A stretch of DNA of 39,816 nt from a virus. The notes beneath the pieces are model-generated. The model did not search any database and was not told the origin of the DNA. It saw only the letters and a program-made list of their open reading frames with translations. The translations under genes were made by a program, and so were the position numbers. Positions 1 to 39,816 of the stretch are shown here, in pieces; positions within the stretch are counted from its first letter, which is position 1; each line of letters opens with the position of its first letter. The stretch covers positions 1 through 39,816 of the IMG/VR virus record IMGVR_UViG_3300037248_000070. The stretch is one strand, 5' to 3'.

Positions 1-79
1 CTCAGGTTGGCCTCGCTCAGGTTGGCCTCGCTCAGGTTGGCCCCGCGCAGGTTGGCCTCGCTCAGGTCGGCCGCGCTCA
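1..79. repeat. 79-bp terminal direct repeat (left copy)
   Basis: Bases 1-79 are identical, base for base, to 39738-39816. Both lie inside the 15-bp repeats of the pentapeptide gene, but the order of repeat variants also matches. Counting them once makes the gene 774 nt (258 codons) across the join. Simple end-to-end joining would give 853 nt and break the frame. I infer an assembly overlap of a circular or circularly permuted genome; a real short terminal repeat is less likely. Confidence 0.85.
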
Positions 80-179
80 GGTCGGCCGCGCTCAGGTCGG
101 CCCCGCGCAGGTTGGCCTCGCTCAGGTTGGCCTCGCTCAGGTTGGCCTCGCTCAGGTTGGCCTCGCTCAGGTTGGCCCC
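1..179. repeat. Tandem 15-bp repeats encoding pentapeptides (left segment)
   Basis: About twelve copies of a 15-bp unit (consensus on the given strand CTCAGGTTGGCCTCG, with CCCGCG and TCGGCCGCG variants) run without interruption. The unit equals five codons, so copy-number change keeps the frame. The array resumes at 39602. Near-identity at DNA level, beyond what the protein needs, suggests recent expansion or homogenisation. Confidence 0.95.
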
Positions 180-305
180 GATCTCGATCGCCTTCCGCAC
201 GGCGAATCCGAGTTGCAGACCATAACTAGCGGACTCCAGATCGGCGGTCAGCTCACAGCTGAACTGAATCTCGCCACTCCAACGGTTACGGATATGGAAT
301 TGCAC
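1..305 (-). CDS. Pentapeptide-repeat protein, N-terminal part (continues at 39737 across the circular join)
   Basis: Start is GTG at 305, with a strong Shine-Dalgarno (GGAGGAGG) a few bases upstream. The product begins with about 42 non-repetitive residues, then enters A(N/D)Lxx pentapeptides ([15 protein letters not shown]). With the 3' part at 39269-39737 it makes 257 aa: head, 21 pentapeptides, and a 110-residue C-terminal domain. Pentapeptide repeats fold as a right-handed quadrilateral beta-helix, some of which mimic DNA; the function here is unknown. It is in the leftward operon, and its stop overlaps the next gene as TGATG. The family of phage proteins with this tail is common, but no biochemical role is known to me. 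Confidence 0.85.
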
Positions 306-405
306 TTTTGAACCTCCTCCAAATTAACAACTGAATCGAAGTAAGCTTCATCGAAGGCCGAATCGAGAAATGATTGCTCGTGCTGCGCGGTCCATTCGCC
401 AGTGT

Positions 406-687
406 TCACGTGGACTCCTTGCACGATCGGATATGGCGACCATCGGCGACTTGCAGGCCGATATCGCGCTCAAACACGTGTTGGTGCCAGGCCTTTGGAT
501 CGGACGCGCCCGACTGCAGGTACTGCTTGTGCAGAAATCCGCCGCACATGTCGATCCATTGCGAATAGGTCAGCAGGTTGACTTTGGCGGCGGTAAGAAG
601 CTTCTCGCGGAACTTTGCCGCGACTACCGCAGACCCGGCGCGGGTTCGCGGCATGGCTTTCTGTGGTTTGGGTTGGCTGGAGCGCAT
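406..687 (-). CDS. Hypothetical protein, 93 aa
   Basis: I do not recognise this protein. It has a basic N-terminus (RSSQPKPQKAMPRTRAGS) and a mixed, probably helical body with one CGG motif (residues 48-50). The ATG lies 4 nt after the stop of the upstream gene, and GAGTGAAG upstream is a weak ribosome site. Collinear placement in the leftward operon supports it as real. An internal ATG at residue 12 is a possible alternative start. Confidence 0.6.
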   Translation of the reverse strand: MRSSQPKPQKAMPRTRAGSAVVAAKFREKLLTAAKVNLLTYSQWIDMCGGFLHKQYLQSGASDPKAWHQHVFERDIGLQVADGRHIRSCKEST

Positions 688-691
688 GACT

Positions 692-1225
692 TCACTCGCA
701 GAACGAGTGGTGGCACCAGGGGCACGAGGTGATCAGAGCCCGGCCGGAATCCTCCTGAGCTCTCTCGTGCGCATAGATGTCACGCCGGCAGGAGTAACAG
801 TTGGCCAGCGGCGCGAAGTGCGGGTAAGGGCTGTAGCAGATCAAACCGCTAGTCTCGCGCGGGTCCATAGAGCCTCTATCTGCTACCGAGCGCAGAAAAT
901 CGGCGTCCGGCTTTGCCATCATCGCAGGCCAGTGCCCGAGCACAGGACGGCTTTCGATGATGTTGGCGATCTGGCGCAGGTGGTCGGCACGCTCCTGCGG
1001 ATGACGCGATAACGTCTCGTCAGCAGTTACTTCACTCACCGCGTTCGCGGCAGCCCACATCATCGCGAAGGCACGCTCGAAGCCAGCGCGGAAGATGCTC
1101 TCTAACGCGTGAGTGCGCAGTATCTGCGGGCGCGCAATGAAGTAGGCATCCATCGCGGTATTTCTGGCAGCCTCCATCTCCGCGTAGTAGCGTTCGGTCG
1201 AATCGACCCGCTCATTTGAGGTCAT
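692..1225 (-). CDS. Hypothetical protein with C-terminal zinc-binding cysteines, 177 aa
   Basis: The start was chosen at the ATG that overlaps the upstream stop as ATGA, with AGAGGGA before it; the reading frame is open further upstream. The N-terminal two thirds are helical and rich in Ala, Arg and Glu. The last 45 residues hold CYSC and CPWCHHSFC, arranged like a small zinc ribbon. The role is unknown; a nucleic-acid or protein contact is plausible from the zinc site only. It is translationally coupled inside the leftward operon. Confidence 0.65.
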   Translation of the reverse strand: MTSNERVDSTERYYAEMEAARNTAMDAYFIARPQILRTHALESIFRAGFERAFAMMWAAANAVSEVTADETLSRHPQERADHLRQIANIIESRPVLGHWPAMMAKPDADFLRSVADRGSMDPRETSGLICYSPYPHFAPLANCYSCRRDIYAHERAQEDSGRALITSCPWCHHSFCE

Positions 1226-1488
1226 GTTGCGTCCCTCTGGTCTACCAGCCGGCGGCGCATGATGTCGGCGAGCCCTTGGCCGTACATTGTCGCGCACGCT
1301 TCACCCTGGTCGTTTGCGTCCCAGGTGTACACGCCTTGTGTACCGTTGAGGCCGGCGACTGACACATGCACCTTGGGGCTCGGTGTGAGTTGACCGCTGT
1401 GACTGATGAGCACAACTGGCGGCCTGCGAAAGTGTCTCTGGCGCTCACGGAGGCGTCGAAATATGGTCTGCAGATCCTTGGACGGCAT
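1222..1488 (-). CDS. Hypothetical protein, 88 aa
   Basis: The ATG at 1488 follows the upstream stop by one base and has GGAGGG about 7 nt before it, so it is preferred over a TTG five codons upstream. The N-terminus is strongly basic (a run of Arg and Gln, residues 9-23), followed by a beta-rich core and a basic C-terminus. No family is recognised. Its stop overlaps the next start as ATGA. Confidence 0.65.
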   Translation of the reverse strand: MPSKDLQTIFRRLRERQRHFRRPPVVLISHSGQLTPSPKVHVSVAGLNGTQGVYTWDANDQGEACATMYGQGLADIMRRRLVDQRDAT

Positions 1489-1489
1489 A

Positions 1490-1738
1490 TCAAAACCCTC
1501 CAAAGTCAGGTAACGCCTCGAATTCGGCCTGAGTCATCCAGACGTCTGATGCGGTCAGGTCCGCATCGTCCCGCATCATGGCTTCAGCTTCTGGCGGATG
1601 TACGATGCAACTTGGGCCGGAGTCTCCCAGTCGAAGCCTTACGTAGCGACGTTTCGCCCGCGCCTGGTGCTTCTGTTCGGCGAGCTGTTCCGATGTCTTG
1701 TGCTCGAGCTTCGGATCGGCCAAACGCACATCACTCAC
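1490..1738 (-). CDS. Hypothetical protein, 82 aa
   Basis: Small charged protein with a Lys/Arg-rich middle (residues 20-37) and an acidic C-terminal third (DDADLTASD). The ATG overlaps the upstream stop as ATGA. No family is recognised. Position between the recombination pair and further small genes says only that it belongs to the leftward early operon. Confidence 0.6.
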   Translation of the reverse strand: MSDVRLADPKLEHKTSEQLAEQKHQARAKRRYVRLRLGDSGPSCIVHPPEAEAMMRDDADLTASDVWMTQAEFEALPDFGGF

Positions 1739-2373
1739 GACTGACTCTCCAGTGACTCACGATGCTCATGCGCGGCTGCCTCGACGTCGATCGGAACTTC
1801 GATGTTGGCCGATGCGTAGGCAGCCCAGATGGATTTCTTGGCGTCTACCAACGCCTCGATGCTAGGGGCGGCGCGTATCTTACCAATGGCATCTCCAGTA
1901 GTTGGAGGCGATGCCGGCGTAGACACCTGATTCTGCGCCGGCACTGGTCTCGGACCTTCCCGCCGTACCGCATGCATGACCATGTTGAATGGCCTCTTTC
2001 TCGGCAATGCGATCGTTACCTCGGAGTCTGCCTGGATATCGGGAGATCCCCATACTCGCACCGCTTCCTCGCCGTTCCAGGTGCCGGCGAATAACGTGAC
2101 GCGCTTACCTACCCAATCCTGAACCTTCCGGCCAAACATGTGCTTCAGGCACGTGCCGTTGATCTTGTTCAACGCCCAGCACTTCTCGGTCTCCTTGAAT
2201 GAGATGACGCCCTTGATCTTGGGTCCGGTATCGCAGGATAGCTCCTCTATCCTCACCGTCGTCATCGTCAAGGTCGGTTTTTTACCCTTAAATTCCGTGG
2301 CTTTTATGAACCTATTTGGGTAAAGCTCGTCCCAGTCCACAGGAGTTGGAAACGTCTTTGTTTGCTCAGTCAT
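1735..2373 (-). CDS. Putative DNA-binding partner of the phage exonuclease, 212 aa
   Basis: The second ATG (2373) is chosen because GGAGG lies 7 nt before it; the first ATG (2379) is only 2 nt from that site. Residues about 10-115 form a beta-rich domain with conserved-looking blocks (DELYPNRFIKA, GKKPTLTM, WVGKRVTLFAGTWNGEEAVRVWG). This pattern is seen in phage proteins encoded next to PD-(D/E)XK exonucleases. A Pro-rich linker follows, then a helical tail of about 50 residues. By position it could be an OB-fold ssDNA-binding or annealing partner; that is inference, since no annealing-protein motif is visible. It is coupled to the nuclease gene upstream. Confidence 0.6.
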   Translation of the reverse strand: MTEQTKTFPTPVDWDELYPNRFIKATEFKGKKPTLTMTTVRIEELSCDTGPKIKGVISFKETEKCWALNKINGTCLKHMFGRKVQDWVGKRVTLFAGTWNGEEAVRVWGSPDIQADSEVTIALPRKRPFNMVMHAVRREGPRPVPAQNQVSTPASPPTTGDAIGKIRAAPSIEALVDAKKSIWAAYASANIEVPIDVEAAAHEHRESLESQS

Positions 2374-2375
2374 GA

Positions 2376-3251
2376 TCATTCCTCCAGATCCAAGTCGCCA
2401 ATGTCGTAGGTTCGCGGGTAAGCATAGGTTGGAAGCGTCACATCCAGCTCGGCGCCATTCGCCACACCCGGCCACGACCCCAGCTTCTCGCACTCCACCC
2501 ACGTCTTCAGCAGCGATATGTAGTCTTCCCGTCCCTGCTGTATAACGTCCTCAGGTACGTTATACACTACTACGTCATGCGGAGGAGAGGATTCTATGAC
2601 GACTTCTTTGAGTACCGGTCTCACTCCCTTTATTTCGACGTAGCCGGCTTCGTAGAATGCCCACTGTATGTGATATGACAAGCGATGGGCCGCGGCGCCG
2701 AAAATAAATGGACGCACGTCGCGCGACGTTTTCAGGCCGATCAGATACGGTACCCCATGCAGGTGCGTGATCCAATCGACTCTACCGCGACAGGGCACCA
2801 TCCTGGCTAATCCCATCGGCGCCTCAACCCAGGTCTCCCACTGCATGGACACCTCGGGCTCGCCGGTCTGGAAGTATTTTGAGGCGATCGGATCGGCTCT
2901 CACCCGGCTCGCAATTGTCATGGCCGTTTCCAGATCATCTTCCGTGATGAACTGCTTACCGGGATTATCCAACATAAACCTGTCCCAGTACTGACCGCGG
3001 CGAGGGCACAAGCTGCCAGATTCGCCACGACGGTCCCACACCGCGAACTGACTGTAAAACCGCTCCGGCTCGAGTGTCGCCGTATGAGCCGCTACGCCCA
3101 ACCGTAATGCGTCTGTCTCTGGTAATCCCTGCTTCAGGAAGTGTTGGTAGTGCAGAGGCGATCTCTTGAGCTCCTTCAATCGGGTGATAGAGACCGCATT
3201 TATCTGGGCGTATTCCTCGTATGGGACGCGCGAGGTGATTGAGCCGTTCAT
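2376..3251 (-). CDS. PD-(D/E)XK exonuclease, RecE/DUF3799-like, with altered catalytic motif
   Basis: 291 aa from the ATG that overlaps the preceding micro-ORF stop as ATGA. The family signature is clear: NAVSITRLKELKRSPLHYQHF (residues 18-38), LRLGVAAHTATLEPERF with His56, RGRVDW with Asp159, LKTSRD with Lys174, and QWAFYEAG near 196. Such enzymes degrade one strand of dsDNA to prepare recombination substrates in the cytoplasm. Unusually, residue 172, just before LKT, is Gly (IGLKT) where the family has Asp (DLKT). GGC to GAC is a single transition. The protein may be catalytically weakened, may use another acid, or the base may be an error. The next gene is its likely DNA-binding partner. 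Confidence 0.85.
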   Translation of the reverse strand: MNGSITSRVPYEEYAQINAVSITRLKELKRSPLHYQHFLKQGLPETDALRLGVAAHTATLEPERFYSQFAVWDRRGESGSLCPRRGQYWDRFMLDNPGKQFITEDDLETAMTIASRVRADPIASKYFQTGEPEVSMQWETWVEAPMGLARMVPCRGRVDWITHLHGVPYLIGLKTSRDVRPFIFGAAAHRLSYHIQWAFYEAGYVEIKGVRPVLKEVVIESSPPHDVVVYNVPEDVIQQGREDYISLLKTWVECEKLGSWPGVANGAELDVTLPTYAYPRTYDIGDLDLEE

Positions 3252-3376
3252 GAGCATGCATCTATGAAATACTGAGCAGGCGATAGCTCTAATCGCATAT
3301 CTCCACGCATTACATAGCGATGATCGATGATAACGCAAGCCACGCCCATACCCTTGAAGTCTCTCCTCGCAATCAT
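3248..3376 (-). CDS. Micro-ORF between csrA and exonuclease, 42 aa
   Basis: This ORF fills the csrA-exonuclease gap exactly. Its ATG overlaps the csrA stop (ATGA) and its TGA overlaps the exonuclease ATG (ATGA). It begins MIARRDFKGMGVACVIIDHR and ends AQYFIDACS. No family is recognised. The two precise four-base overlaps are strong evidence for translation. The product could be functional, or serve mainly to couple translation of csrA to the nuclease, whose own ATG lacks a clear ribosome site. Confidence 0.65.
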   Translation of the reverse strand: MIARRDFKGMGVACVIIDHRYVMRGDMRLELSPAQYFIDACS

Positions 3377-3555
3377 GCCTTTCTTCCCAATTGTTTCCGC
3401 CCATCTACCTCAGCCCGATCAATCGACACCGCCAAAGGGGCATCAAATCCGAGCCGTACCTGCCCCAGGTAAGTGTTGCATACCATCACGCGCACCATAT
3501 ACTTGCCTACGCGGATGATAACCTCTTCTCCTTTGCATCTAGTTAGAATCAACAT
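3373..3555 (-). CDS. csrA: CsrA/RsmA-family carbon storage regulator homologue, 60 aa
   Basis: Starts MLILTRCKGEEVII, the hallmark CsrA N-terminus, and contains GQVRLGFDAP and AVSIDRAEV. Leu4, Arg6, Gly9 and Arg47 (equivalent to E. coli Arg44), key for RNA contact, are all present, and the length matches the family. CsrA dimers bind GGA in RNA loops, usually over ribosome sites, and repress or stabilise mRNAs. A phage copy could retune host mRNAs or time phage translation. The ATG lies 4 nt after the upstream stop. A longer in-frame extension upstream is rejected because the family start is at MLILTR. The same transcript carries a GGA-rich array upstream (3850-4131). Confidence 0.93.
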   Translation of the reverse strand: MLILTRCKGEEVIIRVGKYMVRVMVCNTYLGQVRLGFDAPLAVSIDRAEVDGRKQLGRKA

Positions 3556-3559
3556 CGGA

Positions 3560-3778
3560 TTACTCGTTGTCGCAGATCGGCTCTGAGCCGGCGCGGGGAT
3601 CCGGATACTCATCTCGCGTATACCATTCGCCGTTGCGGCTCGGCTCATCGCTGTACTTGCGGGCCAGTTCCTCGCGGCGCCACTCGGGATACTCCTTCTG
3701 CGTCGTCGTGCCCTCGCCGAAAATCTTGTCCATCGCGACACTCATTGCGAGCATCAGTTGTTCGTCGATCGAGGTCAT
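3560..3778 (-). CDS. Hypothetical acidic protein, 72 aa
   Basis: Start ATG has AGGAGA 6-7 nt before it. The sequence is hydrophilic and acidic, with an N-terminal amphipathic stretch (MTSIDEQLMLAMSVAMDKIF) followed by a charged tail rich in Glu, Arg and Asp. No family is recognised. It lies directly upstream of csrA and is probably co-transcribed. Confidence 0.6.
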   Translation of the reverse strand: MTSIDEQLMLAMSVAMDKIFGEGTTTQKEYPEWRREELARKYSDEPSRNGEWYTRDEYPDPRAGSEPICDNE

Positions 3779-3847
3779 ATGGCTCTCCTGAGTTGACTAA
3801 ACACATCGTGTAGCACCCTGGTCTGATGCTACGGCGATACATTCAGA

Positions 3848-4138
3848 TCACCCGTACCCGTACCAGTCCCCGTACCCGGACCCGTCCCCGTCCCAGTCCC
3901 CGTCCCCGGACCCGGACCCGTCCCCGTCCCAGTCCCCGTCCCCGTACCCGTACCCGTACCCGTCCCCGTCCCCGTCCCCGTACCCGTCCCCGTACCCGTC
4001 CCCGTCCCCGTACCCGTACCCGTCCCCGGACCCGTCCCCGGACCCGTCCCCGGACCCGTCCCCGGACCCGTCCCCGGACCCGGACCCGGACCCGTACCCG
4101 TCCCCGGACCCTTCCCAGTACCCGCTATTGACTAACAT
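3848..4138 (-). CDS. Gly-Asp-(Ser/Tyr) repeat protein, 96 aa
   Basis: After MLVNSGYWEG the whole product is G-D-G-S / G-D-G-Y / G-Y-G repeat, translated from a GGG-NNC hexanucleotide array, and it stops directly after the array. The ATG overlaps the end of the upstream gene by 14 nt. Such acidic Gly-Asp repeats recall calcium-binding linkers but lack the RTX nonapeptide. Similar low-complexity ORFs occur in other phage genomes, as far as I recall. All frames through the array are open, so translation is not proven; the DNA or RNA itself may be the functional object. Confidence 0.45.
   Translation of the reverse strand: MLVNSGYWEGSGDGYGSGSGSGDGSGDGSGDGSGDGSGDGYGYGDGDGYGDGYGDGDGDGYGYGYGDGDWDGDGSGSGDGDWDGDGSGYGDWYGYG
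3850..4131. repeat. Hexanucleotide tandem array (CCCGTC/CCCGTA/CCCGGA)
   Basis: About 280 bp made of CCCGTC, CCCGTA, CCCGGA and a few CCCAGT units. On the minus (transcribed) strand this reads GGG and GGGG runs every three bases, with about 22 GGA triplets mostly 6 or 12 nt apart. It is expected to be prone to slippage and to G-quadruplex formation in the leftward transcript. It lies between the first gene of the leftward operon and csrA. Confidence 0.95.
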
Positions 4139-4430
4139 CTTCGCGCGCCGATCTGATTGACTCCGCGGCCTCGTCAGTGCACAACACAAACTCGCAGGTC
4201 TCTGTCAGGTGCCGGAGTGACACAACACAGGACACCTTTGATGATCCGTCCAAACCGGCAACAGAAACGCCATCGAGGAATTTCTTTCCACCAGCAGGCT
4301 TCCAGTACCATAGACGGCGAGAATCCTTGACGATCGCCTCCCGGTCATCGTTGTCAACTAAAACTCCAGCGTGCACGCCAGCGTCCCGGCAGCGGACAAT
4401 GACGTACTTTCCAATAAGAGGTGACTTCAT
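4125..4430 (-). CDS. DUF6948-like phage protein, 101 aa
   Basis: First gene of the leftward operon. It begins MKSPLIGKYVIVRCRDAGVH and has the block KDSRRLWYWKPAGG (about residues 34-47), then a C-terminal half ending in CTDEAAESI. This matches a common small phage family that I recall as DUF6948, whose function is unknown. GAGG lies 9 nt before the ATG at 4430; upstream in-frame ATGs lack such a site. Transcription is expected from the promoter at 4510-4538. Confidence 0.75.
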   Translation of the reverse strand: MKSPLIGKYVIVRCRDAGVHAGVLVDNDDREAIVKDSRRLWYWKPAGGKKFLDGVSVAGLDGSSKVSCVVSLRHLTETCEFVLCTDEAAESIRSAREDVSQ

Positions 4431-4509
4431 GTTTGTTTTTCCTCGATGCTGAATGCATCCCATGGCGCCCGCGTGGGCAGGCGCTACGGCGATGGACTCA
4501 GTCAGAAGT

Positions 4510-4538
4510 ACTCTACTGCAACGTGCGTAGTTTCGCAA
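4510..4538 (-). promoter_or_regulatory. Leftward sigma70-like promoter
   Basis: On the minus strand, TTGCGA (4538-4533) and TAGAGT (4515-4510) are separated by exactly 17 bp. The promoter faces the leftward operon beginning at 4430. Its -35 box lies 17 bp from the -35 of the divergent promoter. Confidence 0.6.
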
Positions 4539-4564
4539 GCACTTTATTCGACGACTTGCGTAGT
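4524..4564. promoter_or_regulatory. Candidate operator repeats in the divergent control region
   Basis: The octamer TGCGTAGT occurs at 4524-4531 and 4557-4564, 33 bp (about three helical turns) apart. CGCAAG (4534-4539) and CTTGCG (4555-4560) form an inverted pair. One octamer lies in the leftward promoter spacer and the other covers the -35 of the rightward promoter. That is how a Cro-like product of the adjacent gene could control both. Binding is inferred. Confidence 0.5.
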
Positions 4565-4584
4565 GCGCCAGGAGCTACTACTCT
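4556..4584 (+). promoter_or_regulatory. Rightward sigma70-like promoter for a leaderless HTH gene
   Basis: TTGCGT (4556-4561), a 17-bp spacer and TACTCT (4579-4584) place the transcription start at or next to the ATG at 4592. There is no Shine-Dalgarno at usual spacing. The mRNA is therefore probably leaderless, as for lambda cI from its maintenance promoter. Confidence 0.55.
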
Positions 4585-4591
4585 TATCGAC

Positions 4592-4825
4592 ATGAAGAAT
4601 CTCGAAAAAGTCCTGGCGACATACTCTCTACGCCGGCAGAAGCTATCTCAGAGTGAGATCGCGCGCGAGAGCGGCGCGTCTATCTCGATCGTCAATGATG
4701 TCGAGAGTGGGCGCCGTCGGCCGTGTGGACAGCTACTCAGATGGCTGGGATGGGAGCGTGGCTATATACGAGTACGCAATTCTGCGTATGATAGCCAGGC
4801 GGACATCGACTCCGCGGGCGCCTGA
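4592..4825 (+). CDS. Cro/C1-type HTH transcriptional regulator, 77 aa
   Basis: Residues about 5-50 form an XRE/Cro-like helix-turn-helix: LRRQKLSQSEIARESGASIS is helices 1-3, followed by IVNDVESGRR. The size suits a Cro-like or antirepressor-type regulator without a cleavage domain. The gene sits beside the divergent promoters and octamer repeats it probably binds. The ATG at 4592 fits a leaderless transcript; the longer upstream frame would cross the promoter and is rejected. A rho-independent terminator follows. No CI-like partner or integrase was found, so it is not evidence of lysogeny by itself. Confidence 0.8.
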   Translation: MKNLEKVLATYSLRRQKLSQSEIARESGASISIVNDVESGRRRPCGQLLRWLGWERGYIRVRNSAYDSQADIDSAGA

Positions 4826-4858
4826 CTCCCCAACTTCCCTTGGCAAGGCGCTAACCTT

Positions 4859-4902
4859 AGGCCGGCTGTGAGTTTTGACGTTCGATCCCAGCCGGCCTTT
4901 TT
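4859..4902 (+). terminator. Rho-independent terminator after the HTH gene
   Basis: A perfect 10-bp stem, AGGCCGGCTG (4859-4868) with CAGCCGGCCT (4889-4898), encloses a 20-nt loop and is followed by TTTTT. It would isolate the regulator transcript from the replication operon. Confidence 0.8.
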
Positions 4903-5089
4903 ACTTCCGCGCGACCCGCGCACCGATCCTCAACCTCACGATCGCATCCTGGTCGGCGGCATGATCCGTCGCGTCCTTAGGGTCGAGCGCGGACATGTCA
5001 TGTGGATCAGCGAGAACAATGGGCGGTGCCGGCGGACCGAGCTCGTCAGCTGGCAGCGGTGGGCGCGCGAGGGGCGAGGACTGAGGTAG
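4868..5089 (+). CDS. Possible small hypothetical protein, 73 aa or shorter
   Basis: The frame opens with GTG at 4868, inside the stem of the terminator, so that start is doubtful. The part from HDRILVGGMIRRVLRVERGH (about residues 24-43) onwards looks protein-like, and an ATG at residue 32 would give 42 aa. No strong ribosome site precedes either start. It may be a small gene or chance; no family is recognised. Confidence 0.35.
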   Translation: MSFDVRSQPAFLLPRDPRTDPQPHDRILVGGMIRRVLRVERGHVMWISENNGRCRRTELVSWQRWAREGRGLR

Positions 5090-5199
5090 GGATAGCCCTT
5101 CAGCGTCACGCCGTTACGCATCTTGTCGCCGCCCCGCGCCATGGTGTAAACCCTTCAGACCGAATCGATAAAAATTGCTTAGTACAAGTCTCGTACCTA

Positions 5200-5226
5200 T
5201 TGCTACGGCTAACCTTCGGATATAAT
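5200..5226 (+). promoter_or_regulatory. Promoter of the rightward replication operon
   Basis: A consensus TATAAT at 5221-5226 has TTGCTA at 5200-5205 (15-bp spacing) or ATTGCT (16 bp) before it, 42 bp ahead of the first gene. Just upstream, GTAC-N8-GTAC (within 5182-5196) is a possible operator. Confidence 0.6.
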
Positions 5227-5267
5227 GTGTCAGCCAGAGTAAGCCAGGATATAAGAGTGCGACGACT

Positions 5268-5534
5268 ATGCTGCATGCAGGCGGTCTAAAGAAGAAGACC
5301 TGGAAGGTCCTCGAATGGGACAAGATCCCAGATAATTCAATAGGTTTGATATGTCCCGAGTGTGGGACAGAAGCAGAGATGCCTACTCACGGCAGATCTC
5401 CACCGATCATTGCCGCGATCGGCCTACGATTGATCCTCGATCACGGGAATCCACCCGACTCCTTCCTGCCGGCAGCCGTCATGTGCCGTTATTGCCGTAT
5501 GATTTTCGTCTCAAAAAGTGATGGTAATCAATAA
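5268..5534 (+). CDS. Hypothetical zinc-binding protein, 88 aa
   Basis: First gene of the replication operon. CPEC (residues 29-32) and CRYC (72-75) form a probable four-cysteine zinc site flanking a hydrophobic helix (PPIIAAIGLRLILDH). The stop overlaps the next ATG by one base (TAATG), coupling it to the initiator gene. Function is unknown; small zinc proteins next to phage replication genes often contact DNA or RNA polymerase, but nothing here proves that. Confidence 0.7.
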   Translation: MLHAGGLKKKTWKVLEWDKIPDNSIGLICPECGTEAEMPTHGRSPPIIAAIGLRLILDHGNPPDSFLPAAVMCRYCRMIFVSKSDGNQ

Positions 5535-6250
5535 TGTACGGCAAGATATTCGCCAGCACATTCACAGGATCAATGGTTGGCTCTGGATCAGACGTGTTCG
5601 CGGTCTGGGCCTATATCATCGCGCATACCGGACCTGACTCCATCGTCGAGATCAATCCCTGTCTAGTCTCTGTTCAGATAGGTCTCACGAGAGACGCGGT
5701 TGATAAAGTAATAGACTTGTTATGTTCTCCCGACCACGCAAGTCGATCAAAAGTAGAGGAAGGACGGCGGATAGAGAAAATTGGGGAGTACTCGTACCAC
5801 GTCATAAATCACTCTCATTATAGAGGTTTGCGCACTGCAGACGATAGGCGAGCCCAGAATAGGGAAGCACAAAAGAGATTCAGGGAAAAGAAATCAGACA
5901 GAGTAAGCCAGTATAGTAAGCAGTCAGCCAGAATATCAGCCCATGCAGAGTCAGATGCAGTATCAGAGACATATACAAATCCGAATCCCCCCTTACCCCC
6001 CTTTCCGAAATCGATGATCTCGTCTGCTAGCGCGGCCAACCCCTCCGGGGCCGCGCAGACGGGCAGTAGCAGACCCAGAATTTCCGAGGAGGAGTTGCGC
6101 GCGAAAGTAGAGAGGCTTGCGCAGGCAGGCCAGCAAGCGCTGGCAATATCCAAGATGCTTCGCACCTACGGGCTCACCGATGCAAAGTCCATGGAATGGG
6201 TCAATGCGTATCGAGCAAACGGTCACGAGACCGAAGGAATCCTGAGATGA
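5534..6250 (+). CDS. Replication initiator / replisome organiser (lambda O/DnaD-like), 238 aa
   Basis: The N-terminus (MYGKIFASTFTGSMVGSGSD, then VFAVWAYIIAHTG) is typical of phage winged-helix replication proteins: a Tyr/Phe-rich first strand, then a helix that fixes the DNA-binding fold, ending near residue 95 (HVINHSHYRGLRT). Residues about 96-165 are a charged, low-complexity linker with a PNPPLPPFPK end. The C-terminal 70 residues are helical and may load host helicase. No phage helicase or polymerase was found, so replication must use host enzymes. The linker-coding DNA has short repeats that may be the origin. Confidence 0.75.
   Translation: MYGKIFASTFTGSMVGSGSDVFAVWAYIIAHTGPDSIVEINPCLVSVQIGLTRDAVDKVIDLLCSPDHASRSKVEEGRRIEKIGEYSYHVINHSHYRGLRTADDRRAQNREAQKRFREKKSDRVSQYSKQSARISAHAESDAVSETYTNPNPPLPPFPKSMISSASAANPSGAAQTGSSRPRISEEELRAKVERLAQAGQQALAISKMLRTYGLTDAKSMEWVNAYRANGHETEGILR
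5895..5985. other. Candidate replication origin with short repeats inside the initiator gene
   Basis: The linker-coding DNA contains CAGAGTAAGCCAG (5899-5911), also found once upstream of the operon at 5235-5247. Related words follow (AGTAAGCAG, CAGCCAGAATAT, CAGAGTCAG, CAGTATCAGAG) in a locally AT-richer stretch. In lambda-type phages the origin iterons lie in this same place within gene O. No regular iteron spacing is evident, so this is a candidate only. Confidence 0.35.
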
Positions 6251-6462
6251 CCGGCCCCAAAATCGAATGGCACTTCGACCGTTACCGCGATGGCCGCTTA
6301 AAGGCGCAGGGCATCATGGTGCACGCGGATACTGAGGCCGAGGCGTGGGAGAAGGCCGTCGAGATTTTACATATAGACGGCAATCTGCAGACCGATGAGT
6401 TGAGACCTTGTTGGCGAATAGCATGCTTCCCAAATCGCTTCTCAAGCGCGGATAACTCGTGA
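6247..6462 (+). CDS. Hypothetical protein, 71 aa
   Basis: The ATG overlaps the initiator stop as ATGA and its own TGA overlaps the next GTG, a tightly coupled position. The body reads as a small alpha/beta domain (IEWHFDRYRDG, then ADTEAEAWEKAVEILHIDG) with a Cys-Trp near the C-terminus. No family is recognised. Confidence 0.65.
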   Translation: MTGPKIEWHFDRYRDGRLKAQGIMVHADTEAEAWEKAVEILHIDGNLQTDELRPCWRIACFPNRFSSADNS

Positions 6463-6674
6463 GTACCGCGAAAAAGAAAACCGCGAGAGCCGGTGGTGGT
6501 CAACAAGGCCTACCCTGTGCCGCAATACCCACGCGACCGGCGCCCCTGTCGCAAGAGGACCTCACCGTGGTCCTGGATTACACCGAGGCCGCCATACGAC
6601 TTCTGCGGACCCATCCGCGTCAGCAGGTCGCATTCGAGCTCACAGCGCTCAAGGAGCGGCTGCGATGCCTATAA
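6459..6674 (+). CDS. Hypothetical protein, 71 aa
   Basis: GTG start overlaps the upstream stop as GTGA. A basic N-terminus (STAKKKTARAGGG) and Pro-rich segment are followed by an amphipathic helical half (LSQEDLTVVLDYTEAAIRLL). No family is recognised. The same frame after the TAA stays open to 6748 but has no good start, so I end the gene here. Confidence 0.55.
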   Translation: MSTAKKKTARAGGGQQGLPCAAIPTRPAPLSQEDLTVVLDYTEAAIRLLRTHPRQQVAFELTALKERLRCL

Positions 6675-6745
6675 GACCTGAAAACAGCCAGCGGTCGGAC
6701 CCGGCGCCAGGGTCGGGTGATCGCTGATCTGTTCGCGGAGGCCGA

Positions 6746-6949
6746 ATGACCGCACCGTTCCTGCTGACCTTCGACCGCAACCCCTACCGCGACGACGAGC
6801 TCGACTGGGAATGGCTCGTGGTGCCCCTCAGAGCGGCGAACGATCCTGAGCGCTGGGGTAGGGCGCGTGAGACGAGATCGCCACAGGAAGGCGGCAATGC
6901 GGTGGAACGGCGGCCATTGCCGGGCCCGATCCCAGGTGACCCGCGATGA
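6746..6949 (+). CDS. Hypothetical protein, 67 aa
   Basis: The ATG is preceded by GGAGG at a short 4-nt spacing. The N-terminal half is acidic and aromatic (DELDWEWLVV), the C-terminal half Pro/Gly/Arg-rich. The stop overlaps the next ATG as ATGA. No family is recognised. Confidence 0.5.
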   Translation: MTAPFLLTFDRNPYRDDELDWEWLVVPLRAANDPERWGRARETRSPQEGGNAVERRPLPGPIPGDPR

Positions 6950-7119
6950 CAGACCCCTACGACGTCTGCGTCTGCGGCCACATCCGCGACGAGCACGGCT
7001 ACTTCACCCGGTCGGACGCTTTCCTCGAAGACTGCTCGGTACCTGGCTGCTACTGCGAGTCGTTCCGGGAACGCGCTCAGGAATATGCATCACTTGCGCC
7101 CGTAGTTATACCTCCGTAA
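6946..7119 (+). CDS. Small cysteine-rich protein, 57 aa
   Basis: Reads MTDPYDVCVCGHIRDEHG, then DCSVPGCYCESF. The Cys-x-Cys-Gly-His and Cys-x5-Cys-x-Cys pattern is a recurrent small zinc-binding phage protein type. It begins at an ATGA overlap with the upstream gene. Function is unknown; the metal site is inferred from the cysteines and His. Confidence 0.65.
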   Translation: MTDPYDVCVCGHIRDEHGYFTRSDAFLEDCSVPGCYCESFRERAQEYASLAPVVIPP

Positions 7120-7149
7120 GATGACGCCGTTGACATTACCTGCGCATAT

Positions 7150-7371
7150 ATGATCGAAAAGACGGAGAATCGGCCGCATCTGTCTCCGCGGCAGAAGCAG
7201 ACCCTACAGCTGATCTGGGATGGCATGACGTCCGAAGAGATTGCGCATAAGCTCGATATTTCCGGGCGTACCGTGCACGGGTTAGTCAAGGATTTAATGC
7301 AGATCTCCGGGACGGGGAACCGTGTTCTACTAGTGCGGTGGGCGATCCAACATGAGTTGGTAAAAGTGTGA
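7150..7371 (+). CDS. LuxR/GerE-type HTH regulator, 73 aa
   Basis: Nearly the whole protein is a GerE-like DNA-binding domain: LSPRQKQTLQLIWDGMTSEE, IAHKLDISGRTVHGLVKDLM and a final NRVLLVRWAIQHEL. There is no receiver or autoinducer domain, so it is a free-standing HTH. It could act on later phage transcription or on host promoters. No Shine-Dalgarno is evident. A 10-codon leader ORF (ATG at 7121) ends in TGA overlapping this ATG, which may couple translation. Confidence 0.82.
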   Translation: MIEKTENRPHLSPRQKQTLQLIWDGMTSEEIAHKLDISGRTVHGLVKDLMQISGTGNRVLLVRWAIQHELVKV

Positions 7372-7658
7372 AAAAGTTCATCCTCGAGAGACTTCTGCTG
7401 ATCTGCATATGCTCCGTGATCTCGATCGTAATCATGCGAAGGATCAGCGTATTGTGGTCGGACGCGCCGGTTTTTTCTATCGGATTCCTGGCGCTCCTGA
7501 GCTTCACGATGACGATGGCGGCGGAATGCCTTTGGATCGTTGTCAGAGCTGAAATAACCAACTTCAAACGCTACCGAAAACGGCGACAGATCATTAATGA
7601 GGCGTTCGGGTATGACGTCATGGGGCGCAGGAAATCACTGCTTTGGTGGCGTCGATGA
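7368..7658 (+). CDS. Small membrane protein with two TM segments, 96 aa
   Basis: GTG start overlaps the LuxR-type gene stop. Residues about 5-23 (ILERLLLICICSVISIVIM) and 34-60 (APVFSIGFLALLSFTMTM onwards) are hydrophobic, and the C-terminus is strongly basic (FKRYRKRRQ). It is probably an inner-membrane hairpin with cytoplasmic ends. It lies in the early operon, far from the lysis cassette; superinfection exclusion is possible, but there is no specific evidence. Confidence 0.6.
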   Translation: MKKFILERLLLICICSVISIVIMRRISVLWSDAPVFSIGFLALLSFTMTMAAECLWIVVRAEITNFKRYRKRRQIINEAFGYDVMGRRKSLLWWRR

Positions 7659-7840
7659 ATTCGCCGGTATCGGAACATTCCCATCAGTGTGGACTAACGG
7701 TGGTCGGAATACTGGAAGGGTACGGATGCGGGCATGTATGGACCCATACTGACGATCCTAATTGGACCCTATGTCAGCATAGGTGCCCAAAGTGCGGTAA
7801 AGGGCCATTCACTTTCCGGCTAACAGTTGATGCGTCGTGA
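7655..7840 (+). CDS. Small zinc-ribbon-like protein, 61 aa
   Basis: Starts at an ATGA overlap. Cysteines at CGL, CGH, CQHRCPKCG, plus His residues, suggest one zinc site. The sequence GYGCGHVWTH ... CPKCGKG resembles small phage zinc-ribbon proteins of unknown role. Confidence 0.65.
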   Translation: MNSPVSEHSHQCGLTVVGILEGYGCGHVWTHTDDPNWTLCQHRCPKCGKGPFTFRLTVDAS

Positions 7841-8118
7841 GATATTGCGACAACCACCGAGATGCCAATGAGGCAGACCTCCTGACAACAGCCGAAAAGC
7901 TGGGCGCCCACTGGCGCGAGGGTCCGCCTCTCGACGGCTGGGTGTTTGTCAGAGGCCGATGGATGCCGGTCGAGATAAAGAATCCGTCTCGGGAGGGGAC
8001 GTCTCGGGAATACACGCCTGCTCAGCAGAGATTCCTGACATGGTGTCGGGACCGCAATGCGCCATATTGGATCTGGCGAGTCGTCCAGGATGTGATGAGA
8101 GACTTGGGGGCGAAGTAG
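7837..8118 (+). CDS. VRR-NUC-like PD-(D/E)XK endonuclease, 93 aa
   Basis: GTG start overlaps the upstream stop. The pattern DANEADLL (residues 9-16), PLDGWVF with Asp33, PVEIK with Glu46 and Lys48, then YTPAQQRFLTWCR is the compact phage VRR-NUC/Holliday-resolvase-like fold. These nucleases cut branched or replication DNA in the cytoplasm. It lies in the replication operon, where resolving concatemers or recombination intermediates before packaging would fit. The catalytic acid-lysine set is complete. Confidence 0.8.
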   Translation: MRYCDNHRDANEADLLTTAEKLGAHWREGPPLDGWVFVRGRWMPVEIKNPSREGTSREYTPAQQRFLTWCRDRNAPYWIWRVVQDVMRDLGAK

Positions 8119-8226
8119 GTGACTAGAGACCAGATAATGGTGTTGATAAAGTCTGACCCATTCAGACTTGGAGAGATGCCTAAGGACCTGGCTCAGTACT
8201 ACGATAGGCTAGTCAGATCGTTCTAG
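8119..8226 (+). CDS. Possible micro-protein, 35 aa
   Basis: A GTG start directly follows the nuclease stop (TAG GTG). It reads VTRDQIMVLIKSDPFRLGEM then KDLAQYYDRLVRSF, protein-like and helical, with few rare codons. There is no clear Shine-Dalgarno. Contiguity with the upstream stop is the main support. Confidence 0.4.
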   Translation: MTRDQIMVLIKSDPFRLGEMPKDLAQYYDRLVRSF

Positions 8227-8283
8227 GCTGGTGTATCTCAAGGAAAACAGGAGGCTCACGACAACTTATCGCACTCGGCCAGG

Positions 8284-8312
8284 TTGGCTATTTTCAGAGA
8301 TTTGGATAGATA
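8284..8312 (+). promoter_or_regulatory. Promoter for the UrcA-family gene
   Basis: TTGGCT (8284-8289) and TAGATA (8307-8312) are separated by 17 bp and lie just upstream of the gene, in an AT-richer patch. An own promoter is typical of a moron expressed apart from phage operons. Confidence 0.5.
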
Positions 8313-8335
8313 ACTATCAAACTGGAGTGGAAGCT

Positions 8336-8626
8336 ATGAAGATCATCATTAAGTTGATGTCAGTTGTTTTTATGGTGATGATTGCGTCCGCGGCGAATGC
8401 GGCTACGTATCATCAGGTGACTGTGTCGATCTCGGATATCGATCAGGCGACGCAGACGGGCCAGCACGAGCTCATAAGGCGCCTATCCGCCGCAGCTCGA
8501 GAAGTGTGTCCGAAGTCCGATCCTAGGGACGGCACGCGATTCCATTCGACCTATTCCTGCGAGCGGGCGGCGGTGCAGAATGCGATGCGCGACCTCCATG
8601 CTGAGTACGCGACAGTTAGGCCGTGA
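8336..8626 (+). CDS. UrcA-family secreted protein, 96 aa
   Basis: The ATG at 8336 has GGAG 9 nt before it and begins a clear signal peptide (Lys-rich start, hydrophobic core, then ASAANA|ATY near residue 22). The mature part has the UrcA pattern: a beta strand (VTVSISDID), a helix (LIRRLSAAAREVC), then a second Cys (YSCERA) and a terminal helix. UrcA proteins are chromosomal, periplasmic or secreted, and of unknown function in proteobacteria. A phage copy with its own promoter is a moron that may alter the infected cell's envelope. The in-frame region upstream is non-coding in character. Confidence 0.78.
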   Translation: MKIIIKLMSVVFMVMIASAANAATYHQVTVSISDIDQATQTGQHELIRRLSAAAREVCPKSDPRDGTRFHSTYSCERAAVQNAMRDLHAEYATVRP

Positions 8627-8633
8627 CCAATCC

Positions 8634-8852
8634 GTGAAAGTCAGAATCCCTCTCTCGGACAGACCGTCCAGGTCCCGAAGTCCCTCGCTAAGCCATTACG
8701 AGTCGGTGACCGATTCCTGGATCCGGTGGGTCGCATCCCGGTGCCCCCGAGAGAGTCCGGAAATCCCCCCTGAGCGCCCTGACGCCGGCCCATGGGCTCA
8801 TTTAGCCGGCCACCCCCTCCCAAAGCGCTATGATCCTACTGACGAGGAGTGA
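8634..8852 (+). CDS. Hypothetical Pro/Arg/Ser-rich protein, 72 aa
   Basis: GTG start chosen because the frame's ATG (8580) would overlap the UrcA gene by 47 nt. The sequence is low in complexity (RPSRSRSPSL; PEIPPERPDAGP) with an aromatic middle (SWIRWVASR). No family and no convincing ribosome site. It could be non-coding spacer. Confidence 0.35.
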   Translation: MKVRIPLSDRPSRSRSPSLSHYESVTDSWIRWVASRCPRESPEIPPERPDAGPWAHLAGHPLPKRYDPTDEE

Positions 8853-8859
8853 TACAGTC
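8848..8859 (+). promoter_or_regulatory. AGTGATACAGTC element, copy 1 (possible extended -10)
   Basis: This 12-mer recurs at 16135-16146. TG-A-TACAGT reads as an extended -10 element. It lies 24 bp before the first gene of the packaging operon and has no good -35, so an activator or an extended -10 promoter is possible. Confidence 0.4.
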
Positions 8860-8882
8860 TAGCTTGCAGTCGGGAGGTGACC

Positions 8883-9017
8883 GTGGATGAGCCGCAGCTG
8901 AAGTTCATATCTGGATCGGTCGAGCACCTCTACGGCCATCTCTCCGAATCAGACCGAGAAGCCATGCGAGCCGTGAAAGTGAACCCCCCGACTCACGTCG
9001 AAGAGGGGCAAAAGTAA
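8883..9017 (+). CDS. Hypothetical protein, 44 aa
   Basis: GTG start with GGGAGGTGA directly upstream, one of the best ribosome sites in the genome. It reads VDEPQLKFISGSVEHLYGHL onwards and is acidic. The stop overlaps the next ATG (TAATG). This opens the rightward packaging/virion operon. No family is recognised. Confidence 0.6.
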   Translation: MDEPQLKFISGSVEHLYGHLSESDREAMRAVKVNPPTHVEEGQK

Positions 9018-9589
9018 TGGCCGCGAAGTTCACTAAGGGCGATTCCGAGAGTACGACTCGATCGACCTACCAGAAGAATCCGCCCAAGAACGTGCGCACG
9101 CGCTCGGAATCGCTGAAAGGCGGGAGCACGATGGCCGGCATGCCCGGCTACATCAACGCTCACCAGTCGGAATCGATGGATCACGCGCGCGGCGGTAAAG
9201 GGGTAGGACCACACCGAGAGGGGTCTGTCGGAAAACGCGGCAGCTCCGGCGCCAAGGGCATGGGGAAGGGCGCAGACGGCACGACCACGAAAAGCTATCG
9301 CGCGGCCTCCACCCGATCAGAGGGAACCCTGAAGGGGGCGAGCTCGACCGGTGGCTATCATGTCCACACCAAGGAGCGGCGCGTTAGCATGCCCGGGCAG
9401 AAAGCGCCCCCCACCACCAGCGGCAATATCACGGGACGCCGAGTCGGCATCGACATGGCCGAGCATCGCGCCAAGAACCGGGAGGCCATTATCACCGGCG
9501 GCAACGAAGGGCACCGGGGCCGCATGGAACGACTCAGTGGAACTGCCAAAACCCGATCGGAGGGCCGACGTCGGTCGGTGATGTACTGA
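9017..9589 (+). CDS. Basic, low-complexity hypothetical protein, 190 aa
   Basis: Rich in Gly, Ser, Lys and Arg with almost no hydrophobic core, so probably disordered. A motif TRSE(S/G) recurs at residues about 28-32, 99-102 and 181-184, and the first two are followed by LKG(G/A)S. The high positive charge suggests binding to DNA or to acidic virion proteins. It precedes the terminase genes, coupled by TAATG to the upstream gene. No family is recognised. Confidence 0.65.
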   Translation: MAAKFTKGDSESTTRSTYQKNPPKNVRTRSESLKGGSTMAGMPGYINAHQSESMDHARGGKGVGPHREGSVGKRGSSGAKGMGKGADGTTTKSYRAASTRSEGTLKGASSTGGYHVHTKERRVSMPGQKAPPTTSGNITGRRVGIDMAEHRAKNREAIITGGNEGHRGRMERLSGTAKTRSEGRRRSVMY

Positions 9590-9590
9590 T

Positions 9591-10004
9591 ATGACGATTC
9601 AGACATGGCTCGTCGGTGAGCCTGAATTCCAACGGCAGGCCCAGGCCGGCTTTATTTCTAAACTGGCTCAGGGGCAGATCAGTAACACAGTGACCATTGG
9701 TGCCGCGACCCTCGCGCCTACCGATAGCGTTGTGGTCCAGACGAATAGCGGCGCATGCGCAATCAAACTTCTCGGCGGTGCGGACGTGACAGTAGCGGGT
9801 AACACGAATCCCAATGGCCCGTGCCTACCAGGAGACACGATGATTATCGCCAATCACAGCGGGCAGAATTTAACCATCTTCCCCAACAATTCCCTCGGTA
9901 CCCTAAAGAATAATTCAGCTGGCACTGGGGTTCTCATCGCGACCGGTCTCACTGCATACCTGTTCTATTTCGGTGGCGATAACTGGGCGATGAACGCGAG
10001 CTGA
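9591..10004 (+). CDS. Putative small virion protein, 137 aa
   Basis: After a short helical N-terminus the sequence is beta-rich with regularly spaced Val/Thr/Gly strands (ISNTVTIGAATLAPTDSVVV; then GTGVLIATGLTAYLFYFGGD). This resembles C-terminal beta domains of phage fibre or decoration proteins, including the end of the fibre at 31681-32625. The ATG lies 1 nt after the upstream stop. A structural role is inferred from composition and place. Confidence 0.55.
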   Translation: MTIQTWLVGEPEFQRQAQAGFISKLAQGQISNTVTIGAATLAPTDSVVVQTNSGACAIKLLGGADVTVAGNTNPNGPCLPGDTMIIANHSGQNLTIFPNNSLGTLKNNSAGTGVLIATGLTAYLFYFGGDNWAMNAS

Positions 10005-10005
10005 C

Positions 10006-10323
10006 ATGGCCCGTAAGAAGACACTCTGGACTCCGGAGCGGGTGAGGGAACGAATCCGGGTAGGAATGCTCCTCAGAAAGCTTCACGATCACATCGAGAA
10101 TGCAAAGGAACATCCCTTTGGAATCACACAGTTAAAGGCGGCAACGTTTCTTCTTTCGAGAGTCGTCGGCAACGCAACTCAGCCGCAAGATCTGAACGTC
10201 ATGGGCAACATGCAATTCGTCTTCCGCAATCCAACTGACCGCCCCCCTGAGATGTTCCACGCAAATCGCAGGGATCGCGTGAACGGTCATAAGCCGTTGG
10301 ATTCACAGGAGAGTGAAGGGTAA
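10006..10323 (+). CDS. Putative terminase small subunit, 105 aa
   Basis: Directly upstream of the large terminase. Residues 1-60 are basic and helical (TPERVRERIRVGMLLRKLHD; then GITQLKAATFLLSRVVGNAT), ending in a short beta segment (NMQFVFRNP). This pattern and length fit small terminase subunits of short-tailed phages that recognise packaging DNA. No clear HTH consensus, so the call relies partly on position. Confidence 0.6.
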   Translation: MARKKTLWTPERVRERIRVGMLLRKLHDHIENAKEHPFGITQLKAATFLLSRVVGNATQPQDLNVMGNMQFVFRNPTDRPPEMFHANRRDRVNGHKPLDSQESEG

Positions 10324-10334
10324 TTCCGTGGAAC

Positions 10335-11801
10335 ATGGAACAGTCCACACTCACTGAGTTCGACGTCTTCGGGTCCTGGTACACCGAGCCTCACCAGGAC
10401 CTGCTCTGGAACTACCTCGCCGCCGGCGGTAAACGCGCCTATGCCGTCTGGCACCGTCGGGCCGGCAAAGATGACGTGGCCATGCACTGGGCCTGTTACG
10501 CCGCTCACCAGCGCGTTGGCAACTACTGGCACATGCTTCCCCAGGCTGAGCAGGCGCGTAAAGCCATCTGGGATGCCATCAACCCACACACCGGCAAGCG
10601 CCGCATACATGAGGCCTTTCCCCCTATCCTGTGCAAGCGAGTTCTCAATAACGAGATGAAGATCGAGCTGCACAACGGCTCGTTCTGGCAGGTGGTCGGC
10701 AGTGATAACTACAACGCGCTGGTTGGATCTCCACCAGTTGGTATCGTATTTTCCGAATGGGCTCTGGCTGATCCCCACGCCTGGGCCTATATGCGCCCCA
10801 TATTGAGAGAGAACGGGGGTTGGGCCATCTTCATCACCACTCCGCGCGGCAAGAACCACGGACTCAAACTCCTAGAGGCTGCCAAGGCCGCGCAGGGCTG
10901 GTTTCACCAAGTGCTGCCGGCCACGGAAACCAGTGTCTTCACCGAGGCCGAGTTGGAGGAGGAGCGATCCGAGCTGATCAGTGAGTACGGCGACGAAATG
11001 GGCCAGAATATGTTCGAGCAGGAGTACCTATGCTCGTTCGAAGCGGCCATCCTGGGTGCCATCTACGCGCGCCAGCTACGCAAGCTCGACGCTGAGGGCC
11101 GAATCACCCTGGTGCCTCATGACAGATCCGTCGAGGTCCATACAGCCTGGGATTTAGGATACAGCGACGCCACTTCGATATGGTTCTTCCAGATTGTGAG
11201 GAATGAAGTCCATATCATTGATTACTATCAGAATACAGGCAAGGACGCTCAGCACTACGCCGAGATCCTGGCCGGCCACAAGCTTGAGGCGCCTCGCAAG
11301 GGGTTCGCCGGCGGCCGCGTGACTCGGCAAAACATTCTGGTCGGCCATGGGCACCGCGCCTATTACAAGTACGGTCAGCACTATGGCCCACATGACACGG
11401 CCGCCAAGACCCTGGCTGCTGGGGGCCGCTCCTTCGGCGACCTGATGCACGACTGGGGCTACTCGATGAACGTGATCCCGGCCATTAACCAGATGGACCA
11501 GATCAGCGCGGCTCGCAAGACCCTGGAGTACTGCTGGTTCGACAAGGAGGCGACCGAGAAGGGTCGAGACGCTCTATCGAGTTACCACTTCGCCTACGAT
11601 GAGAAGCGTAAGATGCTGTCGGACGAGCCTTTTCATGACTGGTCATCCCACGGCTCTGACGCCTTCGAGATCATCGGACAGGTTTGGAAGCCGATCAAAG
11701 CGGCGGAGGACAAACCGAAGCCGAAGTTCTTGAACGACATGGTCGCGGACGATGTGTTCTTCCCGAAAGAGCGGTTGCCGACGCGGAGTGAGCGGATATG
11801 A
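10335..11801 (+). CDS. terL: Terminase large subunit (packaging ATPase-nuclease), 488 aa
   Basis: Walker A-like HRRAGKDD at 40-47, Walker B GIVFSE at 136-141, and motif ITTPRG at 167-172 define the N-terminal ATPase. The C-terminal RNase H-like nuclease has AWDLGYSD with Asp273, a GPHDTAAK block at 351-358, and SHGSDAFE with Asp442. It cuts concatemers and drives DNA into the procapsid through the portal. Length is normal. ATG chosen over a GTG seven bases upstream. Its TGA overlaps the next ATG. The subtype (headful or other) cannot be fixed by eye; the apparent circular permutation would fit headful packaging. Confidence 0.97.
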   Translation: MEQSTLTEFDVFGSWYTEPHQDLLWNYLAAGGKRAYAVWHRRAGKDDVAMHWACYAAHQRVGNYWHMLPQAEQARKAIWDAINPHTGKRRIHEAFPPILCKRVLNNEMKIELHNGSFWQVVGSDNYNALVGSPPVGIVFSEWALADPHAWAYMRPILRENGGWAIFITTPRGKNHGLKLLEAAKAAQGWFHQVLPATETSVFTEAELEEERSELISEYGDEMGQNMFEQEYLCSFEAAILGAIYARQLRKLDAEGRITLVPHDRSVEVHTAWDLGYSDATSIWFFQIVRNEVHIIDYYQNTGKDAQHYAEILAGHKLEAPRKGFAGGRVTRQNILVGHGHRAYYKYGQHYGPHDTAAKTLAAGGRSFGDLMHDWGYSMNVIPAINQMDQISAARKTLEYCWFDKEATEKGRDALSSYHFAYDEKRKMLSDEPFHDWSSHGSDAFEIIGQVWKPIKAAEDKPKPKFLNDMVADDVFFPKERLPTRSERI

Positions 11802-12034
11802 AGACTGAGCTGGTCGAATGGCAGGTAGGCAAGTACGACGACCAGGGTCGCCTCACTACCACCCGCGATGGCGCTCAGTCAGTCTTCTCAAAGTCGCGAG
11901 CCGAGGCACTGTCCAAAAAGCGCGGCCCCGAGTGGTCGCTATTCCACTTCCAATCAGGTCTCTCACCCGAGGCGCACGAGCGCCTTCTCGATGCGCCCCG
12001 CAAAGACGATAAACCCTCAGGAGAATCTCAATGA
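11798..12034 (+). CDS. Hypothetical protein, 78 aa
   Basis: ATG overlaps the terminase stop (ATGA) and its own stop overlaps the Tad2-like gene start. A beta-rich N-terminus (ELVEWQVGKYDDQGRLTTT) is followed by a charged helical region (KSRAEALSKKRGPEWSLF). It looks like a small cytoplasmic accessory protein. No family is recognised. Confidence 0.6.
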   Translation: MKTELVEWQVGKYDDQGRLTTTRDGAQSVFSKSRAEALSKKRGPEWSLFHFQSGLSPEAHERLLDAPRKDDKPSGESQ

Positions 12035-12327
12035 CAATGAACATCAGTCAGGCCGTCTCGGCCATGCAGTCAGGTTCGGTAGTGCAGAGAGCCGTTTGGG
12101 TGACGGAGGGTCGTAATTGGCAGTTGTTTTTGACGGCGTCTGTCACTGGTGTGCCCGCGGAAGACTTCACAAATGCAGCGCTGTCGGCTCTTGTGGCGTC
12201 ATTGCCCGGTGGGGTGGTCAATGTGGCGCCAATCCTGACTTTATACGTCCCGGGAAATGGCGTCCATTTCGGCTGGGTACCCGAGCAGGTCGATGTCCTG
12301 GCGACTGACTGGCAGGTAATCAGCTAA
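12031..12327 (+). CDS. DUF2829 / Tad2-like putative anti-Thoeris protein, 98 aa
   Basis: The N-terminal block NISQAVSAMQSGSVVQRAVW and C-terminal block LYVPGNGVHFGWVPEQVDVL then ATDWQVIS match the DUF2829 signature: Gly-x-x-Val-x-Arg-x-x-Trp early, and W-x-x-x-Q-x-D-x-L-A-x-D-W late. Characterised members (Tad2) form oligomers that sequester the cyclic ADP-ribose signal made by Thoeris ThsB. This gene may thus block Thoeris defence, inferred from family only; some DUF2829 members may do something else. AGGAGA lies 6 nt before the ATG. The insert around residues 40-62 (Ala/Leu-rich) differs from the short family form. Its place between terminase and portal implies late expression, odd for an anti-defence gene. 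Confidence 0.8.
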   Translation: MTMNISQAVSAMQSGSVVQRAVWVTEGRNWQLFLTASVTGVPAEDFTNAALSALVASLPGGVVNVAPILTLYVPGNGVHFGWVPEQVDVLATDWQVIS

Positions 12328-12328
12328 C

Positions 12329-12649
12329 ATGCAACAGGGATACATGGCCGAGTCGCCGCTCGGCTACGCGCAATCGGGCGCCCTGGCGGCGAGCACCTTA
12401 GTTAGTTCTCTCACTTTCGGAAGCGCGACAGCGGCCGGTATTCCTGCGGGCACTCAGCTGCTCATTATCCAATGCGAGACCGCGGCGGTGCGATGGCGCG
12501 ATGATGGTGTCGCGCCCACGGCCGCCATTGGATATCCGCTGGCGATCGGTCAGGAACTACGATATACCGCCCATGGCCAACAAAATTTAAGGTTCATCGG
12601 CCAGACCGGTACGGCCATTATCGATGTTACTGCGTACGCGGGATCGTGA
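12329..12649 (+). CDS. Putative virion-associated protein, 106 aa
   Basis: A beta-rich protein with AAVRWRDDGVAPTAAIGYPL, then FIGQTGTAIIDVTAY at the end. This pattern occurs in small proteins of phage head/tail regions and is thought to be a beta-sandwich. ATG follows the Tad2-like stop by one base. It probably belongs to the virion, with exact place unknown. Confidence 0.6.
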   Translation: MQQGYMAESPLGYAQSGALAASTLVSSLTFGSATAAGIPAGTQLLIIQCETAAVRWRDDGVAPTAAIGYPLAIGQELRYTAHGQQNLRFIGQTGTAIIDVTAYAGS

Positions 12650-12650
12650 T

Positions 12651-13571
12651 ATGGAGACTACATATTCTCCTCAAATCCCTACCCAGGTTCAGACATTCAC
12701 CACCAATGGAACTTGGATAAACCCTTATCCCATCGGCACATTTGCCAGAATCATCTGCATAGGTCCTGCCGGGGGCGGCGGTTCTGGAGCATCCGTTGGA
12801 CCGGGTACTGTATGCTCTGGGGGAGGCGCGGGAGGAGGCGGATTATTCGGGGAAGCGACGATGCCGTTGGCTGCACTACCGGCTACATGCGTAGTAACTG
12901 TGCCCACTGGCGGTGCGGGCGGCGCATCTGTCACCGGAGGAAATGGTAATTCCGGTTCGATGCCATCTGGTAACACGGTATTCGACCAATTCGTCATTGG
13001 CTTCGCTGGCGGGGCCGGGGTTGGGGGTTTGTCCGCCTCAAGTAGCGGCGGCGGCGGCGGCGCGGGAATATCAGGAGCAGGCGGCTCAGCTACAGGATCC
13101 TCTGGAGGGGCAGCAGGTCCTGGAGGCGGCACAATCGGGGGCGGGGGAGCAGCACTTCCTCCAGCAAGCGGACTCGTTGCAGGGGCGGGGGGTGCCGGAT
13201 GTTCCTCAGGTGGAGCAGGAAATCCCGGTGGCAATGCTGGCTACGGGGGTGCCGGAGGTGGGTCAGGGGCGGGATTAGCAGCAGTACCAGTCTCGCAAAA
13301 TGGCGGTAACGGCGGATATACCCCCTGCACATCGACCGATATCCAAGCTATGGGAGGGGCGGGTGCCGGCCCAAATGGCACGAATGATGTGGCATACGTC
13401 TGCGGATCTGCCGGAGCTGGCGGTGCCTCCAGTGCAACCGGCGCAGGATTTGCAGGGGGTAATGGCGCTATTGGATGCGGGGGTGGGGGTGGAGGCAGCT
13501 CAATTGCGACACAGCCCTCTGGCGCCGGTGGAAACGGCGGCAATGGCCTATGTGTCGTCTGCGTGTGGTAG
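12651..13571 (+). CDS. Gly-rich adhesin-like protein (fibre-tip type), 306 aa
   Basis: Residues about 10-40 (QVQTFTTNGTWINPYPIGTF, then ARIICIGPAGGGG) form the short beta module seen before phage Gly-rich domains. The rest is dominated by GGxG and GAGG runs, as in polyglycine-helix sandwiches of phage receptor-binding tips. The same architecture is encoded at 32622-33248. The start ATG follows the upstream stop directly. Location between terminase and portal is odd for a receptor-binding protein; a head-surface or alternative adhesin is possible. The antisense strand is also open (Pro-rich), a shadow. Confidence 0.7.
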   Translation: METTYSPQIPTQVQTFTTNGTWINPYPIGTFARIICIGPAGGGGSGASVGPGTVCSGGGAGGGGLFGEATMPLAALPATCVVTVPTGGAGGASVTGGNGNSGSMPSGNTVFDQFVIGFAGGAGVGGLSASSSGGGGGAGISGAGGSATGSSGGAAGPGGGTIGGGGAALPPASGLVAGAGGAGCSSGGAGNPGGNAGYGGAGGGSGAGLAAVPVSQNGGNGGYTPCTSTDIQAMGGAGAGPNGTNDVAYVCGSAGAGGASSATGAGFAGGNGAIGCGGGGGGSSIATQPSGAGGNGGNGLCVVCVW

Positions 13572-13576
13572 CGTAA

Positions 13577-16120
13577 ATGGCCCGCATTGTCATGCCCGAT
13601 GGCTCGCCGGCCAAGCGCTTGAAAAAGCGCGGGACAGAGGATCAGTGGGCATCGCCCAACCCGCATCCAGGACTACAACTCACTCCAGTCGTCGCGTGGC
13701 TCAAAGACGAAATCGACACCCATGAACGTATCTTCGATAATTTTTTGCGTCGAGGCCGAAAGATCCTCAAAAAGTATCGAGATGTGCGCAGTCCACGAGA
13801 AGACGCCATTACTCGCTATAACATCCTGTGGGCGAATATCCAGACGCGTCTGCCCGCGCTGTATGCACGCAATCCTAAGCCGATTGTTGAACGGCGATAC
13901 AAGGATCGCGACCCTATCGGACGCACGGCGGCGGAGATCCTGGAGAGGTCGATTGAATACACCCTTGATAATGTCAACGACTTTTTCTATTTGATGAGGT
14001 TAGCCATCCAGGACTATGAGCTACCTGGAATGGCCTGTGTTTGGGTTAGATACGAGCCGCACTTCCACAAGCCCGAGACGCCATCGGCGAAAGACGAGGG
14101 CGCCGACCCAGGCGAACAGAACGAGGAAACCAAGGTCGAAGGCGCGGCCGTCACCTCGGACCAGGAGGACGAGGTTCAGGAGGAGCAGCTCAAGTACGAG
14201 GAGACCATCATTGACTACGTCTCCTGGGAGGACATGGGTTGGTCCTGGGCGCGCACCTGGCAGGAAGTCAGGTTGCTTTGGAAGCGCGCCTACATGGACC
14301 GCGACGAGCTGCGAGAGCGGTTCTCAGATCTGAGTGAGGAGGAGATTATGCAGATCCCACTCGACTGGTCCCCGAAGAATCTCACTGATACTCAGATCCG
14401 CATCACGCGCAAAAAGGCCGTGGTCTACGAGGTCCACGACAAGAAGGAGCGCAAACGATACTGGCTAGTGAAGAACTTCCCGAAGCTGCTCGACAAGCGG
14501 GATGACGACCTTGGACTGCATCGATTCTTCCCCTGCCCTCGGCCCTTGATGGCCAATGCGCTCAGTGACGAGTTGCTACCGACACCGAATTACACCTTCT
14601 ATCAGGATCAGGCGAACGAGATCGATGAGCTGTCGACTCGTATCGTGGCTATCTCGAAGGCGCTCAAAGTGGCGGGAGTTAGAGATGCGTCGGCGGAAGC
14701 GTTGGATCGTCTTCTTTCGGAAGGCGTGGAAAACCAACTGGTTCCGGTGAGCGGCTGGGCCGCGATGAAGGACAAGGGAGGGCTGGCGGGCTCGTTCGAG
14801 CTGCTACCCCTGCAGGAGATCGCCGAGACCCTCTCTCAGCTGCGTGAGCAGAGACAGAGTTTAATTGAGGATGTCTATCAACTCACTGGTATTGCCGACA
14901 TCGTGCGCGGCTTCAGCGATCCCAACGAGACTGCCACCGCCCAGGAGATTAAGGGAAACTTCAGCATCCTGCGCATCCAGGACGCACAGACGGAGGTTCA
15001 GCGTTTCGCCCGTGACACGATCAGGATCGTGGGCGAGATTGTCGCCGGCTATGACATCGACACCCTCAAGCAGATCAGTGGAGTCAAGCTCCTCACTAAC
15101 GCCGAAAAGCAACAGCTGCAGCTCCAACTCCAGTTACAGCAGGCCGCTGCTCAGGCTTCCCAAGCCGCTCAGCAGGGACAGCCAGGGCAGGCCGGTGCGC
15201 CAGGATCTGCGCCTGCGAATCCTGCACAACCAGGGGGTGGTCAGGGCTCAGCCCCGGGGATGATGCACCCTGGCGCGCCACCGAGCGGGATGGCCACGGC
15301 TCCCGGGCAAGCCCCGCCGTCTCCCGAGAAACTGGCGCTGCTCGAGCTTCCGACCTGGGAAGAGATTGAGCAACTGCTGCGGAACCCCGTGCATCGCGAG
15401 TTCAGACTAGACATCGAGACGGACAGCACCATCCGCATGGACGACGACGCCGAGAAGAACTCGCGCGTCGAGCTGGTCACTGCAGTCGGCGGATTCCTCG
15501 ACAAGGCCATCATGGCCGGTAGCACTGCGCCGGAGATTATTCCGATGCTCGGCGAGCTGATGATGTTCGCCATCCGGTCATTTAAGTCGGCGCGCCCCAT
15601 CGAGCAGGCCTTCGAGGACGCCATGGACGCGCTGCAGAAGTCGGCCAGCCAGCCCAAGGGGCCTCCGCCAGAGGTGCAGAAGGCGATGGCCGAAGGGCAA
15701 GTCAAGCTCACCATCGCCGCGCAGCAAGCCAAGCTGGACGCGCAGATCGCCCAGGCCAAGCAGCAAGCAGAGGCCCAGCAGGAATCGGTCAAGAATCAGA
15801 TGGAGCAGGTCCGCGCTGACCACGATTTGCAGATGCAGGCCAATCTTGAGGCACATAAGGCTCAGCTGAAAGCATCAAGCGACATGCAGATCCAGGAGAT
15901 GAAGAATCGCTTCGAGGCTGAAAAGGTGCAGTTCGAGGTCGCAGCGAAGATCCATATTGCCCAGATGGAGGCGCATGTGAAGCTGAACGAGAAGCGCATG
16001 GACCTCGATCACCAGGGCGAGCAGCACGACCAGGACCTTCACCACCAGGCCCAGGAGGGGGAGAAACAGAGGCAGCACGAGAAGTCGATGCCGAAGGCCA
16101 ATGGACATGCCAAAGAGTGA
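13577..16120 (+). CDS. Portal protein (P22-like), 847 aa
   Basis: The N-terminal 480 residues carry the portal core, including ITRYNILWANIQTRLPALYA (about 76-95) and VYQLTGIADIVRGFSDPNET near 435-454. A Gln/Pro/Gly-rich insert (about 515-590) separates it from a helical segment. From about 700 to the end is a long Gln/Lys/Glu coiled coil with His-rich tail, as in P22-like portals with a barrel. It forms the dodecameric DNA channel at the capsid vertex and docks terminase. Length is large but normal for this class. It lies upstream of scaffold and coat as expected. Confidence 0.93.
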   Translation: MARIVMPDGSPAKRLKKRGTEDQWASPNPHPGLQLTPVVAWLKDEIDTHERIFDNFLRRGRKILKKYRDVRSPREDAITRYNILWANIQTRLPALYARNPKPIVERRYKDRDPIGRTAAEILERSIEYTLDNVNDFFYLMRLAIQDYELPGMACVWVRYEPHFHKPETPSAKDEGADPGEQNEETKVEGAAVTSDQEDEVQEEQLKYEETIIDYVSWEDMGWSWARTWQEVRLLWKRAYMDRDELRERFSDLSEEEIMQIPLDWSPKNLTDTQIRITRKKAVVYEVHDKKERKRYWLVKNFPKLLDKRDDDLGLHRFFPCPRPLMANALSDELLPTPNYTFYQDQANEIDELSTRIVAISKALKVAGVRDASAEALDRLLSEGVENQLVPVSGWAAMKDKGGLAGSFELLPLQEIAETLSQLREQRQSLIEDVYQLTGIADIVRGFSDPNETATAQEIKGNFSILRIQDAQTEVQRFARDTIRIVGEIVAGYDIDTLKQISGVKLLTNAEKQQLQLQLQLQQAAAQASQAAQQGQPGQAGAPGSAPANPAQPGGGQGSAPGMMHPGAPPSGMATAPGQAPPSPEKLALLELPTWEEIEQLLRNPVHREFRLDIETDSTIRMDDDAEKNSRVELVTAVGGFLDKAIMAGSTAPEIIPMLGELMMFAIRSFKSARPIEQAFEDAMDALQKSASQPKGPPPEVQKAMAEGQVKLTIAAQQAKLDAQIAQAKQQAEAQQESVKNQMEQVRADHDLQMQANLEAHKAQLKASSDMQIQEMKNRFEAEKVQFEVAAKIHIAQMEAHVKLNEKRMDLDHQGEQHDQDLHHQAQEGEKQRQHEKSMPKANGHAKE

Positions 16121-16134
16121 ACCTTTAGCGCGGC

Positions 16135-16146
16135 AGTGATACAGTC
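16135..16146 (+). promoter_or_regulatory. AGTGATACAGTC element, copy 2 (possible extended -10)
   Basis: Identical 12-mer to 8848-8859, here in the 44-nt gap between portal and the FmdB-like gene, about 20 bp before that gene's start. Again TGATACAGT reads as an extended -10 without a good -35. It could boost transcription of the scaffold and coat genes. Confidence 0.4.
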
Positions 16147-16164
16147 CGTTTCAGGGGTAAATCA

Positions 16165-16542
16165 ATGCCAACGTATGTCTGGAACTGCGATGAGTGCGGC
16201 GAAATCGAGGTTTTTCGCTCGATGTCGGACTATCGCGTGCCGCCGGACCATCCACACCCCGTCACGCGCGTCATTTCACCCTGCGTCGGCATCGGCGACA
16301 TCAAGCCCTACATCGCGGCCGGTGGCGACATGGCCGGCAAGCCGATCACGAGCAGGGATCAGCATCTCAAGTTTCTCAAGCGCAACCGGCTGGTGGAACT
16401 GGGTGATGCGCCGATCAAGCCCACCCGTGAGATGCGCCGCACCGTCACCAAGAAAGGGGTGCGCGAGAGTTTAAAGGCCGCGATCGCGAAGCACACTGTG
16501 CCGGATACGCGGCGCGGGGGGCTAAGGGAGCGCAATGGGTAG
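16165..16542 (+). CDS. FmdB-type zinc-ribbon protein, 125 aa
   Basis: MPTYVWNCDECGEIEVFRSM is the typical FmdB/putative regulatory zinc-ribbon start, but the second cysteine pair is reduced to a single Cys (SPCVG). The C-terminal two thirds are basic and probably helical. Such genes often occur between portal and scaffold in short-tailed phages. Metal binding may be weak. Function unknown. AGGGG lies about 8 nt before the ATG. Confidence 0.7.
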   Translation: MPTYVWNCDECGEIEVFRSMSDYRVPPDHPHPVTRVISPCVGIGDIKPYIAAGGDMAGKPITSRDQHLKFLKRNRLVELGDAPIKPTREMRRTVTKKGVRESLKAAIAKHTVPDTRRGGLRERNG

Positions 16543-17161
16543 CGTCCGCGAGGAGCTTCAGGCCGCGTTCGCCGAGAAGAAGGACCGTGACGCGCCCGGC
16601 CCGAAGCGCCCTGTCGTCGACTATCCCCGCGACAAGGACGGCATATTCATCCAGCCGGCGGTGCTGACTCCGAAGCTGGCCATTCAGGTCGATCACAACC
16701 GCATGCGGGCCTCGAAGAAGGGGCAGTACGCGGATGAGTTCTGCGGCGACACGCATACGCTGGATGACAAGGGCGATTACAACTGCGGGCGCTGCAACCA
16801 ACGTCAGGGCAACATCTGCCTGCTGGTGTATGACGATGGCAAGGAGGAAGACGGCAACGGCAATTACCCTTTCCTGATCATAAACCTACTGTATGGCAGC
16901 TGCGGCCTGTGGGAGCGCATCGATGTAGGCGATCCCGAGCTGAGCGGGCCGCGAGTACCTGCCTCGGTCGCTAACTACGGCGTGCGCAAAGGCGGCTCCC
17001 CCGGCCACGTCTTCGGCTGCCACGAGTGCTGGAAGAAAAAGCCCACGCTGTGGAAGATAGTCGATGGACGAGTCTTCTGGTGCGGCGACTGGGCGACAAC
17101 CGTACAACACAACTCCTGCTGCACCACAAACGGCGCACCGACCGTTGGGGATGAGAGCTGA
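16535..17161 (+). CDS. Cysteine-rich protein of unknown function, 208 aa
   Basis: Eleven cysteines in clusters (FCGD, NCGRC, NIC, SCG, GCHEC, WCGD, SCC) between about residue 70 and 198 point to several metal sites or disulfides. The N-terminus is charged (REELQAAFAEKKDRD). The CxxC, then C, then GxCG arrangement faintly recalls high-potential iron-sulfur proteins, but the spacing does not fit. It overlaps the previous gene by 8 nt and is coupled to the scaffold gene. I do not recognise the family. Confidence 0.7.
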   Translation: MGSVREELQAAFAEKKDRDAPGPKRPVVDYPRDKDGIFIQPAVLTPKLAIQVDHNRMRASKKGQYADEFCGDTHTLDDKGDYNCGRCNQRQGNICLLVYDDGKEEDGNGNYPFLIINLLYGSCGLWERIDVGDPELSGPRVPASVANYGVRKGGSPGHVFGCHECWKKKPTLWKIVDGRVFWCGDWATTVQHNSCCTTNGAPTVGDES

Positions 17162-18330
17162 TGGCTGAGCGCACACAAGAAGACGAAGTCGTCGCAGACG
17201 ACACGCCAGAACCGAAAGAGCGTAGCATCCGCGAGGAGATAGAGGCTGCGCGCGATGAGATCAATGCGCGGGAGGAGAGCGGAGATGGCAGCGGGAGCGA
17301 GCGACTACGCGAGGTGGATGGCGTCTCCGGAAGGGGCGAGAGCAACTCTGCAGAAGTACAGGCATCCAATACAGGGCGAGTCAGGGGAGCAGATGGAAAG
17401 TTCTCCAGAACCGACGAGTCAGCAGGTAAAGCTGATACAGGCGTTCAATCAAGTCCTGTGGGTGGAGACCCAAAACCCGCCGAAGTAACCCTACCCGCCC
17501 CCCAAAGCTGGAGCGCCCAAGAAAAGCAGCTCTGGTCGCAGCTCCCGCCCGCAGCGCAGCAGATCGTCGCGCGCCGCGAACAGGAAGCCCACCGCCGCAT
17601 CACCGAGCATGACGAGATCCGCGGCGTCGGCAATCAGTTTATGCAGGCCGCGAACGAATTCGCGCCGATGATACAGGCTCGCGGCGGAAACCCCGTCGGC
17701 CTGTTCCGAGAAGTGCTCGGCATCATCAACCAGATTCACAACTCCGACCCGGGCAATCGCGCGAATATCTTTCGCCAGCTGGCCGCCCAGAACGGAGTCG
17801 ATTTGCGGGCACTGGGGATGCAACCCCAGCAGTCCGGCGCTCAGCCTCAAAACCCACAGCAGCACAACGTTCCCATTGACCAGCTCGTACAGCGCGCGGT
17901 CAACGAACAGTTCCAGGCTCGCCAGCGGGCCGAGGCGCAGCAGCGCGAACAAGCGGAGATGCAAGCGGTCAACAGCGAAGTCGAAGCCTTTCGCTCGAAA
18001 CTCGATGCCAACGGCCAACCGGCCTTTCCCCACTTCGAAACAGTGAACGGCCTCATGGCCGCCATCCTGTCGGCGGGGAATGCAACGACGCTCGAAGAAG
18101 CCTATCAACTCGCCGTCAAGGCTCATCCCGAGACGTCCAAAGCGATCGAGCAGCAGGCACAGGCCGCCGCTCAGGCAGCGGAGGACAAGCGACGCAAGGC
18201 AGAAGCCGCGCGCCGCAAGAGTGGATCACTGCGCACGGGCGCCGGCTCACCCACGGTAGCCAATGGCAAGGACCGCTCCATTCGCGATGAATTGAAAGCC
18301 GCCTGGGACGATGCCCGGGGGCGCATCTAA
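17161..18330 (+). CDS. Scaffolding-like protein, 389 aa
   Basis: Acidic disordered N-terminus (1-115), then LPAPQSWSAQEKQLWSQLPP (about 110-129) and ARREQEAHRRITEHDEIRG, a block common in phage scaffold proteins upstream of coat genes. A Gln-rich middle and helical C-terminus ending RDELKAAWDDARGR follow. It would assemble the coat into procapsids and then leave. Position immediately before the coat gene supports this. Confidence 0.82.
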   Translation: MAERTQEDEVVADDTPEPKERSIREEIEAARDEINAREESGDGSGSERLREVDGVSGRGESNSAEVQASNTGRVRGADGKFSRTDESAGKADTGVQSSPVGGDPKPAEVTLPAPQSWSAQEKQLWSQLPPAAQQIVARREQEAHRRITEHDEIRGVGNQFMQAANEFAPMIQARGGNPVGLFREVLGIINQIHNSDPGNRANIFRQLAAQNGVDLRALGMQPQQSGAQPQNPQQHNVPIDQLVQRAVNEQFQARQRAEAQQREQAEMQAVNSEVEAFRSKLDANGQPAFPHFETVNGLMAAILSAGNATTLEEAYQLAVKAHPETSKAIEQQAQAAAQAAEDKRRKAEAARRKSGSLRTGAGSPTVANGKDRSIRDELKAAWDDARGRI

Positions 18331-18348
18331 ACCTTTTCGGGAGTTATC

Positions 18349-19332
18349 ATGGCACTGATCAACCCTTCAGCCACGATGACGGAAATCGTGACCACGACCC
18401 TGCGCAACCGCACGGGTAAGTTGGCCGACAACGTCACCAAAAACAACGCGCTGCTCTATCGATTGCGGGCACGCGGCCGCGTCAAGCCGGTCTCCGGTGG
18501 TCGCACCATCGTCCAGGAATTGAACTACCAGGAGAATGGCACCTACAAGCGCTACTCCGGGTACGAAGTTCTCAACATCAGCCCATCCGACGTGTTCACG
18601 GGAGCCGAGTATAACTATGCGCAGGCCGCTGTCGCTGTCTCCATCTCGGGCCTCGAGATGCTGCAGAACTCCGGCGAAGAGGCCATCATCGACCTGTTGG
18701 AAGGGCGCATCGAGAACGCCGAGCAGACCCTAACCAACAACGTTGCCCTCGACATCTACTCGAATGGTACTGCTGATGGCGGACGGCAGATTGGTGGGTT
18801 GCAGCTGCTTGTCTCCGCGACACCTTCGTCGGGCATTGTCGGCGGTATAGACCCGTCAGTTTGGCAGTTCTGGAGGAATGTCTTCTTCAGCGGCCTGACC
18901 ACTGGCGGCGCGGCTGTCTCGACAGCCACGATTCAGACCTACATGAACCGCGTCTACCTGCAGTTGGTGCGCGGTGCCGATGCGCCGGATCTGATCGTGG
19001 CCGACAACAACTTCTACCGCTACTACCTGGAGAGCATGCAGGCGCTCCAGCGTGTCGGCGATGAGGATCTAGCTGAGCTCGGCTTCCAGACCTTGAAGTA
19101 CATGAACTGCGACGTGGTGCTGGACGGAGGCTTCGGTGGAGGCGCGCCGACGAACACGATGTTCTTTCTGAACACGAAGTACCTGTTCTTCAGGCCCCAC
19201 CAGGATCGAAACTTCGCGCCCCTCGGGGACGAGCGTTTTGCGGTCAACCAGGATGCGATGGTCAAGCTCGTCGGCTTCGCCGGCAACATGACCACCTCGA
19301 ATCGCTTCCTCCAGGGCCTGTTGGCCGCGTAA
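18349..19332 (+). CDS. Major capsid (coat) protein, 327 aa
   Basis: Begins MALINPSATMTEIVTTTLRN and has GGRTIVQELNYQENGTYKRY (about 50-69) and TNNVALDIYSNGTADGGRQI (about 127-146), a pattern common to phage coat proteins of HK97 fold encoded after scaffold. The C-terminal part (FFRPHQDRNFAPLGDERFAV) is also typical. Strong ribosome site (GGGAG) and codon regularity fit a highly expressed gene. Confidence 0.9.
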   Translation: MALINPSATMTEIVTTTLRNRTGKLADNVTKNNALLYRLRARGRVKPVSGGRTIVQELNYQENGTYKRYSGYEVLNISPSDVFTGAEYNYAQAAVAVSISGLEMLQNSGEEAIIDLLEGRIENAEQTLTNNVALDIYSNGTADGGRQIGGLQLLVSATPSSGIVGGIDPSVWQFWRNVFFSGLTTGGAAVSTATIQTYMNRVYLQLVRGADAPDLIVADNNFYRYYLESMQALQRVGDEDLAELGFQTLKYMNCDVVLDGGFGGGAPTNTMFFLNTKYLFFRPHQDRNFAPLGDERFAVNQDAMVKLVGFAGNMTTSNRFLQGLLAA

Positions 19333-19342
19333 GGAGAGACAT

Positions 19343-20140
19343 ATGGGAATCATCACACTCAAAGCAACCCCGGTCTCACCGTTCGCGTCACAGACCTACG
19401 TGCCTCCGGGGTTTCCGACCACGGCGACCAATGGCGTGGCCTATAACTGGGTAGCTCAGAACAACCAGCTGGGCGACTACGATATCGGGCGCGTCTGGGC
19501 GGATCTGCCCGGCCCCTATGCCGGCTTCAACACCGTCTTTCTGAAGCCTGAGTCGGCGGCGACCACTGCGGGAACCGCCACGAGCCCGGTTCTACCGGCC
19601 CCGATCTTCGCAGCGACCCCAGGTCAGATCATCACGGCGTACGAGCCGACGCTGGGATGGGGCGAGTTCATCGCGTTACGCAATCCGGTATCGAACGCGC
19701 TACCGGTGGGAACATTGGTGCAGTGGGACGCCACGTACTCGATCACGACGGTTCCGGCGAAGGGCACGAGCCAGAAGACGAGCGTGCCGGTGGCGGTGGC
19801 GGTGTCGAGCGCGGCGGTCGGTACGACCTCCCAGGCTCTCACGCAGGGTACCGTATTCCCGATCACCCCGCTCTATGACGGCTCCGGCTTGGCGTCCCAG
19901 GCCAACCAGATCACGGTCGCGTGGTACCAGATCAGCGGGCGCGCCTGGACGCTGAAGACGGCGGTGCAGATCACGCCGAACACGGCGGGGTACATCTCGG
20001 GCACTGCGGGTCGTATCTACGGTACGGCATCGGCCGGCGGTGCGATCCTGGGGAGTCGGCTCGCGACTTCCACGACTACCTCCACCCAGAGCTTGGTGCT
20101 GGTCTACTATCCCAATCACGGCCAGCTTGAGGGTACCTGA
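19343..20140 (+). CDS. Capsid-associated/decoration-type protein, 265 aa
   Basis: A Thr/Ala/Gly/Val-rich beta protein without helices or cysteines, directly after the coat gene with GGAGA before its ATG. N-terminus ITLKATPVSPFASQTYVPPG and regular beta repeats suggest a capsid-decorating or spike protein. It could be a target for the glycosyltransferase fusion encoded next, which is only inference from adjacency and Ser/Thr richness. Confidence 0.6.
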   Translation: MGIITLKATPVSPFASQTYVPPGFPTTATNGVAYNWVAQNNQLGDYDIGRVWADLPGPYAGFNTVFLKPESAATTAGTATSPVLPAPIFAATPGQIITAYEPTLGWGEFIALRNPVSNALPVGTLVQWDATYSITTVPAKGTSQKTSVPVAVAVSSAAVGTTSQALTQGTVFPITPLYDGSGLASQANQITVAWYQISGRAWTLKTAVQITPNTAGYISGTAGRIYGTASAGGAILGSRLATSTTTSTQSLVLVYYPNHGQLEGT

Positions 20141-20157
20141 GGTATGATCATATGTAT

Positions 20158-20249
20158 CCCAGGCGCCCCTCAGGGCATAGGCAACGATTCTCTTTCGCGC
20201 AAGCCGCGGAGAATCGAAGCTAATCCAAACTGATCAACTGGAGCCTGGG
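20158..20249 (+). promoter_or_regulatory. Structured RNA leader (three-stem junction) before the glycosyltransferase fusion
   Basis: Outer stem CCCAGGC (20158-20164) pairs with GCCTGGG (20243-20249). Inside are hairpin GCCC-CTCA-GGGC (20165-20176) and a strong hairpin: 8 bp CGATTCTC (20185-20192) with GAGAATCG (20209-20216), extended after a TTT bulge by CGCG/CGCG and a 5-nt loop. The Shine-Dalgarno GGAG (20240-20243) abuts the outer stem, so folding could control translation of the ATG at 20255. A palindrome TATGATCATA lies at 20143-20152. There is no T-arm, so not a tRNA. A riboswitch or protein-bound leader is possible; the ligand is unknown. Confidence 0.55.
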
Positions 20250-20254
20250 TTCAT

Positions 20255-22195
20255 ATGCTTCATGTGTGCTGTGTCAAATGGGGAAAGATGTACGGTCCTG
20301 AGTACGTCAACATTCTCTTTGACTGCGTGCGTAGGAATCTACCCGCAGGCTTCGCAGGCGACTTCACTTGCTTCACGGACGATCCCACCGGGTTGGAGGC
20401 TGGCATCAAAATCAAGCCTCTGCCCGAGGGGGTTGAGGGATGGTGGAACAAGCTCTATTTGTTCTCGCCGGAGGCATTCCCGGCGGGGGAGCGCGTGCTG
20501 TATTTCGATCTCGACACGGCCATTACCGGGCCGCTCGATGAGATTGCGCGCTACGATGGGCCATTCGCCATTCTGAGGGATTTCTACCGGCCGAATGGAC
20601 TTGGGTCTGGAGTCATGGCCTGGGAGTCAAGTAACTGCACACGCCTATTTTGGGAGAGATGGCAACAGCAGGGAAGGCCCCAGCCTGCAGGTGGGGATCA
20701 AGAGTGGGTTGAGCAATGCATTGCGCAAGGATGGAGCTGGCCGGTTGATCTATGGCAGGAGAGATTCCCTGGCAAATTCCGCAGCTACAAAGTTGACTGC
20801 CGCACGCAAATTCCACGTGGAACATCCGTAGTTTGCTTCCATGGATACCCAAAGCCTCACGAGGTTGTGTCGGGATGGGTGCCGGAAGTCTGGAAGGTCG
20901 GCGGCGGCTCAGCGATCGAGTGGGTCGTGCAGTCCAACGTGCCGGATGAGAAATTGCGCGCCAATGTGCTCTCGGCGATGGCGCGCGATTGCAAATGGGT
21001 CGAGCCTGGCAATGACGCGCGCACCGCGATCATCGTCGGCGGCGGCCCGAGTATCGCGACGAACCTGTTCTACATCCGCGGAATGCAGATGTCCGGAGCT
21101 AAGGTCTATGCGACCAACAAAACTTTCTCTTACCTCGTGGATAATGGCATCACTCCTGATGCTCACGTCATGCTGGATGCTCGGCAGGAGAATATTGAGT
21201 TTGTTCATGTGGGTGATGTGCCAAGATATTATGCTTCGCAGTGTCATCCTTCGGTACTTGCGGCGGCTGGCGACGAGCTGATCTGCTGGCACGCAGCCAT
21301 GTCCTCCTATCAGCCACTGCTGGACAAAGCCGGCGTCCCAAGCATCGGCGGCGGCACCACTGTCGGTATGAAGGCCATCGTCCTCGCCTACTTGCTCGGC
21401 CACCGCCACATCAACCTATTCGGCTTCGACTCGAGTTACGACGACGGCGCGCACCATCACGCATACCCTCAGTCTCTCAATGACGGCGAGAAAACGCTCG
21501 ACGTTCGCGTAGGTGGACGCTCCTTCCGCTGCGCACCCTGGATGGTCACCCAAGCAGAGGACTTCAAAGAGCATGTCCCGCTGCTCCTCGAAAACGGCTG
21601 CACTATTCGCGTGTTCGGGGACGGCCTCATTCCGCATATTGCTTCGCTTCTTAAGCCTCCGACCGTGGATGAGAGGGCTCAGCAAATCCTGGCGTGGCTC
21701 AAAGATATCCCACACCCGGAAGGAGCGGAGATCGGCGTGTTCACTGGCGCGCTATCCCAGCGGCTTCTGCTCAATCGCCCCGATCTGAAGCTGCTGATGG
21801 TGGACCCGTGGGCGGCTGGCAATGGAGAGGATGGCCTCGGCGAGTTCCATGGGTCACTCAGTCAGGACGAGCAGGATCACTACTACGAGGCCACTCAGGC
21901 GGCTGTGCAGTTTGCCGGCAAACGCGCGCTGATCCTCCGAGAGACGTCGCTTTCTGCCTCGGTGGACGTGCCGGATGGAGCGCTAGACTTCGTGTTTATC
22001 GATGCCGACCACTCTTACGAGTGCTGCTTAGAGGACATCAAGGCGTGGCTGCCTAAAATAAAACCGGGCGGATTCATTTCCGGTCACGACTACGAAAACC
22101 CCAATTATCCGACCTGGGGCGTCAAGCGCGCTGTCGAGGAAGTGTTTGGTACAGTCGATGTCGGCGCTGATTTCTGTTGGAGAAAATCACTATGA
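20255..22195 (+). CDS. Fusion: GT8-like glycosyltransferase + DUF115/MptE-like domain + class I methyltransferase, 646 aa
   Basis: Residues 1-215 are a GT-A glycosyltransferase: CVKWGKMYGPEYVN, CFTDDP, GWWNKLYLF, DLDT at 85-88 (metal-binding DxD), GDQEWV and CFHGYPKPHE. Residues about 255-465 match DUF115/MptE-like: TAIIVGGGPS, GGGTTVGMKAIVLAYLLGHR, LFGFDSSYDDGAHHHAYPQS, FGDGLIPHI. DUF115 proteins include flagellin-glycosylation factors. Residues about 475-640 are a SAM-dependent methyltransferase: AEIGVFTG, MVDPW, FIDADHSYE, KPGGFISGHDY. It probably builds or attaches a methylated sugar; the acceptor could be the neighbouring virion proteins or a host glycan. Translation may be governed by the structured leader upstream. 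Confidence 0.88.
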   Translation: MLHVCCVKWGKMYGPEYVNILFDCVRRNLPAGFAGDFTCFTDDPTGLEAGIKIKPLPEGVEGWWNKLYLFSPEAFPAGERVLYFDLDTAITGPLDEIARYDGPFAILRDFYRPNGLGSGVMAWESSNCTRLFWERWQQQGRPQPAGGDQEWVEQCIAQGWSWPVDLWQERFPGKFRSYKVDCRTQIPRGTSVVCFHGYPKPHEVVSGWVPEVWKVGGGSAIEWVVQSNVPDEKLRANVLSAMARDCKWVEPGNDARTAIIVGGGPSIATNLFYIRGMQMSGAKVYATNKTFSYLVDNGITPDAHVMLDARQENIEFVHVGDVPRYYASQCHPSVLAAAGDELICWHAAMSSYQPLLDKAGVPSIGGGTTVGMKAIVLAYLLGHRHINLFGFDSSYDDGAHHHAYPQSLNDGEKTLDVRVGGRSFRCAPWMVTQAEDFKEHVPLLLENGCTIRVFGDGLIPHIASLLKPPTVDERAQQILAWLKDIPHPEGAEIGVFTGALSQRLLLNRPDLKLLMVDPWAAGNGEDGLGEFHGSLSQDEQDHYYEATQAAVQFAGKRALILRETSLSASVDVPDGALDFVFIDADHSYECCLEDIKAWLPKIKPGGFISGHDYENPNYPTWGVKRAVEEVFGTVDVGADFCWRKSL

Positions 22196-22419
22196 TCGTA
22201 GAACTTACGGACGGTGTAACTAGATTTTTCAAGTCCGATCGGGAGAATATCTGGTACGTGGGAGAGGTGGAAGGTAACGGATGCCTGACGGTTTACCGGG
22301 AATGGGACGGAGGCGTTTGCTCAGGTAGGAATGCAGAGGCCAGCTTTGCTCCTGGAGTATGGCGACAGTGGTTTGACGAGAAAAACAATGCTCCAGTCTT
22401 GAAAGAGAGGTCAGCATGA
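22192..22419 (+). CDS. Hypothetical protein, 75 aa
   Basis: ATG overlaps the fusion gene stop (ATGA). A compact beta-rich protein with IWYVGEVEGNGCLTVYREWD and an aromatic tail (GVWRQWFDEKNN). No family is recognised. It lies between the glycosyltransferase fusion and a virion gene and is coupled to both. Confidence 0.6.
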   Translation: MIVELTDGVTRFFKSDRENIWYVGEVEGNGCLTVYREWDGGVCSGRNAEASFAPGVWRQWFDEKNNAPVLKERSA

Positions 22420-23267
22420 GTATCGATCTGCCTCAGTTCGCGCCGCCGCGCACGCTCGAAAGCCCGAAACAGGACTTCAGCAAGGTGCTGTACGGCCTCT
22501 CCGGTGAAGGCGGAGCAGGCCTCGATGGCGAGCTGATCGTTGAGTTCTACATCAAGCCGTACCCGATGGAGTACCTCACGGAAAGCATGGGGTTCCCCAT
22601 ATTCCAGGACCGCATTTGGGTGCGCATCGTGGCGCCGGGCAATAGCAAAACTGTCTGGGATACGCTGGCCTCCGGCATCGAATACGACACCGCGATCGAT
22701 CCAGACTCCGGCGAGTACCACACTACTTGGGAAGTGCTACAGCAGTGCGCCAACGGCGATCAGCCCGATACGGCCAAGTACCCGAAGGCCTGGGCGCGGT
22801 TCATGCGCCGCGGCGAGAAGGCCGACGATGGCTGGCCGATCGAGGAATGGGGCGTCGTTACTCGCTCCTACGCCGAGTCACTCAAGCTGCTCAGCATCCC
22901 AACTGTCGAGGCGCTGGCGGCTCTCTCGGATGCCAATGCGGCCACCATCATGGGAGGGCGAAAATACCGAGACCTGGCAAAGGCCGCGGTCGATGAGCGC
23001 GCCCGCAATCGCATCGTCGCGAGCGAGCAGGCCAAGGCATCTCGTGCCGAGGAGAAGGTCAATCTCCAGGACGAGAAGATCAAGCAGCTCGAGGCGACTA
23101 TAGCCAACATGCAGACTCAGTTTGCGCAGGGCATGCGCGCTCAGGCTCCGGTCATTCAGCAGCAAGGCGCGCCACCTCCCGCGCCGGCCCTGAAGACTGC
23201 ATCCGTGAAGACCTCGAAGCGCACCCGTGAGATCGTGGATGCCGGGGAGCATTCGGAGAATGCCTGA
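22416..23267 (+). CDS. Putative virion protein with coiled coil, 283 aa
   Basis: A folded N-terminal 200 residues (VEFYIKPYPMEYLTESMGFP; AWARFMRRGEKADDGWPIEE) is followed by a coiled coil (about 200-240: RAEEKVNLQDEKIKQLEATI) and a basic Pro-rich end. Proteins of this kind are encoded between coat and adaptor in short-tailed phages. Exact role unknown. ATGA-type overlap with the upstream gene. Confidence 0.65.
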   Translation: MSIDLPQFAPPRTLESPKQDFSKVLYGLSGEGGAGLDGELIVEFYIKPYPMEYLTESMGFPIFQDRIWVRIVAPGNSKTVWDTLASGIEYDTAIDPDSGEYHTTWEVLQQCANGDQPDTAKYPKAWARFMRRGEKADDGWPIEEWGVVTRSYAESLKLLSIPTVEALAALSDANAATIMGGRKYRDLAKAAVDERARNRIVASEQAKASRAEEKVNLQDEKIKQLEATIANMQTQFAQGMRAQAPVIQQQGAPPPAPALKTASVKTSKRTREIVDAGEHSENA

Positions 23268-24241
23268 TGTCACTCCTGACCATCGTCCAGCAGGCCTTCG
23301 GTGAGATAGGGCTCGCTCCGCCGGCGACTGTCGCCGGTAACACCGACTCGAATGTCATCAAGGCGTTCGCGCTCGCCAATCGCGCTGGCTTCGAGTTAAG
23401 AGATGCCACCAAGGCGGCGGATCACTGGCCGACTCTGCGCAAACAGTTTCTATTCGACCTGATCGGCATTGGCCCGTTCACGGGCACGTTCACTGCCAAC
23501 TCTCCGGTCATCACGAATATCACCGGCACGAATCTGGCCGGCGTTCAGGCCGGGTGGCAGGTGTCCTCGACGTTCGCGCTCAATGACTCCATGGTCGTTT
23601 CAGTCAATGCCGGCGCGGGCACTGTGACGATGTCCCAGAACTCCACTGTGCCCACTATCAGCGTCACGGGTGTCGATTCGTCGCTCGCGTTCGGGCAGGA
23701 GTCGTACCCTCAACCCTCTGACCTCAACTACTTCATCCCGCAAACGGGGTGGGATCGCAACTTCCGCTGGCAGCTCCTCGGGCCGGTCAATGCTCAGGAG
23801 TGGCAGGTACTCAAGTCCGGCATCAGTCCGGTAGGGCCAAGACTGAGATACCGGCTCACCGACGGACAGATCTTGATCAACCCGGCGCCCTACGTGCCGA
23901 CCGGCCAAGCCAGCCCCATATCGGACCAGCTTGTATTCGAGTACGCGTCCATTAACTGGGTGGCGGTCGCCGCGTCTCCTGCAGTCGCTGTCCAGTCGGC
24001 ATTTGTGCTCGATACGGATGTTTCGGTGCTACCCGAGGATCTCATTACGCTATCGCTCAAGTGGCGCGTGCTCAAGGCGCTCGGCATGGCGTACGCCGAT
24101 GAGTGGCAGGAGTATGACGACAAGCTAGCGACGGTCACCGGTCGCACGGTTATGGGCCGCAATCTGCCGCTCAATGCTCGCGCCTCGGGCATCAGGCTGC
24201 TGAACTCCCAGAACGTGCCCGACACGGGGTTTGGGTCATGA
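23267..24241 (+). CDS. Head-to-tail adaptor (P22 gp4-like), 324 aa
   Basis: The N-terminus TIVQQAFGEIGLAPPATVAG is the usual start of gp4-like head-completion proteins. Residues 70-145 form a beta insert, and the C-terminal third is helical (ITLSLKWRVLKALGMAYADE; MGRNLPLNARASG). It would bind under the portal and close the channel. The position before the gp10-like gene agrees. Confidence 0.75.
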   Translation: MSLLTIVQQAFGEIGLAPPATVAGNTDSNVIKAFALANRAGFELRDATKAADHWPTLRKQFLFDLIGIGPFTGTFTANSPVITNITGTNLAGVQAGWQVSSTFALNDSMVVSVNAGAGTVTMSQNSTVPTISVTGVDSSLAFGQESYPQPSDLNYFIPQTGWDRNFRWQLLGPVNAQEWQVLKSGISPVGPRLRYRLTDGQILINPAPYVPTGQASPISDQLVFEYASINWVAVAASPAVAVQSAFVLDTDVSVLPEDLITLSLKWRVLKALGMAYADEWQEYDDKLATVTGRTVMGRNLPLNARASGIRLLNSQNVPDTGFGS

Positions 24242-24384
24242 AGAAACCCCGCTACGTCGTATGTCCAGATTGCGGAGGCAGGTTCATGCACGTCGATGAA
24301 CTGCCATGCCTTGGGTGCGGGGGCGCCAAGAGGGTCGTACGCCCCGATCTATGGGCCAGATTCAATAGACGGCTACGAGCGTAG
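24238..24384 (+). CDS. Small zinc-ribbon protein, 48 aa
   Basis: Reads MKKPRYVVCPDCGGRFMHVD, then ELPCLGCGG and a basic end. Two CxxC pairs 14 residues apart make a classic zinc ribbon. ATG overlaps the adaptor stop as ATGA. Role unknown. Confidence 0.75.
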   Translation: MKKPRYVVCPDCGGRFMHVDELPCLGCGGAKRVVRPDLWARFNRRLRA

Positions 24385-24387
24385 TGC

Positions 24388-26025
24388 ATGCCACGCGCCT
24401 CAGCCATCCGTCAAATGCGTCTCCAGCAGGCGGCACAGCCTGAAGCTCAGGGCTATACGCTCGCCGCACCTGTCGGCGGCATCAATGCACGAGACGCCCT
24501 GGCGAACATGCCCGAGACGGATGCGATCGTCTTGGACAACATGTTCTGCCAGCCGAGCTGGGTTGAGCTACGGCGAGGAAAGTCCACTCTCGCGACATTC
24601 GCCGGTAACGCGCTTTCAGTCATGGCGTACAACGCCCTGAACGCCCTGAACCAGCTCTATGCGGGCGCAATCTCTGCGGGCGTTGGATCTATCTACCGTG
24701 TGGACAATGCGGGTGGCGGGTCCGCGGGCGCGGCTGTCGTCGGCGGCGTCGGCAACACCGTCCAGGCGGTCACCAATGTCCAATACGACTGGACCATGTT
24801 GGGCACGGGCAGCGCAGAGGCGTTGGTACTCGTCAACGGCGTTGATAATCCGCTGATCTACGATGGGACATGGCATTCGATCACGGGAGTTAGCTCGCCA
24901 TACTCTTGGACGTCGGGCCCCTCGCCGCTCACGTCGCTGAGTCAGGTTGTCAGATACAAAAGCCGCCTATGGTTCGTGCAGGCCGGCACGCTAAACGTGT
25001 ACTACCTGCCTCAGAATGTCTTTGCCGGCGCTCTAACCCTCCTTCCGATGGGTCCGAATTTCAACCAGGGCGGATCACTGGCCTGCATCGCGACCAACAG
25101 TGTCGATAACTCGGCCGGCATTACTGACTATATCGCGTTCGTGTCGACTCAGGGCGAAGTGGTGATGTTTCAGGGATTCGATCCGGCCCAGTCGTCGACA
25201 TGGTTCGAGGTAGGACACTTCCAGATTGGCTCACCACTAGCGGTCGGGCGCCGCACATGGGCCAAGATTGGCTCGGATGCGGCGCTGTTGACGACTGATG
25301 GCCTGATACCCATCTCGAAGGCTCTTGTCACCGATCGCTCTCAGCCAACCGTCGCCATCACCGATAAGATCCGCACAGCGATCAATACTGATGCCCAGTC
25401 GTTCGGCAGTCTATTTGGGTGGCAGGTCGTTCTGTATCCGACGGGGCAGAAGATTGTCGTCAATGTGCCCACGGCGGCAACTACGAGCTTTCAATGGACG
25501 CAGAACACGATCTCCGGAGCCTGGAGCACGTGGGGGCAGCTCAATTCGTCGTGGAACCCCTTCTGCTTCGAGTTGATGAGCAACAACATCTACTTCGGCG
25601 CGGCGGGATACGTTGCGCAATGCGATGTTGGAAATAGCGACGATGGTAATTCGTACATCGTAACCGCTCAGCCGGCATTCTCGTATTTTGGAGACCCAGA
25701 GCTACTCAAGATCTATACGCAGTGCCAGCCCATATTCCAGGTTGGAGGATCTCTCACGGTTGTCATCAATCTACTGACCGACTTCAGCGCGACCGCCTTT
25801 CCAGAAACAGTCCCGGTATCGACCGTGACCGGTGCACAGTGGAATGTCGCGATGTGGAATACATCTCTGTGGGGAGATAACCAACGGATCGTAAAGCCAT
25901 GGATAGGCCTCAACGGAACTGGCTACTCATCCTCCATGCAGATGAAAGCCAACGTCAACGGCGTCACGGCAAAGTGGCAATCAACCAACTTCCTATACAA
26001 GAAAGGCAGCCTGTTCTATGGGTAG
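24388..26025 (+). CDS. Tail hub / packaged DNA stabilisation protein (P22 gp10-like), 545 aa
   Basis: The pattern GGINARDALANMPETDAIVL (about 31-50) with DNMFCQPSWVELRRG is characteristic of gp10-like tail hubs. The body is beta-rich with repeated blocks ending in VRYKSRLWFVQAGTLNVYYL (about 188-207), consistent with a beta-propeller. It plugs the adaptor and anchors fibres or needle. Start ATG is 3 nt after the zinc-ribbon gene stop. Confidence 0.8.
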   Translation: MPRASAIRQMRLQQAAQPEAQGYTLAAPVGGINARDALANMPETDAIVLDNMFCQPSWVELRRGKSTLATFAGNALSVMAYNALNALNQLYAGAISAGVGSIYRVDNAGGGSAGAAVVGGVGNTVQAVTNVQYDWTMLGTGSAEALVLVNGVDNPLIYDGTWHSITGVSSPYSWTSGPSPLTSLSQVVRYKSRLWFVQAGTLNVYYLPQNVFAGALTLLPMGPNFNQGGSLACIATNSVDNSAGITDYIAFVSTQGEVVMFQGFDPAQSSTWFEVGHFQIGSPLAVGRRTWAKIGSDAALLTTDGLIPISKALVTDRSQPTVAITDKIRTAINTDAQSFGSLFGWQVVLYPTGQKIVVNVPTAATTSFQWTQNTISGAWSTWGQLNSSWNPFCFELMSNNIYFGAAGYVAQCDVGNSDDGNSYIVTAQPAFSYFGDPELLKIYTQCQPIFQVGGSLTVVINLLTDFSATAFPETVPVSTVTGAQWNVAMWNTSLWGDNQRIVKPWIGLNGTGYSSSMQMKANVNGVTAKWQSTNFLYKKGSLFYG

Positions 26026-26533
26026 GTTCATCATCGCCAACGACAAGCGCGTCGCAGAGTGGGTCGCATCCAAGATCGACATCTTCGAGTTTGGAAGCAC
26101 TCCCTACACCGCGATCGGCCTTGCGAATGAGACCGGCGCGCTGCTGGCGGGTGTGATCTACCAGAACTACACCAAGACCGACATTCACATGCATGTCGCC
26201 GCGCTGCCGGGCCGGCGCTGGCTCTGCAAGTCTTTCCTGGGGGAAGGGTTCCGCTACCCCTTCGAGCAGCTCGGGTGCCGGCGCGTAACCGGCGTGGTAC
26301 CGGGTAGAAACCTACAGGCGCAGAGATTCGACGAGCACCTCGGATTCGTACGCGAAGGCTTGGTACGCAGCATCCTGCCAAACGGGGACGATCTGATCAT
26401 CTATGGCATGCTCCGCGAGGAGTGCCGATTTCTCAATGTGGGGCGATTTTATGGGCGCAAACAATTTTCGACCCGCGACGAACGGTGGCAACGTGAAGCC
26501 GCCGGCCTACAGCCCGCCCGCGGGCACGGCTAG
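26018..26533 (+). CDS. GNAT-type acetyltransferase, 171 aa
   Basis: Residues about 30-135 follow the GNAT order: YTAIGLANETGALLAGVIYQ strands, LCKSFLGEGFRYPFEQLGCR helix, VVPGRNLQAQRFDEHLGFVR, then EGLVRSILPNGDDLIIYGML. The acetyl-CoA loop is less Gly-rich than usual. Phages often carry such a gene in the tail region; the substrate is unknown. It overlaps the gp10-like gene by 8 nt and the next gene by 83 nt. Confidence 0.78.
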   Translation: MGRFIIANDKRVAEWVASKIDIFEFGSTPYTAIGLANETGALLAGVIYQNYTKTDIHMHVAALPGRRWLCKSFLGEGFRYPFEQLGCRRVTGVVPGRNLQAQRFDEHLGFVREGLVRSILPNGDDLIIYGMLREECRFLNVGRFYGRKQFSTRDERWQREAAGLQPARGHG

Positions 26534-26783
26534 CGGCATCCCCGGCGCCAGCTATCCTGTCATGGGATCGGCGCCGATCACGAACATGCAGCCTCGGTAC
26601 TCGGTACCGGGCGAGGCGCAACTGCGGCCGGGTGTCGGCCAGCCTCCTCGAGGAGGATCTCTACCGCCTCTCAACCAGGGACAGCAGCCGCCCATTGGGA
26701 ATAGGCCGCAGATGCTCGCCAATGCCCTCGGGCAAATGGGTGGCGGCATTGGCTCTCCTGGCAATCAGAGGGCGGTGATGTAA
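26451..26783 (+). CDS. Pro/Gly-rich virion-associated protein, 110 aa
   Basis: Starts inside the acetyltransferase gene in another frame; GGGGCG precedes the ATG. The sequence is nearly all Pro, Gly, Gln, Asn and Ala (VKPPAYSPPAGTASG; PPLNQGQQPPIG). Probably disordered; similar small ORFs lie beside ejection proteins here. An ATG 15 nt upstream is an alternative start. Confidence 0.55.
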   Translation: MGANNFRPATNGGNVKPPAYSPPAGTASGIPGASYPVMGSAPITNMQPRYSVPGEAQLRPGVGQPPRGGSLPPLNQGQQPPIGNRPQMLANALGQMGGGIGSPGNQRAVM

Positions 26784-27988
26784 TGGGCGGCAAGTCGGCG
26801 CCGAGCGCGCCGGATCCGTATCAGTCGGCGCAAGCTCAATACCAATACGGCACTCAGGCGGCTAACTACAATGCGGCGCTGGGAGATGTGAATCAGGTCA
26901 CGCCGTTCGGCTCGACTACCTGGAGCGTCAACCCTTCCGGTATCGGCGCTACTCCCTACGGAGGAAGTGCCGGCACCCCGGCCCTGGCGCCATCGCCCTA
27001 TCAAGTCCCACCGTCTGGCATCGGGGGAGAGCTTAGGGGTGTCCAAGGGTATGGAGGAGCGCCGCCCGGGTATGGGTCTGGTACGGTACCGACAGGTAAT
27101 TTCAACGCAAACGACTCGATCGCTCCGCAGTACACCGAAACACAGAGCCTGTCTCCGGTCGAGCAGCAGATGCTATCCCGGAGTCAGGGTCTCGCCTTGC
27201 AGTCACAAGGGCTAGGTCAGGAGGCGGGCTCGAACGTCGGGCAAGTGTTGAATGGATATCAGATGCCCACCGAGGGGCAGAACGGGTTGTTTGGCGAGCA
27301 GGCCATGCAGGCGGCTTACGGCACTGAGACGGCTGCGATGGATCCGTATTGGAGCCAGCAGCAGGAGCAGCTCGACGCATCACTGCGCAACTCGGGCGCC
27401 ACCCCAGGGACGCCCGCTTATGCCAACGCCATGCAGGAGTTCCAGGCGAATCGCTCCAATGCATACTCCCAGGCGGAAAACCAAGCATTCGGACAGGGTC
27501 TGTCCGCGCAGGGGCAAGAGATCAGCGATGTGAATCAGGCCCAGGGTGGCCCGATTGCCAACTTCCTATCTCTCGTTGGAAACAATCCGGCGGGTGCGGC
27601 ATCAGTGGGCAGCGCTGGCGGGGGCGGGGGGAGTGGCGGCGGGAGCGTGTCAGCTCCAAACATCATGCAGGCGTTCGAGAACCAGTATCAGGGGCAGCTC
27701 GCGAACTACAACGCCAATGTGTCGAGCTCGAATTCCGATATTGGAGCCTTGGGGACATTGGCCGCGGCATTCATCGCAGCCTCCGACAAGCGTCTCAAGA
27801 CGGACATAGAGCCCATCGGCGCCAAAACATCGCGTGGCAACTCCCTGTACACCTATCGATACAACTTCCAAGGCAAGGACGAGCCTAAGCAGGTTGGCGT
27901 GATGGCCCAGGAAGCCGAGAAAGTTACACCCGATGCGGTCCTGAAGGACCAGCACGGCATCCGCTACGTCAACTACGCGAGGGCATGA
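26783..27988 (+). CDS. Virion protein with C-terminal S74-type chaperone domain, 401 aa
   Basis: The N-terminal 335 residues are Gln/Gly/Ala/Tyr-rich. The C-terminus has SDKRLKTDIEPIG, LYTYRYNFQG, VGVMAQEAEKVTP and a terminal GIRYVNYARA, the short form of the Peptidase_S74 intramolecular chaperone, which trimerises and may cleave itself off at the Ser of SDKRLK. It is probably a fibre-like or ejected virion protein. The domain ends right after the conserved VNY, without the extra helices of longer versions. Upstream TAA overlaps the ATG. Confidence 0.8.
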   Translation: MGGKSAPSAPDPYQSAQAQYQYGTQAANYNAALGDVNQVTPFGSTTWSVNPSGIGATPYGGSAGTPALAPSPYQVPPSGIGGELRGVQGYGGAPPGYGSGTVPTGNFNANDSIAPQYTETQSLSPVEQQMLSRSQGLALQSQGLGQEAGSNVGQVLNGYQMPTEGQNGLFGEQAMQAAYGTETAAMDPYWSQQQEQLDASLRNSGATPGTPAYANAMQEFQANRSNAYSQAENQAFGQGLSAQGQEISDVNQAQGGPIANFLSLVGNNPAGAASVGSAGGGGGSGGGSVSAPNIMQAFENQYQGQLANYNANVSSSNSDIGALGTLAAAFIAASDKRLKTDIEPIGAKTSRGNSLYTYRYNFQGKDEPKQVGVMAQEAEKVTPDAVLKDQHGIRYVNYARA

Positions 27989-28326
27989 TGTCGATGTCTC
28001 CACAGCAGATCCAACAGATGTTGGCGCAGTACAAGTCTCAGTTCGGCGGTGGAAGTCCCCTGTCAGGGTTCGATGCTGCACAGCAGTCTTTGGGCATGGG
28101 AGCATCTCCCGGAACCAATAGAACGGCCGGCGCCGTCAACGGAACATCTCAGCTTATCGTGGCCTTGCTTCGAGCCCAGAAGCAGAAGCAGCTCCAGCAG
28201 CAACTGCAGAACCAGCAGCAGCAAGCCACTCCAGTGCCATCTCAGGGGACCAGTCTGAGCACACCGAGTGATCCGTCTGCGGCCGGCATGGGCGTACCCG
28301 GAGGGGGCGATGGCTCTGGCCCCTAA
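27985..28326 (+). CDS. Gln-rich virion-associated protein, 113 aa
   Basis: ATG overlaps the S74 gene stop. An N-terminal helical SPQQIQQMLAQYKSQFGGGS, a central helix (QLIVALLRAQKQKQLQQQLQ) and a Pro/Gly/Ser tail. No family is recognised. Composition matches the neighbouring proteins, suggesting a shared role in the tail or ejectosome. Confidence 0.6.
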   Translation: MMSMSPQQIQQMLAQYKSQFGGGSPLSGFDAAQQSLGMGASPGTNRTAGAVNGTSQLIVALLRAQKQKQLQQQLQNQQQQATPVPSQGTSLSTPSDPSAAGMGVPGGGDGSGP

Positions 28327-28489
28327 CCTCCAGAAATTGGCCCTGGCATTGAAGGCCGCGAAGCGCAGGCCGAAGGCGCCCCCGCGCCCCCAGGATCGGC
28401 AGCCGGGCACCGGGACTAATGAGGCTGGGCCTCAGGTCGAGACCAACTACCCCGCGAATGCATGGCCCGAGGACGGGGATCACAGCTGA
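28310..28489 (+). CDS. Small basic protein, 59 aa
   Basis: The ATG lies 17 nt inside the previous gene with GGAGGGGG just upstream, and its stop overlaps the next ATG (TGATG). Sequence ALAPNLQKLALALKAAKRRP then a Pro-rich tail. An amphipathic basic helix is likely. No family is recognised. Confidence 0.55.
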   Translation: MALAPNLQKLALALKAAKRRPKAPPRPQDRQPGTGTNEAGPQVETNYPANAWPEDGDHS

Positions 28490-30159
28490 TGCCAACCGAT
28501 AACAGCATGCTGGGCACCATTCCGCCTGGAGTTGATCCGGGTCAGTGGCTCCAGACTCAGCGGCAGATGGCGCTCGCTCAGGCGTTGCAGGGAATGTCAC
28601 TGAGTCCGGCCAGCGCCGACCTGCAGCAGCCGGGCGGGGGTGGCAAGTATTATCAGGCCGCGCGCGTGCGCCCGATTACGGCGTTGTCGAAGCTCGCGGA
28701 AGCATTGATGGCGAAGCGTGGGTTCAATCAGGCGATGCCGCAGATGCAGCAGCAGTACTCACAGGGTATGCAGGCGTTTGCGCCGGGCGGACAGTCGTCG
28801 TCTCAGGGAGATCCTGCATCGTCTCAAGTGGGGCCCTTGCCGTCTCAGCAACCGCCCATGTCGTCTCAGCGTGCGCCCGCCCCGATGGGTCAGCCTCAGA
28901 CCTCTCCGCAGAATCCCATGAATCCGGTCGGGCTCCCGCCAGCGGTCGCCATGCGCATGTACATGAGCGATCCGGCGAAGTATGGAGAGCTGCTCGCGGG
29001 CACACCGGAATGGCGCACAGCTCTCGCAGCAAGCGGCGGCGACCAGGCGAAAGCAATGCACATGCTGCAGATGGAGGCCGCAAAGAAGAGCCAGACGGAC
29101 CTGCGCAGCGGCGGCATGCTCGTCGATCCGAGTGGTCGCGTCATCACGCGGGCGCCGAATCTGCCGCCGGGGTTCGAGCCTCAATTTGATCAGGCCGGAA
29201 AATACGTTGGCACTCAGCCCGCGCCCGGCCTCATCGCCGGTCAAGCTGCCGAAGCAGGGGCCACCACTGCCGCGCGCGAGCAGAATACTCCCCGCATGAT
29301 CCCTCAGGGCGGGGGTGTCGAAGCTTTGGGGTATCCGCCGACATCACCCGCCATGAGACAGCCGGGCTCAACGCCCCAGTATTTCCCCGGTGGGCCTCCT
29401 CAGGCGCCGATCCCTCAAGCTCCGCCGTCGTCGCGCGGCGCGACCTCTCCCCAGTCGCCCTCGGGGACGGGCGGAATGTGGGACAACATCCCCAAGCTAG
29501 CCGTGCCCAATACCCCTGGGCAGACCACGGACACCTTCCACTCTCAGCTCCTCAAGGATGCGGCGGCGAAGCACGAGGAGTTGGTCAATAAGTACGGTTC
29601 CGACGCCGACCTCGCGGATGCGCGTATTGCCTTCAACAAAGAGGCGCTCGGCGTTCTCAATGGCGCTGAAACCGGACCGTTGTCCGATGAGCTGACTAAG
29701 TTGCGCGCCAAGGCTCAGGAACTCGGTGTACCTCCCTCCTGGATCCCGGGCAGCGACACCGTCGCCGACACTCAGTTGCTCAAAAAATTCGCCCTGCGCA
29801 ATCCGCTGTTGAATCTGAAACCAACGTTCGGCGGCCGCCCTGCGGCATCTGAATTCCAGATCCTGGCGAACGATGCCAGCCCGTCCGCGAGTCAGATGAA
29901 GCCTGTGTTCGCGCGCTTGGCTACTCTCGACACTCAGCAGGCCGAATATACGAAGCAAAAGGCGGAAGACTATGGCACCTATGTCAGCAAGGGCGGCGAT
30001 CCGATGCGTTTCGAGAGTTGGTACGCGAATCGCAAGCCGCTCGCCAACTACTTCGCCCAGCAGGCGACACCGGCGGCAGCGCTCGCACGGCTAAAGAAGC
30101 GCCCCGAGACCCTCTCTGACTTCAAGGCGGCCTTCGGCTGGGATCCCACGGCACGATAA
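28489..30159 (+). CDS. Putative ejection/virion protein, 556 aa
   Basis: The ATG overlapping the previous stop is preferred over one nine codons upstream. The N-terminal 190 residues are Gln/Pro/Ser/Met-rich. MRMYMSDPAKYGELLAGTPE (about 156-175) starts a helical region, a second Pro-rich linker (about 280-330) follows, and the C-terminal 220 residues are helical (TDTFHSQLLKDAAAKHEELV; RFESWYANRKPLANYFAQQA). Large helical proteins at this place in short-tailed phages are often ejected with DNA. No enzyme motif is seen. Confidence 0.6.
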   Translation: MPTDNSMLGTIPPGVDPGQWLQTQRQMALAQALQGMSLSPASADLQQPGGGGKYYQAARVRPITALSKLAEALMAKRGFNQAMPQMQQQYSQGMQAFAPGGQSSSQGDPASSQVGPLPSQQPPMSSQRAPAPMGQPQTSPQNPMNPVGLPPAVAMRMYMSDPAKYGELLAGTPEWRTALAASGGDQAKAMHMLQMEAAKKSQTDLRSGGMLVDPSGRVITRAPNLPPGFEPQFDQAGKYVGTQPAPGLIAGQAAEAGATTAAREQNTPRMIPQGGGVEALGYPPTSPAMRQPGSTPQYFPGGPPQAPIPQAPPSSRGATSPQSPSGTGGMWDNIPKLAVPNTPGQTTDTFHSQLLKDAAAKHEELVNKYGSDADLADARIAFNKEALGVLNGAETGPLSDELTKLRAKAQELGVPPSWIPGSDTVADTQLLKKFALRNPLLNLKPTFGGRPAASEFQILANDASPSASQMKPVFARLATLDTQQAEYTKQKAEDYGTYVSKGGDPMRFESWYANRKPLANYFAQQATPAAALARLKKRPETLSDFKAAFGWDPTAR

Positions 30160-31673
30160 TGGCAAATGAATACGACGACATACTCAACGCGCCGCAGCCG
30201 GAAGCCGCTGCGGCGAAGGGCGCGAACGCCTATGCAGATCTGATGCCGCAGCCAGCCAAGGAAGAGGGAGGGCCCTCGATTCCGCAGCAGCTGGGGCGTG
30301 GGGCCGGTCTCTCAGCTCGAGCTCTCATTGAGGGCGCTGCGGGACTGCCAATGATGGCCGCCGATGTCGGCCACAGCCTCTATTCGCTTGCTACCGATCC
30401 CCAGGCTCGAGAGGCGACGTGGCAGCAAATGCAACATCCGCGGCAATGGCTCACGTCGGATCCGAAGGCGCCGTCGCAACAATTCTCGCATGGCCTGGAT
30501 CCTTACCTGCCTCAGCCACAGACGGTGGGCGAGAAGATAATGAGTGTTGGGCTCGGCATGGAGGGTGGCGCGCTCGTGCCGCAGGTGCAGGTGCCAGGGT
30601 CTAAGGCCCCTGCCAACTTCCTGACCGCTGATCAGCAAAAGGCGCAACGGCTGGCTCAGTCGTTGCAGAAGGCACAGGATGCTGGGTTTGTCGTGCCACC
30701 CTCGACGACTAATCCAATTGTCGGTAATCGCATCCTGGAGACGATTGCGGGGAAGGAATCGACCCAGAATCAGGCACGCGTAATCAATCAAAATGCGCGT
30801 AATAATGCGGCCGCCGCAGACCTGGGATTGAAACCCGAGGTGTTTACGCCGGAAGCAGTGGCTGCCGTCAAACAAGAGGCTGGGCAGGGATTCGAGGCCG
30901 CTCGCAGCATTCCGACGATCACAACGGATGATCAGTATGTGAATGATCTGTCCTCAGTCCTCAAAGAGACGCATGGCTCAAACGCCTCTTTTCCCGGCTC
31001 GGCCAATCCGGATGTCGAACGCATCGTCGATACCTATCTGCAGCCGGAATTTACTGGGGATGCAGCGGTCTCGGCGATCAAATTACTGCGCGGGAAAGCG
31101 AGTGACGCCTATCGGCAGGGACACAGTGAGCTTGGAATAGCTTATAGAGGTGTTTCGAGCGCAATCGAGAATCAGCTCGATCGCGGGGCCCAGCAATCCG
31201 GCGGTCCCTATGCGGACCTCGTCCAAGCGATGCGACAGGCGCGTCAGACCTACGCCAAGGCCTCGACCATCGAGGATGCAATGGACGCCGCAGGTAATGT
31301 TTCCGGCACCAAGCTAGCGGCGGCATGGCGACGCAACGAGCCTCTCTCGGGTGGGACGCTACTCTCGGCCGAGCACGCGGTGAATTTCCCAAAAGCGAAC
31401 CTGGCGGCAAACTCTAGCAACATTCACCATCTGGATACATTCGGTACGCTATTAAGTGCAGGGATCGGGGAGCATGCGTTGGGGCCTGCGGGCATTGCGG
31501 CTGGCGCCGCATGGCCCGCAGCGCGTTATGGCGCGCGATCCTACCTTCTCAGTGGCGCTGGACAAGCGGGAGCGCGCCCGGGAATCGCGCCCTCCAAAGT
31601 TGTAGCCCTCGCCCGAGCGCTGGCTAGTCCCACTGTTGCGGCCGGCGCCGTCAATGATATCAACTCTCAATAG
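30159..31673 (+). CDS. Putative DNA ejection (internal virion) protein, 504 aa
   Basis: ATG overlaps the previous TAA. Ala/Gln/Gly-rich and mostly helical. ARALIEGAAGLPMMAADVGH (about 53-72) is a typical hydrophobic start seen in phage injection proteins, and the C-terminus has Gly/Ala-rich possible membrane segments (FGTLLSAGIGEHALGPAGIA then AGAAWPAARYGARS). Such proteins leave the capsid to form a channel in the host envelope. No lytic transglycosylase motif is visible. Confidence 0.65.
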   Translation: MANEYDDILNAPQPEAAAAKGANAYADLMPQPAKEEGGPSIPQQLGRGAGLSARALIEGAAGLPMMAADVGHSLYSLATDPQAREATWQQMQHPRQWLTSDPKAPSQQFSHGLDPYLPQPQTVGEKIMSVGLGMEGGALVPQVQVPGSKAPANFLTADQQKAQRLAQSLQKAQDAGFVVPPSTTNPIVGNRILETIAGKESTQNQARVINQNARNNAAAADLGLKPEVFTPEAVAAVKQEAGQGFEAARSIPTITTDDQYVNDLSSVLKETHGSNASFPGSANPDVERIVDTYLQPEFTGDAAVSAIKLLRGKASDAYRQGHSELGIAYRGVSSAIENQLDRGAQQSGGPYADLVQAMRQARQTYAKASTIEDAMDAAGNVSGTKLAAAWRRNEPLSGGTLLSAEHAVNFPKANLAANSSNIHHLDTFGTLLSAGIGEHALGPAGIAAGAAWPAARYGARSYLLSGAGQAGARPGIAPSKVVALARALASPTVAAGAVNDINSQ

Positions 31674-31680
31674 GTGACTC

Positions 31681-32625
31681 GTGCCCTGGAACGGTAGTGG
31701 AACATACACAAGAGGATATGCAAGCTGGGGCAACGATGCCAACTCCGGTCTCCCCATCTCTTCCACCAAGTTCGATCTTGAGGATAATGACTTCGCGGCA
31801 GGTATCCAGAATTGTCTCACGATCGATGGCCAGAACATCCCCAATGCTACCCTCAATTGGAAGCAGCAGCTCAATCTGACTCGCGCGACGGATGGCAATA
31901 TTACGCTATGGGGGAGGACTGGCGGATCAAACAATCCAGCGCTGACATTCTCCGTAGCGGATGCGACAGGAGTCGCATTCACTTTATCTACCGCACAGCA
32001 GATTTCCTTCGCGACGGGTGGTTCTACGCGTCTAACAATCAGTGGCACTGGAACTGTCAATATTCCCGTCCCGACCTCTGGATTTGCCCTGACGGTCAAT
32101 GGTCATGCCAACTCGCCGGCTGCGGTTTTCCAAGGATCTGGTACATCCGGGCAGTCCATTGGCGCCACTGTATTGGCAGGCACCACCTCTGCGGATGTGG
32201 CTTTCAATGTGTTTAATTCTTCAGGAGGTACGGAGTATTTTCAGGTTCGGGGTGATGGACTAACACAGGCTATCGATCAAGGAGGGACTCTACAGGATGT
32301 TGGATGGCGTGGAACACCCACAAATACTCAATCGTCTAACTACACACTACAGTTGTCTGACAGAGGAAAGACTGTAGTTTTGAATGGATCTACTGGACAG
32401 ACTTTGACGGTTCCCAATGGAATTTTTTCAGCTGGTGATGTTGTGAGCGTGCTTGTCAGCAACGGCACTAATACCTACACCATCGTTCAGGGAACTGGCG
32501 TCAATCTATATTGGGCTGGAAATGGCGTCACTTCAGGAAATAGAACTCTGAGTAGCATAGGTTTGGCAACGATCATTTTTCAACTCTCAAACACTGCCAT
32601 CATATCCGGTGCCGGCCTCTCATGA
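31681..32625 (+). CDS. Tail fibre / receptor-binding protein, 314 aa
   Basis: GTG start with AGGTGAC just upstream. MPWNGSGTYTRGYASWGNDA then FDLEDNDFAAGIQNCLTIDG is the conserved N-terminal anchor of many short-tailed phage fibres. The rest is beta-rich (Thr, Gly, Ser, Val), ending in a repeat-like region (GQTLTVPNGIFSAGDVVSVL). Coupled by ATGA to the Gly-rich protein that probably sits at its tip. Confidence 0.85.
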   Translation: MPWNGSGTYTRGYASWGNDANSGLPISSTKFDLEDNDFAAGIQNCLTIDGQNIPNATLNWKQQLNLTRATDGNITLWGRTGGSNNPALTFSVADATGVAFTLSTAQQISFATGGSTRLTISGTGTVNIPVPTSGFALTVNGHANSPAAVFQGSGTSGQSIGATVLAGTTSADVAFNVFNSSGGTEYFQVRGDGLTQAIDQGGTLQDVGWRGTPTNTQSSNYTLQLSDRGKTVVLNGSTGQTLTVPNGIFSAGDVVSVLVSNGTNTYTIVQGTGVNLYWAGNGVTSGNRTLSSIGLATIIFQLSNTAIISGAGLS

Positions 32626-33248
32626 CAGGCATATTGAATATGATGTTGGGATCTAAAGGAACCTTCCAGCCTGTTACGCATACGTTCAACAGTAATGGAT
32701 CATTCACCGAAACCATTCCTGGCAATGCTTCTAACGTAGTCGTCGAGGTGTGGGGATCCACCGGTGGTGGTGGGGGCACAAGCACGGGCGGTGGCGGTGG
32801 CGGTGGCGTCGGCGGATATAGCCGAACATCTATATCCGTAGTGGGCAATGCGGGTAAGACGCTGGCTGTCATAGGCGGGGCTGCAGGCGCTGCGGGCACG
32901 AACAACATATCTCCCACCAATGGAGGTAATGGAACAGCCTCTTCAGTGAGTAGCGGCACCTTCGCCATTACGACCATGACGGGTAATGGGGGATCTGGCG
33001 GAGTGGCGAGCGTCTCAGGGGGCGGCGCGGGGGGTGCCGGGGGCACGGCGAGCGGTGGCACTGCCGCCAATACGACAGGCGGAACAGGTACCGCAGGGAG
33101 CGGTCCAGGGCAAGCCGGTGGGCCCGGAGCGTCTGGGACGGTCGGCATCAATGGCACTGGAGCCAATGGTGGAATGGGCGGCTCGTCGTCGCCCAACATA
33201 AACCCGACTGCAGGTCACGATGGGCTCGTAATATTCCGATATACATAG
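32622..33248 (+). CDS. Gly-rich fibre-tip adhesin, 208 aa
   Basis: The first 40 residues (FQPVTHTFNSNGSFTETIPG, then NASNVVVEVWGSTGGGG) are the beta module that precedes Gly-rich domains; the remainder is GGxG-rich. It shares this plan with the protein at 12651-13571. As the gene after the fibre, it probably gives host specificity, like Gly-rich tip adhesins of T-even phages. Coding DNA has low third-position complexity, and such genes diversify by recombination. Confidence 0.75.
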   Translation: MTGILNMMLGSKGTFQPVTHTFNSNGSFTETIPGNASNVVVEVWGSTGGGGGTSTGGGGGGGVGGYSRTSISVVGNAGKTLAVIGGAAGAAGTNNISPTNGGNGTASSVSSGTFAITTMTGNGGSGGVASVSGGGAGGAGGTASGGTAANTTGGTGTAGSGPGQAGGPGASGTVGINGTGANGGMGGSSSPNINPTAGHDGLVIFRYT

Positions 33249-33317
33249 CTCGGTAGACCTCAAGCTCACGCTATATTACGCTGTCGCGCAGTCCAGACGG
33301 GCCCGCCCAGGAGTCTC

Positions 33318-33767
33318 ATGAGCGCGCAGACGATCTTCAGCGACCTTTCTCGACCTGTGTCGGTTCCGGCTCAACATCCCGAACACAAATCCCTGCTGGA
33401 CCAGGCCGCGACGATCCTCTGGAAAGCCTGCGGCGTCTTTGAACGCCACAGCAATGAGATGCGTGACCACCGGGAACGGGGACCCGATCCGGATTACGCA
33501 CCTCGTACCGCCCTCCATATCGGCTCGTACTACGAAAGGCCCCCATCATGGCAAAAGTGGATCCTGACCATCGTCGCGGGCCTGATCCCTTTGGGGATTG
33601 CCGGAGTCATCTGGGAGCAGTCATTGGTGAACTCGCGTCTATCGTCGATCGAGACGAGGCAGATCGACAGCGAGGGGGCGAGACAGCAAGACAAGGAGGC
33701 GATGCTGCAGAGGATGCGGGCCGAGGAGGAGCGAACGTCCCGCCTCGAAGCCAAGGTGTTCCACTAA
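33318..33767 (+). CDS. Single-TM coiled-coil membrane protein, 149 aa (lysis region)
   Basis: AGGAG lies 5 nt before the ATG. Residues 1-77 are soluble and charged, 78-98 (WQKWILTIVAGLIPLGIAGV) are a transmembrane helix, and 103-145 a charged coiled coil. This recalls inner-membrane spanin subunits, though the long cytoplasmic N-terminus is unusual. The next gene starts inside it in another frame. First gene of the lysis region. Confidence 0.65.
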   Translation: MSAQTIFSDLSRPVSVPAQHPEHKSLLDQAATILWKACGVFERHSNEMRDHRERGPDPDYAPRTALHIGSYYERPPSWQKWILTIVAGLIPLGIAGVIWEQSLVNSRLSSIETRQIDSEGARQQDKEAMLQRMRAEEERTSRLEAKVFH

Positions 33768-34123
33768 CTCAGGTCCATCCGGAGAACTGCACGACGGTCA
33801 GCGGAGCTCAGGGCGGCCTCACGAACGTCAACAACGTGCGCTTCGGCTTCGAGGGCGCCACCTTGCTCGTGATCATCATCCTGGCCGTCGTGATCGGTGC
33901 CTGTGGCGTCGTGATGGGTCTGGATATCGCCGAGCGGGCGCAAATGGAGAGAGCGTTCGAAAGCCTCGACCGGCAGTATAGAATGACCGAACTGAAGCTC
34001 GACGACTGGACGGTTGTCGCGCACCGGGCCGGGCTCGTACTACCAGGAGACTACACGCGTGGTCCGCAGGGCAATCCTGACGCTGAATCGTTCAAACAGA
34101 CTAAACCCTCTGAAAGGAAATGA
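33548..34123 (+). CDS. Overlapping-frame membrane protein (possible second lysis/spanin gene), up to 191 aa
   Basis: The frame opens at ATG 33548, with AAGG 8 nt upstream, inside the preceding gene; the first 73 residues (Arg/Asp/Gly-rich) could be a frame shadow. From about residue 97 (VRFGFEGATLLVIIILAVVI then GACGV) there is a convincing TM helix followed by a coiled-coil-like segment (AERAQMERAFESLDRQYRMT). A GTG at 33836 would give 95 aa without the overlap. VIGAC loosely resembles a lipobox. Overlapping inner- and outer-membrane spanin genes exist in other phages, but this pair is not proved. Confidence 0.5.
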   Translation: MAKVDPDHRRGPDPFGDCRSHLGAVIGELASIVDRDEADRQRGGETARQGGDAAEDAGRGGANVPPRSQGVPLTQVHPENCTTVSGAQGGLTNVNNVRFGFEGATLLVIIILAVVIGACGVVMGLDIAERAQMERAFESLDRQYRMTELKLDDWTVVAHRAGLVLPGDYTRGPQGNPDAESFKQTKPSERK

Positions 34124-34124
34124 C

Positions 34125-34340
34125 ATGGGCGCCGGCGGCGTAATACAACAGTCCATACATGAGAAAATCGCGATCCTGATTCCGGTCGTGATGAATTCGT
34201 GTTTCTACCCCACCAATTCCGGAGCTCGAGACCGCATAGAGCAGATCTCTGTCAAAGGCTCGATCAAGGGTGACCAGGACGACCTCGAGTTCCTCGGTCG
34301 TCTCATCGTCGAGGCTACCAGACCTAGACCTAAGGATTGA
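34125..34340 (+). CDS. Hypothetical protein, 71 aa
   Basis: ATG chosen for AAAGGA about 8 nt upstream; the longer frame overlaps the previous gene. Sequence GAGGVIQQSIHEKIAILIPV then an Arg/Asp-rich half. It has no TM helix long enough to be sure of. No family is recognised. Confidence 0.55.
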   Translation: MGAGGVIQQSIHEKIAILIPVVMNSCFYPTNSGARDRIEQISVKGSIKGDQDDLEFLGRLIVEATRPRPKD

Positions 34341-34343
34341 CCC

Positions 34344-34622
34344 ATGGAGGCCCTGATGTGGGGCCTAGGGATCATCGTCTCCATAGAGACCATGATATTG
34401 GGATTCATCGCCACTCGGCTCTACGCGGTGAGTGATCAGCTCGCATCCCTTAGCCGGCAAGTGACAGCTGTCGATAAGGACATGGAGCGGTGTAAGCAGG
34501 ATATTGGGACGCACGACACCGGGATCCGCGGCGCGTTCCATGCGCAGGCAAAAGTCATCGATACGCTCGAGAAGCGGGTGGCGATCACTGAGATACTCGA
34601 AGAGAGGGCCAAAAAACTATGA
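34344..34622 (+). CDS. N-terminal TM coiled-coil protein, 92 aa (spanin-like)
   Basis: Residues about 3-28 (ALMWGLGIIVSIETMILGFI) are a membrane helix at the N-terminus; 32-88 are a charged coiled coil (DQLASLSRQVTAVDKDMERC). That plan fits an i-spanin or a similar lysis accessory protein. Its stop overlaps the next micro-ORF (ATGA), then the lysozyme. Confidence 0.6.
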   Translation: MEALMWGLGIIVSIETMILGFIATRLYAVSDQLASLSRQVTAVDKDMERCKQDIGTHDTGIRGAFHAQAKVIDTLEKRVAITEILEERAKKL

Positions 34623-34693
34623 AGTGGGGAGTGTTCGGGCCAACTCACGTAATCGTGCACCAGGACAATGGGCGCGGAGGGTATGACGCGTGA
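34619..34693 (+). CDS. Micro-ORF coupled to lysozyme, 24 aa
   Basis: ATG overlaps the upstream stop (ATGA) and TGA overlaps the lysozyme GTG (GTGA). Reads MKWGVFGPTHVIVHQDNGRG plus four residues. Too short for a family call; a coupling peptide or small functional protein. It contains GGAGGG at 34677-34682, which is the lysozyme ribosome site. Confidence 0.5.
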   Translation: MKWGVFGPTHVIVHQDNGRGGYDA

Positions 34694-35121
34694 AACTCTC
34701 ACCCCTCGGTCTCGCCATACTCTGTTTCGCCGAGACCTTCGAGGCGCATGCATACCTCGACTCTGGAGGCGTCTGGACGATCGGATACGGTCATACCGGG
34801 GACGTGCACCAGGGGATGACCTGCACGATGGAGCAGGCCAAGGAATGGCTACGGCAGGATCTGCAACGGTTTGAGCAGGCCGTTGGGCTCCTCGTACACG
34901 TGCCGCTTACGCAAACGCAATTCGACGCGCTCGTGATCTTCTCTTTCAACGTCGGCACCGGAGCGCGAGGCCTGGGCGGATCGACGCTGCTGAAATTCCT
35001 CAATGCGGACGACACGACGTCGGCTGCGGAGCAGTTTCAGAAATGGGATGAGGTGAGGGGGATTGAGAATGCGGGACTGGAGCGTCGGCGCCAGTTGGAG
35101 AAAGCTCTATTCCTGACATAG
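34690..35121 (+). CDS. Endolysin, GH24 lysozyme, 143 aa
   Basis: Catalytic Glu15, Asp24 and Thr30 match T4 lysozyme spacing (E-x8-D-x5-T) in AETFEAHAYLDSGGVWTIGY. The family blocks LTQTQFDALVIFSFNVGTGA and ENAGLERRRQLEKALF follow. It cleaves the MurNAc-GlcNAc bond of peptidoglycan from within. No clear signal peptide or SAR helix, so it should depend on a holin, supplied by the next gene. GTG start with GGAGGG 8-9 nt upstream. Confidence 0.93.
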   Translation: MKLSPLGLAILCFAETFEAHAYLDSGGVWTIGYGHTGDVHQGMTCTMEQAKEWLRQDLQRFEQAVGLLVHVPLTQTQFDALVIFSFNVGTGARGLGGSTLLKFLNADDTTSAAEQFQKWDEVRGIENAGLERRRQLEKALFLT

Positions 35122-35198
35122 TTACTGCTACCGGGGCTTGCTTTGCCTTGAGCTGGCGCACAGACTGCATCCTCATCTGAGCAGTCGGGTACACGCGC

Positions 35199-35720
35199 AT
35201 GAATTTGGCAAAAGACGCGCTGCATGTTCTGCAGACCGTGGCGCCGACGATCGCTAGGGCGACCCTTGGCCCCTTCGGAGGCCTCGCAGCGACCGCGCTC
35301 TCTGCGATCCTGGGCACGCCTCCGACCGATGACCAAGCCACCTCAGCAGCGCTCGTGGCGGCCACTCCAGATCAATTGTCATCCATCAAGAAGGCCGAGC
35401 AGGACTTCCAGGTCCAGATGAGCACGCTCGGGATCCAGGACGACAAGCTCATCTACGATGACATCGCGAACGCCCGAGCGCGCGAGGTGGCGTTGAAGGA
35501 TGGCACGCCGGCGATCCTCGCCTATGCGATCACCATCGGATTTTTTGGTGTTCTCGGCGTGATGATCTGGAACGGCAAGCCGGCCGTGGGCGGGGATGCG
35601 CTTCTGGTGATGCTCGGCTCACTCGGCACAGCCTGGGCCGGAGTGGTCAGTTTCTATTTCGGCTCCTCGCTCGGTAGCGCAAAAAAGGACAGCGCGCTCG
35701 CGGCGGCGGCGGCCAAATGA
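35199..35720 (+). CDS. Holin, GTA-type 3TM family, 173 aa
   Basis: N-terminal Ala-rich hydrophobic region (about 12-40), a charged helical middle (IKKAEQDFQVQMSTLGIQDD; ANARAREVALKDG), then two hydrophobic helices (PAILAYAITIGFFGVLGVMI; LLVMLGSLGTAWAGVVSFYF) and the conserved end FYFGSSLGSAKKDSAL. This is the 3TM holin signature first known from gene transfer agents. It would permeabilise the inner membrane to release the lysozyme. A 77-nt gap separates it from the lysozyme. Confidence 0.85.
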   Translation: MNLAKDALHVLQTVAPTIARATLGPFGGLAATALSAILGTPPTDDQATSAALVAATPDQLSSIKKAEQDFQVQMSTLGIQDDKLIYDDIANARAREVALKDGTPAILAYAITIGFFGVLGVMIWNGKPAVGGDALLVMLGSLGTAWAGVVSFYFGSSLGSAKKDSALAAAAAK

Positions 35721-36031
35721 TCGGCTTGGCGCTCTTCGTGGTCCTAGTCGTCCTGCCGATCGTGCTCGCCGGCCGCTCCTCCTGGTGCTTTAAGGTGGCC
35801 CTAGGCTGGGATGTCCTAGCATCCGCCTACCTCAATGGTCGCCCCGGCGAAACCCTCTCCGGACGCGCCGGCACTGCGCAGGCCCAAGGCAAGTTGCGTG
35901 GCCGCATCCTTGCCCCGATCATCAACGCTATCATGCTCAATCCTCAGCATTGCCGTAATGCCGTCCGAGGCGACATACTGCGCGCCCAGTCTGTCATCGC
36001 CGACGACGTGTGCCCACCAAAAATCAGCTGA
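35717..36031 (+). CDS. Small membrane protein of the lysis region, 104 aa
   Basis: ATG overlaps the holin stop. An N-terminal TM helix (LALFVVLVVLPIVLAGRSSW) is followed by a soluble part with GRPGETLSGRAGTAQAQGKL and NPQHCRNAVRGD. Related proteins accompany lysis genes in other phages, as I recall. A lysis accessory role is likely but unproved. Confidence 0.65.
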   Translation: MIGLALFVVLVVLPIVLAGRSSWCFKVALGWDVLASAYLNGRPGETLSGRAGTAQAQGKLRGRILAPIINAIMLNPQHCRNAVRGDILRAQSVIADDVCPPKIS

Positions 36032-36309
36032 ATGCGCGCAAAGAGCTGATCCAGGCTCTGCGCGGTATCGAGATCAGCGCTTGGATAATCCAGGGGCCGG
36101 CTGATTTAGTGCTTCGGTTCTGGTGCGATCGACACCATGACTACTGTTGGATGTTGGTATCCAATCTGATACACGACCACGAATTCTGCCGAGAGACCAA
36201 TACGCCAATGGCGAAGACATTCGACGAAGTGCGGCACGCGATCAATCTCCGACACGGTACCGGCTCCATCGTATTACCCCCAGTGTTGCAACCAAGAGGT
36301 GATTCATGA
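36010..36309 (+). CDS. Hypothetical protein, 99 aa
   Basis: GTG start lies 22 nt inside the previous gene; the ATGA-type overlap with the next gene supports the reading frame. Sequence NQLNARKELIQALRGIEISA, with a Trp/Cys/His-rich middle (LRFWCDRHHDYCWM). No family is recognised. Confidence 0.55.
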   Translation: MPTKNQLNARKELIQALRGIEISAWIIQGPADLVLRFWCDRHHDYCWMLVSNLIHDHEFCRETNTPMAKTFDEVRHAINLRHGTGSIVLPPVLQPRGDS

Positions 36310-36683
36310 CCACTTTTACTCCCCTGATCAAGGGGTTGTCCTTCACGCTATCGACGACTGATACCACGGGCGCACCTCTGCCGACGGGCGAGACGGAGTC
36401 GGCGGCTACGATTGGAATTCGTCTCGATGGCGATACGACGCATGCTACCGGTAACTATCAGTTCGTGGTACCGCTCGCGGCGGGCGTTACCAGCGTCACT
36501 CCGGCGCAGATCGCGGCCGTTCTCGGCAAGCCTCTGGCACCAGGCAATTACTGGGCCGCCGTGGATCAGACTGATACGCTTGGTGCAGCTCAGGCTACCA
36601 GCGCATGGACCGCGGAAATTCCGTTTTCGATTCCTCAGCCTGTCGTGCAGCCGAGTCCGCCCACTGGTTTTTCGATTGCTTAG
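36306..36683 (+). CDS. Ig/fibronectin-like beta protein, 125 aa
   Basis: ATG overlaps the upstream stop. Thr/Ala/Pro/Val-rich with alternating strands (NYQFVVPLAAGVTSVTPAQI; GNYWAAVDQTDTLGAAQATS), like a single beta-sandwich domain. Last gene of the late operon; a virion accessory or surface-binding domain is plausible. Confidence 0.6.
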   Translation: MTTFTPLIKGLSFTLSTTDTTGAPLPTGETESAATIGIRLDGDTTHATGNYQFVVPLAAGVTSVTPAQIAAVLGKPLAPGNYWAAVDQTDTLGAAQATSAWTAEIPFSIPQPVVQPSPPTGFSIA

Positions 36684-36806
36684 TGGCTTGGCTAGGCTAT
36701 TGGTTTTTTGGTAGATCCAAGCCCACGTGTCAACTCAACACTGAGTAGTAGATGCGTGCGTTGATTGCTCGGGGCTCAAATACGCCGTTAAATCCCGATA
36801 AGGGTG

Positions 36807-36831
36807 CGCCCGGCTGATCACCGGGCGTTTT
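36807..36831 (+). terminator. Rho-independent terminator of the late operon
   Basis: Perfect 7-bp stem CGCCCGG (36807-36813) / CCGGGCG (36821-36827), 7-nt loop, then TTTT. It stands about 125 bp after the last late gene. The opposite strand lacks a T run, so it is directional. The 147 bp between gene and micro-ORF hold nothing else I can support. Confidence 0.75.
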
Positions 36832-36887
36832 CATGGCGCCGTCAGTCCCTTGGCCTGAATCTCGCTCTCGATCTGATCATCATTCAT
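36831..36887 (-). pseudogene. Truncated Gp49-like protein remnant, 18 aa
   Basis: Reads MNDDQIESEIQAKGLTAP and then stops. This matches the start of the Gp49-like phage family (typically about 90-100 aa, continuing PRVTP). The third of three in-frame ATGs has AGGAG 6 nt upstream. No continuation of the family is seen in any frame beyond the stop, so it is a decayed gene or a retained leader peptide. It is the last item of the leftward operon and abuts the late terminator. Confidence 0.6.
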
Positions 36888-36992
36888 CATCATCTCCTGT
36901 GTTGAAAGTTAACCGGACGCACTAAAGTCATCTCAAATGCGGTAGCAACGCCGGCATCTGGCGGTGTTGGCTGCGTACCGGCTCATGGATGC

Positions 36993-37529
36993 TTACCTGT
37001 CAGTTGGATTTTCTGAGGATGTAGACGGTTGCTTCATGAATACGCACCAGTGCGTGTTCTTCCCGGTGTGATGTCCGAATAATGGTTTTTCCGGCGTCAG
37101 CGCCAGGATCTCTCTCACCGGAAATTGCGACTCCGACCACTTGAACACCAGCGTGCCATTGGGCTTCAGAATACGGAAGCACTCGACAAACCCTTGTCGC
37201 AACATTTCACGCCAGTTACCGTTCAGTACGCCATATTTGCGCGTCACAATCCCTCGAGCCTCTTTCCTCTGAACGTGTGGAGGATCGAACACTACGAGGT
37301 GAAAGGATTCATCCGCGAAGGGCATGGCGCTAAAGTCAGCGATGTGATCCGGGTCGACCACGATGGGATTGCGACCAACGGTTCCAGGAGTGCCCACGTC
37401 GATCGGGTGAGTCTCGCGGCGTTTGTCTATAAAGAGCGCCCGCGGGTCTTTCCGATCGAACCAGAATAGCCTCGGTCCGCAGCAAGCATCTAGAATTGGC
37501 GGCAGATCGATGGTGGCCGGCTCGATCAT
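36993..37529 (-). CDS. SAM-dependent methyltransferase with DPPH motif, 178 aa
   Basis: ILDACCGPRLFWFDRKDPRA (about 9-28) is the SAM-binding motif I region. VVFDPPH (near 74-80) is the catalytic D-P-P-(Y/F/H/W)-type motif, and ILKPNGTLVFKWSE (about 125-138) is the following strand. Such phage enzymes usually methylate DNA bases (N6-adenine or N4-cytosine), giving protection from restriction. No target-recognition domain is obvious. ATG 37529 preferred; GTG 37556 would overlap the upstream gene by 14 nt. Confidence 0.82.
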   Translation of the reverse strand: MIEPATIDLPPILDACCGPRLFWFDRKDPRALFIDKRRETHPIDVGTPGTVGRNPIVVDPDHIADFSAMPFADESFHLVVFDPPHVQRKEARGIVTRKYGVLNGNWREMLRQGFVECFRILKPNGTLVFKWSESQFPVREILALTPEKPLFGHHTGKNTHWCVFMKQPSTSSENPTDR

Positions 37530-37542
37530 TTCGTACCCGCTC

Positions 37543-37764
37543 TCATTTGTTGTCACCCGAGAGTGATGATGAAGGAAGCACGTTGCACACCGGGCACTCG
37601 ACTCCTTTGCGCACCTCAGCCACACTGATCACGATCCAGTCCGTGTCATATCCGCATGTTCGGCACTTGAGCCTCATGCAGTCGGGCCCGGCATCGTCGA
37701 TATGTAGTAGGGCACGGCGCCGCGGACGCGGCAGGGCGGGAAACATGTCAGGGATTCGTATCAT
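37543..37764 (-). CDS. Small zinc-ribbon protein, 73 aa
   Basis: LKCRTCGYDTDWIV and ECPVCNVLP supply two CxxC pairs 20 residues apart, a standard phage zinc ribbon. The N-terminal region is basic and Pro-rich. Coupled upstream by ATGA and lying just before the methyltransferase gene. Role unknown. Confidence 0.72.
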   Translation of the reverse strand: MIRIPDMFPALPRPRRRALLHIDDAGPDCMRLKCRTCGYDTDWIVISVAEVRKGVECPVCNVLPSSSLSGDNK

Positions 37765-37955
37765 GGCTTCTCGGAGTGCTGTTCAGAGAAGCATGCGCTC
37801 AGCTCCTCGGCCGTTACGTTAGATTCGCCAGCCAGGATCTTGCGCTTACACATCGCTTGGATGGCCTCTATAGCGGCCTTCATCCTCGCGTATTCCGCGC
37901 GGCGCATTCCTTCGCGCTCTAGCCGGTCACGAATTGCGCGCCGCCTAACGCTCAT
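37761..37955 (-). CDS. Small basic helical protein, 64 aa
   Basis: An Arg-rich amphipathic helical sequence (SVRRRAIRDRLEREGMRRAE) with ITAEEL-like end (TAEELSACFSEQH). ATG lies 11 nt inside the upstream gene. No family is recognised; nucleic-acid binding is possible from charge only. Confidence 0.55.
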   Translation of the reverse strand: MSVRRRAIRDRLEREGMRRAEYARMKAAIEAIQAMCKRKILAGESNVTAEELSACFSEQHSEKP

Positions 37956-38214
37956 CGGGCTTGCCCAACTGTTTCTCTAGGCGCTGGATTCGTTCATAGA
38001 GAAGGATCGCGAGTTCCGATGCGGCGAACCCGCCCCGCTCGCAAAGCCGCTCGTGCGATTGATTGCCGTGCCCCTGAGCGGCGTATTCCTTCCATGCCTC
38101 GCGTGAAACATCCCAAGGAACGTCTTTTTCCATGTGCGTCTGGATTGGCGCAGTCTTCAATTCAACGTTGAAGAGCCCATCTTTCCAAACACCGTTGATT
38201 AGGTAGTACTGCAT
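37945..38214 (-). CDS. Hypothetical protein, 89 aa
   Basis: A beta-like N-terminus (MQYYLINGVWKDGLFNVELK), a polar middle with SHERLCERGGFAASELAILL, and a terminal helix that could be a coiled coil (YERIQRLEKQLG). No family is recognised. 4 nt after the DUF1643 gene. Confidence 0.6.
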   Translation of the reverse strand: MQYYLINGVWKDGLFNVELKTAPIQTHMEKDVPWDVSREAWKEYAAQGHGNQSHERLCERGGFAASELAILLYERIQRLEKQLGKPDER

Positions 38215-38218
38215 GACG

Positions 38219-38716
38219 CTAAGACTCGCTCAATGGTGACCATCTGACGAGTTGCGTGTCATAGCCGAGCATTAGCGGATGCAGCGGATCGCCAGACTTT
38301 GTTAGGCCGAATACATGTACCGGCTTGCCGGATGCCAATAGCACCCGCGTCAGCGCACCCAGCCGGGGGCGCAAAGCAAGCGGCAGCTTTGAGCGATTGC
38401 CCCAGCAGGGCACCAACAAGTCAGCATCAGCTACAATTTGCCGAATGTGCTGCTCGTTCTCAGGGCCTACGGGATCAGCCGCCCTCGACAGGGCGCGCAC
38501 GTCGGTCGCGCGAAAGGCAAACGGATTACCAGCGATGTACTTGCGCGCGCTCATGCGGAAGGCAAATCCGCGCCACTTCATTGTGGTTTGATCCTCGACT
38601 TCCGCGCCAGCCGTCGAGGGATTAACACCGAAGTAGGCCACGACGATACCGTGCTCGGCCAGCACTCGCTCCAAGCGATAGCGGTACTGGCCACACATGC
38701 TTATGATCGCGCTCAT
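38219..38716 (-). CDS. DUF1643 family protein, 165 aa
   Basis: The signature is clear: YRYRLERVLAEHGIVVAYFG then NPSTAGAEVEDQTT, NPFAFRATDVRALSRAADPV with GPENE, CWGNRSK, and GLTKSGDPLHPLML. DUF1643 is a conserved single-domain family of unknown biochemical function in bacteria and phages. Full length, no broken motif. ATG overlaps the previous stop (ATGA). It is within the leftward operon with the methyltransferase and may belong to DNA modification or nucleotide metabolism; that is speculative. Confidence 0.85.
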   Translation of the reverse strand: MSAIISMCGQYRYRLERVLAEHGIVVAYFGVNPSTAGAEVEDQTTMKWRGFAFRMSARKYIAGNPFAFRATDVRALSRAADPVGPENEQHIRQIVADADLLVPCWGNRSKLPLALRPRLGALTRVLLASGKPVHVFGLTKSGDPLHPLMLGYDTQLVRWSPLSES

Positions 38717-38991
38717 TGCTTATCGTCCCCGTTCTCCGGTTTCACCTCAGCAGCACAGTTGCAACTACCGCCGCGACGCGCGGCACAGCCGATGCCGTGA
38801 TAAGGCTCTGTCGGTTCCTCCGGTCGTATTGGCTCACAATGCGGGCAGATTGTTCTGACAGGCACCGTATGAGTTCCGATGGTCATCGTGAACGACATTC
38901 CCTTGTGCTTTTCGCAGAGCACAGGCCCTGCGGTGCCATTGACCTCGGGTGACAATTTCGAGGCAACGGAAAAGGGCAATACGGTGATCAT
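38713..38991 (-). CDS. Hypothetical cysteine-rich protein, 92 aa
   Basis: Cysteines at CEKH (26), CPHC (49-52), GCAA (69) and SCNC (76-78), with His residues, suggest metal binding. A beta-rich central part (GMSFTMTIGTHTVPVRTICP). Coupled by ATGA on both sides. No family is recognised. Confidence 0.6.
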   Translation of the reverse strand: MITVLPFSVASKLSPEVNGTAGPVLCEKHKGMSFTMTIGTHTVPVRTICPHCEPIRPEEPTEPYHGIGCAARRGGSCNCAAEVKPENGDDKQ

Positions 38992-39269
38992 GATGGCGAT
39001 ACCTCCACCTCACGAGCCAACTTGAGATCCTGCAGGAGCGCCGCGCGCTCATTAGCGATTCTCTCGAGCTCCAGACCGGCGCGCCTCTCGATCGTCTTCT
39101 GCTCCAGATCCAGGGCATTCAGCCGTTCGGCCGATGGCGCTAGTTGGAAATCCACATCGACAGTGACACTCAGGCGCTGATACTGGCTGTCGTTCCAATC
39201 GTTGGCGTTCAAGACACAGACCTGACTGTGCGCGCGGTACAGCGCCAGGCGACGTTTTTCGGTGGACAT
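38988..39269 (-). CDS. Hypothetical coiled-coil protein, 93 aa
   Basis: The ATG that overlaps the pentapeptide gene stop (TGATG) is chosen. The first 50 residues are mixed (STEKRRLALYRAHSQVCVLN), and about 55-90 form a charged helix (LNALDLEQKTIERRAGLELE) likely to be a coiled coil. No family is recognised. Confidence 0.6.
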   Translation of the reverse strand: MSTEKRRLALYRAHSQVCVLNANDWNDSQYQRLSVTVDVDFQLAPSAERLNALDLEQKTIERRAGLELERIANERAALLQDLKLAREVEVSPS

Positions 39270-39816
39270 CACGCGACTTCCTTTGGGCCGAATGCGCCGC
39301 GCATCGCGAAGAGCCATTCGTCAATCCACTGCACCACCAGGGCGCTATGCTGATTTGCATCAGGCTTGTCGCCCTGATTGATTGACAGGAAAAATCTCTC
39401 GATGGGGCGGGACGCGTTCGGTCGCAACACTCCCATCGAGTGGTAGTCCACGCCGCGCACATTGGCCAGCGTACCCACCAAGCACGCGCATGATCCTGAG
39501 TATGCCGAGCCATTGACTCGACCCTCAATCAGGGCGGCACGGAGTCCCTCGACTTCTCTGGGCGCGGCCGACAATACCGCCCATAGATCATCTCGGATTA
39601 CGCTCAGGTTGGCCCCGCGCAGGTTGGCCTCGCTCAGGTTGGCCGCGCTCAGGTCGGCCGCGCGCAGGTTGGCCCCGCGCAGGTTGGCCTCGCTCAGGTT
39701 GGCCTCGCTCAGGTTGGCCTCGCTCAGGTCGGCCGCGCTCAGGTTGGCCTCGCTCAGGTTGGCCTCGCTCAGGTTGGCCCCGCGCAGGTTGGCCTCGCTC
39801 AGGTCGGCCGCGCTCA
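39269..39816 (-). CDS. Pentapeptide-repeat protein, C-terminal part (joins 305..1 across the circular junction)
   Basis: Reading leftwards from the join, pentapeptides end at 39602, and a 110-residue C-terminal domain follows ([39 protein letters not shown], then [15 protein letters not shown] and [12 protein letters not shown]). This tail is recurrent in phage pentapeptide proteins; a CxC pair is present. Bases 39738-39816 duplicate 1-79 and should be counted once. The stop overlaps the next gene as TGATG. Confidence 0.85.
39602..39816. repeat. Tandem 15-bp repeats encoding pentapeptides (right segment) and right copy of the terminal repeat
   Basis: Continuation of the same array: 9 units up to 39737, then the 79-bp copy of the first bases of the window. 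Across the join the array has 21 units. Variants differ at two or three positions only, changing SE/RG/SA in the pentapeptide. Confidence 0.95.

What the first reader, a model, noticed from the sequence alone, without database searches (positions are those of the whole stretch)
20255..22195. Three-enzyme fusion (glycosyltransferase, DUF115, methyltransferase) inside the capsid operon
One 646-aa ORF joins a GT8-like domain with DLDT, a DUF115/MptE-like domain and a complete class I methyltransferase. It is placed between coat/decoration genes and the head-completion genes. DUF115 relatives glycosylate flagellin. The arrangement suggests a self-contained machine that adds a sugar and methylates it, perhaps on the phage's own Ser/Thr-rich virion protein (19343-20140) or on host surface glycan to block superinfection. 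I know of no described system with this order of domains.
Basis: partly seen in the sequence, partly recalled or inferred. Interest (0 to 1): 0.78.

Follow-up and report, generated by a model that had tools for sequence, protein, structure and literature searches.

The report
Phage sugar-enzyme fusion paired with coat protein
An uncultured phage carries one fused enzyme (two sugar-transferase-like domains plus a methyltransferase) that is inherited together with the phage's own capsid-decorating protein, which in carriers has a matching threonine/serine-rich loop, so phages of this group probably coat their own shells with a methylated sugar.

Summary
A 646-aa ORF (20255-22195) joins a GT8-like glycosyltransferase, a DUF115/Maf-like domain and a Methyltransf_24 domain. 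Relatives keep this order down to about 42-50% identity, under purifying selection. The gene is an optional insertion between the decoration protein (dec265, 19343-20140; cement-protein fold) and the next head gene of Mx8-like podoviruses. Cultured relatives such as Mx8 lack it.

The new evidence concerns the target. Across 57 loci, presence of the enzyme changes 9 times on the capsid-protein tree, 9 on that of the downstream neighbour and 8 on that of the adaptor, but only 3 on the decoration-protein tree. In 72 carriers, DUF115 distances track the decoration protein far better than the capsid protein. Decoration proteins of carriers have a Thr/Ser-rich C-terminal loop (here ATSTTTSTQS). A motif drawn from the first carriers is in 36 of 48 carriers found later by enzyme search, and in 1 of 41 non-carriers.

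Best reading: a mobile, self-contained O-glycosylation module that modifies the phage's own decoration protein. The third domain is exchangeable (Methyltransf_24 or FkbM). Virion glycosylation is known from mycobacteriophages; the architecture, target class and enzyme-acceptor co-inheritance appear undescribed. The chemistry is untested.

The parts
20255..22195 (+). 646-aa three-domain enzyme GT8-like / DUF115 (Maf-like) / Methyltransf_24
20255..20902 (+). GT8-like glycosyltransferase domain (residues 1-216): D85-L-D87, G147-D-Q149, H196-G197 invariant in relatives
20939..21655 (+). DUF115/PF01973 domain (about residues 229-467), closest solved relative Maf glycosyltransferase 5mu5; the one domain present in every cassette found
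21665..22192 (+). class I methyltransferase domain (Methyltransf_24; residues 471-646), replaced by FkbM methyltransferase in L011, L025, L109, L113, L213, L238, L277
19343..20140 (+). 265-aa capsid decoration (cement) protein, the proposed acceptor; homologue of Mx8 p49
20066..20092 (+). codons 242-250 of the decoration protein, TSTTTSTQS loop: proposed O-glycosylation acceptor
18349..19332 (+). major capsid protein (phrog_9953; Mx8 p48 family)
22416..23267 (+). 283-aa head gene downstream of the cassette (Mx8 p50 homologue), used as the control neighbour
23267..24241 (+). 324-aa adaptor/tail-tube-like protein (SU10_adaptor weak; Mx8 p51 homologue)

Best explanation
The gene encodes a self-contained enzyme that O-glycosylates the phage's own capsid decoration protein and caps the sugar by methylation. 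Proposed order of events: (1) the decoration protein is made in the infected cell from the gene just upstream (inferred); (2) the DUF115/Maf-like domain attaches the first sugar, perhaps a nonulosonic-acid-like one from a CMP donor as in flagellin Maf enzymes, to Thr/Ser in the C-terminal loop (residues 242-250) (inferred); (3) the GT8-like domain adds a further hexose from an NDP-sugar (inferred from intact catalytic motifs; the order of 2 and 3 could be reversed); (4) the Methyltransf_24 domain, or FkbM in relatives, O-methylates the sugar (inferred); (5) the decorated protein assembles on the capsid, giving a glycan-coated virion (inferred). Decoration protein and enzyme are exchanged between phages as one module (shown by gene trees). 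The specific sugar and the benefit (stability, hiding from host defences or receptors, adhesion to particles) are unknown.
For: Label changes for enzyme presence, 57 loci: capsid protein 9, decoration protein 3, downstream p283 9, adaptor 8 (shuffles about 18, minimum 12). Bootstraps at equal length with the decoration C-terminus left out: 6-11, 2-6, 7-10, 7-10. Among 72 carriers, DUF115 distances correlate 0.62 with the decoration protein against 0.43 p283, 0.41 adaptor, 0.17 capsid; partial correlation 0.52 with permutation maximum 0.25. In an unbiased scan of the whole decoration protein, the window with the largest carrier excess of Ser/Thr is this loop (4.4 against 1.8 per 12 columns); it remains significant with the capsid tree (t=6.5) and the decoration tree (t=3.7) as phylogenetic control. 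Motif in 36/48 carriers found later through the enzyme, 1/41 non-carriers. The decoration fold matches capsid cement proteins of Pam3, XM1, Sf11 and TW1. DUF115 is closest to Maf 5mu5 (1.7e-11) and NCBIfam PseD flagellin modification (9 of 13 members). Sugar methyltransferase MeT1 and the O-methyltransferases NovP and SafC are among the fold matches of the third domain. In 29 of 91 loci the decoration stop and the enzyme start overlap by one base or abut.
Against: No biochemical or mass-spectrometry evidence. Decoration protein and enzyme are neighbours, so part of the joint inheritance could be physical linkage; the downstream neighbour p283, usually about as close, does not show it as strongly. 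Nearly all carrier decoration proteins form one clade, so the loop signal rests on few independent origins. L067 and L084 (DUF115 carriers outside the clade) fit only weakly. A group with a different short coat-adjacent protein (L266-L276) carries the enzyme without a detectable dec homologue. PF01973 also contains MptE pterin kinases, and the fold also matches one (8sd5).
Confidence: 0.66

Rival explanations
1. The enzyme glycosylates and methylates another virion protein (capsid protein, adaptor or tail fibre), and the decoration protein merely hitch-hikes as the upstream neighbour.
For: The gene sits in the head operon; mycobacteriophage glycans are on capsid and tail-tube C-termini (PMC12619734).
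Against: Capsid protein, p283 and adaptor trees do not follow the enzyme. The carrier-specific Ser/Thr loop is in the decoration protein; other virion proteins were not scanned for such a signature.
Confidence: 0.14
2. It modifies a host surface glycan or flagellin during infection or lysogeny, giving superinfection exclusion or seroconversion.
For: Phage glycosyltransferases often do this; Maf relatives act on flagellin (PMC11339370).
Against: It lies in the late head operon, often abutting the decoration gene; no flippase or membrane partner was seen among the window proteins scanned; enzyme presence follows the decoration protein.
Confidence: 0.09
3. It hypermodifies phage DNA (sugar plus methyl on bases).
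For: PHROGs labels the third domain's family 'DNA methyltransferase' (phrog_2675); phages glucosylate DNA.
Against: The domain is Methyltransf_24 or FkbM, with small-molecule and sugar O-methyltransferases among its fold matches; no hydroxymethyl-pyrimidine enzymes among the window proteins scanned; DNA modification predicts no link to a decoration protein.
Confidence: 0.04
4. DUF115 acts as an MptE-like pterin pyrophosphokinase or other non-glycosyl enzyme.
For: The Pfam name is MptE-like and the fold search also returns HPPK 8sd5.
Against: By sequence the profile reaches Maf 5mu5 and not the kinase; fusion to GT8 and sugar-type methyltransferases; no pterin context.
Confidence: 0.05

Closest known systems
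Maf / PseD flagellin glycosyltransferases (PF01973; structure 5mu5)
   Same: DUF115 core by sequence and fold; cytoplasmic protein O-glycosylation of Ser/Thr near small apolar residues (PMC11339370), much like the TVTSTTSTVV loop
   Different: Maf N- and C-terminal domains are absent; here GT8 and methyltransferase domains flank DUF115; phage capsid gene context; NCBIfam PseD cut-off far from met
Mycobacteriophage virion glycosylation (Freeman et al. 2023, cited in PMC12619734)
   Same: Phage-encoded glycosyltransferases that put glycans on virion proteins
   Different: There the targets are capsid and tail-tube C-termini; here a decoration protein and a single fused GT8-DUF115-methyltransferase inherited with it
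Myxococcus phage Mx8 structural module (p45-p54)
   Same: Same gene order: portal, scaffold-like, capsid protein, decoration protein, p50, p51
   Different: Mx8 and other cultured relatives have no enzyme between p49 and p50, and Mx8 p49 has the non-carrier loop
uncultured Caudovirales 'MptE-like' proteins A0A6J5PVH5, A0A6J7XC21
   Same: Similar size (685-700 aa) and structure, 25-39% identity
   Different: Annotated only as MptE-like, no function assigned

Membership tests
Maf/PseD flagellin glycosyltransferase | PF01973 (Maf_flag10) domain | tested here: met
   76.3 bits, cut-off 34.6; 5mu5 1.7e-11
Maf/PseD flagellin glycosyltransferase | full-length Maf/PseD architecture | tested here: not met
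   21.6 bits against cut-off 670; only residues 253-403 match
Maf/PseD flagellin glycosyltransferase | transfers nonulosonic acid to protein Ser/Thr | not testable with these tools
   no assay
GT8 | DxD, DQ and C-terminal HxxG-type motifs | tested here: met
   D85, D87, G147-D148-Q149, H196, G197 invariant in 13 relatives; assignment of the motifs to GT8 from general knowledge
GT8 | match to a curated GT8 profile | tested here: inconclusive
   no Pfam GT8 match; glycogenin by profile (1e-3) and fold; PHROG glycosyltransferase
Methyltransf_24 (PF13578) | score above curated cut-off | tested here: met
   56.4 bits, cut-off 26.3; 10 of 13 relatives match
MptE pterin diphosphokinase | closest by sequence to solved MptE/HPPK | tested here: not met
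   8sd5 found by fold only, not by profile
Phage virion glycosylation system | glycan on a virion protein | not testable with these tools
   needs mass spectrometry
Phage virion glycosylation system | enzyme encoded with and linked to virion genes | tested here: met
Mx8-like podovirus structural module | homologous capsid protein, decoration protein, p50 and p51 in order | tested here: met

The most novel reading that the evidence does not exclude
A phage-encoded Maf-type O-glycosylation module specific for capsid decoration proteins. The acceptor protein and a fused first-sugar / second-sugar / methyl-cap enzyme are swapped between phages as one cassette, and exchange of the outer domains (GT8 or another N-terminal part; Methyltransf_24, FkbM, acyltransferase) diversifies the glycan coat of the virion, much as O-antigen loci diversify bacterial surfaces.
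Probability: 0.45. Interest if true: 0.8.

Novelty: new variant of a known kind. Interest (0 to 1): 0.64.

Why it matters
If true, many uncultured podoviruses wear a genetically encoded, exchangeable sugar coat. The work gives an enzyme-acceptor pair with a defined loop that can be tested by co-expressing two genes. It would extend virion glycosylation beyond mycobacteriophages, give DUF115 proteins in phages a function in place of the misleading 'MptE-like' label, and supply a compact one-polypeptide O-glycosylation tool.

Tried and rejected
First idea that the decoration protein occurs only with the enzyme: rejected, because iterative profiles found it in most relatives with or without the enzyme. 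The capsid-tree regression (t=6.5) overstates independence, because carrier decoration proteins are nearly one clade; the decoration-tree value (t=3.7) is the fairer one. A second Ser/Thr-rich stretch near residue 71 of dec265 is an insertion peculiar to the window's closest relatives and was not taken as the acceptor. Sequence search of the methyltransferase domain alone against solved structures gave nothing. DNA hypermodification and MptE kinase roles were considered and put low. No phage record in the annotated collection covers the whole fusion. The key paper on mycobacteriophage virion glycosylation is not held and was used only through a citing paper. Larger slots without the enzyme (L066, L068, L071, L096) hold other genes, such as small structural-looking proteins and a pectate-lyase-like ORF, with no transferase recognised by eye in the translations.

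Full report
Observation. The ORF at 20255-22195 is real and 646 aa long. Pfam finds DUF115/MptE-like at residues 255-397 and Methyltransf_24 at 492-613, both well above cut-off; PHROGs gives a glycosyltransferase at 7-214. A predicted structure (mean pLDDT 82, pTM 0.57) has confident domains with low-confidence stretches between and within them. Its best PDB matches are the Maf glycosyltransferase 5mu5, GT8/GT6-type galactosyltransferases and glycogenin, and, for the third domain, class I methyltransferases including the sugar methyltransferase MeT1 and the O-methyltransferases NovP and SafC. Profile search against solved structures puts Maf 5mu5 first (1.7e-11), then a galactosyltransferase and glycogenins. 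NCBIfam finds only the flagellin-modification protein PseD in the DUF115 part (9 of 13 relatives) and FkbM in two.

It is not a chance or assembly fusion. Independent contigs carry it in one frame at 62-100% identity, and more distant ones keep the full order down to about 42-50%. dN/dS is about 0.05-0.19 in each domain where it could be computed.

Surroundings. The window is an IMG/VR virus record of 39,816 bases. Its structural module matches Myxococcus phage Mx8 in gene order: terminase, portal, scaffold-like protein, capsid protein (Mx8 p48), decoration protein (p49), 283-aa protein (p50), 324-aa tail/adaptor protein (p51), then p52- and p53-like genes. Cultured relatives (Mx8, Bradyrhizobium ppBjS10J-1, Stenotrophomonas BUCT555 and others) have no enzyme at this place. 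The enzyme is therefore an accessory gene inserted between p49 and p50 orthologues. The 265-aa protein adopts the fold of capsid decoration/cement proteins (Pam3, XM1, Sf11, TW1; Foldseek probability 1.00, best E 2.8e-4, from a model of moderate confidence).

The slot is variable. In 64 non-redundant loci with a complete slot and a decoration gene, 23 carry a DUF115 gene and 41 do not. DUF115 is the constant part. The third domain is Methyltransf_24 in many, FkbM in others (L011, L025, L109, L113; confirmed by Pfam for L011 and L025), or FkbM as a separate next gene (L061). The N-terminal part is GT8-like, or another, unassigned N-terminal region (L074, L077, L081, L092, L124), sometimes next to a hexapeptide acyltransferase (L077).

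Target. I first suspected simple co-occurrence of enzyme and decoration protein, and rejected it: the decoration family is present with or without the enzyme. The informative signal is in the trees. Enzyme presence changes 9, 3, 9 and 8 times on the trees of capsid protein, decoration protein, p283 and adaptor (57 loci; shuffles about 18). With equal numbers of resampled sites, and the decoration C-terminus left out, the ranges are 6-11, 2-6, 7-10 and 7-10. Thus the decoration protein upstream is inherited with the enzyme, while the downstream neighbour is not. Concrete cases: L080 (carrier) and L086 (non-carrier) share 76% of the capsid protein but only 44% of the decoration protein, while L080 and L072 (both carriers) share 57% and 62%. 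Within 72 carriers, DUF115 distances follow the decoration protein (0.62) more than p283 (0.43), adaptor (0.41) or capsid (0.17), and the partial correlation with the decoration protein is 0.52 (permutation maximum 0.25). Capsid and decoration distances are nearly unrelated (0.14), whereas capsid and p283 (0.66) or adaptor (0.77) agree.

Acceptor site. Scanning the whole decoration alignment for Ser/Thr excess in carriers, the strongest window is the C-terminal loop before the last strand (residues about 242-255; 4.4 against 1.8 per 12 columns). In the window it reads ATSTTTSTQSLVLVYY; in typical carriers ANLTTVTSTTSTVVV; in non-carriers GTPAAG, AALAGAAS and the like. The predicted structure shows residues 241-250 as coil. 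The effect survives phylogenetic regression on the capsid tree (t=6.5) and on the more stringent decoration tree (t=3.7). A motif drawn from the first set is found in 36 of 48 further carriers that were collected by the enzyme alone, against 1 of 41 non-carriers (these sequences are related, so the nominal p-value of 1e-13 is not to be taken literally). Known Maf glycosites lie among small apolar residues such as Val and Thr (PMC11339370), which resembles this loop.

Mechanism. Shown: module architecture, purifying selection, conservation of motifs, co-inheritance, and the loop signature. Inferred: DUF115 adds the first sugar to the loop, GT8 extends it, the methyltransferase caps it. The donor sugars, the order of transfer and the benefit to the phage are open.

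Novelty. Phage virion glycosylation is known from mycobacteriophages (Freeman et al. 2023, through PMC12619734). Searches for DUF115 or MptE-like with phage, and for glycosylated decoration proteins, found no description of this system; most subscription papers are not in the library. Similar proteins exist in UniProt as 'MptE-like'. In the bacterial and archaeal genome collection the GT8-DUF115 arrangement was found in only two contigs (a Rhodopila MAG and a gammaproteobacterial MAG), both next to the same phage genes, so it belongs to phages. I rate it a new variant of a known kind.

Caveats. No experiment; neighbouring genes can be co-transferred; nearly all carrier decoration proteins are one clade, so independent origins are few; a subgroup (L266-L276) has the enzyme next to a different small coat-adjacent protein.

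Noticed in passing
L266-L276 and L061, between capsid gene and enzyme: A different, about 95-100 aa Ser/Thr-rich protein stands where the decoration protein is in other carriers, together with GT8-DUF115 and often a separate FkbM gene; it may be a second acceptor family.
   Followed up: partly
L077:11624-12804 and L081:11528-12831: The same slot holds a hexapeptide acyltransferase and a hydrolase-like gene before a different N-terminal part fused to DUF115, suggesting acylated glycans.
   Followed up: no
L254:5188-8190: A 1000-aa protein with an extra N-terminal region, GT8 and two DUF115 domains in tandem.
   Followed up: no
L281:6001-7232 and L283:6001-7208 (Shinella genomes): GT8-like and Methyltransf_24 genes overlap as neighbours without DUF115.
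   Followed up: no
window 2376-3404 (-): RecE/exonuclease VIII-like PD-(D/E)XK nuclease.
   Followed up: no
window 26783-27988: Structural protein that ends in a Peptidase_S74 intramolecular chaperone.
   Followed up: no
window 38219-38716 (-): DUF1643 protein at the right end of the window.
   Followed up: no
L096:8174-9988 and L020:12662-14494: Pectate-lyase-like ORFs inserted beside the decoration and p283 genes of enzyme-less relatives (reading of the translation only).
   Followed up: no
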